From: Halobacteriovorax sp. JY17
GTDB taxonomy: Bacteria > Bdellovibrionota > Bacteriovoracia > Bacteriovoracales > Bacteriovoracaceae
NCBI RefSeq assembly: GCF_002753895.1
Contig: NZ_NJER01000004.1
Coordinates: 1-64,000 of the forward strand
Reading direction: 5' to 3'
DNA length: 64,000 nucleotides
In this document: in pieces, positions 1 to 64,000 of the stretch
Layout: every line of letters begins with the position of its first letter
Position numbering within the stretch: position 1 is the stretch's first letter
Made by a program: the position numbers and the translations under genes
The notes under the pieces: generated by a model
What the model was told of the DNA's origin: nothing
Databases searched by the model: none
The model's input: the letters and a program-made list of their open reading frames with translations, nothing else

Positions 1-478
1 ATTGTGTCCTTTTCTCATGTCGACGTAGTCGTTGAAAATATAAATGGGATATTTAGGATCAAAAATCATGACTGGACAATAATGAAGGAGATGTTATCTG
101 ACTATCCGTGGCAGACGCCCAACTTACACTGTTAATGCACTAGGGTTAAGTCATAATCCGACTCCAAGCGAGCTTATTCAGTTACGTGCATCAGGTATTA
201 ATAGCATGATTCAACTTTCAAATGGAAAGATATTAGCCCCTATGGGGGGAGGGATAACTACAGCAGTAACAAGTTCAAAAGCCATGCAAGAGGCAATTCA
301 TGTCTTAAATTGTATAAATTTAGCAGAGACTGCAATTGATAATAACATTTCCAAAATTTATTCCTCGCTCTTATCGAATAGTAAATTAGATATTGAGTTA
401 AGCCAGATTGATTTTAATTCTAGAATTGTATGTATAAAGAATAAAAAGAACTCTAAACAAGCTTGTATCAATTTTTAA
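1..478 (+). pseudogene. Frameshifted gene remnant, possibly phage tail sheath-like
   Basis: A reading frame open from base 1 ends at 135 after a YPWQTPN stretch. The next frame is open from about 86 to 478 and reads on with NPTPSELIQLRASGIN and a Gly-rich turn. The two frames overlap near 86-135, which is what a single frameshift in one gene would give. The order 'DYPW...NP(T/S)..E...L...GIN....G.G' followed by a helix recalls the C-terminal half of contractile-tail sheath proteins. That likeness is by eye only, so the family is a guess. The only ATG of the second frame (206) lies inside the motif-bearing part and has no good ribosome binding site, so it is unlikely to be a true start. The 5' end lies outside the window. 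Confidence 0.3.
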
Positions 479-636
479 TGCATATTTAAAAGTTGTATAA
501 ATATTTTATTAATATTAAAATGATTTTGCTCTAGCGTTACACTAAAGAGTAGTGATTCAGTTTAAGGGCCGTGGCTATTTTGGCTACACACGACTAACGA
601 AACTTAATGATTATAAGACGTTGGTTGTGTTACCGG

Positions 637-647
637 CACCTCCACCA
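637..647 (+). repeat. Putative attachment site copy 1 (tRNA-Ala/tmRNA 3' end)
   Basis: CACCTCCACCA, identical to copies at 5461 and 15870. CTCCACCA is the 3' acceptor and CCA end of tRNA-Ala and of tmRNA, with T at the position of the G3-U70 identity pair. The upstream bases do not form an intact T-arm, so this is a duplicated end and not a gene. It is followed at once by a terminator hairpin. I infer it is the left boundary of block A. Confidence 0.45.
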
Positions 648-670
648 ATCACAAGCAAGTATTTAAAATT

Positions 671-697
671 AAAGGGAAACTTCGGTTTCCCTTTTTT
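671..697 (+). terminator. Rho-independent terminator
   Basis: A perfect 10-bp stem, AAAGGGAAAC pairing with GTTTCCCTTT, closes a TTCG tetraloop and runs into a T-tract. It lies just downstream of the first CACCTCCACCA copy, as expected if that copy was once the 3' end of a structured RNA gene. Confidence 0.85.
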
Positions 698-700
698 GAT

Positions 701-719
701 TGTGGCAGGAATGTGGCAA
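701..719 (+). repeat. TGTGGCA direct repeat, left copy
   Basis: TGTGGCAGGAATGTGGCAA is itself two TGTGGCA units 10 bases apart. An 18/19 identical copy lies at 5286-5304 and a single unit at 5215-5221. The paired copies sit near the two ends of block A. Clustered short repeats of this kind are typical of recombinase arm-type binding sites; that role is inferred. Confidence 0.5.
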
Positions 720-738
720 AATTACAAACGCAGAAATG

Positions 739-1476
739 TTAGGGAGTATATAAAACAACTATGTCTTTCAGGTTTGGAAATTTTTCAATAAGAGTCTCTG
801 GTGATGTCGTATGAATTTTAGTCAAAGTTAAGCTAAGTGCATCTAGATTTATTTTGCCTTTATTGAAGTGTGTTTCCATTTCAAAATTAGCAAAATTACT
901 TTCAATATGAACAAATCGGTACTCATCTTCTTTCCAATACTTTTTACTTTTTTTAAAAACAATTTCATCAGTGATATGCTTGATTAGAATTTTTTCAAAT
1001 TTTTCTTTTTTTTCTTTTATTGTAGAAAAAAAGTTATGATATTTCTTATCTAGCGGCCTACTTCTACTCGCATAGATAGGCTGATAAAATTTGTTACTGA
1101 TATAGTTTAAAACATTCAGCTTCTTAGATGTGACATACTCTACATGACGAGAAGCTATATCTGACTTTTTATTAATATTAAACTCATACTCTAGGCAAAT
1201 ACCATTGTTGTTTGCAAATTCTAACCAGCAGTAGGCACTATTTTTTGATTTTGATAAACATAGAGTTCTGGTATTGTTAAAAAGATTTTCGTAAGCAGAT
1301 TGAAAGTCTTTTTTCATCACATTTAAAATGTAGCTAAGACTGTTCCATGTCACTATATATTCTGATTTATCATTTACGTTTGAAATTTCTTTTAAAGTTG
1401 AAAAATATAATGCATCCTCAGATAATGAGTCAGACCAATATTCATTATCAAATGTGATATATTTGTATAGCATCAT
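739..1476 (-). CDS. DUF2971 family protein
   Basis: A 245-residue protein with the DUF2971 pattern: LYKY near the N-terminus, LYFSTLKEISN, a Cys-Leu-Ser segment followed by CWLEFANNNGICLEYEF, and WKEDEYRFVH near residue 200. The molecular role of this family is not established; members are frequent in mobile and defence islands. The start is the first of two consecutive ATG codons, behind GAAGGA. It is transcribed leftward and is the outermost gene of block A, next to the putative attachment site. No signal peptide or membrane segment is seen. Confidence 0.75.
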   Translation of the reverse strand: MMLYKYITFDNEYWSDSLSEDALYFSTLKEISNVNDKSEYIVTWNSLSYILNVMKKDFQSAYENLFNNTRTLCLSKSKNSAYCWLEFANNNGICLEYEFNINKKSDIASRHVEYVTSKKLNVLNYISNKFYQPIYASRSRPLDKKYHNFFSTIKEKKEKFEKILIKHITDEIVFKKSKKYWKEDEYRFVHIESNFANFEMETHFNKGKINLDALSLTLTKIHTTSPETLIEKFPNLKDIVVLYTP

Positions 1477-1537
1477 TTAATTATCCTTCTAAAAGTGTTC
1501 GTTTCGGTAAAGATATAAATAAAGTTTTTTAATTTTT

Positions 1538-2437
1538 TTAACTGTTAGGGAATTTATTCTTTGAAATATATTCTACTTCAGCTATTTTAAACCAATCGTT
1601 AACCATTGTTTTATGTCTTATTGATGTTTGTTTTTGACTTATATTCTGTGTTGAGGATTTTTGATCGAGATATGTTTGATAGTTTTCTAAGAGAAATATA
1701 ATTTCTTTCTCTGTGAAGGTGGCTGTATTAACCTTTGATGCAATGGATTCTTTACTTTCGTCGGTAAAGAAGTAACTAACCGCTGTGAAAACCTCTATAT
1801 ATACAAGTTCTCGAAGTGATCTATGTCCCCATTGAAGCATAACTATACAGTCTATTGATAAAGCATTTAATTTAATTTCTTGTACATGTACATTGTCATC
1901 TAATAGATCATTGTAAAGATTATTCAGGTACTCCCACTTTTCTTTGAATTTATTCCTCTCTTTCCAGAACAGAGTTGAGAAAGCAGAAAAGTAAGCAAAA
2001 TAAAAAGTGATAAAATGAATGTAATCTAACTTTTTAATTAGAGAATTTGAATTAGGAACCTCTCCACAGACAAGTAGCATTGTTAAGGTCGAAGAAATAA
2101 TAATTATAATAGTAAAAAAACTTACTATATAAATAGAACGAAAGAAAATAATGTTTGAACTCGGATTATTTTTAAAATTACATGTATTTGCCCAACAGAA
2201 AGTGTCGAAAAAACTAGTGAAACTTCCTGCACTATCATTCTTTAAAACTATTCTTAATTTATCACTTAAATATTTATTAAATAAAAATGAATTGAGGATT
2301 CTAAATAGAATCATTCCAAGAATAAAAGGGGTCATTAGTTTTAGAGGTAGAACTATATTATCAAAAGGAATTATAGTATTCACCGTAGGGCATAGAAATA
2401 ATATAATTGAAACAAGAATAAGTATTAATATTACCAA
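1538..2437 (-). CDS. Multi-pass membrane protein, paralogue of the 16109-17254 gene
   Basis: A 299-residue protein with about four hydrophobic segments in the first 170 residues and a soluble C-terminal half. No family is recognised. The start is TTG behind AAGGAATAAACA. It shares an ordered set of features with the protein at 16109-17254: IIFFR before a membrane segment, then a YND pair, a SxxCIxxLxxxxW-H-S segment (here SIDCIVMLQWGHRS), and a Glu-Leu pair soon after. The two genes lie on either side of the putative tandem integrated elements, both on the minus strand. It is upstream of and separate from the DUF2971 gene by 61 bases. Confidence 0.7.
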   Translation of the reverse strand: MVILILILVSIILFLCPTVNTIIPFDNIVLPLKLMTPFILGMILFRILNSFLFNKYLSDKLRIVLKNDSAGSFTSFFDTFCWANTCNFKNNPSSNIIFFRSIYIVSFFTIIIIISSTLTMLLVCGEVPNSNSLIKKLDYIHFITFYFAYFSAFSTLFWKERNKFKEKWEYLNNLYNDLLDDNVHVQEIKLNALSIDCIVMLQWGHRSLRELVYIEVFTAVSYFFTDESKESIASKVNTATFTEKEIIFLLENYQTYLDQKSSTQNISQKQTSIRHKTMVNDWFKIAEVEYISKNKFPNS

Positions 2438-2496
2438 TGTTTATTCCTTTTTATAAGTATATCAATTTTAATTTATCGGAATATTGCTTTAAAAAT

Positions 2497-2528
2497 TAAC
2501 CTTCTCTGCTAGGAGAAGGTTAGTTTTT
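2497..2528. terminator. Hairpin terminator, probably for the minus strand
   Basis: A 10-bp perfect stem (TAACCTTCTC with GAGAAGGTTA) has a 6-base loop and T-rich sequence on both sides (GTTTTT on plus, ATTTTT on minus). It lies between two divergent genes, so neither needs it. A short open stretch on the minus strand ends at 2527, directly before the stem, so the hairpin may be what is left of a lost leftward gene. Confidence 0.6.
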
Positions 2529-2622
2529 AAATAAAACTTACAACCTCAGCCGCTTCTATCAAGAATTCTTTAGATTGGAGTTTTTCGTATCTTTCTGAAT
2601 AATTACTTTCGCAATGAATGCG
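2527..2622 (-). pseudogene. Possible 3' remnant of a lost gene
   Basis: On the minus strand, 31 codons without a start read as a plausible hydrophilic C-terminus (ESNYSERYEKLQSKEF, then IEAAEVVSFI and a stop). The terminator hairpin at 2497-2522 follows directly. A coding tail placed just before a terminator, with an upstream in-frame stop at 2625, suggests the end of a deleted gene. The stretch is short and could be chance. Confidence 0.25.
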
Positions 2623-2704
2623 TTAGAATGGAAAAAATATCTATTCATATAAAAATATGATTATCAGTTATATAATATTCTCTGTAGATTAATCAAGGAT
2701 ACTT

Positions 2705-3403
2705 ATGAATTTAAAGAAGATTTCTATTTTTACTTTTTTTGCTATTATAACATCGTGTGGCCTGATCAAAAAAACTACAGTAAAGCAGCATTCACTTGAG
2801 GAGTTTATACACTTATCTTCTGCTCATCGTTGTCAAGAAGTTACAACGGAAAAAAAAATGATTTCTGTGCTGACATCTACAAAAAGAAAAGAAATTATTC
2901 CATACTTCAAAAAAGCAGAAAAGCTTGGAGCAAATTATTTTATCCAGAATGCTAAGAATAAGAGAAATAGAATTGATTTGAGTACTTATAAATGTAATTT
3001 TGAAAATAAAGAGTTAGTTGCTGGAGCAGATTCTGTTTATCTTTTTAGTAGTGACCATATTATTGTAAATTGTAAAATAGTTAAATCTATAAGCGATTCT
3101 TTTTATCATGATGATTATAAATACATACACAACCACTATCGTAATTTAGGAGTTAAGAGTGGAGGGAATGTTATAAATCTTGAGAGTACAGCTTCTGGGA
3201 AGTTTGTTTTAGGCATATATAGTTGTAACCCAAAAAGTCTTGCTCAGTCCAAAATCGATATTAGAAAAGAATATAGAGAAAAAGAGGCAAACTGGCTTAA
3301 GTTTCGAGAGAATGAAATCAATCATGTTAATAGTCTAAATGTTACTTCTGCATTGAGGGATATTTCTTATAGCATTAATAAGCTGAACTATAACGGGTAT
3401 TGA
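2705..3403 (+). CDS. Putative lipoprotein, unknown function
   Basis: A 232-residue protein. The N-terminus is a short signal peptide with a lipobox (ITSC, Cys at about residue 18), so the mature protein is probably anchored to a membrane. The rest is Lys-rich and hydrophilic, with Cys near residues 43, 99, 121 and 175 that could form disulfides. No family is recognised. RBS is AAGGATACTT before the ATG. It lies in block A, 267 bases from the divergent membrane protein and about 200 bases before the toxin-antitoxin-chaperone-like operon. Confidence 0.7.
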   Translation: MNLKKISIFTFFAIITSCGLIKKTTVKQHSLEEFIHLSSAHRCQEVTTEKKMISVLTSTKRKEIIPYFKKAEKLGANYFIQNAKNKRNRIDLSTYKCNFENKELVAGADSVYLFSSDHIIVNCKIVKSISDSFYHDDYKYIHNHYRNLGVKSGGNVINLESTASGKFVLGIYSCNPKSLAQSKIDIRKEYREKEANWLKFRENEINHVNSLNVTSALRDISYSINKLNYNGY

Positions 3404-3575
3404 GTAGGTGCATTTTGTTTATATGTTGATTTTATTAAAGTGAAGGTTGACCGAAAGTTGTTTAGTTATATTAATAATTACTTTACAGGTGTGAATGAGA
3501 TATCAGTCTCTTATGAGCTAAGTCTCAGTTAGAGAGTGGTAATAGTTGACAGAAATTGTATAAAATGTTGTAAAA

Positions 3576-3614
3576 AGTGCAATATTGCACTATTCTGACC
3601 AGAATGGATATAAT
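3576..3614 (+). promoter_or_regulatory. Promoter with 16-bp palindromic operator
   Basis: AGTGCAATATTGCACT (3576-3591) is a perfect palindrome. TTGCAC within it can act as a -35 with a perfect TATAAT 18 bases on (3609-3614). A second -35-like TTGACA lies at 3546-3551. A palindrome over the promoter of an operon that encodes an HTH antitoxin is the expected layout for autorepression. Which promoter is used, and so which start codon of the first gene applies, is not settled. Confidence 0.6.
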
Positions 3615-4043
3615 ATGAATGAAGCTTATGGCTGGTTATTTGCAAAATGGCTTCCCTCACACGGTGCAGAGAAGATAGTCTGTCAGGATAGTATTACTAT
3701 GCTTATAGATTATTTTAAAAAAGTTGGAGGTTATGAGTGTAGCCCTAATATTAAGCTTTTGAACTCTCTGGATACCTTGTTTGATTTGATGAAGTTTAGC
3801 TTAAGTGAAGAGGAGTTAATTGAAAAGGCAGGGGTGCAGTTGAATGAACATAGACAACTTTGGGAAACGCATTTAGATCAGTCTCATAATAAGGTGTTTG
3901 AAATGCCTCTTGTGATGAATGAAAGTGAACAAGAAGCTCGGTATTTTAAAGTAATAATTGCTTTAAAACTACTCACTGTTGAAGAGCTAGAGTCTATGGA
4001 AGAAATAAGTGTAAGTTTTCATGAGCTTAGAAAAGAAAAATGA
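3615..4043 (+). CDS. First gene of toxin-antitoxin-chaperone-like operon, candidate toxin of unknown family
   Basis: About 142 residues from the ATG at 3615, mostly acidic and helical, with no family I recognise. It is not MqsR, HigB/RelE or HicA by eye. It precedes an MqsA-like antitoxin gene by 22 bases and a SecB-like gene follows, so by position it is the toxin of a TAC module. Start choice is uncertain: a TTG at 3585 lies inside the operator palindrome, the ATG at 3615 has no clear ribosome binding site and abuts the -10, and an ATG at 3699 has AGGA ten bases upstream and would give 114 residues. Toxicity is pure inference from gene order. Confidence 0.6.
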   Translation: MNEAYGWLFAKWLPSHGAEKIVCQDSITMLIDYFKKVGGYECSPNIKLLNSLDTLFDLMKFSLSEEELIEKAGVQLNEHRQLWETHLDQSHNKVFEMPLVMNESEQEARYFKVIIALKLLTVEELESMEEISVSFHELRKEK

Positions 4044-4065
4044 GAATAAAGATGGGAGAGGAATT

Positions 4066-4683
4066 ATGAAATGCCCAATATGTAATAGTGGAAAGATAGT
4101 AAGTCAAAAAGAGTCATTTACTACACCTTATAAAGCTAGTAATGGAGATGATCTTGTTGTGCCAAATGTTTTAGTTCAGTCATGTAAAGATTGTGAGGAA
4201 ACTTGGATTGAAGCTGCGGAAAGCAAGAGAGTTGGAAAGTGGATTGCAAAAGAAAGGTTTACTCCATTATCAAGAGAAGAAATAAAAAGATTAAGAGAGT
4301 CGCTCCCTGTAGGGACTAAGACCGAGTTGGCTGAGTTGTTATGCCTAAATGAGAAGGCCTTCGTTAAGTGGGAGAAGGGCTATAATGAGCCGAATAAGGC
4401 AAATGATTTATTACTAAGGCTTATTGCAAGAAGTAGGGACAATTTTGACTTTGTAAAAAGTCTTCATAAGAAAAATTTTAAATTTGATGCTAGTGACTAC
4501 TTTTGGTTACAGGTGAATGAAGAGGAGAGTGATATCTCTAGCGCTGATTATTTATCATATAGTTACAGTAGTGTTGAGGGAACATTTTTGTCTGTAGACT
4601 CTCGCGTGCAAGTCGACTCTGTATATGATGACTATTCTGTTGAATCTAGTGAGTCTGACTTTAAGCAACCGAAGGCTGCATAA
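4066..4683 (+). CDS. MqsA-like antitoxin with C-terminal extension (candidate chaperone-addiction tail)
   Basis: A 205-residue protein. Residues 1-45 form a YgiT/MqsA-type zinc finger (CPIC at 3-6, CKDC at 40-43). Residues about 70-120 form an XRE-type helix-turn-helix (TKTELAELL...AFVKWEKG). MqsA itself is about 131 residues; here about 70 more follow, rich in Tyr, Ser, Asp and Trp. TAC antitoxins carry such a tail (ChAD), which the SecB-like chaperone binds. I chose the ATG at 4066 because GGGAGAGGA lies before it; an in-frame ATG at 4021 would overlap the upstream gene. The stop shares TAATG with the next start. It probably represses the operon through the palindrome at 3576. Confidence 0.8.
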   Translation: MKCPICNSGKIVSQKESFTTPYKASNGDDLVVPNVLVQSCKDCEETWIEAAESKRVGKWIAKERFTPLSREEIKRLRESLPVGTKTELAELLCLNEKAFVKWEKGYNEPNKANDLLLRLIARSRDNFDFVKSLHKKNFKFDASDYFWLQVNEEESDISSADYLSYSYSSVEGTFLSVDSRVQVDSVYDDYSVESSESDFKQPKAA

Positions 4684-5126
4684 TGAGTGAAGCTGTTATA
4701 GGTTATAAATTGAATGATATTCTTTTTTCGAGAATTGTTGGTCATTTTGAGAACTATGAGCCTGTAAAATTTAAAATTAGTTATTTCATTTCAGCTGAAA
4801 TAGAGTCAGATGATTGTATCTCATTAAAAATGGGAATACAGTTGGCTCCTGAAGATTTTTCTCCAGGTTCTAAGGTTTCTCAGATGATTCTTGTTGAGTG
4901 TATTGGAGTCTTTAAAACTAAAGGTGGAGAAATTCCTAAGATGAGTTTTGTTGAGGAATTTAATTTAGCACCAAATATGTTAGCAACTCTTTATCCTTTT
5001 TTAAGAGAAAAGGTTCACTATTTATTTTCCGCGAATAGGGTAAATTACTTTTTAGATTCATTTAATATTATTAACTTTCTTAATAATAATAAAGAAAAAT
5101 TTAAAGTAGAAGATAAGAGAAAGTAG
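4683..5126 (+). CDS. SecB-like chaperone of a toxin-antitoxin-chaperone module
   Basis: A 147-residue protein, about the length of SecB (155). The C-terminal segment NMLATLYPFLREKVHYLFS followed by an FNIINFL-type end matches SecB's 'NCPQ.LFPYARE.V..L..RG.FP...L.PVNF'. The start overlaps the antitoxin stop by one base (TAATG), implying coupled translation. In known TAC modules a dedicated SecB-like protein protects the antitoxin by binding its C-terminal tail. The position after an extended MqsA-like antitoxin argues for that role over general export. Confidence 0.78.
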   Translation: MSEAVIGYKLNDILFSRIVGHFENYEPVKFKISYFISAEIESDDCISLKMGIQLAPEDFSPGSKVSQMILVECIGVFKTKGGEIPKMSFVEEFNLAPNMLATLYPFLREKVHYLFSANRVNYFLDSFNIINFLNNNKEKFKVEDKRK

Positions 5127-5219
5127 AAGTAGTCGATTTAAAATATGGCGGGTCGCTACTTTTTAAGGACCCGTCACTACATAACTATTTTTATCTTGAA
5201 TGAGGGGGCAACTTTGTGG

Positions 5220-5253
5220 CAGGGGTCTTTGAGCTAGTACTTTTTTACCCCTG
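5220..5253. repeat. Inverted repeat CAGGGGT/ACCCCTG
   Basis: Perfect 7-bp arms at 5220-5226 and 5247-5253 with a 20-base spacer. The left arm overlaps a TGTGGCAGG unit. It lies between the SecB-like gene and attachment copy 2 and may be part of the element end. Confidence 0.4.
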
Positions 5254-5285
5254 TTAATTCACCTTACATACTCCACCACGTCTTT

Positions 5286-5304
5286 TGTGGCAGAAATGTG
5301 GCAA
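5286..5304 (+). repeat. TGTGGCA direct repeat, right copy
   Basis: TGTGGCAGAAATGTGGCAA differs from the copy at 701-719 by one base. About ten bases on, TTACTCCCTAATTTC is close to the reverse complement of GAAATGTTAGGGAGTA found after the left copy, so an inverted similarity accompanies the direct one. Confidence 0.55.
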
Positions 5305-5460
5305 GACGCAAAATTACTCCCTAATTTCAAATATTGTGGACAATAGCTAGCAACAAACCCAAGTTTGTTAAGTTAATAAAAGTATTATGTTTTATTGTAT
5401 TTTATGTATGTGTACTTACATCTGGTGGAGTTGGTAGAAATAGCACCTCCGCCGTCCCGC

Positions 5461-5471
5461 CACCTCCACCA
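5461..5471 (+). repeat. Putative attachment site copy 2
   Basis: CACCTCCACCA again, here preceded by TCCCGC. TCCCGC-CACCTCC-ACCA reads as the 3' half of a T-stem, the acceptor strand and the CCA tail, a longer match to a tRNA-Ala/tmRNA 3' end than the other two copies. A second CACCTCC lies at 5444-5450. I infer it is the boundary between blocks A and B. Confidence 0.45.
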
Positions 5472-5489
5472 TGCATAACAGCATGGTGG
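5466..5489. repeat. 9-bp hairpin overlapping attachment copy 2
   Basis: CCACCATGC and GCATGGTGG are perfect arms around a 6-base loop. There is no T-tract right after it, so it is not a standard terminator. It could be a recombination-site structure or a decayed terminator. Confidence 0.45.
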
Positions 5490-5737
5490 GGTACACCACC
5501 CACTAGTAGAAAATCTTTTTAATTGCGGGCCCTTAGAAACAATCTATAAAATTTTTGATATTTGGTAACTCATTGGAACTAAGTGGAAATCAGTGCTCGT
5601 GAATATTTTTGTAATTGATGGGTGTAATAAGCTGATTCGCTGATTACAAACTTAGGCTTTTCTTTCCCATCGATTTTTTTCAGAAATTTTTCCTGATTTT
5701 ATATACTCTTCGTAGTCGTCTACCATATTGGAAAGAA

Positions 5738-5854
5738 ATGAAGACTATGCAATATTATATGAGAATGGCTGGGGTAGATATTATGGGTATTACAGATGAA
5801 TTACTCCTTCATAATCCCTATGAAAGTAGAGGAGAGATACTAAACTCTAGCTAA
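5738..5854 (+). pseudogene. Possible tyrosine recombinase C-terminal fragment
   Basis: The frame open from about 5636 to 5854 contains KTMQYYMRMAGVDIMGITDE, then LLLHNP. This resembles the end of phage-type tyrosine recombinases, where the catalytic Tyr sits in a 'T..YY.R..GVDI.G.TD.L' context. Only about 38 codons follow an ATG and no active-site Arg/His boxes precede it, so at best it is a truncated end. Its position just after an attachment-site copy supports the reading, but family assignment is by eye. Confidence 0.3.
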
Positions 5855-5972
5855 AAGGTCGGATAAAGAGATTCAAGATATTCTTTTAACTAGTAGTCAT
5901 TGCTTGTCATAAGGCATAATCACTGTCACAATTTTAACTGCTTACAACCTCAAATTATGTGGAGTCGAGTTG

Positions 5973-6164
5973 ATGGAACAACCGGAAAGATGGCTGTCAG
6001 TGATGGAAATCGCTGAGCATCTAGGCATTTCTAAAGAGACCGTTTACCGCTGGCTTGATAAGGGAAAGATTCCTTCAAACAAAGTCGGCAAACAATGGAA
6101 ATTCAAAATTAGTGAAGTAGATGAATGGGTCAAGTCCGGTGGGGCTGTAGATAATAACGATTAG
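5973..6164 (+). CDS. Small HTH (excisionase/MerR-type) DNA-binding protein
   Basis: A 63-residue protein made almost entirely of a winged-helix domain of the HTH_17/excisionase kind: LSVMEIAEHLGISKETVYRW, then a wing with GK(Q)WKFK and a closing EVDEWV helix. Such proteins read short operators or tidy recombinase sites, and they are also common as the first gene of type I restriction operons. The ATG at 5973 has GGAG ten bases upstream; a TTG one codon earlier is possible. It precedes hsdM by 17 bases, so it may control the operon. Confidence 0.8.
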   Translation: MEQPERWLSVMEIAEHLGISKETVYRWLDKGKIPSNKVGKQWKFKISEVDEWVKSGGAVDNND

Positions 6165-6181
6165 TCGAATAGGGAAAATAT

Positions 6182-8977
6182 ATGGCAATTAAGAAGAGTG
6201 ATTTATATCAAAGGATTTGGGCAAGTTGTGATGCTCTAAGAGGTGGAATGGATGCTAGTCAATATAAAGACTATGTCCTAACGATGTTATTCATTAAGTA
6301 TGTTTCTGATAAAGCTAAAGGAGATAAGTTTCCTGAGATTAAGGTGCCTAAAGGTGCAAGCTTTGATGACATGCTAGAGTTTAGAAATAAGTCAGACATT
6401 GGCGACCTAATAAATAAGAAAGTTATTGGGAAAATAGATAAAGAAAATGAGTTAGGTGGTATTTTAATTAAAGTTGATTTTAACAATCCTGAGTTACTTG
6501 GAACAGGCAAGGAGATGGTTGATAGACTGACTGAGCTTGTTAATATCTTCCATAGTGATGACTTAGACTTTTCAAAAAATAAAGCTGATGGTGATGATGT
6601 ATTAGGTGATGCTTATGAATACCTAATGAAGCACTTTGCCACACAGAGTGGTAAGAGTAAGGGGCAGTTCTATACACCTTCAGAAGTCAGTAGAATTCTT
6701 GCAAAAGTAATTGGTGTCACACCTAAAAATGTTAAGGCCAATACAACTGTATATGACCCGACATGTGGTTCTGGTTCTCTTCTTTTAAAAGTAGCAGCTG
6801 AAACCAATAATAAAGTAACTTTGTACGGGCAAGAAAAGGATGTTTCTACAGCTGGTCTGGCAAAGATGAATATGGTTCTCCATCAAAATGCAGTGGCTCT
6901 AAAAAACATTATGTATGGAAACACTCTTTCAGACCCAAAACATAAAACTAATGGAGAGTTAACACAATTCGACTATGTTGTGGCCAATCCTCCTTTTTCA
7001 GATAAAGTTTGGTCAACAGGTTTAACTCCAAGTTCTGATGAGCATGGAAGATTTCAAGACTTTGGTTGTCCTCCAGATAAGAATGGAGATTATGCTTATC
7101 TTCTTCATATCCTTCGTTCCTTAAAATCAAAAGGTAAGGGAGCCGTTATTCTTCCTCATGGAGTCTTATTTAGAGGTAATGCGGAAGAAGATATAAGAGA
7201 GAACCTTGTTAAAAGAGGCTATATAAAGGCCATTATTGGTCTTCCAGCAAACCTTTTCTTTGGAACTGGTATTCCCGCTTGTATCATCGTTTTAGATAAA
7301 GAAGATGCAGACAAGCGTGAAGGTATCTTTATGATTGATGCCGGAAAGGGATTTGTTAAGGACGGTAACAAGAATAAGCTTCAAGAAAAAGACATTCATA
7401 AGATTGTTGATGCCTATCAGAAGAAAGAAGATATTCCAGGTTTCTCTAGATTCGTAGAAAACAAAGAAATTGAAGAGAATGAGTATAACTTAAATATACC
7501 TAGGTTTATTGAATCAACTGATGAGGAAATTAAGCAGGATATTGAAGCACACCTTCTTGGAGGTATTCCTACTCGTGATGTTAATCAGTTCGAAGACTTC
7601 TGGAAGGAATGTCCTGGTATCAAGAAAGAACTCTTTGCGAAGTCAGCAAGGGAAGGCTATTACGATTTAAAAATTGATAAGAATCAGATTAGACAAACGA
7701 TTTTTGAACATATTGAATTTAAAGAGTTTTCATCCAAATCTCATGCTTCTTTTGAAAAATGGATTGAGCAGTCTAAGAAAAAGCTTGAGAAGTTTAAAGA
7801 GGGAGAGCACCCAAAAGAGTTAATCTTCGAAATCTCAGAGGAGTTGCTTGAAGCATTTCCTAAAGAAGGTTTGATTAATAAATACAACGTGTATCAAAGC
7901 CTGATGACCTATTGGGAAGAAGAAATGCAAGATGATGTTTATGCAATTTCAGCAGATTCATGGAAGGTGGCCCAGGAGTTTAAAAGATTAAAAACAGATA
8001 AAGGAAAAGAGAAGAAAGGTATTGATGGTATTGAAGGAATAATAATTCCGCCAATGTTGCTGGCCAAAGTTAAGCTTGGCGATTTAGTTAGCCAAGTTGA
8101 TGAAAAATCGGAGGAACTTGAAAAGCTTAATCAAGAAATGCTTGAAGTCATCTCTGAAAACTCAGGGGATGAAGCAATTTTCGATGATATTGATGAAGGA
8201 AAAGTTCCGGGAGCAAAGTATTTCAAGTCTAAGCTTGATGAAGTGAAGCTCATTGTATTCTCAACACTATTTAAAGATAAATCTAATAAACTAGAAGCAA
8301 TCAAAAATGAGAAACAAGAATTGTTAGATGAGATTGTTGAACTAGACTCGAATGATGCGAATGGAGAAGGCTACCTTGATGACAAGGTTAGAAATAAGAA
8401 AGGTGTTCTCTCTATTTCAAGTGTCGGAAAGCTTGTTAAGTCTGAGTATGAAGTTACAGGCAAGGCCCAATTAGATGGTAGTTGGGTAAAAAGCAAGAAG
8501 GATAAGCTATTCTATTCACTAATTACTAAGAATAATGAAATTAAGGATTTAGACAAAGAGTTTAAAGCAATTGTAAGTGAAATGAGTGAATCATTCACTA
8601 AGATGAGTGACGTTTCAGGTGAAGAAGTTGATAACTTGAAGATAGTTGAAGATTTGTGCTCTGAGAAATCTCGCTATGATGAACTTAAGAAAGAAAAAGA
8701 TGGGCTAGAAAATACACTCGAAACTAGAATTCAAGAAGAATATCCCAAGCTTTCAGAGAGAGACATTAAGCTTATTGTTATCGAAAAGAAATGGTTAGAG
8801 TTTTTATCTGAGCAATTCGAAGGTGAAATTGAAAAAGTTAGTTATGAGCTAGATGAAGGTATTCAGTCTTTAGTTGAGAGGTATGAATCAACTTTGCCAA
8901 GCTTGCTTGAATCAGTAGGTAGTCTTGAAAAGTCTGTTTTTTCGGATTTAGAATCTATGGGGTTTTCATGGAAATAG
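6182..8977 (+). CDS. hsdM: Type I restriction-modification methyltransferase subunit HsdM
   Basis: A 931-residue N6-adenine methyltransferase subunit; with HsdS it methylates the target, with HsdR it restricts. The N-terminal HsdM helical domain covers residues 1-150. GQFYTP lies near 161-166, SAM-binding DPTCGSGS at 192-199, and catalytic NPPF at 269-272. The catalytic core ends near 480. About 450 further residues, strongly Lys/Glu-rich with heptad-like coiled-coil character, make it much longer than classic HsdM (about 500). Start ATG behind AGGGAAAAT. The hsdS start overlaps its end by ten bases. Confidence 0.95.
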   Translation: MAIKKSDLYQRIWASCDALRGGMDASQYKDYVLTMLFIKYVSDKAKGDKFPEIKVPKGASFDDMLEFRNKSDIGDLINKKVIGKIDKENELGGILIKVDFNNPELLGTGKEMVDRLTELVNIFHSDDLDFSKNKADGDDVLGDAYEYLMKHFATQSGKSKGQFYTPSEVSRILAKVIGVTPKNVKANTTVYDPTCGSGSLLLKVAAETNNKVTLYGQEKDVSTAGLAKMNMVLHQNAVALKNIMYGNTLSDPKHKTNGELTQFDYVVANPPFSDKVWSTGLTPSSDEHGRFQDFGCPPDKNGDYAYLLHILRSLKSKGKGAVILPHGVLFRGNAEEDIRENLVKRGYIKAIIGLPANLFFGTGIPACIIVLDKEDADKREGIFMIDAGKGFVKDGNKNKLQEKDIHKIVDAYQKKEDIPGFSRFVENKEIEENEYNLNIPRFIESTDEEIKQDIEAHLLGGIPTRDVNQFEDFWKECPGIKKELFAKSAREGYYDLKIDKNQIRQTIFEHIEFKEFSSKSHASFEKWIEQSKKKLEKFKEGEHPKELIFEISEELLEAFPKEGLINKYNVYQSLMTYWEEEMQDDVYAISADSWKVAQEFKRLKTDKGKEKKGIDGIEGIIIPPMLLAKVKLGDLVSQVDEKSEELEKLNQEMLEVISENSGDEAIFDDIDEGKVPGAKYFKSKLDEVKLIVFSTLFKDKSNKLEAIKNEKQELLDEIVELDSNDANGEGYLDDKVRNKKGVLSISSVGKLVKSEYEVTGKAQLDGSWVKSKKDKLFYSLITKNNEIKDLDKEFKAIVSEMSESFTKMSDVSGEEVDNLKIVEDLCSEKSRYDELKKEKDGLENTLETRIQEEYPKLSERDIKLIVIEKKWLEFLSEQFEGEIEKVSYELDEGIQSLVERYESTLPSLLESVGSLEKSVFSDLESMGFSWK

Positions 8978-10206
8978 CCAATAATTGGAAGGAGCTTACA
9001 TTATCTTCAGTTGCTACATTAAAAGCTAGGATTGGTTGGCAAGCACTCAGGAAAGATGAATATTTAAGAAGAGGAGAATTTACCTTAGTTACTGGCACAG
9101 ATTTCAAGGATGGATTTGTAAATTGGAAAAGTTGCTCTTATGTTGATAAGGCTAGATTCTCTATGGATAAGAATATTCAGCTGAAAGAGAATGATGTTCT
9201 TGTTACAAAAGATGGTACGATAGGTAAGGTTGCAATTGTTAGAGGAATAAACAAACCTGCGACATTAAATAGTGGTGTTTTCGTAATCAGGTCCACTTCA
9301 AAAGATTTGTCACAGGAGTATTTGTATTTAATATTTAAAAGTCCATACTTCAAATCATACCTTAGCCGTATTACAGCTGGCTCAACAATTACACATTTAT
9401 ATCAAAAAGATTTTGTGTACTTTAACTTTCCAGTCCCTGACATCCATGAGCAAAAACGATTTGTTTCGGTGTTTAGCAATATTGATAATTTGATACATAA
9501 AACGACTAAAATCTTAGAAAAAAAGAAAAACATCAAACAAGGTCTAATGCAGGAACTCTTAACTGGAAAAAGACGTCTTCCTGAGTTTACTAAAAATTGG
9601 GATGGGAAATATAAGAAGACTGATGTGGGTAATATCCCAATCGATTGGGATATAAATTGTCTCAAGAGTTTCTGTACATTCTTTAACGGCCAGGCCCATG
9701 AGAAGTTTATAGATAAAATGGGTAAATACAAACTTATAAATTCAAAGTTTATATCAACAGAGGGTGGTGTTTATAAAAATACGAATACTTGTATTCAGCC
9801 ATTAAGTAAAGGTGATGTCGTAATTGTGATGAGTGATATACCGAATGGGAAAGCACTTGCTAAAACTTTCTTTGTTGAAAGTGATGAGAAGTACACTTTG
9901 AACCAGCGAATTGGTGGAATACGGGCTCGCGGTTGTTTTGATAAGTTTTTGTATTATATCTTAAATAGAAATAGTTATTATTTATCTTTCGATAGCGGAA
10001 CTGGCCAAACAAATTTAAGAAAGGAAAATGTTCTAGAATGTCCTATTGTCTTGCCAGAAAAAATTGAAGAGCAAAAAGCAATTTGTGCAGTTCTAGATGA
10101 AGCCAATTTGGAGATAGCTACATTGTCAAAAAAACTTGGGAAATATAAAAAAATCAAAGATGGAATGATGCAAACACTCCTTACTGGAGAGATAAGGTTA
10201 GTATAA
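8968..10206 (+). CDS. hsdS: Type I restriction-modification specificity subunit HsdS
   Basis: A 412-residue specificity subunit that recognises the bipartite DNA target. There are two target-recognition domains (about 5-165 and 205-365). Each ends in the conserved helical repeat: EQKRFVSVF...GLMQELLTGKRRLP after the first and EQKAICAVL...DGMMQTLLTGEIRL after the second. The start overlaps hsdM and its stop is two bases before hsdR, so the three subunits are co-translated. The specificity cannot be read from the sequence. Confidence 0.95.
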   Translation: MEIANNWKELTLSSVATLKARIGWQALRKDEYLRRGEFTLVTGTDFKDGFVNWKSCSYVDKARFSMDKNIQLKENDVLVTKDGTIGKVAIVRGINKPATLNSGVFVIRSTSKDLSQEYLYLIFKSPYFKSYLSRITAGSTITHLYQKDFVYFNFPVPDIHEQKRFVSVFSNIDNLIHKTTKILEKKKNIKQGLMQELLTGKRRLPEFTKNWDGKYKKTDVGNIPIDWDINCLKSFCTFFNGQAHEKFIDKMGKYKLINSKFISTEGGVYKNTNTCIQPLSKGDVVIVMSDIPNGKALAKTFFVESDEKYTLNQRIGGIRARGCFDKFLYYILNRNSYYLSFDSGTGQTNLRKENVLECPIVLPEKIEEQKAICAVLDEANLEIATLSKKLGKYKKIKDGMMQTLLTGEIRLV

Positions 10207-10208
10207 TC

Positions 10209-13200
10209 ATGGAAGAAACAAAAGACATTGGAGAGTTGGAAAGAGAAACTCAGGATAGAGTTGTTAAGCTTTTTAAGAATGAGCTTGATTTTGAGTATCT
10301 TGGTGACTGGCAAGATAGACCTAATAATAGCAATATTGAAGAAGAATACCTTCGTAAATACCTAGAATCTACTGGTGAATATTCAGAGAACTTAATTAAG
10401 AGAACTATTGATAAGCTCAAGAAGCTGGCTGAAGTTCATGGTGATGATTTATATGAAGTAAATAAAGCCTTTCATCAACTTCTTACTCATGGTGTGGATA
10501 TAAAAGAAGATGCCAGTAGTCCATCTGAGAAAGTTCACATTATTAATTGGAATGAGCCCCTTACAAACCATTTTGCTATTGCAGAAGAAGTTACTCTCAT
10601 TGAAGCAGAGAATAAGAGACCAGATATCGTTTTATATGTAAATGGTATCGCATTAGGTGTTTTGGAACTTAAAAGAGGATGTGTATCAATTGATGAGGGA
10701 GTGAGGCAAAGTATTACCAATCAAGATGGTAAGTTTATCAAATCTTTCTTTTCTACGATTCAATTCATCTTTGCGGGAAATAATTCAGAAGGTCTGAAGT
10801 ATGGTGCTATTGGAACTCCTGAGAAGTATTATCTGAGCTGGAAAGAAGATATTGATGATGTATCAAGACTTAGACTTGATAAGTATCTACTTAAGATGTG
10901 TAACAAAGAACGATTCCTCGAGTTCATTAGAGATTTTGCTTTGTTTGATGGAGGAACAAAGAAACTTCCTAGACCTCACCAGTATTTTGGTGTTAAGGCA
11001 GCTCAAGAGAATGTTAGAGAGCAAGAAGGTGGGGTTATTTGGCACACCCAAGGAAGTGGTAAATCCATTACCATGGTTCTCCTTGCCAAGTGGATATTAA
11101 GGAATAATCACAATGCTAGAGTTCTTGTCATAACAGATAGAACTGAGCTTGATGAGCAGATTGAGAAAGTTTTCAAAAGGGCCGGTGAAAAGAAGATATA
11201 TAAAACCTCTAGTGGAAAAGACTTAATGCACCAGCTATCCCAGCCAAGTCCATCCTTATTATGTTCTCTAGTACATAAATTTGGAACTTCAAAAGGTGAG
11301 AAGAAAAAAGAGAAAGAATATTACGATAAATTCATTGAAGAATTAAAGAAAAACCCTCCGAAAGTACAGGGAGATGTATTTGTCTTTGTTGATGAATGCC
11401 ATAGAACTCAAAGTGGCCGCCTGAATGATGTAATGAAGGCCATTCTTGGGGATGCAACCTTTATTGGCTTCACAGGTACTCCATTACTGAAACAAAATAA
11501 AGCCACTACAAAAAGTATCTTTGGTGATTATATACATACTTATAAGTTTGACGAGGCAGTAGAGGATAAGATTGTCTTAGACCTTTGTTATGAAGCTAGG
11601 GATGTTGACCAAGAAATATATGCTAAGGATAAAGTTGATAAGTATTTTGAAGTTAAAACAAAGAACTTAAACAACTATCAAAGAAGTCTTTTGAAGCAAA
11701 AATGGGCAACTATGCAAAGGCTTCACAGTTCCCGTTCACGCCATGAGAAAATTGTTAAAGACATTGTGTTTGATTTTGATGTTAAGCAACGCTTAAGCTC
11801 AGGGCGTGGAAATGCAATGCTTGTTGCTAGTAGTATCTATGAGGCTACAAAGTATTATGATGAGTTTGAGAAAACGCCACTAAAAGGTAAATGTGCCGTA
11901 ATTACTTCTTATCAACCAAGTAAGAAAGACTTAAAGAATGAAGATACTGGAGCAAATACAGAAACAGAGAAAACATATCTATTTAATAAGTACACTGAGA
12001 TTCTAGATGGTAAGAAGACCAGTAAGTATGAAAGTGAGATGAAAGAGAAGTTCATTGAAAAACCAAGTGAAATGAGGCTTCTTATTGTCGTAGATAAACT
12101 TCTTACTGGATTTGATGCACCATCTTGCTCTTATCTATATATTGATAAATCAATGCAAGACCATGGGCTATTTCAAGCAATTTGTCGTGTAAATAGACTT
12201 GATACTGATGATAAAGACTATGGTTTTATCGTAGACTTTAGAGACCTATTTAATAGCGTTAAAGGTGCGATTAAGGTTTATACTTCTGAAGTCGATGAAG
12301 AATGTGGTGATGGGCCTTCTATTCATGAAAGACTTGAGAAGGCCAAGAAACGATTAGATGAGGCTCTTGAGAAAGCAAAGCTTCTCTGTGAAGGTGTCGA
12401 GCCTCCCAAAAGTGCTCTTGAGTACCAATTATACTTTTGTGGTAATCCTGACGACCCTAAAGAACTTAAGGCAACAGAAGTCAGAAGGATATATCTATAT
12501 AAAGCAGTAACGGCACTCACAAGAGCATATAGTTCAATTTCGGGTGAGTTATTAGATGCTGGTTACTCAATAGAAGAAATTAAAGAGATTGAAGATGATG
12601 TTAATTTCTTCTTAAAACTCAAAAACGAAATTAAGAGAGCAAGTGGTGAGACTCTTGACTTGAAGAGTTATGAAGCTGATATGAGGCATCTGATGGATAA
12701 CTATATCGAGGCTAAGGAGCCAGAAGTTATATCTCCTTTCAGTGATATGTCTCTTTTGACTCTAATTAAGAAATTAGGGATTAAGGAAGCATTGGAGCAA
12801 TATGGTGAAAAGCGAGCGAATGCAGCTTCTACAGTTCTAAGGAATGTAAGAAAGAAACTAGTCGATGATATGGCTTTGGACCAGTCTTTCTATGAAAAGA
12901 TGTCTAAAATTCTTGATGAGCTAGTTCAAAAACGAAAAGAAGATGCAATTACTTATGAAGCTTATTTACAAAAACTAGCAGATATTGCAAGTACTGTTGA
13001 AGATGGCCGTGAGGACGATGTTCCAAGTGAAATAAAGTCTAAAGGACAAGTTGCCCTATATAACAATCTAAATAATGACGTAGAACTTGCACTTAAAATT
13101 GATTCAACTGTGAAATCAACAGCTCCTCATAAATGGAGGGGAAATGTTGCAGCTGAGCAAAAAGTAATGAAGGCCATCTGGGAAGTTGTCCAAGATGATG

Positions 13201-13250
13201 AATTGCTTGAAAAGGTTTTCGGGATTATTAAAGCAAATGAAGAGTATTAA
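10209..13250 (+). CDS. hsdR: Type I restriction endonuclease subunit HsdR
   Basis: A 1013-residue motor and nuclease subunit. An N-terminal PD-(D/E)XK nuclease is seen near residues 137-157 (PDIVLYVNGIALGVLELKRG). The helicase motor has Walker A HTQGSGKS near 280, Walker B DECHR near 395, and motif III FTGTPL. The C-terminal part is helical, as usual for assembly with HsdM. Length is normal. The stop shares TAATG with the metallopeptidase start downstream, so the operon continues. Confidence 0.95.
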   Translation: MEETKDIGELERETQDRVVKLFKNELDFEYLGDWQDRPNNSNIEEEYLRKYLESTGEYSENLIKRTIDKLKKLAEVHGDDLYEVNKAFHQLLTHGVDIKEDASSPSEKVHIINWNEPLTNHFAIAEEVTLIEAENKRPDIVLYVNGIALGVLELKRGCVSIDEGVRQSITNQDGKFIKSFFSTIQFIFAGNNSEGLKYGAIGTPEKYYLSWKEDIDDVSRLRLDKYLLKMCNKERFLEFIRDFALFDGGTKKLPRPHQYFGVKAAQENVREQEGGVIWHTQGSGKSITMVLLAKWILRNNHNARVLVITDRTELDEQIEKVFKRAGEKKIYKTSSGKDLMHQLSQPSPSLLCSLVHKFGTSKGEKKKEKEYYDKFIEELKKNPPKVQGDVFVFVDECHRTQSGRLNDVMKAILGDATFIGFTGTPLLKQNKATTKSIFGDYIHTYKFDEAVEDKIVLDLCYEARDVDQEIYAKDKVDKYFEVKTKNLNNYQRSLLKQKWATMQRLHSSRSRHEKIVKDIVFDFDVKQRLSSGRGNAMLVASSIYEATKYYDEFEKTPLKGKCAVITSYQPSKKDLKNEDTGANTETEKTYLFNKYTEILDGKKTSKYESEMKEKFIEKPSEMRLLIVVDKLLTGFDAPSCSYLYIDKSMQDHGLFQAICRVNRLDTDDKDYGFIVDFRDLFNSVKGAIKVYTSEVDEECGDGPSIHERLEKAKKRLDEALEKAKLLCEGVEPPKSALEYQLYFCGNPDDPKELKATEVRRIYLYKAVTALTRAYSSISGELLDAGYSIEEIKEIEDDVNFFLKLKNEIKRASGETLDLKSYEADMRHLMDNYIEAKEPEVISPFSDMSLLTLIKKLGIKEALEQYGEKRANAASTVLRNVRKKLVDDMALDQSFYEKMSKILDELVQKRKEDAITYEAYLQKLADIASTVEDGREDDVPSEIKSKGQVALYNNLNNDVELALKIDSTVKSTAPHKWRGNVAAEQKVMKAIWEVVQDDELLEKVFGIIKANEEY

Positions 13251-13954
13251 TGAGTGAAATTATCAAGCTTGGAGAAATTGAAGTCCAAGTAACATTTAAA
13301 AAGATTAAGAATATCCATCTAAGTGTTATGCCACCCAATGGAGATGTAACAGTATCTGCTCCAGAGAGAATAGATTTAGATATGATTAGAATGTACTGCA
13401 TCTCAAGGCTAGGGTGGATAAAGAAAGAGAGAAAACCTTTTTTAGAGCAAGAAAGAGAGACTCCAAGAGAATTTATCTACAATGAATCTCATTATCTTTT
13501 TGGTAGAAGATATAAGCTTGATATTATTGAGGCGTATTCTGATGTTCCGTATATCGTTAAACATAGCCAAATTGTTTTATATGTAAAGAAGAACTCTACT
13601 CTTGAAGACAGACAGAAGGTCATGGAGGCTTGTTATCGTATTGAACTAAAAAGAGTTCTCGATGAGCTTGTTGATAAATGGAAGTCTATCATTGGTGTGG
13701 AATTACATGAGTACAAGATTAAGAAAATGAGTACAAAGTGGGGGTCTTGTAATCAGAAAGATAAAAGACTTTGGTTTAGCTTAGAGTTGGCCAAGAAGCC
13801 TGTAGAGTGTGTTGAGTATGTTGTGGCTCATGAGTTGATTCATCTAATTGAAAGAAGTCATAATAATAGGTTTTTTGAACTATTAGATAAACACTTTCCA
13901 AGATGGGCCAAGTATAAAGATGAATTGAATGAACTACCACTTGGTAATTTATAA
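13250..13954 (+). CDS. SprT/YgjP-like zinc metallopeptidase
   Basis: A 234-residue protein of the YgjP (DUF45) family. The zinc motif is VVAHELIHLIERSHNNRFF near residue 190, with KMSTKWGSC and an RLWFSLELAKKP strand before it, all typical of the family. YgjP/SprT-like genes are found linked to type I restriction operons; their role there is not established, but SprT-like peptidases cleave DNA-bound proteins. It overlaps hsdR by one base and is followed nine bases on by the NucS-like gene. Confidence 0.9.
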   Translation: MSEIIKLGEIEVQVTFKKIKNIHLSVMPPNGDVTVSAPERIDLDMIRMYCISRLGWIKKERKPFLEQERETPREFIYNESHYLFGRRYKLDIIEAYSDVPYIVKHSQIVLYVKKNSTLEDRQKVMEACYRIELKRVLDELVDKWKSIIGVELHEYKIKKMSTKWGSCNQKDKRLWFSLELAKKPVECVEYVVAHELIHLIERSHNNRFFELLDKHFPRWAKYKDELNELPLGNL

Positions 13955-13963
13955 GGAATATAT

Positions 13964-14899
13964 ATGAGCGATAAAAGATATTTTAGAGTTATGCTCGGAA
14001 GAGGAAGTGCCTTTTCTGAACTTTGCTATAAAGAGAACTTCATAGGAACCGATTTTGGAATTGAGCAAGACCTAAAAAATGAACTTCCTGAAAATTGGAG
14101 AGATTTTAACAAAAAGTATATTCCCGTATTTATGAAAAATAGGCCAGATAAGTCTAAAGTAGCAGCAGGCTTAGCTTGTGGTGCTCTTTGGACAGTTTCA
14201 AAAGGTATAAGTGAAGGAGATATTGTTCTTTCACCTAAAGGTGATGGCCAATACCTTGTAGGTGAAGTTATTGGAGAATATTTCTGGAAGGAAAATGAGG
14301 AATTACCTCATAGAAGAAATATAAAGTGGTACCCAGAGACAATCTCACGGTCTGATATGAGTCAAGAACTTAAGAATTCGTCTGGTTCAATTAGTACAAC
14401 ATGTAACCTAACAAAGTATCAGGTTGAACTTGAACAGTTATTAAAGGGAAATAGCCCCGCAAAGATAATAACAACAGATGAAACGATTGAAGACCCGACT
14501 ACCTTTGTTATGGAGAAACACTTAGAGGACTTCCTTGTTCGAAATTGGTCTCAAACTGAGTTAGGTAAAGATTATGATATTTTTGAAGAAGAAGGGGAGT
14601 TAATAGGGCAACAACTCCAAACAGATACTGGACCTTTAGATATACTAGCTATCAGTAAAGACAAGAAAGAACTTCTCGTAATTGAACTTAAAAAAGGCCG
14701 TGCTAGTGATTCAGTAGTTGGTCAAGTCCAGAGATATATGGGTTATGTAATGGAAGAATTGGCAGATGAGGGACAATCAGTGAGAGGTATTATCATTGCA
14801 CTAGATGACGACCTTAGGATTAAGAGAGCGTTGTCAGTAACAAATAATATAGAGTTTTATCGGTACCAGGTAAGCTTTAACCTACAGAAGTCAGAATAA
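13964..14899 (+). CDS. NucS-like PD-(D/E)XK nuclease with N-terminal reader-like domain
   Basis: A 311-residue, two-part protein. The C-terminal half has the NucS/DUF91 nuclease pattern: GPLDILAI near residue 223, VIELKKGRASD near 240, and GQVQRYMGYV near 255. This gives the D, E-x-K and Q-x-x-x-Y residues of that fold. The N-terminal 160 residues (GDIVLSPKGDGQYLVGEVIGEY) look like the EVE/PUA-type domains that read modified bases in type IV restriction proteins; that part is by eye. RBS AAGGA. It is the fifth gene of the operon. It may act as a modification-dependent or mismatch-type nuclease; this is inferred. Confidence 0.75.
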   Translation: MSDKRYFRVMLGRGSAFSELCYKENFIGTDFGIEQDLKNELPENWRDFNKKYIPVFMKNRPDKSKVAAGLACGALWTVSKGISEGDIVLSPKGDGQYLVGEVIGEYFWKENEELPHRRNIKWYPETISRSDMSQELKNSSGSISTTCNLTKYQVELEQLLKGNSPAKIITTDETIEDPTTFVMEKHLEDFLVRNWSQTELGKDYDIFEEEGELIGQQLQTDTGPLDILAISKDKKELLVIELKKGRASDSVVGQVQRYMGYVMEELADEGQSVRGIIIALDDDLRIKRALSVTNNIEFYRYQVSFNLQKSE

Positions 14900-14908
14900 G
14901 GAATACTT

Positions 14909-15796
14909 ATGCCTACAATCCCAAAAAATGAAGCACATGAACAATTAAAGAAACATTTAGAAGAAGTGTTTGAGAACTTTAAAATATTTTTGGAAACAGC
15001 TCCTTTGTATAAAAAAGTTAAAACTCATGTACCTGCTAGTTTTAATAATTTCAATTTTAAGCCATTACAGCTAATTTGTAAGGATTGTGGTAAAGAGACG
15101 ACTCATACTTATCAACAAGACTTATCTCAAGTTACTTTAACTCCTCGAGTAAAAACGAGAGGGGGAGGAACGCAATCAAATATCAAAGAAACAGAGGGAC
15201 AAACTCTAAAGTTTACATATAAGTGCCAACTTTGTTCTAACGACTTTTATCACTTTCAAATATCTTTCGATAATAAAGTTATGTATAAGTCAGGGCAAGA
15301 GCCTGGTTTAGGCATTAATCTTTCAAAAGGGATAGAAGATAAATTGGGAGTTGAGTTATCATCATTGTATAAAAAAGGAAAAATGTGCGAAGCGAACGGA
15401 CTAGGAATCGCATCTATGGCTTATTATCGTAGAGTTGTAGAAGATAAGGTTAAGGACTTGTTAGAGGAAATTAAAGACTATGTACCTGAAGAACAAAAAG
15501 AGGAATATATAAAAGAGATTGAGTCAGTAAAGAGTCTTCATAACTTTGATGAAAAGGCTGATACTATATATGAGGCAATGCCCACGATTTTAAAACCTGA
15601 AGGAGAAAACCTTTTAAAACTATTATTTAGTACAGTAAGTGAAAACCTTCATTCAAAGACAGATGATGAGTGCTTAGACATAGCTGAAGAGGCTAGCTCA
15701 TTACTAGAAATTGTAATTGAAAAATTAAATTATGAAGCAAAAACGAAAGATGCTCTTGGTAAAATTAAAAGAAACATAGATAAAAGAAGGAAATGA
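14909..15796 (+). CDS. Zinc-ribbon protein with DUF4145-like C-terminal domain
   Basis: A 295-residue protein. Cys pairs CKDC (about 56-59) and CQLC (about 108-111) form a zinc ribbon interrupted by a Gly-rich loop. The C-terminal half has the pattern of DUF4145, a domain often next to type I restriction genes: NGLGIASMAYYRRVVEDKV near residue 170, then a helical bundle. The function of DUF4145 is not known to me. Ten bases separate it from the NucS-like gene, with AAGGAA before the ATG, so it ends the same transcript. Attachment copy 3 lies 74 bases downstream. Confidence 0.7.
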   Translation: MPTIPKNEAHEQLKKHLEEVFENFKIFLETAPLYKKVKTHVPASFNNFNFKPLQLICKDCGKETTHTYQQDLSQVTLTPRVKTRGGGTQSNIKETEGQTLKFTYKCQLCSNDFYHFQISFDNKVMYKSGQEPGLGINLSKGIEDKLGVELSSLYKKGKMCEANGLGIASMAYYRRVVEDKVKDLLEEIKDYVPEEQKEEYIKEIESVKSLHNFDEKADTIYEAMPTILKPEGENLLKLLFSTVSENLHSKTDDECLDIAEEASSLLEIVIEKLNYEAKTKDALGKIKRNIDKRRK

Positions 15797-15869
15797 AAAA
15801 AATGTAGTACTTTGTAGTGTGCTGCACTTCTGAATATGAATTAAATCAAATAGATAAGCTACCCTTCAC

Positions 15870-15880
15870 CACCTCCACCA
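15870..15880 (+). repeat. Putative attachment site copy 3
   Basis: CACCTCCACCA, followed by A as in copy 1. The upstream bases (CTTCAC) do not continue the T-stem seen at copy 2. A terminator follows after eleven bases, in the position where the original tRNA or tmRNA terminator would be if the true gene lies upstream of the stacked elements, beyond the left edge. Confidence 0.45.
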
Positions 15881-15890
15881 AATGATTACT

Positions 15891-15920
15891 AAAAAAGCTC
15901 CCTTTGAGGAGCTTTTTTTA
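15891..15920 (+). terminator. Rho-independent terminator
   Basis: AAAAAGCTCC pairs with GGAGCTTTTT around a 6-base loop, followed by a T-run. It can end the restriction operon and lies just beyond attachment copy 3. The A-tract on the other side makes it usable by leftward transcription too. Confidence 0.85.
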
Positions 15921-16108
15921 TTCCAGTAAAATTAAACAGTTATCAAGAGAGTTTCTTCTCGGTCATCTTCTTTATCACTCTAAATCACATGAAATCACGG
16001 CAGTCGTAGTTACTTTGTAATGACCAAAGTAGTGAGCTACGTAGAGAAGTCTCGTTGAAACAAGGAGAGTATGATACTTATTCAAGGCTTTTTTTTAATT
16101 TAACCTTC

Positions 16109-17254
16109 TTATGCTGCATGAAGGTTCTCTACTAAGTCTTGGTAGTAATAGTCAAATAAGCTACCAACTTGATCAACGCATACTTTTCCATCATTAAGTC
16201 TTTTGTAGAAGTCAGACTGTAGTATTAGTTTTGTGTTTTCTTCTCGCAGCATCGGAGCATTTTCATCACTCACAAGACCTAATGATATTAATTTCTCATC
16301 CCTGGAGTCATCTTCGTATAATCTATTAAATGCTTTCATCGTATGTGTTGTGAAGAGCTCGCTGAAGCTTTTATGTGCCCAAAGGTCCACATGTAGAAGG
16401 TCTATACAGAGACTTACCGATCGAAGCTCAATACTATTTCTGCTCACTTTATCATTTGATATATCTTTAATTATATCATTATAGCTATCTAGGCATCCTT
16501 TATATTGGCTACCTTTTCTAGTGTATAATTGCCATGACATTAATCCAATGAATCCAACGATACCCGTCATAAGAGCTAGTAGTCTCGCAGCTTTAGTCTC
16601 AATGATTTCTTTTTTGATACGTATTGTATTTATTCTAGTATTAATACTTGTTGCTATTGATCGATTTACATTACTCTTATTTTCCTTGACTAAGACTATT
16701 TCTGTATTGAGTTTACTGTTATCAAATACTGAAACATATTCTGCCTTAAGCTCTTCCCCCAAGTAGTCTAGATTTTCATATCCACCAAAGAATAGACTAA
16801 AATTTAGTAAACAGAAAAGAACGGAGTGTGTAATGATTGCATAAGATGTTCTGAAAAAAATAATATCCCACTTTGGATGATTTCTAAAAGTTGAAAGCTT
16901 CATGAAAAAAGTTTTATTGATAAAATGGTTTACTGTTTTTACAAATGAATGAGTTATTTTATAAGTGGATTTAATGTGATAACGATTTGTAAAATATCTG
17001 AAAATGAACTCGATAAGGCCTGTCATAAGGTATAGTGATGCCAGTCCAGTTAAAGAGAATGGATATGGGTTATTTTGATTTAGGTTTCCTCGATATAGGT
17101 CGTATCCAAGCTTGGTGATAAGAAAGACTGGAATAGTTAAGTAAACTAGCCCAAAAATGAATTCATACTTCTTAGTTCTAAGTAGGACAGGAGAGTGAAT
17201 GCATCCAATCATTCTTTGCCCATTTGATTTAATTTCAAATTTATAATCACCCAC
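16109..17254 (-). CDS. Multi-pass membrane protein, paralogue of the 1538-2437 gene
   Basis: A 381-residue protein with membrane segments near residues 33-50, 68-85, 135-157 and 228-245. A long extracytoplasmic loop lies between the third and fourth, and a soluble C-terminal tail of about 130 residues follows. The start is GTG behind AAGGAAAATGTC. The C-terminal part (SYNDIIKD, then SLCIDLLHVDLWAHKSFSEL) lines up with the block A protein at 1538-2437. No family is recognised. The spacer holds many Asn/Lys and a repeated Thr-Ile-Arg pattern. A membrane sensor or effector is possible but not shown. Confidence 0.7.
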   Translation of the reverse strand: MGDYKFEIKSNGQRMIGCIHSPVLLRTKKYEFIFGLVYLTIPVFLITKLGYDLYRGNLNQNNPYPFSLTGLASLYLMTGLIEFIFRYFTNRYHIKSTYKITHSFVKTVNHFINKTFFMKLSTFRNHPKWDIIFFRTSYAIITHSVLFCLLNFSLFFGGYENLDYLGEELKAEYVSVFDNSKLNTEIVLVKENKSNVNRSIATSINTRINTIRIKKEIIETKAARLLALMTGIVGFIGLMSWQLYTRKGSQYKGCLDSYNDIIKDISNDKVSRNSIELRSVSLCIDLLHVDLWAHKSFSELFTTHTMKAFNRLYEDDSRDEKLISLGLVSDENAPMLREENTKLILQSDFYKRLNDGKVCVDQVGSLFDYYYQDLVENLHAA

Positions 17255-18025
17255 GACATTTTCCTTTGTTATGTATATTGAAGAATTATAAAGGAAGAAC
17301 TAGATATGTTTTAAACGGTTTAGATAACTTATTGGAATCTACATATATAATGTTTTTATATTAAGAAACCTTGATTAACTGCTGCCCAATATTATAGGTA
17401 TTTAAGTGATTTGTTTTTAACCTATATAGTTCAGGAATGTTAAACAAACCTCTTTATCTAAAAAGTCCGAATGGTATTTTTAGAAAATATTCAAAAAATC
17501 TAGATTTAGATTTTAAAATAAAGATAAATGATTCGAAAAATATTTTTCAAGATACCGAGCAGATGGAATGAGAACTTAACTTCTTTAATACTATTTTTTT
17601 TCTTTTGATATTGAAAGGATCTTATCACTCTTTTTAGAGTTACAGCTCTTGCAAGATGGGAGCATATTCCAGAACTCATCTCTTTTAGCATATTTCCAAG
17701 GGTAGACGTGATCAATTGTATTCGCTTCTTTTTCACAGTAGCTACACTTCTTAATTCCTAAATCTTCTTTGTATATCTTTAAGAACTTATTAAGCGGTCC
17801 TCTCTCATTCTTTGCTTCTTCAAGATACTTAATTCCTTTTGAAAGTTAAATACTGCTAAATCATGCCCTAGAGGGGCGACTTGTTGTAAGGAGAGACTTT
17901 GGAAAACAGTCGGTTAGTAGGCTTCTCGATCTTGCTTAATGTAAATAATTTAGACTAAGTGATAATTTAGTTAAAAATTCTTTATTTATGATATTTGCTA
18001 TTTATAAATTATATAAAGGTGAACG
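17255..18025. other. Gene-poor stretch with one HNH remnant
   Basis: 771 bases. The only strong coding signal is the HNH fragment at 17591-17845 on the minus strand. A 44-codon frame at 17437-17571 on the plus strand starts directly against AGGA and has no recognisable features; I do not call it. The rest is very AT-rich, including the leader of the lipoprotein gene at 18026. Confidence 0.6.
17591..17845 (-). pseudogene. 5'-truncated HNH endonuclease
   Basis: The minus-strand frame from 17845 to a TAG at 17591 has no start codon and is closed upstream by TAA at 17846-17848. It encodes a clear HNH zinc-type core: KKCSYCEKEANTIDHVYPW, a spacer, and LPSCKSCNSKKSD. The two CxxC pairs and the DH catalytic pair are intact, but the expected N-terminal part is missing, so the gene was cut at its 5' end. 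It may be debris from an earlier mobile element at this locus. Confidence 0.7.
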
Positions 18026-18817
18026 ATGAATAAACTCATATGCTCAATACTTATTTACTCTATTGCAAATCTTTCAGTACTTTCATGTGGTGTAAATGAA
18101 GTGGAAATATTTGAAAGCAATTCTCAGGAATCGATCGGTAATAGTGTTATTTCAATGAATGAATTCTTTAGAATAACGAGTATTGCTGAAGAATTATTTG
18201 TCGAAAAGGCTAAGGCCCATCAAATAGATTTAAGCCTTGATACCTATTGGGATAAGCCCATCGTGAATGCTCATACTTTAGTTCTTGGAAGTAGTGTGAC
18301 GATCAGTATTTATGGTGGATTAGTTAATTTAACATCTCTAAGTTCAAGAGGGTTTGCAGTGGCACTTTGTCACGAGTTAGGACATGCTCTTGGTGGAGCT
18401 CCTTACTTTGGAGACTTTAATAATACTGTTGAAGGTGGAGCCGATTATTATAGCTCAAATGATTGTCTAAAAGAGCTACTTCCTGCATTACAATTACCTA
18501 CTTTGCAGAATGTCTCCGAAGAGGTTTCTATGATTTGTTCGCAGGATAAGGACCGAGACACTTGCGAAGGAGTTTTAACGGGAGGACTTGATCTAATGAA
18601 TGTACTATCTTCTCTCTTATCAAATGAAAGTATCGCTTTGAGCTATAAGACTCCTGACTTATCAGTCTCGGAGTCTACACTAAGGTCATATCCAAGCTAC
18701 CAATGTCGAGTTGATACATTGCTTAGAGGGTATTTCAATATCTCTAAACCGGCCTGTTGGTTTAATAAGAACGATCTTTCAAATGAAAGAGATAATAGTG
18801 GTGTTATAAGCATATAG
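18026..18817 (+). CDS. Secreted lipoprotein metallopeptidase (HExxH)
   Basis: A 263-residue protein. Lipobox LSCG places Cys near residue 21. The catalytic motif CHELGHALGGAP lies near 118-129, and EGGADYYS about 20 residues on supplies the third zinc ligand in an M48-like arrangement. The C-terminal CRVDTL...PACWF motif is shared with the peptidase-ankyrin protein at 24272-25642. Together with that gene it forms a small paralogous family of envelope peptidases. Substrate unknown. RBS AAGGTGAACG. Confidence 0.8.
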   Translation: MNKLICSILIYSIANLSVLSCGVNEVEIFESNSQESIGNSVISMNEFFRITSIAEELFVEKAKAHQIDLSLDTYWDKPIVNAHTLVLGSSVTISIYGGLVNLTSLSSRGFAVALCHELGHALGGAPYFGDFNNTVEGGADYYSSNDCLKELLPALQLPTLQNVSEEVSMICSQDKDRDTCEGVLTGGLDLMNVLSSLLSNESIALSYKTPDLSVSESTLRSYPSYQCRVDTLLRGYFNISKPACWFNKNDLSNERDNSGVISI

Positions 18818-18829
18818 TTTGTATTTTGA

Positions 18830-18850
18830 AATGAGGGGAAACCCCTCATT
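18830..18850. terminator. Hairpin between convergent genes
   Basis: AATGAGGGG and CCCCTCATT pair perfectly around AAA. It lies between the stop of the metallopeptidase and the stop of the cupin gene, and overlaps the last codons of the latter. T-tracts are weak on both strands, so it may work as a bidirectional terminator of modest strength. Confidence 0.55.
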
Positions 18851-20285
18851 GTAATAGCTCGCCAATACGATGAATAAAGAGGTTCATAATTGACCAGCTT
18901 TCTTTTTGCAACTCAAAATAGCGCTCGTATTTGTAGTCCGGTTCGTCCTTAAGGAGTTCAACTCCCATTTCATCATGTCCTTCATCGGCATGCATATGGG
19001 AGTGGATATGCTCACTCTTTTTTTGCAGAATATTTGCAAAGTGTGAGTAGAATATATGGGCGCATTTCTCAAGAACCATTTGTACCATGATGATGCGCTC
19101 ACTATTGTCTAGAAGGTAATTTCTTTGCACAAACCAAGCACAACTTGATTCTAGAATAGGGTCCCAGATTTTTTCTCGCTTACGTTCCTTGGCAAGGCTT
19201 TTGTCATGGCCGAGTTCTTCAAGAAAATGTTCCATAAAGACTTTCCCATGAGCTTTTGAATCACAAAGTCCTACTCTCAGGTACATCAACCTTTGAAAAT
19301 GATCGCTCATTACTTGTAGGCAATCGAGTAGGATGTTTTGCTTTTCAATCGAGTCGATATTCATTTTAAATGTGTGATTATTACTAAAGAAATCTTCTGC
19401 AATCTGATTATTTCTTTGAATAAGTTGATCAAACTTACTTAGAAACTTTACTCTAGGCGATTCTTGACTTTCATAAAGTCCAGTAGGATTAAACTGTACT
19501 GATAGTGCCCAGAATGATTGATCAGCTTCTGTTTTAAAGCCATGATTAGCACTTTCAGGAACAAAGACAATATCACCTTTTTTTAGAGGGAAATCCTTAT
19601 CAGCAGCAAAACTACCTTCTCCTTCAGTAAGAATAATCATACTATCTTCTTGATGACGATGAGGCGCAAGACTTTGACCATTTTCAAGTTTAACCCAAGC
19701 GCAAGAGAAGTTGCTTGGAAATAATTTGCTTAAAAGATTATTACTAGAGAAGTTTTTTAAAGTTCCAAGGTCATGGCGAATGCCGTTCACTACCGCCTCA
19801 TGAATGCTAGGAAGCTCATCTCGTGCAATAATTTGAAGTTGTCTCTGTTCTAGAGGCACGGATTCACGATCAAAGTATGTGGTTTCAGGATTTTCTTCCG
19901 ACTCAAAAATTGCAGTTTCTTGAAATTGAATTGAAAGCGCTTTAAATCCGTTTTCACCTTTTCCAATAAAGCCGTGTAAGTTCCACTCTGGGATATACAC
20001 CACGTCTCCTGCCTTAATATCCACATGGCTATCGCCTGTACTGCGTCCTTGGCCTTCAGTTATGATTAGGACGCTGGCGCATGGGTGATAGTGCTCTTTT
20101 AATGATTCTCCTGACTTTAGTGCACTCCAACTAATAGAAATATCTTCAGGAATATGCTTCTTTAAATAAGGGTGAGATTTAAAGTTTCGAACTTCTCCAA
20201 GCTGTGTGATTTCCCCTTCAAGTGTAATCTCTGTCAGACAAGCTAGCTCTTGTCGATTAATAGTTTGGATAGCAGTTTGATTCAT
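18846..20285 (-). CDS. Double-cupin protein fused to a haem-oxygenase-like diiron (HDO) domain
   Basis: A 479-residue protein from the ATG at 20285, chosen for the GGGAGAAAAAT before it. Two cupin barrels fill residues about 20-300: HYHPCASVLIITEGQG...DVVYIPEWNLHGF, then HRHQEDSMIILTEGEG...DIVFVPESANHGF, each with its metal-binding His residues. Residues about 310-479 are helical with FMEHFLEELGH and HADEGHDEMGVEL, the Glu/His/Asp set of HDO-type iron oxidases such as UndA or BesC. The fusion is unusual. It is divergent from a LysR regulator 100 bases away, which probably controls it. Substrate unknown. Confidence 0.75.
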   Translation of the reverse strand: MNQTAIQTINRQELACLTEITLEGEITQLGEVRNFKSHPYLKKHIPEDISISWSALKSGESLKEHYHPCASVLIITEGQGRSTGDSHVDIKAGDVVYIPEWNLHGFIGKGENGFKALSIQFQETAIFESEENPETTYFDRESVPLEQRQLQIIARDELPSIHEAVVNGIRHDLGTLKNFSSNNLLSKLFPSNFSCAWVKLENGQSLAPHRHQEDSMIILTEGEGSFAADKDFPLKKGDIVFVPESANHGFKTEADQSFWALSVQFNPTGLYESQESPRVKFLSKFDQLIQRNNQIAEDFFSNNHTFKMNIDSIEKQNILLDCLQVMSDHFQRLMYLRVGLCDSKAHGKVFMEHFLEELGHDKSLAKERKREKIWDPILESSCAWFVQRNYLLDNSERIIMVQMVLEKCAHIFYSHFANILQKKSEHIHSHMHADEGHDEMGVELLKDEPDYKYERYFELQKESWSIMNLFIHRIGELLQ

Positions 20286-20385
20286 ATTTTTCTCCCGTTT
20301 AATTATCATTGATTGAAAGACTAACAAACTGATAAACTTGCGCATAATTCAAAAGGGATATATAGTGATTCTAAAAAGGAATCAC

Positions 20386-21249
20386 ATGCGTCTTCGCGAT
20401 CATATTGAAAAACTCAATTATTTTGTGGCCTGTGTCGAACACGGTACCCTTCGAAAAGCATCGGCTGCAATAGGTGTCGGGCAACCACAGTTGACCAAAG
20501 TCATCAAACAACTTGAAGACCTACTTGAAACACAATTGATTATTCGGTCTCGTCAAGGAATTACAACTACAAAAGATGGGCAATTACTTTACGATGAGGG
20601 AAAGCGAATTTTACGATCTGTAGATAAATTAGAGTTTTCTCTCAATCAAAGTAATGAAGAACTAAACGGGGAAATCACAATTGGAACTTATGATAGTATT
20701 TCTCGTTATTTTTTTCCAGACTTTATTAAGTATATGAACTCTCTTTTTCCAAAACTTTCTATAAGTCTCTACACTAGTCGTAGTGATGACTTGCTAAGTA
20801 AACTTAGAAAAGGAAAAATTGATTTTGCTGTCTTTGTGGGAAAAAATAAAAGTAGAGAGTTAGAGTCTAAGGTTGTCTATGAAGATCATTTTTGCTTTTA
20901 TCAATCAAACAAGCTTGAAAAGTCTTTCACTAAATCTCTCATTTACTTTCCTTCTGCTTTAGAGGAGGACTCTATGAAGGAGATGACTAAAAATTTCTCT
21001 GTTTTTCACAACTGTATGAATCTTGAAACAGTTTTGAGCCTTACTAGCTCTGGTCTTGGAGTTGGACTCTTGCCAACGAAAGTGGCGCAGGAGCAAATTT
21101 TAAGTGGTAAGCTCAAGCATATTTATCCGAGTCAGAAGTTTACTCCTCATAATGTTTCCATCGCAAAATCAAAGAAGTCAGACTCTATAGAAGTGAATAT
21201 TGTATATGATGAAGTATTGCGATTTCTCAATATTTGGCTTGGACATTAA
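20386..21249 (+). CDS. LysR-family transcriptional regulator
   Basis: About 287 residues from the ATG at 20386, which has AAGGA upstream and begins just before the DNA-binding domain. The winged HTH (LNYFVACVEHGTLRKASAAI, then GVGQPQLTKVIKQLE) fills residues 8-65 and the effector-binding domain follows from about 90. It is divergent from the double-cupin/HDO gene; LysR proteins typically control a divergent neighbour, so that gene is the likely target. Length is typical. Confidence 0.9.
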   Translation: MRLRDHIEKLNYFVACVEHGTLRKASAAIGVGQPQLTKVIKQLEDLLETQLIIRSRQGITTTKDGQLLYDEGKRILRSVDKLEFSLNQSNEELNGEITIGTYDSISRYFFPDFIKYMNSLFPKLSISLYTSRSDDLLSKLRKGKIDFAVFVGKNKSRELESKVVYEDHFCFYQSNKLEKSFTKSLIYFPSALEEDSMKEMTKNFSVFHNCMNLETVLSLTSSGLGVGLLPTKVAQEQILSGKLKHIYPSQKFTPHNVSIAKSKKSDSIEVNIVYDEVLRFLNIWLGH

Positions 21250-21320
21250 GTTGGATTTATTTATGAGTAGAGGGACAAATTAAAGAACTCTCTACTCAAG
21301 TTGTGTAGTTCGTGCACTTT

Positions 21321-21659
21321 TTAGAAAGGCAGATCTATCGCTGTATCACATTGATTTGGGTCATTGGCATCAAAGGTCGGTTCTGGAATATCTTTTTCGT
21401 GCTTACAATATCCAAAGTCTTCACCTTGTATTGGTTTACAATAACTTCCCAGTTTAGATGTATAGCATCTCTGCGAACATGACTGCTTACCTGATGGTGT
21501 AGTACCAGTTTTTACAATATAACACTTTACACCTTCTTCAACAGGTACTCTATCCTGACAATCTCCATGGGTCATACATATCTCTAATGTTGGACTTGTT
21601 TGCCCAAAAGCAAAATTGCTCATTAGTACGAATATTGTAAGTAATAGCTTAATCGACAT
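21321..21659 (-). CDS. Secreted Cys-rich small protein
   Basis: A 112-residue protein with a Sec signal peptide (cleavage after AFG, about residue 19) and ten Cys spread over the mature part (ICMTHGDCQDR, KCYIV, SCSQRCY, YCKP, YCKHE and QCD). The pattern suggests a disulfide-stabilised secreted protein. No family is recognised. The gene is convergent with the LysR gene; an 8-bp inverted repeat (21265-21272 with 21290-21297) lies between them. Confidence 0.65.
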   Translation of the reverse strand: MSIKLLLTIFVLMSNFAFGQTSPTLEICMTHGDCQDRVPVEEGVKCYIVKTGTTPSGKQSCSQRCYTSKLGSYCKPIQGEDFGYCKHEKDIPEPTFDANDPNQCDTAIDLPF

Positions 21660-21876
21660 CTTGACCTCATAATAATAGATTGTAGTTATTTACTTATCGT
21701 CGTTTCAATTAAAGTAATTAGCAGAAATTGAATATAATTGTTTCGTTTAGGTGTAAGGCTGACGGAAACTGTTGGTCAATACAATTTATTTTATGTTTTA
21801 TGAAAAAATTCCGAAAACTATTGAAAAATAAAAACTGAAGCTCGCTAATATAAAGTGGCGACTAACCTAGGGAAAG

Positions 21877-24132
21877 ATGGTTAATACTTTAGCAGCTATG
21901 AAATTGAAGCACCTTGTACTTATTGTAGGTTTGTCGCTAACTGTATTGGTTGCCTTTTCTTTTTTAAGAAGTAATCAAACTAAAAATAGTGATCATTTTA
22001 ATGATCTTATTGAAGATCAAACAAAGAATATTCATACACGTTTTGAATACTATTATGAAGCTCTAGAAGGTGGAGCAAGTTTATATGCAGCCTCTGAACA
22101 AGTTTCACTTGAAGAGTGGAAAGCATTTTTAAATCGCTCACAAATTACCAAGAGAAGACCCGGAGTCAACGGTCTTGGTGTCATTATCCCTGTAAAGAAT
22201 GAAAACTTAGATAAGTTTGTCAGACAGGTTCGAAAAGATGATATTGCTGACTTCAAGATAAAAAAGGTTCCGGGTGTTAAGGCGCCAAAAGGCAATGCAG
22301 AATCGAGCTATATTATAAAGTTCATTGAGCCACTAAGTGTGAATAAACAGGCAAGAGGACTGGATATTGGATCTGAATCCAATCGGAGAACATCAGCTAA
22401 TTTAGCCAGGGATACTGGTCTTCCAGCTATTTCAAAGAGAATTACTCTCGTGCAAGCCTCTAAAAGAGGGGCAGGTTTTTTACTCTTTGTTCCTATGTAT
22501 AAGTCAGGTAGTCCTCCATTAAATGTAGAAGAAAGGCGAAAAGAATTTAAAGGGTGGGTTTATGCACCATTTGTGACATCAAGCTTCTTTAATTCTGCTT
22601 TGATCAATGCCTCTAAGGAATTTCACTTTTTTGTCTTTGAGGGGGAATCACCAACGAGCAAAGAATTACTTTTTACTACGGATCATGAAAGTAAAACATT
22701 ACCTGACTTTGAAGAACAAACCTCTCTGATGTTGGGGCAGCAAACTTTTACAGTTGGCTGGGTTCGTGCCAATACATTTATTTCGAGTGATAATAAACTC
22801 ATCTTTGTGATTTTATTCACCGGTGTTTTTATTTCAATTTTATTTGGCAGCTTAATAGGAAACTTGGAAACAACTAATCAAAGAGCACAGATTATTGCAG
22901 ATAAACAGACCCTCCTGCTAAGAGAGAATGAAGCGAAGCTAGAGGAGGCATTAGAAAAATCGAAAGAAGCCGTAAAGGCAAAGTCAGAATTCTTGGCCAA
23001 TATGAGTCATGAAATTCGAACACCGATGAACGGAGTTCTAGGAATGGTTCAAACCTTAAGTGAAACAGAGCTTGATTCAGAACAGGAAGAAATGGTGGAC
23101 CTCATTAAAAAATCAGGTGATAGCTTAATGATTATTCTCAATGATATTCTTGACCTGAGCAAAATAGAGTCGAATAAAATCAAACTTGAAAATTTAAACT
23201 TTAATATTAAGGACTGTATTGAAGATGCTATAAGTTTGTTTAAACATGAATCTTCTCGCAAGAGTATTGATTTGAACTTTGAAAACCTATGCTCATCAAA
23301 GATATGGTTTCGAGGAGATGTTACTAGAGTAAAGCAAATCATTATAAATCTTGTGTCAAACGGAATAAAGTTTACTGACAAAGGTGAGGTGAAAGTTGAG
23401 CTAATGGTAGAAGAACTGGATTCAAAGTATTGTGAGATAACCATCAATGTAAAAGATACGGGAATTGGAATTGATGAGATAAGTGAAGAAAGTTTGTTCG
23501 CTAAGTTCTCTCAGGCCGATACTTCAATAACAAGAAAGTATGGTGGAACTGGGCTAGGACTCTCAATATCATCAAAACTCGCGAACATTATGGGCGCTTC
23601 ATTGAGCTTTTCGAGCAACGAAGATGTCGGTTCTACTTTTACTTTTAAAATAAAATTAGAAATAGGTGAGTCTGAAGAAACTTTGAAAGCAAGTACCGTC
23701 AAGAGTCATCAAGACGGTAAATTATCTGAGTCTTACCCTCACAACATTTTAGTGGTAGAAGACAATATAATTAATCAAAGACTCATCATTATGATGCTTC
23801 AAAAATTTGGGTATGAAGCTGACCTTGCAGAAAATGGATTTGAAGCATTAAGCGCAGTGAAACAAAATTCTGCCTACACATTAATTCTAATGGATATACA
23901 AATGCCTCAGATGGATGGATTGACGGCAACGGAAAAAATTATTGAAAGACTAGGGCAAGATGCTCCAACAATTATTGCGGTTACGGCAAATGCCTTTGAT
24001 CAAGATATAAAGAGGTGTAAGCAGGTCGGTATGGTGGATGCCCTGCTCAAGCCTATTAATAAGGATATCCTCAGAGAAACTCTTATCAAGTATAGTCCTG
24101 AAAACAAAAAAAACTCTAAGAAGTTTAGTTAG
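21877..24132 (+). CDS. CHASE-domain hybrid histidine kinase
   Basis: A 751-residue sensor kinase. A transmembrane helix at about 9-26 and another near 310-328 enclose a CHASE-type sensory domain. A short coiled linker leads to HisKA with MSHEIRTPMNG (His378) and then HATPase_c: IIINLVSNGIKFT, DTGIGI, and GGTGLGLSIS. A receiver domain runs from about 623 (NILVVEDN) with phospho-acceptor Asp673 in LILMDIQMPQMDG and LLKP near the end. No output domain is present, so phosphate must pass to another protein. No cognate regulator is adjacent. Ligand unknown. Confidence 0.93.
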   Translation: MVNTLAAMKLKHLVLIVGLSLTVLVAFSFLRSNQTKNSDHFNDLIEDQTKNIHTRFEYYYEALEGGASLYAASEQVSLEEWKAFLNRSQITKRRPGVNGLGVIIPVKNENLDKFVRQVRKDDIADFKIKKVPGVKAPKGNAESSYIIKFIEPLSVNKQARGLDIGSESNRRTSANLARDTGLPAISKRITLVQASKRGAGFLLFVPMYKSGSPPLNVEERRKEFKGWVYAPFVTSSFFNSALINASKEFHFFVFEGESPTSKELLFTTDHESKTLPDFEEQTSLMLGQQTFTVGWVRANTFISSDNKLIFVILFTGVFISILFGSLIGNLETTNQRAQIIADKQTLLLRENEAKLEEALEKSKEAVKAKSEFLANMSHEIRTPMNGVLGMVQTLSETELDSEQEEMVDLIKKSGDSLMIILNDILDLSKIESNKIKLENLNFNIKDCIEDAISLFKHESSRKSIDLNFENLCSSKIWFRGDVTRVKQIIINLVSNGIKFTDKGEVKVELMVEELDSKYCEITINVKDTGIGIDEISEESLFAKFSQADTSITRKYGGTGLGLSISSKLANIMGASLSFSSNEDVGSTFTFKIKLEIGESEETLKASTVKSHQDGKLSESYPHNILVVEDNIINQRLIIMMLQKFGYEADLAENGFEALSAVKQNSAYTLILMDIQMPQMDGLTATEKIIERLGQDAPTIIAVTANAFDQDIKRCKQVGMVDALLKPINKDILRETLIKYSPENKKNSKKFS

Positions 24133-24271
24133 TTTTTTTTTGCCGTAACTTCTCAACCTATAGATCTATCTCACTTTCTCTAGCAGCTTAAAAATAAACA
24201 TACCGGCACTCATAGCAATGTACTAGGAAAGAGTTGATATAATAGATGCTGGCTAATGAGTGCGCTAAGTT

Positions 24272-25642
24272 CTATTGAGAGAGCTTACTTTGGATAATTT
24301 CAATCTTTTCGTCGGAGAGAATATCTGTAAGTTTGGCAAAGTCGAGTGCCATCATTCCTTTTTCATTTTTTAGGGTGAGGTTTATCTCATTTCGATCGAC
24401 GAGGGCCTTTACCATTGAGGGATAGCCTCTGTAGGCGGAAATCATTAAAGGAGTGGACCCATTTTGGCTTTGTACATTTATATCTATCTCTGGAAATTCG
24501 AGTAGCTTGAATAATGCTTCTGCCTCTCGGAAGTTGCTGGCGTAGTGAAGGGCCGTATTTCCTATTTCGTCTGTATGATTTATGTCGAGATCTTTTTGCG
24601 CTAAGAATAGGTTGATGGACTTATTGGAAGAAGTGCTCATGGCAATCATCAAGGCATTCCTCTCATTTTCATATAAACGATTCACATCAATCTTTTTCGT
24701 TCTGAGCATATAGTTAAGAAGATCGTAATGATCATTCTTAATGTGAGCTTTCATTCCTTCGTCGCTAAAACTCTCTTCAGTTGGACGATAAGGAGCAGGC
24801 TTAAACCAACAGCTCGGTCTTTGTCCTGCTGTAGGTCCATTAAAGGGATTGCAGTTACCATTGAGTTCACTGTTATTATGATTCTTATAATAAGGGGCTA
24901 TTCCACAAAGAGTGCCGGCCACGAGGGTCTCTACACGGCATTGGGCATTGGGATGTTCAGTATAGGTCTGCTCAACTTCAGTATGGTCTCTTGAAAAAAG
25001 GAGAGCAGAAAATTCTTGTACAAAGTAAGTTTGTTCAATAGCGACCATCATTCTTTGGCAGATGGCCCTCTCTTCGGTTATGGTAAATACTTTACATTTT
25101 CTTTGTATTTCGCTTGTAACATTTAATTTTTTAACGAACTCTCTATTGTTATCTTTTTTAAAGACTCTTCTTAGGCATTTATTCATGGCCCAGTAGTCAG
25201 ACTGTCCTTCAGAAACGGCCCAGCTATGATCTTTACCGAAAGTCTTCTTAAGTGGTGCCCCTCCGAAATGGTGGCCAAGCTCATGGCAAACCACATAAGA
25301 GACAGCATCTTTGGAACTATTTTTAAAACGAGCATCGCGACCATGAATCGAAATAAGCCATTGCTTTTGGTCTAGCCCTTCTCTCTTTGTATATGAGCTA
25401 TCTTTGAGGTTGTTCCAATCTTTCTTTACAATGAGTGTGTTACCCGTGTCTTCGATGATAGGGCGATAAATATCTATAACTTTATCGATCGCCTCATGAA
25501 ATTCTTCTTTAGTGACCCCGCTAACGTCACCATTATTAATGAACTCTTCCTCAACAGACTTAGAATGCTCATCACAACTAAATGATAAACTTGGAAACAG
25601 GGCGATACTGCCTATAATGAGGAAATGTTGAAGTAATTTCAT
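24272..25642 (-). CDS. Secreted metallopeptidase with C-terminal ankyrin repeats
   Basis: About 456 residues from the ATG at 25642, chosen because a signal peptide (MKLLQHFLIIGSIALF, ending at SFSC) follows; an upstream in-frame ATG at 25717 would bury it. The peptidase motif is CHELGHHFGGAP with SEGQSDYW as third-ligand segment. The CRVETL...RPSCWFKP motif links it to the lipoprotein at 18026. The last 150 residues are about four ankyrin repeats (GNTALHYASNF, GSTPLMISAYRG). A secreted peptidase with ankyrin repeats could act on, or bind, host or prey proteins. Confidence 0.8.
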   Translation of the reverse strand: MKLLQHFLIIGSIALFPSLSFSCDEHSKSVEEEFINNGDVSGVTKEEFHEAIDKVIDIYRPIIEDTGNTLIVKKDWNNLKDSSYTKREGLDQKQWLISIHGRDARFKNSSKDAVSYVVCHELGHHFGGAPLKKTFGKDHSWAVSEGQSDYWAMNKCLRRVFKKDNNREFVKKLNVTSEIQRKCKVFTITEERAICQRMMVAIEQTYFVQEFSALLFSRDHTEVEQTYTEHPNAQCRVETLVAGTLCGIAPYYKNHNNSELNGNCNPFNGPTAGQRPSCWFKPAPYRPTEESFSDEGMKAHIKNDHYDLLNYMLRTKKIDVNRLYENERNALMIAMSTSSNKSINLFLAQKDLDINHTDEIGNTALHYASNFREAEALFKLLEFPEIDINVQSQNGSTPLMISAYRGYPSMVKALVDRNEINLTLKNEKGMMALDFAKLTDILSDEKIEIIQSKLSQ

Positions 25643-25795
25643 AGGCTTAAAATAGCAAAAAAGAGGAGTGAAAGGGGGTGAGAGGGAAAATTTACAAGGG
25701 TGTAAAAAAACTAACATATCATAGTCATGAGAGTTTAAGTGATTACTCGAACTTATATCATGAATTTTTTTGTGAGTTTAGTGAAGCGCTGAGTT

Positions 25796-26836
25796 TTAAC
25801 AAAAACCTTTTAACAAACTCACCACATTCTTCCCAAGATCTTTCGTGAAGTAGCCACCTTCTTGAAGTATGACTGTAGGTATATCAAGTTTTGAAATGAG
25901 TTTTCCAATTTCTTGATAGTCTTTTGTTTCTAGTGAGAAATTCCCAACTGGATCAAGCTTATATGTATCAAAGCCAGCGGAGAGAACTAGGTAGTCCGCT
26001 TCAAATCTTTTGATTGTCGGAATAATTGTTTCAATAAGAGTTTTCTTGTATTGAGCAATTTTTGTTTTCTCTGGCAAGATTACATTTAGGTTATAGCCTT
26101 CACCTTTTCCTGCGCCACTTTCTGAAGAGAAGCCCCAAAAGAATGGAAAGTATTCTCTTGGATCTCCATGAATTGAAATAGTGAAGACCTTGTCATCATT
26201 GTAAAATATTTCTTGAGTACCATTACCGTGGTGAAAGTCGATATCGAGTATGACAACTCTTCCTTTCTTTTTGAGCATTTTGGCTACAATGGCCGCATTA
26301 TTGAAATAGCAGTATCCACCATAACTATCCTTGCTCGCGTGGTGACCAGGAGGTCTAGAAATCGCATAGGAAACTTTAGACTTTCCTTTGTAGACTATTT
26401 CTCCTGCGGCGAATGCGCTAGCTGAACTCCAGCTTGCCGCAAGCCATGTCTTATTATTGAGAGGGGTCCCACTGTCAAAGCAGTAAAAACCCGCATGCTT
26501 AATATTTGTTGGGTCTGGATTGGCCTTCTTTCTCTGAGGGAAAACACTTGGATAGAATTCCTGCCCATCAGGAAGGCCTGCAGCTGTATTATATAGAGTC
26601 ACTAACTCATAGTTATGACAATCTCTTATATTTGAGAGAGGAATACGCTCTGGTATATGAAGATCAAAGAGGTCTTTCTCTGCCTTTATCGCCTTGAAAA
26701 TAGACTCTGCTCGCTTTGTGCTTTCTGGGTGTTTAATTCTATTGCCTAGGGCCCACTCATACTTAGGGTGAAACTCAAGTTGTTGGGGGTGAAAGAAAAC
26801 TGGAATTTTTTGAATATTTTTTTTAATGCTTTTCAT
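25796..26836 (-). CDS. Histone deacetylase-like / acetylpolyamine amidohydrolase
   Basis: A 346-residue zinc amidohydrolase of the arginase/deacetylase fold. Catalytic and zinc-binding segments are RPPGHHA, YCYFNNAA, VILDIDFHHGNGTQ and LSAGFDTYKLDP, in the expected order. Bacterial members deacetylate acetylpolyamines or lysine side chains; which one applies cannot be read here. No signal peptide. It is a single gene, followed (leftward) by the ankyrin peptidase after about 150 bases. Confidence 0.9.
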   Translation of the reverse strand: MKSIKKNIQKIPVFFHPQQLEFHPKYEWALGNRIKHPESTKRAESIFKAIKAEKDLFDLHIPERIPLSNIRDCHNYELVTLYNTAAGLPDGQEFYPSVFPQRKKANPDPTNIKHAGFYCFDSGTPLNNKTWLAASWSSASAFAAGEIVYKGKSKVSYAISRPPGHHASKDSYGGYCYFNNAAIVAKMLKKKGRVVILDIDFHHGNGTQEIFYNDDKVFTISIHGDPREYFPFFWGFSSESGAGKGEGYNLNVILPEKTKIAQYKKTLIETIIPTIKRFEADYLVLSAGFDTYKLDPVGNFSLETKDYQEIGKLISKLDIPTVILQEGGYFTKDLGKNVVSLLKGFC

Positions 26837-26943
26837 TTTCCTATCCTAACATTTTTTGAGAATGGGTAAAGCCAGCAGCTCAATAGCTTAATTTCTCTAA
26901 GGTTAAATAATAAATACTTAGAAAAAGGCCTTCTGGTAAGTTT

Positions 26944-26973
26944 TTCTAATAAAAAACATTAGAATAGTCTAAT
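26944..26973. promoter_or_regulatory. Alternating TCTAAT/ATTAGA half-sites
   Basis: TTCTAAT and ATTAGAA (7-bp arms, 7-base spacer) are followed after four bases by another TCTAAT, so three half-sites alternate in direction within 30 bases. They lie 43-72 bases upstream of the secreted endonuclease gene and could be an operator. No regulator is known. Confidence 0.35.
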
Positions 26974-27015
26974 TTTTGGGTTGTTTTCACACCTAATCTT
27001 AGGTACTTTTCCCTC

Positions 27016-27837
27016 ATGAAAAAACCACACTTCTTAGCACTACTTGTTTTTCTTTCTACTTCTACATTCGCTACTTGTAATCAAGACAGCTATTACTCTG
27101 GCCTAAATACAAATGCCACAGGGTATGAGTTTAAGTCGAAGCTTTCCAACCTTCTAGGAAAGACTCATAGAAGTCTCTCATACGGAGATCTTCTTGGGGC
27201 CTATAGAAAAACTGATCGCGACACTACTTACGATGCAGATAATACAATTCTAGATATGTATTCAGAGAGACCAGAGGGACGTGATCCATATCGTTATACG
27301 ACTTCACGCACTTGTGGACAGTATAGAAATGAAGGTGATTGCTACAACCGTGAGCATCTCTTTCCTCAAGGGTTATTCGATAAGAAGAGACCAATGAAGT
27401 CTGATATCTTTCATATTTATCCGACGGATGGAAAGGTTAATGGAATGAGAGGTTCATATCCTTTTGGAGAAGTTTCAAGTACTAATTGGAGTTCTGAAAA
27501 TGGATCGAAGCTAGGACCTAGTAGTGATCCTAGGTATAGAGGACTTGTCTTTGAGCCAATTGATGAGTTTAAAGGTGATATTGCGAGAGCCATGCTCTAC
27601 TTTGCAGTTAGGTATGAAAGACAAATTCCTGGATTTAAAGATTCTCCAATGACAAATGGGTCATACGAGCAAACTTATTCTACTTGGTTTCTTCAAACAC
27701 TTATGAAGTGGCATAAGCAAGACCCTGTAAGTGAGCACGAAAGATTTAGAAACAATGCCGCTTGTAACTATCAAAAGAATCGTAATCCATTCATCGATCA
27801 TCCTGAGTGGGCGATGGCAATCTGGGAAGTGAACTAG
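27016..27837 (+). CDS. Secreted endonuclease I family nuclease
   Basis: A 273-residue protein with a Sec signal peptide ending near STFA (residue 19). The endonuclease I active-site segment CYNREHLFPQGLF lies near residue 108, matching the family's N-R-E-H-x-x-P-x core, followed by FHIYPTDGKVNGMRGSYPFG. EndA-type enzymes cut DNA and RNA outside the cytoplasm; here that may serve nutrient gain. Cys residues near the active site probably form disulfides. Thirteen bases separate it from corA. Confidence 0.92.
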   Translation: MKKPHFLALLVFLSTSTFATCNQDSYYSGLNTNATGYEFKSKLSNLLGKTHRSLSYGDLLGAYRKTDRDTTYDADNTILDMYSERPEGRDPYRYTTSRTCGQYRNEGDCYNREHLFPQGLFDKKRPMKSDIFHIYPTDGKVNGMRGSYPFGEVSSTNWSSENGSKLGPSSDPRYRGLVFEPIDEFKGDIARAMLYFAVRYERQIPGFKDSPMTNGSYEQTYSTWFLQTLMKWHKQDPVSEHERFRNNAACNYQKNRNPFIDHPEWAMAIWEVN

Positions 27838-27850
27838 AATTGTTGTATCT

Positions 27851-28933
27851 ATGATAATGAAAACAAAGAATCCAAAGAAGTCTAAAGAGATTAAACACAA
27901 GCCGTGGAAATTGGCATATGTCGGAGATGAGAAGATCTCTCACGACGTTTCAATTGTAAGTCGAACTTATAATAAAGAGTCTTGTGAAGTCAGAACATTT
28001 TCAAACATTAAAGATTTTTCTGTAGATATCAATTCTGAAAATACAAATTGGATTGATATTAACGGTATTCACGATACAGAAGTGACTAAGTCCATTTGTG
28101 AGAAAGTTGGCGTTCACGGTGTGAATATTGAAGATATTTTAAATACTAAGCAAAGACCTAAGATTGAATCTCACAATGAATATATTTTCGTTACTCTTAA
28201 AGCAATTAGTTATCACAGTGAGAAAGAGACATTCGTAAAAGAACAAATCAGCTTAATCTTAAAAGAGGGATTGGTTATTTCTTTTAGCCAATTTCCAAAC
28301 GATATTTTTAAGCGTCTAAAGTCTGAGTTAAGTGTTGAGAATAGTTTTCTAAGACAAAAGAGTGCTGGTTTTCTATTTTATAGAATTATCGACTTAGTCG
28401 TAGATGGCTACTTCAATGTTGGTGATCAAATTGATAATGAAATTACTTTGATCGAAGTTGCACTTGATAATAACGATAATGAAATTATTGAGGATGTTTA
28501 CTGGCTTAAAAAAGAGCTTCTCTACTTAAAGAAGGCCATTTATCCAATTAATGATATTGTAAAAGTTCTAGTTAGAACTGAGAGAGAGATTTTTACTTCT
28601 GAAACGGTCTTCTATTTTAAAGATACACTCGATCACTGCTTACAGATAAATGAATCGATAAGTTTAAATCAAGAACTCGTTACTAGTTTCTACGACCTTT
28701 ACCTCAGTAATATTAATAAGAAGACTAACGAGGTGATGATGTACCTCACTCTCTTTTCAACAATATTTATTCCACTCACATATATTGTGGGAATCTACGG
28801 AATGAATTTCAAAAATATGCCTGAGCTTGATTATCGCTATGGATACGCAGCAATTATGATCATTCAATTCGTTATTGGGGCGGCAATTTATAGCTATTTT
28901 AAAAAGAAGAAATGGCTTAGTTCAGTAGAATAA
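27851..28933 (+). CDS. corA: CorA family magnesium/cobalt transporter
   Basis: A 360-residue inner-membrane divalent cation channel. The large N-terminal cytoplasmic domain ends in two closely spaced transmembrane helices (about 295-315 and 328-345), with the signature YGMNF at about 316-320 between them. Length and architecture are normal for CorA. A second ATG two codons downstream is an equal start candidate. Confidence 0.93.
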   Translation: MIMKTKNPKKSKEIKHKPWKLAYVGDEKISHDVSIVSRTYNKESCEVRTFSNIKDFSVDINSENTNWIDINGIHDTEVTKSICEKVGVHGVNIEDILNTKQRPKIESHNEYIFVTLKAISYHSEKETFVKEQISLILKEGLVISFSQFPNDIFKRLKSELSVENSFLRQKSAGFLFYRIIDLVVDGYFNVGDQIDNEITLIEVALDNNDNEIIEDVYWLKKELLYLKKAIYPINDIVKVLVRTEREIFTSETVFYFKDTLDHCLQINESISLNQELVTSFYDLYLSNINKKTNEVMMYLTLFSTIFIPLTYIVGIYGMNFKNMPELDYRYGYAAIMIIQFVIGAAIYSYFKKKKWLSSVE

Positions 28934-29038
28934 GAGAAATTCCTAAATTAACAGATATCCTTTACACCCTTTGACCACAAAGCGGGCCTTAGTGCGTGAT
29001 CTGTGGCATTGTGTCCAAAAAAATAATATAGGATAGTA

Positions 29039-30538
29039 ATGATTCAGTTGAATGGTATTTCAAAGCATTTTGGTCTTCAAGTTCTCTTCGAAAATTTAGA
29101 CTTACTCATAGGAAAGAGAGAGCGTATCGGTTTCGTAGGTCGAAATGGTTCTGGTAAATCAACGCTCTTTAAAATTATTCTCGGTGAGATTACTCCTGAT
29201 GGAGGAGAAGTCGTTATTCCTAAGGGATATAAGATTGGTGCTCTCGATCAACATATCAACTTCACTAAGCCAACGGTTCTTGAGGAATGTTGCCAAGTGC
29301 TCTCGGAAGAAGAGCAGTACGATTGGTGGAAGGCCGAGAAAATTCTCTTTGGTCTTGGCTTCTCAGAAGAAGACTTAGATAGAGATCCAAATAGTTTCTC
29401 TGGTGGTTACCAAGTTCGTATTAATCTCACGAAGGCCCTAGTTCAAAACCCAAACCTCTTGCTTCTAGATGAGCCAACTAACTATCTCGATATTGTTTCT
29501 CTAAGATGGCTTAGAGGTTTTCTAAAGTCGTTTAAGGGTGAAGTTCTATTAATCACGCATGATAAAGATTTTATGGACTCTGTCTCTACTCATACAATTG
29601 GGCTTAGTCGAAAACGCTTAAGTAAGTACGAAGGAAATACCACAAAGTTTTACGAGCAATTATCAATCGCTGATGAAATTTATGAACAGACGAGATTAAA
29701 TCAAGAAAAGAAGAAGAAAGAACTTCAAGGCTTCGTTGATCGTTTTGGTGCTAAGGCCTCAAAGGCGACACAGGCCCAGTCTAGAGCAAAGCAAATTGAA
29801 AAGATGGGAACCATTGAAAAGCTTGCCAGTGAAAATACTCTTGGATTTACTTTTCATCATAAAGATTGCCCTGGAAAAGTTATTCTTGAGGCCAGTGATC
29901 TAAGTTTCTCTTACTCAGGAGTTGAGGAAGAGGATCTCTTTAAGAGTCTCTCTCTTAATGTTGGACGCGAAGATCGTATTGGAATTATCGGAAAGAACGG
30001 TAAGGGGAAATCGACTCTTTTAAATGTTATTGCAGGAGAGCTTACTCCAAGAACTGGAAATATTAAAAATCATCCGTCTCTTTCTATGGGGCATTTTGGT
30101 CAAACAAATATTGAAAGACTTGATCCAAATAGCACGATCATAACAGAGATCTCTGATAGTAATCACGATCTAGGAATTGGTCAGGTTCGACAAATTTGTG
30201 GAACGATGATGTTTACTGATGATCTTGCGAAGAAGAAAGTCTCCGTTCTCTCCGGAGGGGAGAAGAGTAGAGTGATGCTTGGGAAGATCTTAGCGAAGAA
30301 ATCAAACTTACTCTTATTAGATGAACCTACAAATCACTTGGATATGGAATCAATTGAAACACTAAGTGAAGAGATTGTTAAATTTCCAGGTGCGGTTATT
30401 TTGGTGACCCACTCCGAATTACTTCTTAGATCATCTGTCAACAAACTCATCATCTTTCATCAAGGACGCGCCGAGTTCTTTGATGGAACTTATGACGAAT
30501 TTCTTGAGAAAATTGGTTGGGAAACGGAAGAAGCCTGA
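29039..30538 (+). CDS. ABC-F family ATPase
   Basis: A 499-residue soluble protein with two ABC domains and no membrane part. Walker A GRNGSGKS near 35 and GKNGKGKS near 320; signatures FSGGYQVR and LSGGEKSR; Walker B LLLLDEPTNYLD and LLLLDEPTNHLD. A charged linker (about 215-270) joins them. ABC-F proteins act on the ribosome in translation control or antibiotic protection. It is short for the family, lacking a long C-terminal coiled coil, so it is not a Uup-type protein. Confidence 0.93.
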   Translation: MIQLNGISKHFGLQVLFENLDLLIGKRERIGFVGRNGSGKSTLFKIILGEITPDGGEVVIPKGYKIGALDQHINFTKPTVLEECCQVLSEEEQYDWWKAEKILFGLGFSEEDLDRDPNSFSGGYQVRINLTKALVQNPNLLLLDEPTNYLDIVSLRWLRGFLKSFKGEVLLITHDKDFMDSVSTHTIGLSRKRLSKYEGNTTKFYEQLSIADEIYEQTRLNQEKKKKELQGFVDRFGAKASKATQAQSRAKQIEKMGTIEKLASENTLGFTFHHKDCPGKVILEASDLSFSYSGVEEEDLFKSLSLNVGREDRIGIIGKNGKGKSTLLNVIAGELTPRTGNIKNHPSLSMGHFGQTNIERLDPNSTIITEISDSNHDLGIGQVRQICGTMMFTDDLAKKKVSVLSGGEKSRVMLGKILAKKSNLLLLDEPTNHLDMESIETLSEEIVKFPGAVILVTHSELLLRSSVNKLIIFHQGRAEFFDGTYDEFLEKIGWETEEA

Positions 30539-30648
30539 TTTTAGGTTAAAAAGAAGTAAGACAAAGGTATAATTCTTGTATTAAAATATGAAGAACTTAA
30601 TACTAAGTACTAGTATTTAAGATCAGAAAAACAAGTAAAGGAGCCTTT

Positions 30649-31020
30649 ATGAATATTATAGTTAGTACAGACCACAATATTGAAGGTAGTGCGGAACTTA
30701 ATACTTACATTGAATCAAGTCTATCTGAAAACTTTGAAAGATTTAAGGGAGCCCTTACTCGTATCGAAGTTCATATCTCTGATAAGAATGGTAAGAAAGC
30801 AGGTGGAAGCGATAAGCATTGCTTACTAGAGGCCCGTGTTGCTAATCACCAACCAATAGTCGTTAGCCATGACGCTGAAACAGTCTATAAAGCAATTGAT
30901 ACAGCTTCTGATAAGCTTTTGCGCGCTCTAGACAATATGGCCGGAAAGATGACAAATCACACAAGTCCAAAAGATCTCTACGTTGAAGAGCCATCTGAGT
31001 TAGACGAAGACGATATCTAG
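30649..31020 (+). CDS. hpf: Ribosome hibernation promoting factor (short HPF/RaiA type)
   Basis: A 123-residue sigma-54 modulation/S30EA family protein: MNIIVSTDHNIEGS at the N-terminus, HCLLEARVANHQP, then AVYKAID-type helix with DKLLRALD. Such proteins bind the small ribosomal subunit and inactivate ribosomes in stationary phase. It has an acidic tail in place of the dimerisation domain of long HPF. RBS AAAGGAG. An AT-rich inverted repeat (CTTAATACT with AGTATT-TAAG) sits about 30 bases upstream of the gene. Confidence 0.88.
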   Translation: MNIIVSTDHNIEGSAELNTYIESSLSENFERFKGALTRIEVHISDKNGKKAGGSDKHCLLEARVANHQPIVVSHDAETVYKAIDTASDKLLRALDNMAGKMTNHTSPKDLYVEEPSELDEDDI

Positions 31021-31075
31021 CAATTGGCCCTGTAATAGGGGCTATAATCACTTTAAAGAATGAGCCAAATCTTGT

Positions 31076-31105
31076 ATATTGGTGCCTATATAGAGGTACC
31101 AATAT
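31076..31105 (+). promoter_or_regulatory. 12-bp hairpin sequestering the ribosome binding site and start codon
   Basis: ATATTGGTGCCT (31076-31087) pairs with AGGTACCAATAT (31094-31105) around a 6-base loop, with one G-U pair. The Shine-Dalgarno GAGG (31093-31096) and the first two bases of the start codon (31104-31106) are in the stem. As RNA it would block initiation until melted; as DNA it is a near-perfect inverted repeat that could be an operator. It controls the PLP enzyme downstream. Confidence 0.55.
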
Positions 31106-32948
31106 GAGTGAGCAAAATAAGAAAGAATTCATTAGAAATATTTTAGAGGCCATGCCATCTGATTGGGTGAAATTAACAACTCACCGCTTAGATATTTATA
31201 ACGAGGGACTGGCGAAGGTTGAGTTTCTAGAAAAATTCGAAAAACTAATCTCTTCAGATAGAGAAGCACTTTCCTTCGAACTCGAAAAACTTCCTACTGC
31301 ATTCGATTATATTCGTCTAGGCCATCCTCTCTCATGTGTTCTAGAATGGACAATTGCTAAAATTAAGAATCTTCCAGTTGAAAGTATTATTTCTTTTTCA
31401 TCGGGGACAATGCCAATTCTTGCAATTCTTAGAAAGAATCTCTTAGAAAATACAGCAACTCAAATTCTCTATAAGAATGAATTACCTCAGAACTTCGACG
31501 CTGAAATTCTAAGAAGCGTTTACGGTTATAAATTTGACCTACTAAAAGTTGAAGACGCTCATGAAATTAAAGACTTCTCTGGAAGTAGTATTTTTCTGAC
31601 AGAGCTAGCAGACGTTTGGAATACTGAATTAAGAAGCGCAGCTGACTTCACTATTGCAATCTCTAAAGAACTAGGAAGTATCGCTCTTGTAAATAATAAA
31701 GAGAGCAAAAAGTATATCTCTGAAATTCAGCACGTAAGAAGAAGAGAGTCTATTGCCATGACTCCCAATGATTGTCTATCTATGCTAGAAGAATTTATTG
31801 GTAAGCCTTCTATGAAGGAAAATTCAAAAGCTGATAGAGTAGCACTTACAAAGACTATTAAAGAAATCACAAATACAAATTCTTCCGCCTCAATTGGTTC
31901 GTGTGGACTATCTGTTCAATACGCGATCATGATGGGACTCATTCACCACGCAAAAGATAAGCACCCTGGGAAGGCGATTAAATTTATCGTACCTCCAAAT
32001 TGCTATGGTGGAACGAATGATCAGGCAAGAAGAGTGGCCGCCTGTGTTTCCAATGTCGAAATCTTAGACCTGGCCGTTGATGGTGGGCAGAATATGGTGA
32101 GTAGTGTTGAGACGATTTTAGAGAAAGTCGCTCTCTCTGACTCAGTCCCTTATATCATTGCTGAAATTCCAACGAATCCAAGAGTCGAAGTTCCTCATCT
32201 TGGTAATTTAAAAGATGTTCTTTCAAAGGAAAGAGCTACAAGTAGTGGAAGTAAGGCGGTAGCACCTGTTTTCATTTTAGATCAAACCTTTTGTCCTAAT
32301 GTGAAGTTTCTAGGCCCAGGGGATTTTCTCTCAAGCGTTCAAACTATTTCCTATGTGAGTGGTTCTAAATTTCCAAGTGGAGGTCTTTGTACTGCTGGTT
32401 ACTGTGTTGCTAACGCTGAAGCTGAGGGCCTTATGAGTTACGTAGATGGCCATTTAAAGATATGTGATAATGAAGCGACAGATTTTCAGATCGATACTTT
32501 GACAAAGCAAATGCCTTCTATGAATGAGAGAATTGAAGGTGCTTATAGAAATACAAGAGCATTTGTAAATCATATTCAAGAAACGCTACCAACTGCTAAG
32601 ATTAATTTTGTTTCAGAAGAATTAGCAAGTGAGAGCTTTACTCCTTCAGTTTTCTCTCTTGATCTTCCAACAAAGGGAAGCTCACATGAGGAAAGAGAGA
32701 ATCATAAGCGCGATTTAAACTTAAAGCTAATTAATATGATGATTGCTGAAATTCCTCATGAGAGTAAGTTCTGTGTGAGCTATGGACAGCTTAAGGGATG
32801 TTATTGGACAATCCCTGCAACATCAACACAGGGAACAACTAAGGAAGGGGATAAGGACTATATTGTTCGTGTCTCACTATCGCCAGAGTTTGATTTAGAG
32901 CTTCATAAAGCTGTATTTTCTAAGTTCTGCGCCGAATATATAAAGTAA
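31104..32948 (+). CDS. PLP-dependent Cys/Met metabolism-type enzyme with long N-terminal extension
   Basis: A 614-residue protein. From about residue 265 it follows the fold type I pattern of cystathionine gamma-synthase-like enzymes: a Gly-rich N-terminal region, EIPTNPRVEVPHLGNL, DQTFCPN, and the Schiff-base segment YVSGSKFPSGG with the likely PLP lysine. The usual enzyme is about 400 residues; the first 200 or so resemble a partial second copy (SFSSGTMPILAILRKN). Substrate is uncertain. Translation may be gated by the hairpin over its start. Confidence 0.75.
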   Translation: MSEQNKKEFIRNILEAMPSDWVKLTTHRLDIYNEGLAKVEFLEKFEKLISSDREALSFELEKLPTAFDYIRLGHPLSCVLEWTIAKIKNLPVESIISFSSGTMPILAILRKNLLENTATQILYKNELPQNFDAEILRSVYGYKFDLLKVEDAHEIKDFSGSSIFLTELADVWNTELRSAADFTIAISKELGSIALVNNKESKKYISEIQHVRRRESIAMTPNDCLSMLEEFIGKPSMKENSKADRVALTKTIKEITNTNSSASIGSCGLSVQYAIMMGLIHHAKDKHPGKAIKFIVPPNCYGGTNDQARRVAACVSNVEILDLAVDGGQNMVSSVETILEKVALSDSVPYIIAEIPTNPRVEVPHLGNLKDVLSKERATSSGSKAVAPVFILDQTFCPNVKFLGPGDFLSSVQTISYVSGSKFPSGGLCTAGYCVANAEAEGLMSYVDGHLKICDNEATDFQIDTLTKQMPSMNERIEGAYRNTRAFVNHIQETLPTAKINFVSEELASESFTPSVFSLDLPTKGSSHEERENHKRDLNLKLINMMIAEIPHESKFCVSYGQLKGCYWTIPATSTQGTTKEGDKDYIVRVSLSPEFDLELHKAVFSKFCAEYIK

Positions 32949-32969
32949 TAAATTATCTAAAGAGGATAT

Positions 32970-33386
32970 ATGAAAGAATATAAAGTAGAGCTTGTTAAGT
33001 ACGATACATTGAAAACGTCGAAGAGAAAGAGATCAAATCTCTTTGTCTCAGCTAAAACAAGAGATGCAGTAATTGATAAGCTTGAACAAATTCATAAAGG
33101 TGATGAGGTGACAACTATCACTGAACTTGTCTGGGGCGAGGCCATAGATAAGAAGAGAAAAGTTGTTGCAGGAAAAGTGCTGACTGGAGTGGTGAAATTT
33201 TACGAAGATGAAAAGGGCTTTGGCTTCATTGAGCCAGATGGAGACGATGAGGACCTCTTCTTTCATTCGACAGCTCTTGGTGGAGTGAGACTTTATGAGC
33301 ACGATATTGTTGAATATGAGATGAGCCAAGGGCCGAAAGGGCCTATCGCTATTCATATTAAGTTGATTAAAAATTCAGACGATTAA
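32970..33386 (+). CDS. Cold-shock-domain protein with N-terminal extension
   Basis: A 138-residue protein. The C-terminal 65 residues form a cold-shock domain: GVVKFYEDEKGFGFIEPD and EDLFFHST, the RNP1- and RNP2-type nucleic-acid-binding motifs. The N-terminal 70 residues, Lys- and Arg-rich with no family I recognise, double the size of a usual CspA. It probably binds single-stranded RNA or DNA. It starts 21 bases after the PLP gene, with AAGAGGA before the ATG, so they may share a transcript. Confidence 0.85.
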   Translation: MKEYKVELVKYDTLKTSKRKRSNLFVSAKTRDAVIDKLEQIHKGDEVTTITELVWGEAIDKKRKVVAGKVLTGVVKFYEDEKGFGFIEPDGDDEDLFFHSTALGGVRLYEHDIVEYEMSQGPKGPIAIHIKLIKNSDD

Positions 33387-33395
33387 AATATCAGT

Positions 33396-33425
33396 GAGTT
33401 ATAGATCTAAACTATAACTCTTTAT
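33396..33425 (+). terminator. Terminator after the cold-shock-domain gene
   Basis: GAGTTATAG (33396-33404) and CTATAACTC (33412-33420) form a perfect 9-bp stem with a 7-base loop, followed by TTTATT. Placed ten bases after the stop codon. Confidence 0.75.
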
Positions 33426-33500
33426 TACACACCTTATTCTCTCAAATGGCCTAGGCCGTTATTATGTGAAGAGATTTAAACCAAAGAGAATAAGGGCCTT

Positions 33501-34400
33501 ATGTATAGACTACTACTAACATTACTTGTTTTAACTTTTACTTTTTCAGCAAGCGCTGGATCTTATCTACCATGGCGATTAGGTTATAAGACAATTAAGA
33601 TTAAGCATCATCAAACAGATATACGTGTTGGTTACCTCACTGCAAATCCAGAAGTTAAATTCAAAGGAAATATTCTCTTCTACCAAGGACTTGGAGATTC
33701 TATTTTAAATCACGATCCACTTTTTGAAGTTTTAACAAATAATGGTTTTAGAGTCGTGGCCTTCGATTATATGGGACAGGGTGGGTCTGCCGGAACAATG
33801 AATAATACAACGATTGAAAATATAAATGAGATCGGTGATAAGGTTATTGATCTACTTGGTCGAAAGAATGGTCCTAACGGAAGTAAGTATCATATTCTTG
33901 GATGGTCTACTGGTGGGCTTGCTGCCTATAGAAAAGCTTACTATGACAAAGGACGTTCTATTTTATCAGTGGTACTCATTGCTCCAGGGATCGCTCCAAA
34001 TTACTTTGTTGGTGAAGGATTATTTAATTGGCCGATCGATGAAATATCTATGGAAACGTTAACTACGAATAGATTTCTAGGAGTAAATGATCCACATGAG
34101 GATCCTATCTTCCCAAAGTCTCCAGTTTTTGTTCCTAAATTTGCCTTTAATCTTCAAAAAGTTGCAATGAAATCTAGAACGAAATGGTTCATTGATCCAA
34201 AAGTCCCTGGACTCGTTCTACTTTCTGGACCAAGCGACACATATGTTAATGCCTCTAAAACAAAAACTGTTCTAAAGAAGAGGGCCAAGCACTTTAGAGT
34301 CGTTACTTATAGTAAAGCTCTTCACGAAATTGATAATGAAGTTGAATCAATTGCTAAGAGTGCGCGAGAGAATATCTTAGAATTTTTTATAAATAAGTAG
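33501..34400 (+). CDS. Secreted alpha/beta hydrolase
   Basis: A 299-residue protein with a signal peptide (cleavage near SASA, about residue 19). Nucleophile elbow GWSTGG lies near residue 137 and an oxyanion-type NILFYQGLGDS near 55. A C-terminal Asp (SGPSDTY) and His (ALHEID) complete the catalytic triad. The pattern is close to monoacylglycerol lipase or lysophospholipase-like enzymes. The substrate is probably an ester or lipid; inferred. Confidence 0.85.
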   Translation: MYRLLLTLLVLTFTFSASAGSYLPWRLGYKTIKIKHHQTDIRVGYLTANPEVKFKGNILFYQGLGDSILNHDPLFEVLTNNGFRVVAFDYMGQGGSAGTMNNTTIENINEIGDKVIDLLGRKNGPNGSKYHILGWSTGGLAAYRKAYYDKGRSILSVVLIAPGIAPNYFVGEGLFNWPIDEISMETLTTNRFLGVNDPHEDPIFPKSPVFVPKFAFNLQKVAMKSRTKWFIDPKVPGLVLLSGPSDTYVNASKTKTVLKKRAKHFRVVTYSKALHEIDNEVESIAKSARENILEFFINK

Positions 34401-34496
34401 GATAGAGATACTTTACTTCAAATCGTAGAGAGGCTATCTTACTGGAAAATACACTGCTCATGCATAGCAACCATGATCTCAACATCTGGAAGCAAT

Positions 34497-35564
34497 ATGC
34501 ATATTTCAAAGCAGACTCTGTTGGAGTTATTAAATGAGGAAGAATTAACTCATAGAACTTCAACTTTTACTCCGAGTCAAATGGCCCATCTCTTTGTTAA
34601 TTCTGCCTTGCTTGTAGAAGTGATGGGTTTTCTAAAAGAGCAACTATGGCTAAAGAATAAAGAAGACAAAGAACTTGGTATAAAGACTTCTTATGAAGAC
34701 TTTATGGAACCACTCTTTAGTAACGAATTAGAAAGTATTATTTTCCTAAAAGATTTCTTAATTAAGAGCGGTTCTGGCCAGATGAAAAAAGTCGGAAGGG
34801 ATTCAAAAGAAATTGAACAAGATATTCTGTCCCTCATTACTTCAAAATCAAAAGAAAATCAAAAAGAATTTGTCATTCAATCATTAAAGGAAATGAAAGT
34901 TCATTTTCTAAATGAAGAAGAGAGTAAGGAATCTGTCGATCAAAATCTTGGTCAACAAGGGCTTAGACTCTATAGAACATTTGATAACTTAGATGATATT
35001 TTTGAACTTAATTATAATTTAGATTTAGATATGACCGTAGATCATGATGCTAAAGAAAGGCTTTATCAAAAATCGGGTGTAGGCGTTCAGTCAGGATACT
35101 CAACTATTCTTCTAGCGCTTCACTCAATGAAAGCTGCTCTTGGAAGCACTGTTGTTGATCTAGGTTCTGGCTATGGAAGAGTAGGTCTTGTTTGCTCATT
35201 AGTTCGTCCTGATATTAACTTTATAGGCTATGAGTACGTTCCCCATAGAGTAGATGTTTCAAATGAAGCATCAGAAGCGTTAGGGCTTCAGGCTAGTCTT
35301 ATCTTTAAAACTCAAGATCTTTCCTTGGAGTCTTTTTCTATTCCTGATGCAGACTTCTACTACCTCTACGATCCATTCTCTGAGGAGACTTACCGCTATA
35401 TTCTTGAGCAAATTGTTGAAGTAAGTAAGAGAAAGGAAGTTACAATTGTCACAAAAGGGAATGCTCGCAATTGGCTAAAGAAAATAGCTAAAGAGCAGAA
35501 TTGGCCTAATCCTATTTATATAGATGAGAGTAATCTTTGTATTTTTAGGTCATTTATTTCATAA
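34497..35564 (+). CDS. SAM-dependent methyltransferase-like protein
   Basis: About 355 residues from the ATG at 34497, preferred over the one at 34473 because GGAAG lies five bases before it. The C-terminal half has SAM motif I VVDLGSGYGRVGL and an acidic FIGYEYVPHRV strand, with FYYLYDPFS where the catalytic-loop residues lie. The arrangement resembles DOT1-like or class I enzymes that act on proteins or small molecules. The N-terminal half is helical and unrecognised. Target unknown. Confidence 0.8.
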   Translation: MHISKQTLLELLNEEELTHRTSTFTPSQMAHLFVNSALLVEVMGFLKEQLWLKNKEDKELGIKTSYEDFMEPLFSNELESIIFLKDFLIKSGSGQMKKVGRDSKEIEQDILSLITSKSKENQKEFVIQSLKEMKVHFLNEEESKESVDQNLGQQGLRLYRTFDNLDDIFELNYNLDLDMTVDHDAKERLYQKSGVGVQSGYSTILLALHSMKAALGSTVVDLGSGYGRVGLVCSLVRPDINFIGYEYVPHRVDVSNEASEALGLQASLIFKTQDLSLESFSIPDADFYYLYDPFSEETYRYILEQIVEVSKRKEVTIVTKGNARNWLKKIAKEQNWPNPIYIDESNLCIFRSFIS

Positions 35565-35581
35565 ATAGTGTAAAATTAAGT

Positions 35582-35947
35582 ATGAAAAAATGTAAGCGAT
35601 TTGAAGACTTCTATCTGGGCCTAGTTCTTTACTTTGCCTCTAAGAGAAAGGGGATGCTTCGTAGAATAAGGCGCTCTCTTTTAATTTTAAAAGAGGGCCT
35701 GGCACAAGAAAGTATTGAAACAAAAGACATGTTCATTACCTATAGTCGCTATTCTAGAGGAAAGGCCTCCAAAGAAGAGATGAAAATTGCAAATATGCAA
35801 TTTAGAGAAGTTGTGACAAGCCTAGGGCTTGGTGTTCTCTTAGTGCTACCTTTCGCTCCTTTAACTCTTCCTATCGTTGTAAAACTTGGTCAAAAATTTG
35901 GAATTAATATTATTCCCTCTGCTTTTAGAAAAGAGGAAGAGAAATGA
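35582..35947 (+). CDS. LETM1-like membrane protein
   Basis: A 121-residue protein. The hydrophobic segment TSLGLGVLLVLPFAPLTLPI followed by VKLGQKFGINIIPSAF matches the LETM1 core ('G...LP..P...P......fG...LPSAF'). Mitochondrial LETM1 handles cation exchange; the bacterial short forms are not characterised. The N-terminal part is basic. The stop codon overlaps the next start (ATGA), so it is cotranscribed with the secreted nuclease. Confidence 0.75.
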   Translation: MKKCKRFEDFYLGLVLYFASKRKGMLRRIRRSLLILKEGLAQESIETKDMFITYSRYSRGKASKEEMKIANMQFREVVTSLGLGVLLVLPFAPLTLPIVVKLGQKFGINIIPSAFRKEEEK

Positions 35948-36573
35948 AACCTTTAGTCATCTTATTCTGTTTTATTTTTTCAGTGTCTATTTTCTCTCAT
36001 AGTGGGAGAACTATTAAGAGTGGACCGAAGAAGGGATGTCATGAAGATAGAAAGCTTGGAGAATTTCACTGCCATGGAGGTGTAAGCAAAGTCGAGACTG
36101 ATAAACAAAATAAGTACTCTCGAAAGAAGTTTAAGCACTGGACCGATACAGATAAGAATTGCTTAAATACTCGTCATGAAATATTAAAGATAAGATCCCT
36201 AGTAAAAGTAAAGATTTCTTCTTGTAAAGTAGTTGAAGGTAAGTGGAATGATTTCTACTTTAGAGAAATTCTAACAAGCCCCTCTCAAATTGATATTGAT
36301 CATGTCGTTCCTTTAAAAAATGCATGGGAGAGTGGAGCAAGTCTATGGTCAAATAGGGAACGTGAGAAATTTGCAAACGATCCTGAAAATCTTGTGATTA
36401 CTAACTCTCACTACAATAGAAAGAAGCAGGCAAAGACCCCGCTGGAGTGGTATCCTATCGAAAAGAGTTATACTTGTAAGTACTTAAAACAGTGGATAGC
36501 GGTAAAAACAAAGTATGCTTTAAAAATTAACCCTCAAATTATCTCTGAGTACAAGAGAATACCGTGTGAGTAG
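35944..36573 (+). CDS. Secreted HNH nuclease (DUF1524-like) with His-rich N-terminal motif
   Basis: A 209-residue protein with a short signal peptide. An N-terminal segment with SHSGRT...CHEDRKLGEFHCHGG resembles the YHYH/Cys-His motif seen before secreted HNH nucleases. The catalytic domain is QIDIDHVVPLKNAW, then NDPENLVITNSHYNRKK, as in DUF1524/GmrSD-type HNH enzymes. It probably degrades DNA outside the cell or in prey. It overlaps the LETM1-like gene by four bases. Confidence 0.85.
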   Translation: MKPLVILFCFIFSVSIFSHSGRTIKSGPKKGCHEDRKLGEFHCHGGVSKVETDKQNKYSRKKFKHWTDTDKNCLNTRHEILKIRSLVKVKISSCKVVEGKWNDFYFREILTSPSQIDIDHVVPLKNAWESGASLWSNREREKFANDPENLVITNSHYNRKKQAKTPLEWYPIEKSYTCKYLKQWIAVKTKYALKINPQIISEYKRIPCE

Positions 36574-36601
36574 AGAGGAAATCTTAGAGGTTATGAAATA
36601 A

Positions 36602-36904
36602 ATGTATAGTGAATCAAGAAGGTATAAAAAGAACGATTGGTGGGATCTTGTTGCAGTTATCGAGCAGGAGCTAGAAAGAAGTAAGAGCTATGAAACTTAT
36701 TTCTATATCGCTGATGAATTAAAATGGAGAATCGTGGACTCTATTTCTGAAGGTGCTAATTTTAAAATTAGAAATAAAGCGAAGGAGCTTCATCGTCATT
36801 TCCTAGAGAATTGTATTGAACTCGAAGAGCTAACTGAGGTTCAAAAAAATGATATTAATTCTCTCTTTGATCTTATCTTAACTTCTAAAAAAGAAACTTT
36901 TTAA
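36602..36904 (+). CDS. Conserved-looking small protein, unknown
   Basis: A 100-residue, charged and helical protein with no membrane segment and no family I recognise. RYKKNDWWDLV near the N-terminus is notable. It follows the secreted nuclease by 28 bases on the same strand and converges with the M15 peptidase gene. AGAGG lies 14 bases before the ATG, which is far, so the start is not certain. Confidence 0.55.
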   Translation: MYSESRRYKKNDWWDLVAVIEQELERSKSYETYFYIADELKWRIVDSISEGANFKIRNKAKELHRHFLENCIELEELTEVQKNDINSLFDLILTSKKETF

Positions 36905-36909
36905 ATAGA

Positions 36910-37821
36910 TTAAACTTTTAAGTGCCACGGCTCAAAACGAACACCGAGAGTATTACTTTGTGTATAGCGAATATTTATATAGCCAAGATCCACAAGACGT
37001 TTGAACTCATCCGTCTCAGCAAAGTCTTGATCGAAATTCTTCATACCCATATTTTTCTTACCAACATCAAAGTCGCCTAGATAATGGAATGAATAACCAG
37101 GAGGAGCAAGAGACCTTGAGGCCTTAGATAAGTTACCCTTTGTCTCAAGAGACTTTTCAAGAAATAGGTGGAATTGCTTTGCAACACCTCTAACGCCAGA
37201 GGTGAGAATAAGGTCTTTACCTACATCTCGTTTTACTTTTTGAAAGAGTGTAAGGGATTGGTCTTTCTTTAGGAAGTGTCCAGAGAAAGGAACTTTGGCC
37301 ACCTCTCTCTTTCCTATGGAGTCTGTTAGTTTTTTGGCCGTTTTATCTCCCTTGAAGCCATACTTGGCGGCGTCAAAGTAGAAGAGCTCTTCCATAAATT
37401 TCTTTTCAACTTCAGTTATAGGCTTGCAGTAGGGAATTGTATTGGTGAATAAATAGAAGCTATCAACGTTTAATAGGTTGAAGTTCCCATGTCCTACATA
37501 CCTTTCAACTATTCTAAGTTTTGCGACGAGGCTTTTGACAATAGCGTAATTTTCTTTACTCAGAAAAATATCGTCTGGAAAATCTTGAGAGAAGTACTTA
37601 CTCTTGGCCCTTTCATCTTTGACCAACTCTTTGACAATTTCCTCTTCTGGCTTCTTTGTTGGAGCAATTATTGTACTCTGAGTTTGCTTAGTTTCTTCAA
37701 ATGGATTTATACAAGACTTGCAAGTGGCATCGTGAAAGTGCTTTTGCAGGAATGAGCAACTACTGAGTCCACTGGTGGCCGCGAGAAAGGTAGTATATTT
37801 TAAGAAATCCCTTCTTTTCAA
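36910..37821 (-). CDS. Tat-exported M15-type (VanY-like) peptidase, lipoprotein
   Basis: A 303-residue protein. MKRRDFLKYTTFLAA is a twin-arginine signal ending in a lipobox (LSSC, Cys near 22), so folded, metal-loaded export is expected. The M15/VanY features are in the last 120 residues: RGVAKQF, SFHYLGDFDVG with zinc His and Asp, and EPWHLKV with the second His. It probably trims peptide stems of peptidoglycan. Usual length plus a longer N-terminal region. Confidence 0.82.
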   Translation of the reverse strand: MKRRDFLKYTTFLAATSGLSSCSFLQKHFHDATCKSCINPFEETKQTQSTIIAPTKKPEEEIVKELVKDERAKSKYFSQDFPDDIFLSKENYAIVKSLVAKLRIVERYVGHGNFNLLNVDSFYLFTNTIPYCKPITEVEKKFMEELFYFDAAKYGFKGDKTAKKLTDSIGKREVAKVPFSGHFLKKDQSLTLFQKVKRDVGKDLILTSGVRGVAKQFHLFLEKSLETKGNLSKASRSLAPPGYSFHYLGDFDVGKKNMGMKNFDQDFAETDEFKRLVDLGYINIRYTQSNTLGVRFEPWHLKV

Positions 37822-37901
37822 GAAAATATCCTTCAGAGGTTGGGCGCCTTTAAGAGCGCATACCCCCTAATTTTACACTGAAAAGTCCTAGAAAGAAAAG
37901 T

Positions 37902-38252
37902 CTAGGCCTTTTTAACCACAGAACATTTAAGGTACATAGATCCGTGACCGTCAATTTTACAAGAAATATCGTGGTCGTTAACAGGCTCATCTAGAAGTCT
38001 GATATTCTTAACTTTAGTACCTGACTTAATTGTACTCTTTCCTGCTTTTAGGTCTTTAATCACAGTAACTGAGTCACCATTTTGTAATTGAGCACCATTT
38101 GAATCGAGAAATTTTGGTGTTTGGCCTTCTTCGGCCTGGGCCTCTAGGTTCCACTCATGAAAGCACTCTGGGCAAATCCAGAGAGATCCATCGGTATAAC
38201 CATAAGGAGAAGAACATTTTGGGCATGTTTGAGAGTCTGTATCGTTTGTCAT
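37902..38252 (-). CDS. PhnA/YjdM family zinc-ribbon protein
   Basis: A 116-residue protein. The N-terminal zinc ribbon CPKCSSPYGYTDGSLWICPEC is followed by the PhnA core: LDSNGAQLQNGDSVTVIKDLKAG-type strands, KSGTKVKNIRL, and CKIDGHGSMYLK. Despite the phosphonate name, the cellular role of the family is not settled. Length matches YjdM. Single gene. Confidence 0.9.
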   Translation of the reverse strand: MTNDTDSQTCPKCSSPYGYTDGSLWICPECFHEWNLEAQAEEGQTPKFLDSNGAQLQNGDSVTVIKDLKAGKSTIKSGTKVKNIRLLDEPVNDHDISCKIDGHGSMYLKCSVVKKA

Positions 38253-38301
38253 GTTGAGATTTTAGAGGCTAGGCCCTTATATGTAAATAGATTAAGCTCT
38301 C

Positions 38302-38838
38302 CTAGTGAAGAGCTTTTTTTATCGCATTTTCAAGTTCTGACTCTAGGGGAAGGGTCTTTGAATTAAATCTCGCAACAAATTTACCATCTTTGTCGAAGAG
38401 GAATTTCTCAAAATTCCACTTTATCTCTTCTCCACCAGATGATTTAACAATGTAATCAATGAGAGGGATTTTCTCTTTACCAAGAACAATGGCCTTTGTA
38501 GATATTGGAAAGCTTGCTCCATACTTAACTCTGCACATCTCAACAACTTCTTGATTTGATTCTGGAGTTTGACCTCCGAAGTCATTGGAAGGAATTCCTA
38601 TAATTGTTAGTCCCTGCTTTTGATATTTCTTATAGAGTTTTTCAATATCATCTAATTGTCCTGTGTACCCACAGCGAGTAGCGATATTTATAATGAGCAA
38701 TGGTTTTCCACTATATTGCTTTAGTTCTATCTTCTTATTCCTTGGTGCCGATAATGTGAAGCTTGAAAGAGTTGATTCAACACTAAATATGGCTACACTT
38801 AAAAGCATTGAAAGAATAATTAATTTTATAGTTTTCAT
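38302..38838 (-). CDS. Glutathione peroxidase family protein with signal peptide
   Basis: A 178-residue thiol peroxidase. Peroxidatic Cys lies in NIATRCGYTGQ (Cys where animal enzymes have Sec), then SNDFGGQTPESNQEV and KWNFEKFL with the catalytic Gln, Asn and Trp. An N-terminal hydrophobic stretch (about 1-20) suggests export. Bacterial enzymes of this type usually use thioredoxin. The ATG overlaps the GST stop by four bases, so the two form an oxidative-stress operon. Confidence 0.9.
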   Translation of the reverse strand: MKTIKLIILSMLLSVAIFSVESTLSSFTLSAPRNKKIELKQYSGKPLLIINIATRCGYTGQLDDIEKLYKKYQKQGLTIIGIPSNDFGGQTPESNQEVVEMCRVKYGASFPISTKAIVLGKEKIPLIDYIVKSSGGEEIKWNFEKFLFDKDGKFVARFNSKTLPLESELENAIKKALH

Positions 38839-39692
38839 TTCTTCTCCAAAATTATCTTTTTAAAATCTTCTTCGCTATGTCTTTCTGGAAGTTGTTGACC
38901 TTCATCTCCCCAGACTCTATTGACAACGACACCTCTTCTTACAGCAGGTCTTTCACCTATCAATTTTGCCCAACGTAGAAGGTTCTTGTAAGACTTAGCA
39001 TCTATAAACTCTTCTGCGTTGTAGAGGTTTCCTTGTACAAGTACACCATACCAAGGCCAGATTGCGATATCTGCAATAGTGTATTCATCTCCTGCTATGT
39101 ACTTTCTATTTTCTAAATTCTTGTCTAGAACATCAAGCTGTCTCTTGGTCTCCATTGTGAAGCGATCAATACAATACTTTATTTTCTCTGGAGCATAATT
39201 ATAGAAGTGTCCAAAGCCTCCTCCTAAATAGGGAGCGCTTCCCATTTGCCAAAAAAGCCAATTGAGAACTTCGGTTTTCTTTTCAATTTCTTTTGGCAGG
39301 AAGGAGTTAAACTTCTCTGCAAGGTAGAGGAGAATTGAGCCAGATTCAAATACTCTAATAGAGTCACCTTCGCTATTATCAATTAAAGCGGGAATTTTAG
39401 AATTAGGATTTATTTCTACAAAACCACTAGAGAATTGATCTCCTTCAGTAATTTTAATTAAGTGAGCATTGTACTCAGCTTCTTTTATTCCAAGGGCGAG
39501 TAACTCTTCGAACATTACTGTAACCTTGACTCCGTTAGGAGTTGCTAAGGAGTAGAGCTGAAAAGGATGTTGTCCTTTTGGTAAGGATTTTTCATGAGTT
39601 GAACCGGCGGAGGGTCTATTTATATTAGCGAATTGACCTCCGTTATTGGCTTCTTGCTTCCATACTTTTGGTGGAATATATTCTTGACTCAT
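38835..39692 (-). CDS. YghU-like glutathione S-transferase
   Basis: A 285-residue nu-class GST. The N-terminal segment (PPKVWKQEANNGGQFANINR) and the thioredoxin-like part with SLATPNGVKVTVMFEE are typical of YghU/YfcG proteins. The C-terminal all-helical domain contains YTIADIAIWPWYG, the N-cap box and hydrophobic staple of GSTs. It probably reduces disulfides or organic peroxides with glutathione. AAGGAAGACAGT precedes the ATG. Confidence 0.92.
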   Translation of the reverse strand: MSQEYIPPKVWKQEANNGGQFANINRPSAGSTHEKSLPKGQHPFQLYSLATPNGVKVTVMFEELLALGIKEAEYNAHLIKITEGDQFSSGFVEINPNSKIPALIDNSEGDSIRVFESGSILLYLAEKFNSFLPKEIEKKTEVLNWLFWQMGSAPYLGGGFGHFYNYAPEKIKYCIDRFTMETKRQLDVLDKNLENRKYIAGDEYTIADIAIWPWYGVLVQGNLYNAEEFIDAKSYKNLLRWAKLIGERPAVRRGVVVNRVWGDEGQQLPERHSEEDFKKIILEKK

Positions 39693-39803
39693 ACTGTCTT
39701 CCTTGTTTTAAGTAGTGTTAATTCAATTAACTTTAACTTCTAGTTAAGTTGAGAGATAATTCTTTCTTCAATATCTCTTATTTAACGTAATTTCGGAACC
39801 CCT

Positions 39804-41066
39804 ATGATTAAGAAAGTTTGTCTAAGTTTATCCTTTGTCTTATTTGTACTTATTTGCACGATTCTCCTACTTCCTATTAGCTTATTTCAAGAGAGTATTG
39901 TTGAGCTTATAAATTCTAGTGGAAGTGTTGAGATCCAAGTAAATAAACCAATCACTTATAGGTTAATTAACGCCCATAAATTTTCAGCAAAAGAAGTTGT
40001 CGTCAAAGTTTCGGGGCACGAAGTTATCTTAGATAATGTAGATATTAAAGTCGATCTTGGCTCTCTTTTTAAAAAGAATATTATAGTTGAAAGTCTGAAT
40101 ATAAAAATTAATTCAATTAAAGAATATGAGAAAAAGACAGAAGCTCCAAAGGTTCATGAGAAGACTGAAAAAAAGAGTGCTAAAGAAGGAATAGATTCAA
40201 TTCTCGTTCAGAACTTTAATCTTCAGGTAAATTCAATAGATATTAAAAAGTATAAGATAGATGATATTGCTCTCTCTTCAAAGAGAATTTCAGTAGAGTT
40301 AAAACCTTTCTTCATAGAGAGCGAACTAAATATCTCTGTATTTAAGAAAATGATTGATGGGCAAATTAGCCTCACCAAGCAAGAGCTGCAAAATATTAAA
40401 ATCAACCTTCTTTTAAAAGATATAGGTAAAGTTACGTCTAAGTTTAACTTGAAAGATATAAATCTTTATGGAGATTTAAATTTAGACTTTAAAGGCGAAT
40501 TGAACAGAAAAAATGATTTCCTAGAAAATGATATGAACTTAGTTGTAAATGGTAAGAAATTGAAGTGGCTTGGAAAGGATCTAGATAAAATTTTAGATGC
40601 TTATATTGATAGTAAGAAAGTAGGTCTTTTAGATGCAGCAGGATACTTGACTCTTGGACCTATTGGTATTCTTGTTGCGAAAGGAACGGACTTAGGTCAT
40701 GCAGGTCTTAGAGGTATGACAAGTGGTGAGACTGAAATTCGAGAACTACACTTGGATTTAAAATTTCAAAAAAGCATGATTGATCTACAAGACGTGGCCA
40801 TTGCTACCAATAATCATAAGATTGTTGCTAAAGGAAAAATTAACTTAAAAGAGAAAGTATTTAAAGATTTCTCTGTTGCATCAGTTGATGAAAAAGGCTG
40901 TAGTGTCTTTACTCAAAAAATTTCGGGACCATTATCTAGTCCTGAAATAGGGGCCCTTGGATCTTTCATGAATGAGGTCTTCTCTCCCATTACAGACCTT
41001 TTTAACAGGGGAATGTCCCTGGTTACTGATAATTGTGACGGGTATTATAAAGGTATTGTTAAGTAG
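39804..41066 (+). CDS. AsmA-like inner-membrane/periplasmic protein
   Basis: A 420-residue protein. One N-terminal transmembrane helix (about 7-27) and a long beta-rich periplasmic part with repeated '.D...G...L...L......I.L.N' features, ending in a NLKEKVF-type segment and a C-terminal Cys. The pattern matches AsmA-domain proteins, which carry lipids between membranes and help set outer-membrane composition. Usual AsmA is about 600 residues, so this is a short form. Confidence 0.7.
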   Translation: MIKKVCLSLSFVLFVLICTILLLPISLFQESIVELINSSGSVEIQVNKPITYRLINAHKFSAKEVVVKVSGHEVILDNVDIKVDLGSLFKKNIIVESLNIKINSIKEYEKKTEAPKVHEKTEKKSAKEGIDSILVQNFNLQVNSIDIKKYKIDDIALSSKRISVELKPFFIESELNISVFKKMIDGQISLTKQELQNIKINLLLKDIGKVTSKFNLKDINLYGDLNLDFKGELNRKNDFLENDMNLVVNGKKLKWLGKDLDKILDAYIDSKKVGLLDAAGYLTLGPIGILVAKGTDLGHAGLRGMTSGETEIRELHLDLKFQKSMIDLQDVAIATNNHKIVAKGKINLKEKVFKDFSVASVDEKGCSVFTQKISGPLSSPEIGALGSFMNEVFSPITDLFNRGMSLVTDNCDGYYKGIVK

Positions 41067-41130
41067 TGAAAAACAGGTCTGTTTAGTGTCAATTATTCAA
41101 TACTTCGACCTCTTTTACCGATAAGTTTCA

Positions 41131-42573
41131 GTGCGATATAATCTATTCTTTACTCTTTTTCTTTTTACCTTAGTTAGTTGTTCAAAATTTGGAATAATTA
41201 GTAGAGGGCCTGCAAGCTCAAGCTCAGAAATTTCTGTTCTCGGTGATCTTGAAGGAAATATAGATCGCTTCAATGACTTTATTCAAAAATCAGATGCTCT
41301 CTTTTTAAACTCAAGCGGTGAGCTTGATTTAGTTGCTGGAAAGAGATTTGTTTTTCTAGGTGATGTCATGGATAGAGGACCAGGATCGCTTCGCATAATG
41401 AATGATCTTGTAAATTTGAAAGAGAAGTACCCTGAAAATGTGACCCTCATTCTTGGAAATAGAGATATTAATAAGCTTCGTATCATGAGTCTTATGGATG
41501 GTTCTTTAACAAGGCCAGTTCCTGAGATTGTTATTCCATGGCATAAGAAAACCATTGAAGAGAGTTTTAATATCAAAATTCCCGATAACCTTTCTGCTCA
41601 AGAGTTTCAAGAGTTTGTAAAAGAGTATGATAATCCTCTACTGCGATTTAAGTCCTTTCTTGCTGGTATGAATGCACCTTTAGCCTTTGAGTTTAGAAGA
41701 GAGGAGCTAGAGATTCTCTATCCAGAGAAAGCTATTGATGATCACTTTGTTTTTGCAAGCTTTCTTCAAGACTACGATGAGTCTGGAATTCTTAGACGGT
41801 ATTTAAAGAATGGAGAGCTTGGCAAAATAATTGATGGGAATATCTTTGTCCATGGTGCAGTTACGAATGAGAATTTTGGTTTTATTCCGGGAAGAGCTAT
41901 TCGAGAAACCGATCCTGAGAAGTGGATCGATGGATTGAATGATTTTGCTAGAGACGAAATTGATGATTGGTTTTCAGACTCAAGAAAGGGGCAGAATCTT
42001 ATTGATTATCATGCACCCAGACCTGGAAGTATTAAGAATTTAAACAGTGTCGTTTATGCTAGATTCTCTGACGATGCAGGAAATCCTATTGCTCCAGGAA
42101 GAAAGTTAATTCAAAAACTAAGAAGATATGGAATTTATCGAGTTGTCGTAGGTCACACACCAACAGGAGATTATCCAATCATAGTAAGAAAGCCAAACTT
42201 TGAGGTTCTTCTAACAGATAGCTCTTTTAGCTCTGTTAATAAGGCGTCAAAGATTACAATTAAAGGAAAAGATGTTTTAGTGGAAACAGAAATCTCAAAG
42301 AGTAGGGATTTAGTTATTAAGTCAAATGTTGAAGAAGTAATGAATCCTTTAGGAATGAAAACAAGTGACGGCTATAGAGTTATTGGAAAGTTTTCAGATT
42401 CAGATAATGTGATGATCCTAAAAGTAGAAGGCAAGGGGAGACGATTTTCCACTAAGTATGTGGAGGAGTCAGCTTTAAATATAGCAAATAAGGGACTAGT
42501 TGAAGTCTTTGAACAAAGAGTGAACTCTAGTTGTCGACAGATAATGCAAGGTTTTCTCGGAAGGAAATTATGA
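41131..42573 (+). CDS. Calcineurin-like metallophosphatase, lipoprotein
   Basis: A 480-residue protein from a GTG start with no strong ribosome binding site. Lipobox VSCS (Cys near 17). The metallophosphatase motifs are LGDLEGN, FLGDVMDRGPGS, LILGNRDINK, FVHGAV and VVGHTPTG. The first motif has Glu where most enzymes have His (GD.HG), so metal binding at one position may differ. Substrate unknown; the family includes protein phosphatases and nucleotide phosphatases. It overlaps the next gene by ATGA. Confidence 0.85.
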   Translation: MRYNLFFTLFLFTLVSCSKFGIISRGPASSSSEISVLGDLEGNIDRFNDFIQKSDALFLNSSGELDLVAGKRFVFLGDVMDRGPGSLRIMNDLVNLKEKYPENVTLILGNRDINKLRIMSLMDGSLTRPVPEIVIPWHKKTIEESFNIKIPDNLSAQEFQEFVKEYDNPLLRFKSFLAGMNAPLAFEFRREELEILYPEKAIDDHFVFASFLQDYDESGILRRYLKNGELGKIIDGNIFVHGAVTNENFGFIPGRAIRETDPEKWIDGLNDFARDEIDDWFSDSRKGQNLIDYHAPRPGSIKNLNSVVYARFSDDAGNPIAPGRKLIQKLRRYGIYRVVVGHTPTGDYPIIVRKPNFEVLLTDSSFSSVNKASKITIKGKDVLVETEISKSRDLVIKSNVEEVMNPLGMKTSDGYRVIGKFSDSDNVMILKVEGKGRRFSTKYVEESALNIANKGLVEVFEQRVNSSCRQIMQGFLGRKL

Positions 42574-43373
42574 GAAAGAGAACTCTAGATAAACACGCTC
42601 TTTACTTAGCATCTGTGCAGGATCCAATCAGTGATGTGAAGAGAATTTCAAAAATATATCAGGAGCTATTCAAGAGAGAGGCGATATCTCTTCGTGAGGA
42701 CTTTAGTGGAACCTTTGCTCTTAGTTGCTGTTGGGTTCAATCTAAAAAAGAGAGAACGGCAATATCAATTGATAATGATAGAGATACAATTGAATACGGA
42801 GTCACCAATTATCAGAGCAACTTAAGTGAAGAGGAAAGTGGTCGTATCGATGCTAGAGTATGTGATGCTCTTGTCACAACAGATCCCGTTGATATAATTG
42901 CTACTTTTAATTTTTCTTATTGCTTACTTCATAAGAGAGCAGTACTTCTAGAATACTTCACGCATGTGTACAGTTCTTTAAATAAAGAAGGAATAATCAT
43001 TTTAGATATCTTTGGGGGGAGTGATAGTGAAATTCCTGAAGTTCAAGAAAGAGATATAGACGAGCATGAGTTTATTGAACCTTTTCTCTTTGAGTTTGAA
43101 AGAAAGGACTTTAACCCAATTTCTAGAATCGCGAACTATGGAATTCACTTTAAGTATAGTGATAGAACGGAGCTGATAGATGCTTTTACATATGAGTTTA
43201 GAATGTGGTCAATTACGGAGGTAAGAGACCTTTTAGAAGAGGCCGGATTTTCGACTTCAAAAGTCTTTTGGGAAGACTTTGACGAAGAAGGTTTTGGAAA
43301 TGGCGAATTCTATGAAACAGAAGTTGAAGAAAATAGTATTAACTGGAGTGCTTATATTGTAGGAATTAAGTAG
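42570..43373 (+). CDS. Class I SAM methyltransferase-like protein
   Basis: 267 residues from the ATG at 42570, chosen for AAGGAAATT just before it and the ATGA overlap with the metallophosphatase stop. The chain REDFSGTFALSCCW, an acidic TAISIDNDRDTIEYG strand and IIATFNFSYCLLHKR (motif IV) fit a Rossmann methyltransferase. DFSGT takes the place of the usual glycine-rich motif I. Substrate unknown. Confidence 0.75.
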   Translation: MRKRTLDKHALYLASVQDPISDVKRISKIYQELFKREAISLREDFSGTFALSCCWVQSKKERTAISIDNDRDTIEYGVTNYQSNLSEEESGRIDARVCDALVTTDPVDIIATFNFSYCLLHKRAVLLEYFTHVYSSLNKEGIIILDIFGGSDSEIPEVQERDIDEHEFIEPFLFEFERKDFNPISRIANYGIHFKYSDRTELIDAFTYEFRMWSITEVRDLLEEAGFSTSKVFWEDFDEEGFGNGEFYETEVEENSINWSAYIVGIK

Positions 43374-43376
43374 TCC

Positions 43377-43595
43377 TTATTTCTTTAAACGATCAAAGTA
43401 TTTCAAGAGATCGAGTCCAAGATAGCGAAGGCTTGCAAAAATTAAATAGACAGCAGCACCTTCGTCTAGATTTCCAATAATAGGTAAATTATCCGGTAGT
43501 ATTTCAAAAAGGCCCATGGTGGGATTTAGAAGGTAGACGGCTCCAAAAATGGTGGCGAGAACTGCAATGACTTTCTTATAGAGAGGCTTTTCCAT
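43377..43595 (-). CDS. DUF1232-like small membrane protein
   Basis: A 72-residue protein. The segment AVYLLNPTMGLFEILPDNLPIIGNLDEGA matches the DUF1232/YkvA pattern (Y...P.D.iPD..P.iG.LDD). It has two hydrophobic stretches. Function unknown. It is convergent with the methyltransferase gene, three bases away. Confidence 0.7.
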   Translation of the reverse strand: MEKPLYKKVIAVLATIFGAVYLLNPTMGLFEILPDNLPIIGNLDEGAAVYLIFASLRYLGLDLLKYFDRLKK

Positions 43596-43713
43596 TCTTC
43601 TATTCTAGCATAGAAATAAACGGCTACTAATTTTAGTAGGTTAGCTATTTGATATTGTCTTTTTAGAAGCGAAAAGTTAAGGTGCAGCAAATTATACGGC
43701 ACTTGGACTAACT

Positions 43714-44748
43714 TTGAAGAAATCATTCTACAATTTAAATTTTGAAGATTTAGAAAATATTTTAAGAGAGAATGGTCTAAATACTAGTGCCGCTTCCTTG
43801 TTATTTAACTGGCATTATAAGAAGAAGGTCATCGCTCCTTGTACAGTTGATATTTCAAAAAAGACTTTGAACTTCTTAGAAGAAAATCTTAGCTTTGAGC
43901 TACCGCAGATCGATATCGTTCACGAGTCTAGTGATAGAACAGTTAAGTTTCTCTTCAAACTTCATGATGGATCAAAGGTTGAGACAGTTCTCATTCCATT
44001 TCATGGTAAATATTCAATTTGCTTATCTTCACAAGTTGGCTGTGCCATGAATTGTTCTTTTTGTTTTACTGGAACTCAAGGTTTAAAGAGAAACTTAGAC
44101 ACATCTGAAATTGTTGGGCAATTTCTTGTCGCTTGGAATTGGCTTGTTCAAAATAGAGAAGAGGGTGGACGTATTTTAAATATAGTCTTCATGGGGCAAG
44201 GGGAACCTCTTCATAACTTTGATGTAGTTAAGAAGGCCTGTGATATCTTTCTTTCAAAGAATGGAGCCTCAATAGGGAATCAGAAAATTACGGTATCAAC
44301 TTCAGGTTTTATTCCAGGGCTTAAGAGATGGAGTGAGGAAAGTTTGGATGTCAATCTTGCCCTCTCTCTACATTCTCCTTTTACTGAGAAGAGAAATGAG
44401 CTTATTCCTATAAATAAGAAATATCCTCTCGAAGAAGTTCTCTCCTATATTGATACAATTCCATTAAGACGTAAGCAATTCATAACATATGAATACTTAC
44501 TGATTAAAGACTTTAACGATCAAGAAATCGATGCAAGAAAAACAGGAGAGTTATTAAAAGGAAAAGAGGCCTTCATTAACTTAATACCGTTCAACCCATT
44601 CCCCGGAAGCGAATATCAAAGACCGTCAGAAGATATAGTTGAGAATTTTAAACTAATTTTAAAAGAGTATATGATTCCAACTCTGGTTAGAACAACTAAG
44701 GGCGATGATGTTCTCGCAGCTTGTGGACAATTAAACTCTAAATCCTAA
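43714..44748 (+). CDS. rlmN: RlmN, 23S rRNA and tRNA adenine-C2 methyltransferase
   Basis: A 344-residue radical SAM enzyme that methylates A2503 of 23S rRNA and A37 of some tRNAs. The CxxxCxxC cluster is CAMNCSFC at about 111-118, and FMGQGEPLHNF follows. The catalytic Cys near the C-terminus is in AACGQL. The start is TTG at 43714; no in-frame ATG occurs earlier than the cluster, and the N-terminal HTH-like segment (LNFEDLENIL) is normal for RlmN, so TTG is supported. Confidence 0.95.
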   Translation: MKKSFYNLNFEDLENILRENGLNTSAASLLFNWHYKKKVIAPCTVDISKKTLNFLEENLSFELPQIDIVHESSDRTVKFLFKLHDGSKVETVLIPFHGKYSICLSSQVGCAMNCSFCFTGTQGLKRNLDTSEIVGQFLVAWNWLVQNREEGGRILNIVFMGQGEPLHNFDVVKKACDIFLSKNGASIGNQKITVSTSGFIPGLKRWSEESLDVNLALSLHSPFTEKRNELIPINKKYPLEEVLSYIDTIPLRRKQFITYEYLLIKDFNDQEIDARKTGELLKGKEAFINLIPFNPFPGSEYQRPSEDIVENFKLILKEYMIPTLVRTTKGDDVLAACGQLNSKS

Positions 44749-44813
44749 AACTTCTATTTTGAATAGGTCATAAGTTCCTTTGTCTAAACCTTTTTTTGAT
44801 TTAGTATGTAGAG

Positions 44814-45407
44814 ATGAAAAATAAGACAATTGAAGAATACGAAAATTCTAAGAAAGACTTAATAAGGCAGCAGAGAGTTGATATTCTTGCGCTTAAGAGG
44901 CTAAAGATTTTTTCAGAAGAAGGGGAGCAGATTTATTTCTCATCACTTTGGAAGGATCGAACAGTTGTTGTGATTTTTCTACGTCACTTTAGTTGTATTG
45001 GCTGTCGGGCCCATGCTGACCAAATTTGGAATCTTCACCGTCAGATGAAGAATTTAAAAATGAAGATTATTTTCATTGGTAATGGTAATCCAAATATAAT
45101 CAAAGTGTTTAAGGAAGACTTAAATCTTCACGATGCCGAGATTTACACAGATCCCTCTCTCGAAACTTTTAAAGCCTGCGGAATGCACCGAAGTGTTTCA
45201 AATTATATAAATTTAAAATCCTTTATTGAACTTAGGAAATTAAGAAAGAAAGGGTATACACAAGGAAAGTATACAGAAGAGGTTGGAGATATTTTGCAAA
45301 ATGGTGGAGTCGTAGGGTTTCGAGACCCGGGTAAAGTTGTTTATCACTTTACCTCAAAGCATCTTGGTGATTACGACGATCCTGATGAGTGGCCTAGAGA
45401 AGACTAG
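44814..45407 (+). CDS. AhpC/TSA-like (PRXL2-type) thioredoxin-fold protein
   Basis: A 197-residue protein. FLRHFSCIGCRAHADQIW (about 55-72) has a CxxC in the peroxiredoxin-like position, as in the AAED1/PRXL2 group. A downstream FIGNGN and the VGFRDPGKVVYHF strand fit the thioredoxin fold. It is predicted to be cytosolic and reductive; exact activity not known. Confidence 0.8.
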   Translation: MKNKTIEEYENSKKDLIRQQRVDILALKRLKIFSEEGEQIYFSSLWKDRTVVVIFLRHFSCIGCRAHADQIWNLHRQMKNLKMKIIFIGNGNPNIIKVFKEDLNLHDAEIYTDPSLETFKACGMHRSVSNYINLKSFIELRKLRKKGYTQGKYTEEVGDILQNGGVVGFRDPGKVVYHFTSKHLGDYDDPDEWPRED

Positions 45408-45419
45408 GCTTCACTTCTC

Positions 45420-45725
45420 TTATTTCTTCTTTGTTGTTTCTTTAACGTTAGACTTATAGGCGGCTTTGGCAAGGATTTCCAGGTAGAAACCACTATGTCC
45501 TTCGGTAAATAAGTTATCAATATTTTTTCCAATCTCTTTTAAATCAATTTTTTCGCTAACAGATTCGTCGGCTCCAATTTTACAATCGAAGTCCCAATAA
45601 TCAGTTCCTTCTGGAAGCTTCTTCTTTCTTTCACGAGTGATATACTTTTTAACTTCAAATTTTATTGAATCGATATTTCTTTCGGGGGCTTTATTGTGGG
45701 ATGCGAACGTAAACGACTTTTTCAT
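45420..45725 (-). CDS. DUF6172-like protein
   Basis: A 101-residue protein: KKSFTFASHNKAPERNIDSI, KKYITRERKKKLPEG, TDYWDFDCKIG, then IGKNIDNLF. This pattern recurs in a conserved small-protein family that I recall as DUF6172. Function unknown. GAGGAAAAT before the ATG. It is convergent with the peroxiredoxin-like gene. Confidence 0.75.
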   Translation of the reverse strand: MKKSFTFASHNKAPERNIDSIKFEVKKYITRERKKKLPEGTDYWDFDCKIGADESVSEKIDLKEIGKNIDNLFTEGHSGFYLEILAKAAYKSNVKETTKKK

Positions 45726-45782
45726 ATTTTCCTCAGTATTTCTTTTTGGTTTAGTATCAAAGAACTGGGAAAAAGGCTATAA

Positions 45783-46502
45783 TTAGTACTTGGATTCTTC
45801 ATTCTCTTTAAATAGGCTCTTATTCTTACCTGATTGCTCTTTCTTGTATTTGGCGGCTAATTCCTTATTCTTCTTTCTGAACTCTCGATCTTTTAACCTC
45901 TTTTCTTCCTTTGCCTTCTCATAGAATTCATTGCCCTTGAATTGCTTCTTTGGCGCGGTGGAGTCCTTAGAGTTCTCTTTAAGCTGTTTTCTAAGGGCCT
46001 TGTCTCGATCATTTTTGAGCTTCTTAGCGATTTGATAGTAGTTACTTTCGGTAATGCTAACTTTAGGTGCTCCCTGCATTTTAGGCTTAGAAGCCTTCTT
46101 CGTTGCAGATTTGGCAACTCTTGTAATCTTACTCTCAATGATACTGATAAGCTCTGAGATATCTTCTTCGGGAGACTTATTTCCTGGCATATAGAGAACA
46201 TCATAATTCTCTGAGAGGTATTCCTTTAAAAATGTAATGAAGAGATTCTTTGGTGATAGTCCAAATAATTTTAAGAAAGTTTCCTCGCCAATAATATGAA
46301 GAGCACTCGACCCAGTTGTATGAAATTCATTGAGTAGAGGAATGCAGAAATAATCGGAAGGTTTAATGGACGTTCCTCCATTGGTTCCTAGACGAATATG
46401 ATGAGCGCATTCGGCCTTCTTTCCTGAGACGACGCAGTTCTTCCCTCTGAGCCATGTCAGATACTTTTGGTTCCTATGTCCTCTATGTTTTGATAGATGC
46501 AA
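45783..46502 (-). CDS. DUF968-like putative HNH nuclease with basic tail
   Basis: A 239-residue protein from a TTG behind TAGGAA. The N-terminal 100 residues (CVVSGKKAECAHHIRLGTNGGTSIKPSDY, then EFHTTGSSALH) resemble the Ref/DUF968-type zinc-bound HNH domain found in phage and recombination nucleases. The C-terminal 130 residues are Lys/Glu-rich, low complexity and probably disordered. It probably acts on DNA, but activity is by analogy only. Confidence 0.65.
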   Translation of the reverse strand: MHLSKHRGHRNQKYLTWLRGKNCVVSGKKAECAHHIRLGTNGGTSIKPSDYFCIPLLNEFHTTGSSALHIIGEETFLKLFGLSPKNLFITFLKEYLSENYDVLYMPGNKSPEEDISELISIIESKITRVAKSATKKASKPKMQGAPKVSITESNYYQIAKKLKNDRDKALRKQLKENSKDSTAPKKQFKGNEFYEKAKEEKRLKDREFRKKNKELAAKYKKEQSGKNKSLFKENEESKY

Positions 46503-46644
46503 GTTACTATTCCTAAAATTGATGATGAGAAAATTGTAAGTTCTTTTAGACCATTTGAAAAGAGATGTTCAGTCTCTAAGGTGTCGTAAATACGAGAAAC
46601 TAGTGCTTCTTGCCACTTTGAGATTTAATTTCTACCATTTAATA

Positions 46645-47154
46645 ATGAAAAAGATTCTATACTTATTCCTAATTTTCATTTCATTTAATTCTCTTTCCTT
46701 AGAACTTGTTCAATCTACTGGCTCAATTGATATTAAGGCCCCAATAGATAAAGTCTTTGATCTCGTTTCAAGTCCTATGAATGATCATCTATGGAGGAGT
46801 GAAGTAAATGATATGACAACCAATAATCACTCTGTAGAGATAGGGAGTTGGTATCGAGAGGATGCTTGGATAGGTATAAGAAGAAATTTTATTACAACAA
46901 CAGAGGTGATTGAAGTAGACCCTCCCTATAAAGTTATCTTCACAACAATTGAAGGAAGTCCTTACTTTTTAAAAAGTAGAAGATTCTTCACAGAGAAGAG
47001 TGGTGTGACAACCTTTACCTATATTGTGGATTTTGATCGAAGAATGATTAAGGAAACTTTTGGGGTGAATATTTCTCCAAAAATTGTCATGAAACTCTAT
47101 AAGTTTCAAATGAAGAGATATCTGAAGAAGTTGAAAAAAGAATTTGAGCGCTAG
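46645..47154 (+). CDS. Secreted SRPBCC (START-like) family protein
   Basis: 169 residues from the ATG at 46645. This start gives a signal peptide (MKKILYLFLIFISFNSLS); an in-frame TTG at 46555 would bury it. The fold features are GSIDIKAPIDKVFDLVSSP, a central beta region with WYREDAW, and a C-terminal helix (IVMKLYKFQMKRYLKK). SRPBCC domains bind lipids or other hydrophobic ligands. A periplasmic member is unusual but not unique. No ribosome binding site is evident. Confidence 0.7.
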   Translation: MKKILYLFLIFISFNSLSLELVQSTGSIDIKAPIDKVFDLVSSPMNDHLWRSEVNDMTTNNHSVEIGSWYREDAWIGIRRNFITTTEVIEVDPPYKVIFTTIEGSPYFLKSRRFFTEKSGVTTFTYIVDFDRRMIKETFGVNISPKIVMKLYKFQMKRYLKKLKKEFER

Positions 47155-47244
47155 TTCGCTCTCTTTTTAATGTAAATATAACCTATTGTTTTAACTTTTA
47201 CCTAAATAATGGTAGAGATAAGAAAATTTAAATATAGGATTACT

Positions 47245-47490
47245 ATGGCACTTACAAATAACGATATTTTAAAGAAACTACGTGTAGCTCTTTCGTATAG
47301 AGATGAAGATATTATTGAAATACTGAAATTAGTGGAGTTTGATATTTCTAAGTCAGAGCTTGGTGCTCTATTTAGAAGTGAAGATCACCCTAAATATATG
47401 GACTGCGGTGATCAACTACTTCGAAATTTTCTTAATGGCCTAATTATTAAAAAACGAGGACATAGACCACCAAAGCCTGATTCTAAATAG
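47245..47490 (+). CDS. DUF1456 (YehS-like) protein
   Basis: 81 residues from the ATG at 47245 (AGGATTACT before it). MALTNNDILKKLRVALSYRDEDIIEI followed by LGALFRSEDHPKYMDC and LRNFLNGL is the DUF1456 repeat. E. coli YehS has two such repeats; here there is one and a half. Function unknown. It is followed by a strong hairpin. Confidence 0.88.
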   Translation: MALTNNDILKKLRVALSYRDEDIIEILKLVEFDISKSELGALFRSEDHPKYMDCGDQLLRNFLNGLIIKKRGHRPPKPDSK

Positions 47491-47500
47491 CATTTGAGGC

Positions 47501-47530
47501 TCCCAAGCCGACTGGGCTTGGGACATTCTT
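47501..47530 (+). terminator. Terminator-like hairpin after the DUF1456 gene
   Basis: TCCCAAGCC (47501-47509) and GGCTTGGGA (47515-47523) form a perfect GC-rich 9-bp stem, followed by the T-rich CATTCTTTCC. Ten bases after the stop codon. Confidence 0.7.
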
Positions 47531-47594
47531 TCCTCTGCGACACTAATTTACCCTCCTAAATTAAAACTCTCACTAATCTGCCGAATAGCTAGAC

Positions 47595-48515
47595 ATGAGA
47601 GAAACTAAGAAATTAAAATTTATTTTATTGGTGGTGGCATTGTTATCGTTTTCTTGTGTAAAAGAAGATGATCAATGCGACAAGAGTAACAACCCTGATA
47701 CATCTGTCACTAAGTCTGCAGGTGATTCATTAGATGCGAGCGAAAAATGCTCTGATGACTCTGGAAATCCCGGTGATGGGGATGGCGATAATGATACTGT
47801 CGAACCGCCTCCGACTGGTGGAGATCCAGATGAAACAGATCAAGCGTCTTTAAATAGACCTTGGGAAAGAGCTGGAACTTCGATAATTATTGATGCCTAT
47901 GAAGGTAATGGAATTGATTGGAATGAAATGGCCAGTGATCCAAAAGTGGTAGCAGTCATTCATAGATCTAGTATTGGAAGTCGTGTAGATACTAAGTACG
48001 TTTCAAGAAAGAAAATTGCTCTTGAAAGAGGTTATCTATGGGGAGCTTATCACTTAGGAAGAAGAGGAAATACTAAGGCCCAGGCCGATTTATTTCTCTC
48101 TCTTATTGGAGATGAGCCAGATACACTTATGATTTTAGACTTAGAAGATACCGCTTCAAGTAGTTTTATGAGTATAGAAGAAGCAATTGTTTTCATGGAA
48201 TATGTTTATGAGAAAACAGGGAAAATTCCAACAGTCTACGCTAATCATTCCACGACTAAGAAGCTTAATACACTTGTGAGTAATAATCCAATCTTCCAAC
48301 AGTCTAAACTCTGGTACGCTAGATTTAAGGCCAATGTAACAGATTATCCTGGTTCTTTGTGGCCAAATTACTTCATGTGGCAATTTTCAAGTGAGATTAA
48401 TTGCACGAGAACTGGAACTTGTCTCTATAATGTTCCTGGGACTGAATTCGACATGGATGTAAATGTCTTCAATGGTCCACTTGGTGAATTGACTGCGAGA
48501 TGGAATAACGACTAA
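47595..48515 (+). CDS. GH25 lysozyme-like lipoprotein
   Basis: A 306-residue protein. Lipobox FSCV (Cys near 21), a disordered acidic/Gly/Pro linker (about 25-85), then a GH25 muramidase domain: IIIDAYEGNGIDW, VIHRSSIGSRVDTKY, GAYHLGRRGN, MILDLEDTASS with the catalytic Asp/Glu, and YFMWQFS near the end. It hydrolyses peptidoglycan and, being surface-anchored, could act on self or on other bacteria. Confidence 0.9.
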   Translation: MRETKKLKFILLVVALLSFSCVKEDDQCDKSNNPDTSVTKSAGDSLDASEKCSDDSGNPGDGDGDNDTVEPPPTGGDPDETDQASLNRPWERAGTSIIIDAYEGNGIDWNEMASDPKVVAVIHRSSIGSRVDTKYVSRKKIALERGYLWGAYHLGRRGNTKAQADLFLSLIGDEPDTLMILDLEDTASSSFMSIEEAIVFMEYVYEKTGKIPTVYANHSTTKKLNTLVSNNPIFQQSKLWYARFKANVTDYPGSLWPNYFMWQFSSEINCTRTGTCLYNVPGTEFDMDVNVFNGPLGELTARWNND

Positions 48516-48537
48516 TCCTCTTAATTTCAAACTAATT

Positions 48538-48573
48538 AAAGCCTCTAATAAATCGATTATTATGAGGCTTTTT
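48538..48573 (+). terminator. Rho-independent terminator
   Basis: AAAGCCTC and GAGGCTTT bracket an inner AT-rich pairing (TAATAA with TTATTA), followed by TTTTT. It ends the GH25 gene, 23 bases after the stop. Confidence 0.8.
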
Positions 48574-48594
48574 CCTATTGTAGTATGACCTCTT

Positions 48595-49212
48595 GTGGGG
48601 TTTCTATTGCTAGACTTAATAAGCTCAAAACTTGAATTATCGGGTTGGTCGGAAGATCAAAACTTCTTGTCGAAATTTGAATGTGAAGAAATTCTTACTT
48701 ATGTAAAATCTCTTGAAGAGGGCAATGCTTTCTACGAGGGAGGAATCAGCCGTCAGTTAAACTTACAAGTGAATTCAGATATTAGAAAATCTCAGATACA
48801 TTGGATAGAGAACTGGGAAGCAAGAGAGAGTTTAAATACTTTTAAAATTAAACTAACTGATTTAATGCTTCATCTTAATCAATACTTCTTTCTTCCAATG
48901 AGAAGGATTGAATCTCAATTTGCTATTTATGAAATAGGAGGATTCTATAAGAAGCATATTGACCAGCATAGCGAAACGAAGCATAGACAAGTCAGTAGTA
49001 TTCTCTATTTGGAAGACTGTGATGAAGGTGGGGAGTTAGTTATTTTTAATAGAGATGATAAGAAAAAGATTGATAAGGTCATACGACCAAAGAAGGGAAC
49101 TCTTGTGACTTTCTTTTCTTCACAAATCTTTCACGAAGTTCTTGAAACGAAGGAGCGAAGGTACGGTCTTACTTCTTGGATGAGAGATGATGAGGTGATT
49201 CCATTTATATAG
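48595..49212 (+). CDS. 2OG-Fe(II) oxygenase (prolyl 4-hydroxylase-like)
   Basis: A 205-residue protein from a GTG start with no obvious ribosome binding site. The iron ligands are in YKKHIDQH and FFSSQIFHEVLE, with the 2-oxoglutarate Arg in RRYGLTSWMR. The pattern matches PHD/P4H-type oxygenases such as YbiX-like proteins. Substrate unknown; members hydroxylate Pro or other side chains in proteins. Confidence 0.88.
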   Translation: MGFLLLDLISSKLELSGWSEDQNFLSKFECEEILTYVKSLEEGNAFYEGGISRQLNLQVNSDIRKSQIHWIENWEARESLNTFKIKLTDLMLHLNQYFFLPMRRIESQFAIYEIGGFYKKHIDQHSETKHRQVSSILYLEDCDEGGELVIFNRDDKKKIDKVIRPKKGTLVTFFSSQIFHEVLETKERRYGLTSWMRDDEVIPFI

Positions 49213-49328
49213 TGAGAAATCCTATAAAATTAAACTTAAGTGATGATGCCTTGAGTCTGCTTCGTTATAGGTCAATTTCTTTTCAGTAAAAAAACTTCTT
49301 GTTACAATTTCTAACTCAAGGAGTTTCT

Positions 49329-49739
49329 ATGAAGTTTATTTTAGTTTTCTTATTTATTTTTTCAACTCATTCGGCTGAATGTGTAAGTAGCTCTCTTAAG
49401 AAAATAGGTTTCGGCTTTGCTAGTAAAAAAGAATTCTCAGTAATTGAAAATAATGTAAAAAAGTGGGTTCAAGATAATGAGCAAGACTTTATTCTGGATT
49501 ACGAATCGAGAATGTTCTCAAGTGTTTATGGGAAATTCGTTTTAGTAACATCTTTGGATAATATTCAGACGAGCGAAGATGAAATGTTTGGTGATGTGGT
49601 ATTTATCAGAGATTTAAACTCGGGTAAAATTCTTGAGATCAGATGGTTTCAGCATGGGCTAAAGCTTGTTGCTTTTGATAGAAAAATGCAAAGCTGTCCA
49701 ACTGCGGTAGTTCCGCTCGCAGAAAATACGCTCTTTTAA
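49329..49739 (+). CDS. Small secreted protein, unknown
   Basis: 136 residues from the ATG at 49329, behind AAGGAGTTTCT, with a signal peptide (MKFILVFLFIFSTHSAEC). The remainder is a small mixed alpha/beta protein with Cys near 18 and 127. No family is recognised. Confidence 0.65.
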   Translation: MKFILVFLFIFSTHSAECVSSSLKKIGFGFASKKEFSVIENNVKKWVQDNEQDFILDYESRMFSSVYGKFVLVTSLDNIQTSEDEMFGDVVFIRDLNSGKILEIRWFQHGLKLVAFDRKMQSCPTAVVPLAENTLF

Positions 49740-49767
49740 TTCTATTTGCCCCATACTATTTATTGAT

Positions 49768-49806
49768 CTTCTCGTATATAATATTAAAAACTAGTAAAAC
49801 GAGAAG
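49768..49806. promoter_or_regulatory. Inverted repeat around the -10 of the PilZ-like gene
   Basis: CTTCTCGT (49768-49775) and ACGAGAAG (49799-49806) are perfect 8-bp arms. A TATAAT lies between them at 49777-49782 and the right arm carries the GAGAAG ribosome binding site of the gene at 49811. It could be an operator or, for longer transcripts, an RNA hairpin hiding the binding site. Confidence 0.4.
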
Positions 49807-49810
49807 CTAA

Positions 49811-50500
49811 ATGAATCATTCTTTTTTGAAGAAAATGGTATGGGAAAATGACTTTCAATCTCTTTGTGATTGTATTGAAAGAACAATCGAAAGTATTGAA
49901 ACAATATTTCTATGGCAAGCGCAAGAAGATAAGTTAAGACAGAAGCACGAGGCCTTCATTCAAAAATTTTCGTCTGAAAAAGGAATTCTCCAATTAGTCG
50001 AAGTTGATCAGAAAGTTTTTAATTTTAAAGAAGATGAAGAAGTTTTTATTCGTTTTAATGATCGGTCCTTACTTTTTAAGGCGATTATTAGAAAAATGAG
50101 CCGAGAGAAACTTCAAATAATTCTCCCAAAGAAATTTAGAATAATTGAAAATAGAGATCAATCTAGAAGTAATCTTCTTGAGCAAGCAATTAAAGTAAAA
50201 ATTGATTTAGATGTTGAGAATAAAACTAAGAACTCTTCATTTGTTCTTGATGTTCTAGATATAAATAGAGATGGACTAGGAGTTATTTTTAGTATTACTA
50301 AGGTAAAGAGCTTTATTGTAGGTGAGGATGTCTTTATTACTAGCTTCGGAGATGTCTCTTTAGATAAGAACGTTCGTTGTAAAATTGTTCATGTGACAAA
50401 AATGGATAAACGTGTTGATCTAGTAACAAGTCGAGAATACAAAATGGGGCTCAAGTTCTTAGACGAAATCCCTTTCTTTATGAATAGTTACGAAACATAA
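49811..50500 (+). CDS. PilZ-like protein, divergent
   Basis: A 229-residue protein. Residues about 115-225 have a PilZ-like beta-barrel order, with ENRDQSRSNL in place of the usual RxxxR and DVLDINRDGLGVIF in place of D/NxSxxG. The N-terminal part has a YcgR-like preceding region. It could bind cyclic di-GMP, but the Arg motif is irregular, so this is tentative. It precedes the bufferin operon by 93 bases. Confidence 0.5.
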   Translation: MNHSFLKKMVWENDFQSLCDCIERTIESIETIFLWQAQEDKLRQKHEAFIQKFSSEKGILQLVEVDQKVFNFKEDEEVFIRFNDRSLLFKAIIRKMSREKLQIILPKKFRIIENRDQSRSNLLEQAIKVKIDLDVENKTKNSSFVLDVLDINRDGLGVIFSITKVKSFIVGEDVFITSFGDVSLDKNVRCKIVHVTKMDKRVDLVTSREYKMGLKFLDEIPFFMNSYET

Positions 50501-50518
50501 AAAAAAAATCCCAAAAAA

Positions 50519-50567
50519 TGTAACACCTTTCAAGTTTTTAACACTAATAGGAAACAGGTATTTTCCT
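50519..50567 (+). promoter_or_regulatory. Candidate promoter/operator of the bufferin operon
   Basis: TGTAACAC (50519) and a second TAACAC 18 bases on (50539), then AGGAAA and TTTCCT as an inverted repeat at 50549-50567. TGTAAC-type elements occur as -35 of some ECF sigma promoters that drive DUF692/DUF2063 operons. This assignment is weak. Confidence 0.3.
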
Positions 50568-50593
50568 GAATTTAATTTCATAAAGGAGTTTCT

Positions 50594-50893
50594 ATGAAAT
50601 CTCGTAAATTACTACTTACAGCAGCTGCAGTCTCAGGTTTATTTGCATTAACTAGTTGTAGTTCAGCCACAGGTGCTCAATCTACATCGAGCTCTGACAC
50701 AGTAATGTGTTACGGAGTGAATTCATGTAAGGGACATGGACAGTGTGGTGGAAAAGTTGATGCGTGCAGCGGAAAGAATGGATGTGACGCTAAATTAAGT
50801 TGCAGTGGAAAAAATTCATGCAAGGGAAAGGGTCTTGTAAAAATGAGTAAGAAAGATTGTGAAGCTAAAGGTGGAAAGGCCGCTAAGTCTTAA
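50594..50893 (+). CDS. bufA: Bufferin-type Cys-rich precursor peptide, lipoprotein form
   Basis: 99 residues. A signal peptide (about 1-21) ends in LTSC, a lipobox, and eight further Cys follow at 39, 45, 51, 58, 64, 70, 76 and 89 with Gly/Lys/Asn between (NSCKGHGQC, GKNGC, GKNSCKGKG). This is the pattern of BufA2-type bufferins, periplasmic peptides whose Cys are oxidised by the DUF692 enzyme to copper-chelating groups. A lipid-anchored form would stay at the membrane. AAGGAG before the ATG; the stop shares TAATG with bufB. Confidence 0.82.
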   Translation: MKSRKLLLTAAAVSGLFALTSCSSATGAQSTSSSDTVMCYGVNSCKGHGQCGGKVDACSGKNGCDAKLSCSGKNSCKGKGLVKMSKKDCEAKGGKAAKS

Positions 50894-51714
50894 TGAGTAA
50901 GAATCATAAAATAGGTGCTGGTCTTAGACATCAGCACTTTCCTTATTTAATAGAGAAGCCTCAGATCAGCGCAAGTTGGTTTGAGGTGATCTCCGAAAAC
51001 TTTATGAATACTAGTGGATATCCAATGGAAGTACTACTTTCAATAAGAGAGGACTATCCTATTAGTCTGCATGGGGTTTCCCTCAATATTGCGGGCTCTG
51101 ATGATATTGATAGAGACTATTTGAAGAAGTTGAAAAGTCTAATAGGTACAATTGAACCATTTAATGTTTCAGATCATCTATGCTGGACGGGAATGAAGAA
51201 AAATAATCTTCATAACCTTCTTCCATTTCCCTATAGCGATGAAGCTCTAGAGCATATTGTAGGGAGAGTTCAATATGTTCAAGAATTTATTGGAAGGCCT
51301 CTGATTTTAGAAAACCTCTCAGCTTATCTCGGAGTGAAGGATTGCAAGTATACTGAAGCCGAGTTTATAAATGAAATTGCAAAGAGGTCTGGAGCAAAAA
51401 TTCTTTTAGATATTAATAATATTTACGTAAATGCAAAGAATCAAAAATTTAATCCACACCACTACTTTGATACTATTGATCCAAGTTATATTGCTGAAAT
51501 TCACTTAGCGGGATTTACCGATATGGGGGAGTACCTCTTTGATACTCACTCTTGTCCTGTCTTTCCAGAAGTGTGGAAACTCTACGAGTACTTCTTAACA
51601 AAGAAGAATGATATTCCAACCCTCATTGAATGGGATGAAGATATTCCAGAGTTTGAAGTCTTAGATCAGGAAGTGAAAAAGGCCATTTCTCTTTGGGAGA
51701 ATAGTTTTGATTAA
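50893..51714 (+). CDS. bufB: BufB, DUF692 multinuclear iron oxidative enzyme (MNIO)
   Basis: A 273-residue TIM-barrel enzyme. GAGLRHQHF, SLHGVSLNIAGSDD, SDHLCWTG, ILLDINNIYVNAKN and IAEIHLAGF are typical DUF692 metal-binding segments with multiple His, Glu and Asp. With BufC it oxidises Cys of the precursor to thiooxazole groups that bind copper. It overlaps both neighbours, as usual in buf operons. Confidence 0.93.
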   Translation: MSKNHKIGAGLRHQHFPYLIEKPQISASWFEVISENFMNTSGYPMEVLLSIREDYPISLHGVSLNIAGSDDIDRDYLKKLKSLIGTIEPFNVSDHLCWTGMKKNNLHNLLPFPYSDEALEHIVGRVQYVQEFIGRPLILENLSAYLGVKDCKYTEAEFINEIAKRSGAKILLDINNIYVNAKNQKFNPHHYFDTIDPSYIAEIHLAGFTDMGEYLFDTHSCPVFPEVWKLYEYFLTKKNDIPTLIEWDEDIPEFEVLDQEVKKAISLWENSFD

Positions 51715-52474
51715 GTTGAAAGATTTTCAAGAGATATTTATAAAATCGGTACAGTCTGGTGATAACTCACTCGAAGGACTTATTGTTCCTGGAGGTAGTC
51801 TAAGTAAAACGGAAGCAGTGAAGGTATATAGTGGTGATTACTATGCTAGACTTCAAGATGCTCTAGGTGAAAATTATGAAGCCGTATGGACTGTTGTTGG
51901 AGACGATGATTTCTATTCAATAGGACAGGAGTATATTAGAAAATACCCAAGTGAGCTTAGAGATCTAACAAGTTATGGAGAAATCTTTCCAGACTTTTTA
52001 GAGAGCCTAGAGATAATAGATGATTATCCCTTCCTTAGAGAGCTTGCTCTATTTGAAAAAGAATTTTGGACTATTTTTCACTGTGAGAGAGAATCCTTTG
52101 AAGTTGACTGGGAAAAATATCTACAAGATTTTTCAACACTTGAATTTGAATTCTCAAAGAACTTAAGAATTTTCAAATGGAATTATAGAGTTAATGATAT
52201 CTTTCAATATAGAACAACAGGATTTACCGATCCAGATTTTGATTATGATAATCCTCAAAGTATTATGCTTTATAAAGGTGGAGCAAATAATACTGTGAAA
52301 GAAATTACAGAAGAGAATTTTCTCATCATTCAAGAGTTAATGAATGGAAAGAACCTTGAAGAAGTTATTGATACTTTAGATATTAATTTGAAGGAAGAGG
52401 ATATTCAAAGTACTTTCAGTCTTTTACAGCAATCAAGAGTCTTCTTTCCTAAGAAAAAGAATGACGAATTGTAA
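51707..52474 (+). CDS. bufC: BufC, DUF2063 partner protein
   Basis: A 255-residue protein from a TTG that overlaps bufB by eight bases. The N-terminal DUF2063 helical domain (YSGDYYARLQDALGENYEAVWTVVGDD) matches the conserved partner of DUF692, which recruits the precursor peptide. The C-terminal part has an RRE-like winged-helix order. The next gene starts 22 bases on. Confidence 0.88.
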   Translation: MIKLKDFQEIFIKSVQSGDNSLEGLIVPGGSLSKTEAVKVYSGDYYARLQDALGENYEAVWTVVGDDDFYSIGQEYIRKYPSELRDLTSYGEIFPDFLESLEIIDDYPFLRELALFEKEFWTIFHCERESFEVDWEKYLQDFSTLEFEFSKNLRIFKWNYRVNDIFQYRTTGFTDPDFDYDNPQSIMLYKGGANNTVKEITEENFLIIQELMNGKNLEEVIDTLDINLKEEDIQSTFSLLQQSRVFFPKKKNDEL

Positions 52475-52495
52475 TTCGAGCAGTATCACAGAACT

Positions 52496-53026
52496 ATGTT
52501 TTTAGTTCCATTTGTCGTCGCATTTATTTGTTTACTTCTATTCTTCTTATATATGAATTATTCACTATCTTTTAAGAGAGCGCTTCTTGTTAGAAAAATG
52601 AGAGATTATAGAGTCGAATGGGATAGAGAGCTGAGTTCTAATTTTGAGTTTTACAAAGGACTAGGTCTTGAGCATAGAAGATCTCTCTTAAATAAAATAT
52701 CAGTGTTTATTAATGAGAAAGAATGGACTACAGATGCAGACGAGAGTCTGAAATTGCGAGTTAGTGCAAAGGCATGCCTACCTATTGTTAATAGGAAAAC
52801 TAATTTCTACCCACTCATAACAGAAGGTTTCACTTCATACTCTCAGGAGTATTGGTTTTCATTGAACGAGGTTCAATTTGAAAAAGAGGTGGGAAAAATG
52901 CCTCTTCGTGAATTTAATGGAGAGTTTGCAAGAAAATCAATTGAATACTTTATGGATCCAATTGATTTTAAAAAAGAGAATGAAAGAGAATTTAAACTTT
53001 TAAATTACTACTATCGCTTAGTTTAA
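52496..53026 (+). CDS. Single-pass membrane protein, unknown
   Basis: A 176-residue protein with one N-terminal transmembrane helix (about 3-22) and a soluble, charged remainder. No family is recognised. It starts 22 bases after bufC, so it may be cotranscribed with the bufferin genes; buf operons often include a membrane protein such as a DoxX or a permease, but this is neither. It converges with the TauE/SafE gene, overlapping it by four bases. Confidence 0.6.
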   Translation: MFLVPFVVAFICLLLFFLYMNYSLSFKRALLVRKMRDYRVEWDRELSSNFEFYKGLGLEHRRSLLNKISVFINEKEWTTDADESLKLRVSAKACLPIVNRKTNFYPLITEGFTSYSQEYWFSLNEVQFEKEVGKMPLREFNGEFARKSIEYFMDPIDFKKENEREFKLLNYYYRLV

Positions 53027-53811
53027 CTGAAGAAGATCATCTTTACTGCCACGATCGAAAGAAAAATAGCAAATCCTTTCTTCATTTTATCTTGTGGAAG
53101 CTTGTGTGAGAGTTTCGCACCAAGATGGGCCGAGAATGAGCTTGTAAGAATAACTCCAAAGAACGCTGGAAGATAAATATAGCCTAAACTTTGTTCAGGT
53201 AGTCCGCTGACTTTTAACCCCGAAATAATATATGATGTTGTTCCTACTATTGAAATAGGAAGTCCAAGTGCTGCAGAAACTCCTACAGCTTTCTTCATTG
53301 GGAATCCTCTCCAAGAAAGAAATGGAATACTAATTGTTCCACCACCAATTCCAAGAATTGCAGATTTGAAACCAATTATTGATCCAACTATGGAGTAGAG
53401 CAGTGTTGAAGTTTCTTTCTGGGCCTTATCAACTTTTACATCTAAGAACATTTTTATTGAAACGAGAACAACGTAGACAGAGAAAACAATTTCTAAGAAG
53501 TTTGCAGATAGCTTACTAGAGACAAGTCCTCCGGCGTAAGTTCCAATAATAAGTGGAATAAGAATTCTTTTGACGACCTTCCAATCAATACTTCCACGTT
53601 TATTATGACTGTAGACTGAATTCGAAGCGGTTATAACAATAATTGAAAGAGATGTTCCAATCGCCATATGAATAGCATTCTCAGCAGAGAACCCAAGAAA
53701 TTTAAAACAAAAGAGAAGCGTTGGAACGATAACAAGTCCTCCTCCAATTCCAAATAGTCCAGAAAGAGTTCCTGCAAATACTCCTAAGAGTAAATAGATT
53801 AAGTAAGTCAT
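53023..53811 (-). CDS. TauE/SafE family permease
   Basis: A 262-residue protein with about eight hydrophobic segments. The duplicated 'G.f.G...GiGGG...vP.l' motif is seen as GVFAGTLSGLFGIGGGLVIV and GFKSAILGIGGGTISIPFL. The family exports sulfite, taurine-derived or other small anions. Its ATG overlaps the end of the RlmM-like gene by four bases. A paralogue lies at 61672. Confidence 0.92.
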   Translation of the reverse strand: MTYLIYLLLGVFAGTLSGLFGIGGGLVIVPTLLFCFKFLGFSAENAIHMAIGTSLSIIVITASNSVYSHNKRGSIDWKVVKRILIPLIIGTYAGGLVSSKLSANFLEIVFSVYVVLVSIKMFLDVKVDKAQKETSTLLYSIVGSIIGFKSAILGIGGGTISIPFLSWRGFPMKKAVGVSAALGLPISIVGTTSYIISGLKVSGLPEQSLGYIYLPAFFGVILTSSFSAHLGAKLSHKLPQDKMKKGFAIFLSIVAVKMIFFS

Positions 53812-54863
53812 TCTCTCTCGCTCCCCATTATTGTGACCTCATTCTTATTCGCATTTAATTGCTTTAGTATAATTTTGAAATCACACTCATTTGCTAATTT
53901 CTTAAATTCTTCTAAGACGGTGTATCCCTCTTTTCCTTGGAATTTAATTGTGAAAATAAAGTTTCGGCAGAGCTTTCCTAGAACCCAAGTGGTCATGAGT
54001 TCAATGACTCGGTCTGGAGTTGAGATGATATCAGATACTGCCCAGTCTAAAATTTCTTCTGGCCTATACTTGAAAGCATCTGTTTGAAGAAATTGCACTT
54101 GCTCGTCTTGCATAAGGTCTTCGCGTAGTTCTGATCTATCAATTGCTATAACTTTAGCGCCATTCTTTCTTGCAATATAGGTCCAGCCTCCTGGACATGC
54201 TCCGAGATCAATTAAGGTCTCTCCATTAGAGATATTTTTTCCAAGAATTTCTTGGGCCTCTACAATTTTCTTAAAAGCTCGTGAAGGAGCCTTCTTATCG
54301 TCCTCAACGTTATTAAACCCTCCAACGTAAGGAGAGTAGAGGCTATTATAGTGACTGACTTCTTCTGTATCTTGAATCGAGAGGATTGCGGAGCGATCAT
54401 CTAGGAGCATCACTTGAGCAAAGGAGAGTGATCTTTCGAAACCCTTTCTGATAATTCTAATTTTATTCTTTCTTAAATTCTTATGTATCTTATCTTTTAA
54501 AATTTCAGCTCTTCCTGTTTCGAGCACTCCATACTTATGAGTCATACTAAAGACGTGAAGGTTAATTGTTTCGTCTTCACTTACTTTACTTAAGATAGAT
54601 TCAACAATTGACATGGCCTGCTTTGAAATTGAGTCTTCTAGAAATGATGTTGTGTTAATTAAAGCACAAGTAGAGAAGGCTATATACTTGTCTCTCAGAT
54701 CTAATGTATTGGAAGCTTTTAATAAAGGAAGTCCAGTGACTCTGTCAGGTTTTACTTCAAAACTATTTTGAATTTCTTCAACAAGTGGCTCTAACCAATC
54801 TATATTCTTCGCTAATATATAATGCAAAACTTCTCCAATATTAATGAGACTTAAATTTAACAC
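53808..54863 (-). CDS. RlmM-like 23S rRNA ribose 2'-O-methyltransferase
   Basis: A 351-residue protein. The FtsJ-type SAM domain has LIDLGACPGGWTYIARK near 215 and the catalytic K-D-K-E pattern (AVSDI, FTIKFQ, NEVTI). The preceding THUMP-like region and overall length agree with RlmM, which methylates C2498 of 23S rRNA. The N-terminal domain differs from the E. coli protein, so the target is inferred. Confidence 0.78.
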   Translation of the reverse strand: MLNLSLINIGEVLHYILAKNIDWLEPLVEEIQNSFEVKPDRVTGLPLLKASNTLDLRDKYIAFSTCALINTTSFLEDSISKQAMSIVESILSKVSEDETINLHVFSMTHKYGVLETGRAEILKDKIHKNLRKNKIRIIRKGFERSLSFAQVMLLDDRSAILSIQDTEEVSHYNSLYSPYVGGFNNVEDDKKAPSRAFKKIVEAQEILGKNISNGETLIDLGACPGGWTYIARKNGAKVIAIDRSELREDLMQDEQVQFLQTDAFKYRPEEILDWAVSDIISTPDRVIELMTTWVLGKLCRNFIFTIKFQGKEGYTVLEEFKKLANECDFKIILKQLNANKNEVTIMGSERE

Positions 54864-54905
54864 TATATTTTTAAATTAACGAGAATTAATGATAAACTTA
54901 TTACT

Positions 54906-55361
54906 ATGAGTATTGAAAACTTAAATGGAAAAATTATTATTAAAACATCTCTGTTGACGAGAGTCTTCTGTCTAATTGTTGTTCTTGCCGGAGTTTATCA
55001 GGGGTATTTATTTCTAAGCGGGGGATTGTATGACCTTCTTGGGTTAACTCTTAGTTTTCTTATTCCCTTCATTGTTTTAAACTTTATTTATCCATCACAA
55101 ATCACTATTTTCTCTGATGAAGAAATTGTAGTACTTTCAAAGTTCTTGTTTAGAGCCCAAGAATTAAAATTAAAAGTAAGTGAGATTAAACTTGTTGAAC
55201 TTAGGAAGTCTCGTGGGGGTTCAACTTCTGGAAATTTCAGTATTGATATCTCTATGAAAGATGGTTCTAGAAAGTTTATTCCAACTTTTTCTAAACTGTA
55301 TTCACGGGATGCAAGAGAGTGCCTTGAGAACTTTCTTAGGACAATTAACACTCGCTGTTAG
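54906..55361 (+). CDS. Two-helix membrane protein with PH-like domain
   Basis: A 151-residue protein with two transmembrane segments (about 17-34 and 42-60) and a beta-rich C-terminal part (SEIKLVELRKSRGG...SIDISMKDGSRKFI), an arrangement seen in bacterial PH-domain membrane proteins. Function unknown. It is divergent from the RlmM-like gene with only 42 bases between. Confidence 0.6.
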   Translation: MSIENLNGKIIIKTSLLTRVFCLIVVLAGVYQGYLFLSGGLYDLLGLTLSFLIPFIVLNFIYPSQITIFSDEEIVVLSKFLFRAQELKLKVSEIKLVELRKSRGGSTSGNFSIDISMKDGSRKFIPTFSKLYSRDARECLENFLRTINTRC

Positions 55362-55455
55362 TATGTTGCGGTGCGGATGTCCATAGTTTTTCTATAAAGT
55401 TTGACGACTCAAACTCTATGCCGATAATATCTCTATAAATTTACGGGAAAATCTC

Positions 55456-56751
55456 ATGCTTTTAAAATTAATTCTAGTTCAGATATCTATTCTTATTTCT
55501 ATGGAAGCTTGGGCAAGTCTTGACTCTAATCTAAGTACCTATATCAAAAGCTTTCAAATGAAAGCAATTTCGAAACCGAATAATTTAAATGAAGTTAAGT
55601 ATCTCCTAGGCGAGAAGCTCTTCTTTGAAAAAGAGATTTCGGGAAATAGAAATATTAGCTGTTCAACTTGTCACGACTCTAAGTTTGGAACTGGAGATGG
55701 TCTGCCTCTTTCTATTGGTGAAGGAGGAGTGGGAGTTGCTCATAAGAGATTCGCAACAAGTTCTATGCAGGTTATTCCGAGAAATTCCCCCCCTCTTTAT
55801 AATTTAGGTCACAAAGATATGATCTCACTTTTTTGGGATGGAAGAGTTCAGTACCGACAAGGATGGGATGAGTATACAACACCTTCTGAAGTTTTAAATG
55901 GTGACTACCCTGAAAGATGGGATATCACAGAGGCCCTAGGAAGTGCTCTCGCAGCGCAGGCCCTTTTTCCAATTCTCTCCCATGAAGAAATGAGGGGACA
56001 AAAGGGAAGTAATGAGATTGCCAATGCTCAGTCTGATGAAGAAGCATGGAATCTTATCATGGGAAGACTTTTAAAAATTAAAGAATATTCTGAACTCTTC
56101 AAAAAGGCCTTTCCTAATGTTGAAGAAGTAAATATAGGGCATTTTGGAAATGCTCTTGCTCACTTTCAAGAGCATCGGTTTGCTGTCTACGATACTCCTT
56201 GGGATAATTACCTACGAGGAAATAATTCAGCATTAAGTGCAAAGGAGAAGAGAGGGGCCTTAGTATTCTTTGAAGGTGGGCTTTGCATTCGTTGCCATAA
56301 TGGAGATCTTCTTGGAGGTTTTGCATTTGCAGGAGTTGCTTCTCCTCAAACTGGACCAGGGAAAGATATTAAACACAATGATGAGGGACGTTTTCTCATT
56401 ACAAATAATGAAATGGACAAGTATCAATTTAGAATACCTCCTCTTCGAAATATTGCTCTAACGGCTCCTTATTTTCATTCGGGAGCTTATAAAACATTAA
56501 GTGATGTTATTGAACACTATAGAAGTGGTATTAAGGGAATAGATAATTACTCAAGTGATTGGTTAGATGAGTTTCTAGATAAGAATTATCCTGAAAGATT
56601 ATTTATCGAAACAAATCGCTATATGATTTTTAAAAAGAAAGAAGCTGCTCACCCTCTAATTTCAGGGCAGATTATTCGCATGACTGATTCAGACAAGAGC
56701 GATCTATTGCACTTTTTAGAATTCTCCCTAACAGGTTCTGTTAGGGACTAA
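55456..56751 (+). CDS. Dihaem cytochrome c peroxidase (MauG/CcpA family)
   Basis: A 431-residue protein with a signal peptide (about 1-20). Two haem c sites are present: SCSTCHDSKFGTGDG near 70 and CIRCHNGDLLGGF near 277. RNSPPLYNLG, LFWDGR and APYFHSGAYKTL are family segments. It is a periplasmic peroxidase or oxidase with a bacterial cytochrome c peroxidase-like fold. It converges on the hydrolase gene, and their last 11 bases overlap. Confidence 0.92.
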   Translation: MLLKLILVQISILISMEAWASLDSNLSTYIKSFQMKAISKPNNLNEVKYLLGEKLFFEKEISGNRNISCSTCHDSKFGTGDGLPLSIGEGGVGVAHKRFATSSMQVIPRNSPPLYNLGHKDMISLFWDGRVQYRQGWDEYTTPSEVLNGDYPERWDITEALGSALAAQALFPILSHEEMRGQKGSNEIANAQSDEEAWNLIMGRLLKIKEYSELFKKAFPNVEEVNIGHFGNALAHFQEHRFAVYDTPWDNYLRGNNSALSAKEKRGALVFFEGGLCIRCHNGDLLGGFAFAGVASPQTGPGKDIKHNDEGRFLITNNEMDKYQFRIPPLRNIALTAPYFHSGAYKTLSDVIEHYRSGIKGIDNYSSDWLDEFLDKNYPERLFIETNRYMIFKKKEAAHPLISGQIIRMTDSDKSDLLHFLEFSLTGSVRD

Positions 56752-58225
56752 TTAAGTCATCGACCATTTTCATAACTCTCTTATCATAAGTGATTGCTCC
56801 ATGAGCTTTCTTTGCGTTGAAAGAGCCTTTAGGAAAATCGATATAGTGATTCTTAGACCCTTCTACTTTTGATCCGAGAATAGGGACAGGAACTTTTTCT
56901 GTTATTCCAACTTGATCTTGATTTTGATAGAAGTTTATAGACTCAATATTTTTTCCAAGTACTTTGAAAATACCATACTTTGAGTGATCTCCAATTCGGC
57001 CTCTGGACAAAGGATTTACGATTCTATTTAATCCATCTACGGCAGCTATCTCCATTGGGATAACTGGATCAATAGTGACGAGTTTAATACTTGCTTTAGG
57101 ATATTTCTTTGACACTCTATTTGCCATCTTAAGAGCGGAAAAACCACCACTACTATGGCCAATTATTGTAATCGTAGGAGAGCTACCTTCGCCGTAAACG
57201 TGTTTATGAAAATCTTGATATTCTTCTAAACATTCTTCGGCCCGATTTCTTCCCTTCCCCTGACTTTCTGAATCATAGTAGTTCCAATTAGTAAGGGTTC
57301 CACTATTTTTATCACTATCAATTTCTGTTACAATATTAGTAAGAGGTCCATAAATCATTCCAGGCCACGTATTATCTCCGGTTTTGAGTAAGTACACTTT
57401 ATCTTCATGGTGCTTATCATCGGAGAGATAATCACTAGCTTTTTTCTTGTACTCACTATCTTCTCGGTACTGTGATTGAGCGTGGAGAAGTTTAAGCTTC
57501 TTTGCTTTCTTTGGCGAATAGCCTCCAGTTCCCTCAAAGACCATTACGTAATTTCTAGGAGGCTTAGAAATTTCTTTTTCTCTAATTCTCTTCAATTCTT
57601 TTTCAGTATATCTCTTGGTAAGTTCTTTATATTCTTTAGAGTTTAGGGCCTTCTCTAATCTTGCTTTTGCCACAGGCCTTTCTCTCTTCGCTCTTGCTCG
57701 CTGTGAATCTACTGACTTCTTATAATCCATATAGTGAGAGTAGGACTCTTTGAAAGGATTTATATAATAATCATCAATCATTCCGATATGGTAATCTGAC
57801 TTAAATTCTTTAAGTACCTTGAGAATATTTTCTATATTATCATGTGTTCGAAGTGCCATTTTAAAAGGTCCATCAGGACGACAGGAGAGTGCTTTTAAAT
57901 TCTCTTCTTCTTGGAGGTATTCGTTCTTTCTTCTGGCGAGTTCAAAGTCTTCATTCTTTGGGTCTAAGTATTGATCTAATAAGCGAAGTTCATTTTTAGC
58001 AACTTCTACCTCTTCTAATAATTTTCTAGCGGCCTTAAAGGACTTTGTTCTATCAAAAGGAATTAGAAATTGGCATTGATTTTTAAAGAAGGGTTGGTCT
58101 TCTTGGAGTTTATCAAAGTACCCCGCTGAATCTATATCCTGAGCAGCTTCTTTATCTGATAATGGCATTGCATAGACGTTGCTTATAAATAAAAATATAT
58201 GAAAATACTTAAAGTATTTACCCAT
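56741..58225 (-). CDS. Secreted alpha/beta hydrolase-like protein
   Basis: A 494-residue protein with a signal peptide (about 1-19). The first 200 residues are highly charged and helical. The catalytic domain begins near 225 (VMVFEGTGGYSP) with nucleophile elbow TIIGHSSGGFSALK and LVTIDPVIPM after it. Family identity is not clear (lipase-like). The large charged N-terminal domain and secretion suggest an effector or surface enzyme; inferred. Confidence 0.72.
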   Translation of the reverse strand: MGKYFKYFHIFLFISNVYAMPLSDKEAAQDIDSAGYFDKLQEDQPFFKNQCQFLIPFDRTKSFKAARKLLEEVEVAKNELRLLDQYLDPKNEDFELARRKNEYLQEEENLKALSCRPDGPFKMALRTHDNIENILKVLKEFKSDYHIGMIDDYYINPFKESYSHYMDYKKSVDSQRARAKRERPVAKARLEKALNSKEYKELTKRYTEKELKRIREKEISKPPRNYVMVFEGTGGYSPKKAKKLKLLHAQSQYREDSEYKKKASDYLSDDKHHEDKVYLLKTGDNTWPGMIYGPLTNIVTEIDSDKNSGTLTNWNYYDSESQGKGRNRAEECLEEYQDFHKHVYGEGSSPTITIIGHSSGGFSALKMANRVSKKYPKASIKLVTIDPVIPMEIAAVDGLNRIVNPLSRGRIGDHSKYGIFKVLGKNIESINFYQNQDQVGITEKVPVPILGSKVEGSKNHYIDFPKGSFNAKKAHGAITYDKRVMKMVDDLISP

Positions 58226-58369
58226 GACTTCTCCCTTTTCTCTATTTCTTATCGGTACAATTGACCTATTACTAAAGGCAGTATATCTATGATTTTACTA
58301 GGTTAGTTAGAGTGGCCAGTCTTATAAATACTACCTATAATCAATATTTTATAAATATTTGAGGACACA

Positions 58370-59071
58370 ATGAATAAGAGTTTACTGACAAATCTATTAT
58401 CACTATTACTAATTGGACTAGGGTTTATATCTCCGGTTTATTCTGATGTTATCAAAACAATGGGACTCTATTCTTTCTCTGGCGCCATTACAAATTGGCT
58501 CGCAATACATATGTTATTTGAGAAGGTTCCTGGGCTCTACGGTTCTGGGATTATTACAGAGAGATTTCAAGAATTCAAAGTTGCAATTAGATCAATGATA
58601 ATGAATCAATTCTTTACCAAAGAAAATTTTGAAAAGTTTATGAGTTCTAATTCAGGGAGCTTAATTAAAATTGAAGAAGAAACCATTATGCAGACAATTG
58701 ATTTCGATAAGATTTTTAATAAATTAAAGGAAGCTATTTTAGAATCACCTTTTGGTGGAATGCTTGGAATGTTTGGTGGGCCTGCTGCACTAGAGCCATT
58801 AAAGCCTCAATTTGAATTGAAGTTTAGAGAAATTATTTCGGATATAATTAAAGACGATCAATTCATTTCAAACCTTACTCGCAGTGGAGAGGGAAGTTCA
58901 TCGATCTCCGATAATATTGAAGCTATGGTAGATGGACGCTTAAATGAGCTTACACCACAAATGGTAAAAGAGATTATTCAGACTATGATTAAAGAGCACC
59001 TTGGTTGGCTCGTTGTGTGGGGTGGTGTCTTTGGAGCATTGATTGGACTTATCTCAACACTAATTCCTTAA
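58370..59071 (+). CDS. DUF445 family membrane protein
   Basis: A 233-residue protein. An N-terminal membrane segment, then FSFSGAITNWLAIHMLFEKVPGLYGSGIITERFQEF, the DUF445 core, a helical middle, and a C-terminal membrane segment (LGWLVVWGGVFGALIGLIS). Function unknown. AGGACACA before the ATG. It is convergent with the gene at 59068, overlapping it by four bases. Confidence 0.88.
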   Translation: MNKSLLTNLLSLLLIGLGFISPVYSDVIKTMGLYSFSGAITNWLAIHMLFEKVPGLYGSGIITERFQEFKVAIRSMIMNQFFTKENFEKFMSSNSGSLIKIEEETIMQTIDFDKIFNKLKEAILESPFGGMLGMFGGPAALEPLKPQFELKFREIISDIIKDDQFISNLTRSGEGSSSISDNIEAMVDGRLNELTPQMVKEIIQTMIKEHLGWLVVWGGVFGALIGLISTLIP

Positions 59072-59502
59072 ACGTTATAGTAGCTGGCCACTATATCAAG
59101 ATCGAGGCCTTGATCTTTAAAGTGCTCTTTTAAGTAGAGAGCACTTACTCCTAGACTTCCAACTTTAACCACACCGCAAGTGAAGCCTTTTAGCTGAACA
59201 AATCTGTAGTTTCCTAACTGATATTTTGAAATGATATCTTTCTTCTTAGCACCTCCAAAGGCAGAGGCGAGGAGAGAGGCACTTACGGTATTTTCTTCTT
59301 TGGGAGAATTCTCATCAATAATAGCTTGCGCCGTTAGCAAGGAGCTAATCTCTAGCTCTTTGAACTCTAGGCCATGTCTCGTTAGGGTGAAATTATAGGG
59401 ACAGTGTAGACAGGCGGTCTTACAGCAAGATCCTCTATTTTTTAAGAATTGGCTCGTTTTTACTGAGTCTCCATCTTCATTTGTGTAAGCTAATTCTGCC
59501 AT
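59068..59502 (-). CDS. DUF5522-like Cys-rich protein
   Basis: A 144-residue protein. NEDGDSVKTSQFLKNRGSCC followed by KTACLHCPYNF matches the short CCxxxCxxCPY motif of DUF5522-type proteins. The C-terminal 80 residues form a separate alpha/beta part. Possibly metal-binding through the four Cys. Function unknown. Confidence 0.7.
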   Translation of the reverse strand: MAELAYTNEDGDSVKTSQFLKNRGSCCKTACLHCPYNFTLTRHGLEFKELEISSLLTAQAIIDENSPKEENTVSASLLASAFGGAKKKDIISKYQLGNYRFVQLKGFTCGVVKVGSLGVSALYLKEHFKDQGLDLDIVASYYNV

Positions 59503-59622
59503 TTATGTTCCTAAATTCGTTTAATTGATAATTTAATCTACCTTAAGCAGCGAAATGGATCAATGCTCAGTACATTATAGTCAATTTGTTATAAATGATT
59601 TTCCAGTGAGTTAAATCGTGTT

Positions 59623-60492
59623 ATGAATGGGGGTATGTTAAAGAGAATTTATATAGAAATTTCTAATATCTGCAATGTTCAGTGTTCTTTCTGTCCAGTT
59701 GTAGAGCGCGATAAAGAAATAATGTCTCTTTTAGAATTTGAAAAAATAGTGTCAGAAGCTGCGCCACTGGCAGAAGAGATTTGTTTGCATCTTATGGGAG
59801 AGCCTCTGGCCCATCCTAATTTCGAAGAGATTTTAAAAATTACAGATAAGTATAAAACAAAGATCCAGCTCACAACTAATGGGCTCTTGTTAAAGAGATA
59901 TGAAGAGCTCTTATTAAGTTCTAATGTTATTAGACAAGTGAACTTCTCTCTTCAGGCGTTTAAAGACAATTTTCCCCATAAGAAACTAGATGATTACTTA
60001 CTTCCAATTTTAAAATTTGTTCAAAAAGCAGCGGCACTTAGACCAGAGATGTACATTAATTTTAGAATGTGGAATCAGGACTCAAGTGACGAAGACAATA
60101 GCGATATATTTGAATACGTAGAGAAGTTTTTTCAAATTTCAATTAATAGAAATATTGAAGTAGGTGCAATTAAGTCTAAGCGTGTTTGGAATAAACTCTA
60201 TCTTCACTTTGATTCTCGATTTGAATGGCCGTCTTTGGATGGAGAGATTCAAGGAGAACAAGGACGTTGTAATGGAGTTCTTAGTCATATCGGAATTCAT
60301 GCCAATGGAGTCGTTGTTCCATGCTGTCTGGATAAAGAAGCGATAATCAATTTAGGGAATTGTAAGGAAGAAGAGCTCTCAAAAATATTGGTTAATGAGA
60401 GAACTGAAGCGATGAGAAAAGGATTCCAGAATGGAAGACTGGTTGAAGAGCTCTGCCAGAAGTGTACTTACATTAACAGATTCAAGAAATGA
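59623..60492 (+). CDS. Radical SAM/SPASM protein
   Basis: A 289-residue protein. Cluster motif CNVQCSFC at residues 17-24. MGEPLAHPNF and LTTNGLLL are the usual SAM-binding segments. A SPASM-type set of Cys follows near the C-terminus (VVPCCLD, LGNC, LCQKC), which would hold one or two extra Fe-S clusters. Such enzymes modify peptides or RNA-linked substrates. No precursor peptide was recognised nearby. It overlaps the methyltransferase gene by ATGA. The start may be the ATG at 59623 or at 59635. Confidence 0.88.
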   Translation: MNGGMLKRIYIEISNICNVQCSFCPVVERDKEIMSLLEFEKIVSEAAPLAEEICLHLMGEPLAHPNFEEILKITDKYKTKIQLTTNGLLLKRYEELLLSSNVIRQVNFSLQAFKDNFPHKKLDDYLLPILKFVQKAAALRPEMYINFRMWNQDSSDEDNSDIFEYVEKFFQISINRNIEVGAIKSKRVWNKLYLHFDSRFEWPSLDGEIQGEQGRCNGVLSHIGIHANGVVVPCCLDKEAIINLGNCKEEELSKILVNERTEAMRKGFQNGRLVEELCQKCTYINRFKK

Positions 60493-61697
60493 CTATAGAG
60501 CTTCAATCAAAATTAAAAAAATTAGCAACCTTTTTAAAGCAGTATGAATTCTTGCATCGTAAAGAGTTTATACGAAAGTATCCGACCTCATATCCTGAAG
60601 AGATAACTCCATGGATCGATGAATTAATGAACTGGTCCTTTAAAGATATTGCAAGACTTGAGTCGTTTCCTCATGAAGATCTCGTTGAGGATGTGAATTT
60701 TAAAATCTTTCTAAAGAGTATTAGATCTTTATCAAAAGTAGATACATTCTCTGGGAAGAAGACCTCTATGCCTCAAGTTCTAAAAAAGAAATTACGCCCT
60801 AAGAAGATTCATGAGATAGAAAAACTTAAAAGTGTTTGCGATAAGGTTAAGGATATTGAGTCTATTATAGATATCGGTGGAGGAGTTGGAAACTTAAGTT
60901 GCTCACTTATCATTGATAGTGAGAAGAAAGCACTATGTGTTGATATGGATGAAAAGCTACTTGACTTAGGGAGAGGTAAGCGAGAATTCTGGCCTTTAGA
61001 GTCTAAAGAATCTTTAAGATTTATACACAAGAAGTTTGATGAGAAAACTTCTTTAGATGTTAACTTCTCTAAGGATAAAGCTCTGCTTATTGGATTACAT
61101 AGTTGCGGCGACTTATCAACTAACGTCTTAAAATTTGGTTTAAGAAATAACATTAGAAATATCATTAATATTGGCTGTTGTTATCATAAGATTATTAATT
61201 TTCAAAACGTATCAAAGTATTGCCAAGCAAATGGGATTCACTTTACAAACAATGCGCTTCATCTCGCATCACGTTGTGGAGCAATTGTAGAAGAAGAAAC
61301 TATCCAGAAAAGGCACCATCAGAAAAGATTTCGCTATACTCTTCACTACATTTTACACTCTCACGGAGAGAAGAAATTTTCTAGTATTGGTAACGCTATA
61401 CCCAGAGACTACCAAGGGTCATTCTATGACTATTGTCGTAAATTTGATCACGAAGAGATTTTAAAAGACCTCGGTAGAGATGAAGTAGAGGACTTTTTCT
61501 CCAAGTCTTATGAAAAGGTTTGGAGGCACTATCTAGCTGATACAATACGCCTTCTTCTAGGTCGCTTAATTGAGGTCTACGTAATTTTAGATAGGGCCCA
61601 GTACCTCTTAGAGAATGGTCTAAGTATTCAGATCGAAGAGATCTTTGATCGTTCATTAAGTCCACGTAATATTATGCTAAGAGCAGCTCCTTTATAA
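60489..61697 (+). CDS. METTL25/RRNAD1-like SAM methyltransferase
   Basis: A 402-residue protein. SAM motif I IIDIGGGVGNLSC near 130, motif IV-like LIGLHSCGDLST, then NIGCCYHKI and LASRCGA, the set seen in METTL25/RRNAD1 proteins. Eukaryotic METTL25 acts on histidine of ribosomal or RNA-binding proteins; bacterial roles are not known to me. Coupled to the radical SAM gene by a four-base overlap. Its stop converges with the TauE/SafE gene by 26 bases. Confidence 0.82.
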   Translation: MTIELQSKLKKLATFLKQYEFLHRKEFIRKYPTSYPEEITPWIDELMNWSFKDIARLESFPHEDLVEDVNFKIFLKSIRSLSKVDTFSGKKTSMPQVLKKKLRPKKIHEIEKLKSVCDKVKDIESIIDIGGGVGNLSCSLIIDSEKKALCVDMDEKLLDLGRGKREFWPLESKESLRFIHKKFDEKTSLDVNFSKDKALLIGLHSCGDLSTNVLKFGLRNNIRNIINIGCCYHKIINFQNVSKYCQANGIHFTNNALHLASRCGAIVEEETIQKRHHQKRFRYTLHYILHSHGEKKFSSIGNAIPRDYQGSFYDYCRKFDHEEILKDLGRDEVEDFFSKSYEKVWRHYLADTIRLLLGRLIEVYVILDRAQYLLENGLSIQIEEIFDRSLSPRNIMLRAAPL

Positions 61698-62403
61698 TAA
61701 TAAAGAAACTCATTAGAAATAAAAAGTAAGAGAAGTACTTCTTTAGACTTTCTGGTTTAGATTTGTTAGAAAGAATGCTTCCTACTAGAGATCCAAGCGA
61801 CGTTAGAAGAGTAAAAGGAATTAGAAATTCCCATGGAATATTTAATACGTTTACATATTGTAAGAATCCTCCAAGCGAGTTTAAAGCAATTATGAGTAAC
61901 GATGTTGATATTGATACCTTGATACTTTGTTTAGCAATAAGATTGAGCGTAGGAACAATTAAGAATCCTCCTCCGACACCTATGACTCCTGTTAATAGAC
62001 CTACAAAGCTTGCTTTTATTCCGAATGATAATATTGAAAAATGAGCACTTGTGGTCTCTTTGGATTTTTTTAGCATAGTTATCGCTACCGCAAGCATAAT
62101 TGCTGCAAAAATTAAGAGCTGTATTGTCGAACTTAAGTATTTCGAAAGATATGCACCCAAGAGTGTTCCTGTAAGTGAGAAAGGGATAAAGAATAAAGCA
62201 ATTTTAAAATTTATAGTCTTTGATTTTAGATTTGCTAGAACAGCAGTACTACTTGCAAAAAATACTATTGCTAAACTTAAGGCAATTGCTAGCTTTGGTT
62301 CTATTTTGGCTAGATAAATAAGAATAGGAACTATTAAAATGGAGCCACCGCCGCCGAGAGTTCCAAGCATTAGTCCAGAAAGTAGTGCTAAGGTATACGT
62401 CAT
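61672..62403 (-). CDS. TauE/SafE family permease (second copy)
   Basis: A 243-residue protein with the duplicated Gly-rich motif (LMLGTLGGGGSILIVPIL and LTGVIGVGGGFLIVPTL) and about eight membrane segments. AAGGAG before the ATG. A perfect FNR-type palindrome lies 47-60 bases upstream. With the Crp/Fnr gene and an ETHE1-like gene next to it, it probably exports sulfite or thiosulfate produced from persulfides; inferred. Confidence 0.92.
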   Translation of the reverse strand: MTYTLALLSGLMLGTLGGGGSILIVPILIYLAKIEPKLAIALSLAIVFFASSTAVLANLKSKTINFKIALFFIPFSLTGTLLGAYLSKYLSSTIQLLIFAAIMLAVAITMLKKSKETTSAHFSILSFGIKASFVGLLTGVIGVGGGFLIVPTLNLIAKQSIKVSISTSLLIIALNSLGGFLQYVNVLNIPWEFLIPFTLLTSLGSLVGSILSNKSKPESLKKYFSYFLFLMSFFIIIKELLLA

Positions 62404-62449
62404 ATTAACTCCTTATAATTGATTATACGGAGTTAAATAAATACTTACT

Positions 62450-62463
62450 TTGATTTTAATCAA
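62450..62463. promoter_or_regulatory. FNR/Crp-type palindrome upstream of the TauE/SafE gene
   Basis: TTGATTTTAATCAA, a perfect match to TTGAT-N4-ATCAA. Its centre is 53 bases upstream of the permease ATG on the minus strand. It overlaps the last codon of the Crp/Fnr gene. Confidence 0.75.
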
Positions 62464-63068
62464 GTATTAAAGCTTAATAATTTTTCCACGTCATTAATTA
62501 TAAAGTCTCTGCCGTCTTTTATGATGATTCCAGCTTCGGATAGTTGTGTCATTACTCTCGCAACAGACTCAAAGGTTGTTACAGAAAAGTCGGCAATTTC
62601 TTTTCTTTTCCACACTTGCTCTGGATACTTCAATTTTAAGAATACAAGCGCCTCACAAACTCTTCTTGCTACGCTCTTGTCTTGAAGCCCTGCTAATCTT
62701 AATTCTGCATGTCCTAAGTCACTAGCAAGTCCTTGAACTACTTGCATCAAAAGATCTGGCCTGAGCTCACAGATCCTACTACATTCCTCATGAGGGATAA
62801 TCATTACCTCTGAATTACTTAGTGCTATTGTATTTGCATGGTAGGGGGATTTGGCAAAATACGACCGATGTCCAAATAAAGAGCCTTCACTAAAAACTCT
62901 TAAGAAGACTTCTTTGCCATTTTCTGAATTATGGAATAGTCCTACAAGACCAGTCTTAATAATATAAATATTTTCAGGAACTTCATCTTGGGAGTAGATT
63001 AAATTGCCTTTTTTGAATGTCTTGATGACTGAGTTCTTTGAAAGTGATTGAATTTCCTTGTAAAGCAT
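62460..63068 (-). CDS. Crp/Fnr family transcriptional regulator
   Basis: A 202-residue protein. Cyclic-nucleotide-binding-type beta domain (about 15-115: KGNLIYSQDE, NIYIIKTGLVGLF, EGSLFGHRSYF) and a Crp-type HTH (RKEIADFSVTTFESVARVMTQL). The recognition helix has E-x-x-A-R in place of FNR's E-x-x-S-R. FNR's N-terminal Fe-S Cys cluster is absent, so oxygen sensing by that route is unlikely. FNR-type palindromes lie upstream of this gene and of both neighbours. Confidence 0.9.
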   Translation of the reverse strand: MLYKEIQSLSKNSVIKTFKKGNLIYSQDEVPENIYIIKTGLVGLFHNSENGKEVFLRVFSEGSLFGHRSYFAKSPYHANTIALSNSEVMIIPHEECSRICELRPDLLMQVVQGLASDLGHAELRLAGLQDKSVARRVCEALVFLKLKYPEQVWKRKEIADFSVTTFESVARVMTQLSEAGIIIKDGRDFIINDVEKLLSFNT

Positions 63069-63081
63069 TGGACCTCTTTAT

Positions 63082-63095
63082 TTGATCTAGATCAA
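63082..63095. promoter_or_regulatory. FNR/Crp-type palindrome between regulator and MBL gene
   Basis: TTGATCTAGATCAA, perfect TTGAT-N4-ATCAA. It lies 14-27 bases upstream of the Crp/Fnr ATG (minus strand) and 67-80 bases upstream of the MBL gene. For the latter, a -10-like TTTAAT at 63121 puts the palindrome centre near -41, a class II activation position; for the regulator the same site would repress. Confidence 0.75.
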
Positions 63096-63161
63096 AGATA
63101 TTGCAACTAAACTTTGTTATTTTAATATTAAGAAGACATCATTATTGGTCAAGGGGAATGT

Positions 63162-64000
63162 ATGACTGTTCAAATTCAAGAGTTTTATGACGAGCTAACA
63201 GCTACTTTCACTTATATAGTATTTAATGAAACTAGCTATAAAGGTGTTGTGATTGATCCTGTTCTAGACTACGAGCAAGATACTGAAAATATTAGTTATG
63301 AATCAATTGAAAAGGTTTTGGATTTTATAAATTCAAAGGGGTTAAAGATTTCTTATATTCTTGATACTCATATACACGCAGATCACATCACTGGTGCAAG
63401 TGTGCTTAAAGAATCCTTGCCTGGAAGTATTACTGCTATAGGTGCTGGAGCTCTTGAAGTAAGAGAGCATTTTTCAAGTAAGTTTCCAACTTATAATGAA
63501 AGTCCATATGATAAATACTTAAATGATGAAGATATTCTAGAACTTGAAGGCTTGAGTATCAAAGTTTTAGCGACACCTGGACATACTCCATCGTGTGTAT
63601 CATATCTGATTGGTGATAGTTTATTTACCGGTGATTTATTGTTTCTTCCTGATTCAGGGACAGGACGTTGCGACTTTCCAAATGGAAGTTCATTAGCAAT
63701 GTACAACTCTATTAAAGATAAAGTTTATAGCCTTCCAAAAGAAATTAAGATTTATGTAGGGCATGATTATGCGGCAGGTGGACGTGAAGTTAAGTTCAAG
63801 AGTAGTGTAGAGGAGCAAATGTTGAATAATATTCAAATAACTCATAGAACTGCGCTTGATGAGTTTGTTACTAAGCGTGATAAGAGAGATAAAGATCTAA
63901 ATGAACCAAAACTTTTAAATCAGAGTTTACAAGTAAATATTAATGGAGGGGATGTGAGTCCTTTATTGAATGGAAATAGAATTAATCTAAAAAAGGAAAA
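63162..64000 (+). CDS. ETHE1/Blh-like metallo-beta-lactamase-fold protein (partial)
   Basis: At least 279 residues; it runs off the right edge. The metal-binding motif THIHADHITGA lies near 68, TPGHTPSCVSYLIGD near 145, FTGDLLFLPDSGTGRCDF near 160, and YVGHDY near 200. The motif set is that of ETHE1/persulfide dioxygenase-like proteins, which oxidise glutathione persulfide to sulfite. Here a C-terminal extension follows. AAGGGGAATGT before the ATG. Linked by a shared FNR-type palindrome to the regulator next to it. Confidence 0.88.
   Translation, partial: MTVQIQEFYDELTATFTYIVFNETSYKGVVIDPVLDYEQDTENISYESIEKVLDFINSKGLKISYILDTHIHADHITGASVLKESLPGSITAIGAGALEVREHFSSKFPTYNESPYDKYLNDEDILELEGLSIKVLATPGHTPSCVSYLIGDSLFTGDLLFLPDSGTGRCDFPNGSSLAMYNSIKDKVYSLPKEIKIYVGHDYAAGGREVKFKSSVEEQMLNNIQITHRTALDEFVTKRDKRDKDLNEPKLLNQSLQVNINGGDVSPLLNGNRINLKKE

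Follow-up and report, generated by a model that had tools for sequence, protein, structure and literature searches.

Does the three-gene operon near the start of this stretch of DNA encode a toxin-antitoxin-chaperone (TAC) module, and if so, what kind of protein does its first gene encode? The window, by which we mean the whole stretch of 64,000 nucleotides that was analyzed, comes from a low-GC host, a bacterium of predatory type, and carries three reading frames that a preliminary description had read as a possible toxin, a tailed antitoxin, and a chaperone. All three frames were found where that description had placed them, and the gene order and the TAATG junction between the second and third genes were confirmed, the same three-gene order recurring in four other genomes. 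The features of the locus are as follows.

3575-3592, no strand assigned: palindromic operator AAGTGCAATATTGCACTA, probable autoregulatory site; the same palindrome precedes gene 1 in 5/5 loci
3615-4043, plus strand: gene 1, putative toxin of no recognized family, 142 amino acids, ATG start
4066-4683, plus strand: gene 2, MqsA-family zinc-finger/helix-turn-helix antitoxin, 205 amino acids, ATG start, AGAGGA ahead
4645-4683, plus strand: degron-like C-terminal end of the antitoxin, SSESDFKQPKAA followed by the stop codon, 4/12 residues identical to the host's own tmRNA tag, AESNDYAMPMAA
4683-5126, plus strand: gene 3, SecB-like chaperone, 147 amino acids, start overlapping the gene 2 stop (TAATG)

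Gene 1 was searched, alone and then as a profile, across 369 Bdellovibrionota genomes. Homologs were found at four additional loci (in genomes here called G045, G112, G337, and G026), each with an MqsA-like gene and a gene 3 homolog as neighbors, and the search never found gene 1 without genes 2 and 3. The operon is thus intact and in the same order in five genomes, the window host included, and all five have the putative toxin-antitoxin-SecB-like gene order of a TAC module. The operon proteins of the four relatives are 25 to 38% identical to those of the window, and conserved features therefore do not reflect recent copying. Because the same genes recur in the same order at such low identity, we conclude from the sequence comparison that the operon is a real unit, beyond chance. 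Moreover, its presence in only 5/369 genomes, spread over three families, points to horizontal movement. A conserved-peptide search for gene 1 homologs found none in plasmids, phages, viral contigs, or a set of 84,980 species (one genome each), and a gene 2 scan of that set gave just two loci, both already known. The homolog sample, at five loci, is small. A literature search found no report of a TAC module in Bdellovibrionota, and the module is now placed in that phylum.

Gene 2 matched the MqsA_antitoxin profile PF15731 (2.3e-11) and TIGR03830 (5.8e-18), both over the cut-off, and the best matches of its profile were the MqsA structures 3gn5 and 2kz8 (4.5e-7). The zinc-ligand residues Cys3, Cys6, Cys40, and Cys43 were invariant. 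The MqsA domain spans residues 1 to 127, and the remaining residues, approximately 75, form a variable tail; gene 2 thereby combines the domain of a known antitoxin family with a C-terminal extension (ChAD), as had been proposed. We conclude from these profile matches that gene 2 truly belongs to the MqsA family.

The third protein had been called SecB-like by eye, and no SecB sequence profile matched it. Its AlphaFold2 model, built from three sequences, reached a pLDDT of 80.2, and the first 18 Foldseek matches to that model were all SecB chains, the best being the SecB structure 1qyn (8.8e-5, probability 1.00). Also among the matches was 5mtw, the complex of the Mycobacterium tuberculosis TAC chaperone Rv1957 with an antitoxin (ChAD) peptide. 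VIA gave Z scores of 13.1 to SecB and 10.3 to Rv1957 in 5mtw; of its other rows, two streptococcal proteins of unknown function scored 9 to 10 and the rest were under 5. An hhalign comparison to SecB was colinear over the full length (118 columns), with a score that 0/100 shuffles reached. Weak matches (1.3e-4) to the PADLOC CmdC model PD-T4-9_C appeared in 2/4 gene 3 homologs. Across the phylum, a search with the CmdC profile returned mostly noise, and its candidates in G250 and G091 were not TAC loci. We conclude that gene 3 has a SecB fold in its predicted structure, in agreement with the call made by eye.

Ahead of gene 1 in 5/5 loci stood the palindrome AAGTGCAATATTGCACTT, set in surrounding DNA that was unrelated from locus to locus. 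The operon-side copy was the best or tied-best match in each genome, with one to two mismatches; G000 had one more two-mismatch site elsewhere, and four genomes of the same genus searched alongside had only three-mismatch sites. The palindrome is likely an autoregulatory operator recognized by the helix-turn-helix of the antitoxin. Directly ahead of it, TTGACA (3546) and TGTAAA (3569) resemble a promoter by eye only, and a promoter scan gave nothing above chance.

The TAC reading given in the preliminary description is supported by the gene order, the tailed MqsA-type antitoxin, the SecB fold, the conserved operator, and the degron-like end. On these grounds we consider it likely that the operon is a TAC module in which the SecB-like protein shields a ClpX degron that is part of the antitoxin itself and in which gene 1 most likely encodes an MqsR/RelE-type toxin.

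The identity of the toxin is the part of that reading with the strongest competitor. Gene 1 had been assigned to no recognized toxin family, which was right by every profile tested: there was no match at E<=1 in Pfam, NCBIfam, PADLOC, or PHROGs, no significant profile match for its homologs in the same four libraries, and no significant match of gene 1 to solved structures. The MqsR profile PF15723 gave no match to gene 1 at E<=1, and the phylum search found none in G000. Conservation lies chiefly in the C-terminal half, and all twelve residues that are invariant in 5/5 homologs (Q75, L76, H79, T85, H86, E96, P98, Y110, F111, K112, H136, and E137) fall from position 75 onward. The AlphaFold2 model of gene 1 from three sequences was poor (pLDDT 50), and a fold search gave no meaningful match; the NTF2-like folds listed by Foldseek and VIA (Z under 4) were taken to mean nothing, and the absence of MqsR from those lists is not evidence against MqsR. 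Weak matches to PocR, DUF481, and ribosomal proteins were dismissed as noise.

The C terminus of gene 1 nevertheless carries an MqsR-like Y-[FL]-K ... S-F-H-E pattern, just above the level of shuffled sequences. By eye, its last three predicted strands and the Y-F-K...S-F-H-E residues align with the end of MqsR: the G045 homolog reads YFKLVLIF...VGISFHED, and in L029, a genuine MqsR from this phylum, YLKVVVRENCVVISFHED is followed by the six final residues. A profile comparison of gene 1 with MqsR scored 22.9 over the last 13 columns only, a score reached by 1/400 shuffles, and unrelated families scored 10 to 14. Profile-profile alignment gave a probability of 1 to 7% over only the last 10 to 13 columns, and the score of a global alignment of the C-terminal half was reached by 5/300 shuffles. 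In the by-eye register with the MqsR catalytic pattern, gene 1 residues H86, E96, Y110, and H136, all of them invariant, would match K56, Q68, Y81, and K96 of Escherichia coli MqsR. Other Bdellovibrionota carry longer MqsR-like genes (L031, L032, L033, and L035; about 124 to 139 amino acids) that have MqsA-like partners, do not score above the MqsR cut-off, and end in SFHP. They are possible intermediates; the gene 1 profile compared with this longer set alone gave nothing. The similarity of gene 1 to the MqsR C terminus is faint and unproven.

An MqsR/BECR ribonuclease is our leading guess for gene 1, and a new family is a strong rival, in which the same TAC architecture would carry a toxin of new fold or chemistry, unrelated to MqsR/RelE. 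We regard this rival as quite possible: no homolog had a significant profile match in the four libraries, the N-terminal half of gene 1 lacks an MqsR counterpart, and the fold search yielded nothing usable. It is set against the normal partnership of MqsA with MqsR and against the C-terminal residues in register with MqsRs such as L029. Either gene 1 would extend the range of TAC toxins beyond HigB, HicA, MqsR, and CmdT, or it would reveal the extent to which an MqsR can diverge.

The tail of the antitoxin was compared with the tmRNA tags of the hosts, as read by ARAGORN. The tags were ADDYAMPMAA in G045, GNDYALAA in G112 and G337, and, in the window host, the tag listed above. In G045, the antitoxin end ...NTADDYAMPMAA was identical to the host tag at 10/10 residues, and in G112, the end ...AGSDYALAA was identical at 7/8, each with a chance of 0/200000. 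The window antitoxin ends ...SESDFKQPKAA, for which chance gave a match as good in 538/200000 trials, about 0.003. The G337 end, ...SDSYDEVA, agreed with its host tag at 2/8 residues and is not a match; the G026 antitoxin ends ...NDYDAKAA. DYAMPMAA followed by a stop is encoded exactly twice in the G045 genome and DYALAA followed by a stop exactly twice in that of G112, in each case by the tmRNA and the operon antitoxin. Among the other 128 family genomes, the former occurred four times: in the window genome as the tmRNA tag, and once in each of three others, where the DNA is nearly identical to that of a known tag and presumably tmRNA too. A tag ending in AMPMAA (tmRNA of G000 and G045; L023 and L024) is unusual, and exact DYAMPMAA was present in just 5/129 family genomes. 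ClpX scored over its cut-off in 5/5 hosts. The window tail is only a partial match, and the tag-copy claim thus rests on two relatives, G045 and G112.

We consider it unlikely that the tag-like tails arose by coincidence or by recombination with the tmRNA gene and play no role in degradation. The DNA of tail and tag differs at only 2/27 bases in G045 and 3/21 in G112, which would allow a copying event, and the tails of G337 and the window match weakly. Those differences are all synonymous, however, the upstream DNA is unrelated, and the matches run right up to the stop codon, each being of the tag type that its host has, AMPMAA or ALAA. Tentatively, gene 1 may be the toxin of a new family in a TAC module, with an antitoxin that adopted the host tmRNA tag as its degron, the degron changing with the host tag (AMPMAA versus ALAA). 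If so, the module would monitor the ClpXP pathway by which the products of trans-translation are cleared, and the switch would be set when that pathway or the chaperone was overloaded.

Instability in the absence of the chaperone is a known property of TAC antitoxins, for few of which the degron has been mapped. In M. tuberculosis, HigA1 terminates in a Val-Ala ClpX degron that shares its region with the chaperone site and is masked by the SecB-like chaperone (PMC8165232). Loss of the chaperone CmdC leads to degradation of CmdA by ClpP, and a phage capsid protein draws CmdC away (PMC11618068). Four validated TAC antitoxins, read from published primers, end in QVEVA, ACYV, HAQG, and KQYA, none of which is a tmRNA tag (PMC5105189), and none of the papers found, in a search of open-access literature, describes an antitoxin that carries the tmRNA tag of its host. 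A tail that copies the tag would be a ready-made, testable degron and would explain the need for a chaperone, a guardian that probably acts by hiding the tag from the host protease.

For the favored TAC module, we infer that gene 1 is toxic and cleaves RNA, that repression acts through the palindrome, that the antitoxin depends on the chaperone and is degraded by ClpXP, and that a phage is the trigger, elements that would fit together as follows. The MqsA-type gene 2 product would bind the gene 1 product, keeping the toxin inactive, and would repress the operon via the palindrome ahead of gene 1. The antitoxin tail would end in a ClpX degron modeled on the host tmRNA tag, such that free antitoxin would be destroyed by ClpXP unless the SecB-like protein covered the tail. 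Were the chaperone drawn away, as it is in CmdTAC by capsid protein, the antitoxin would be degraded and the freed gene 1 product, most likely of the RNA-cleaving MqsR/RelE (BECR) kind, would stop growth and abort phage infection.

A role in defense is suggested because a type I restriction system (HsdM, HsdS, and HsdR; 6182-13247) lies downstream of the operon here and a phage terminase small-subunit gene adjoins the G112 copy; these surroundings fit a defense island. Beside the operon, an excisionase-like helix-turn-helix gene (5970-6164) scores near the MADS MAD1 model, below its cut-off. At 5456-5471, 330 bp past the operon, is an exact copy of the last 16 nucleotides of the host tmRNA gene (chance 0.00), which looks like the edge of an island at an ssrA integration site; a 14/16 copy of the tmRNA-gene 3' end lies at 632-647. 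The host tmRNA gene lies on a different contig, where a serine-recombinase gene (L023:1837-3381) comes immediately after it. On the minus strand, 739-1476 encodes a DUF2971-like protein with a weak match to the PADLOC candidate PDC-S31 (3.4e-5).

It is improbable that the operon has no toxin function and that gene 1 instead serves a regulatory chaperone pair as its client or cofactor: gene 1 is not a known toxin and its toxicity is itself an inference, but the palindrome, the gene junctions, the antitoxin family, the chaperone fold, and the patchy distribution all fit a TAC module. Least probable of all is that gene 1 is an ADP-ribosyltransferase like CmdT and the module a CmdTAC, a reading to which the weak CmdC matches (PD-T4-9_C) of gene 3 homologs and the invariant H, Y, and E of gene 1 in HY-E triad order lend something, but against which the four gene 1 homologs match no PADLOC model (CmdT included if it is modeled there), H79 to E137 spans just 58 residues, short for an ADP-ribosyltransferase fold, and the antitoxin is a zinc-finger MqsA, whereas CmdA is described as two helices and a disordered tail (PMC11618068).

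How does the operon compare with known TAC systems? The preliminary description named toxins of the HigB and MqsR types, which stands but is incomplete, as HicAB-type TACs have been validated (PMC5105189) and CmdTAC, the toxin of which is an ADP-ribosyltransferase, also exists (PMC11618068, PMC9519451). CmdTAC (PD-T4-9) shares with the window operon three genes and a SecB-like third component, PD-T4-9_C matching two homologs, and its antitoxin is a target of ClpP in the absence of the chaperone; it differs in that CmdT is an ADP-ribosyltransferase and CmdA is not described as MqsA-like. HigBA1-Rv1957 of M. tuberculosis resembles the operon in the SecB fold of the third protein (5mtw, Z 10.3) and in an antitoxin tail that holds the chaperone site and a ClpX degron with a Val-Ala end (PMC8165232). 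There, however, toxin and antitoxin are of the HigB/HigA family, in place of a gene 1 of no family and an MqsA, and the antitoxin end ...QVEVA (from a primer) is not a copy of a tmRNA tag. MqsRAC, known from Vibrio cholerae RC385 (PMC5105189) and E. coli C496_10 (PMC9519451), differs in that PF15723 does not recognize gene 1 of the window operon as an MqsR and that the V. cholerae antitoxin ends ...ELEACYV (from a published primer), which is not tag-like. In both MqsRAC and the window operon, the toxin gene comes first and is followed by an MqsA-family antitoxin with a C-terminal extension and then by a SecB-like chaperone.
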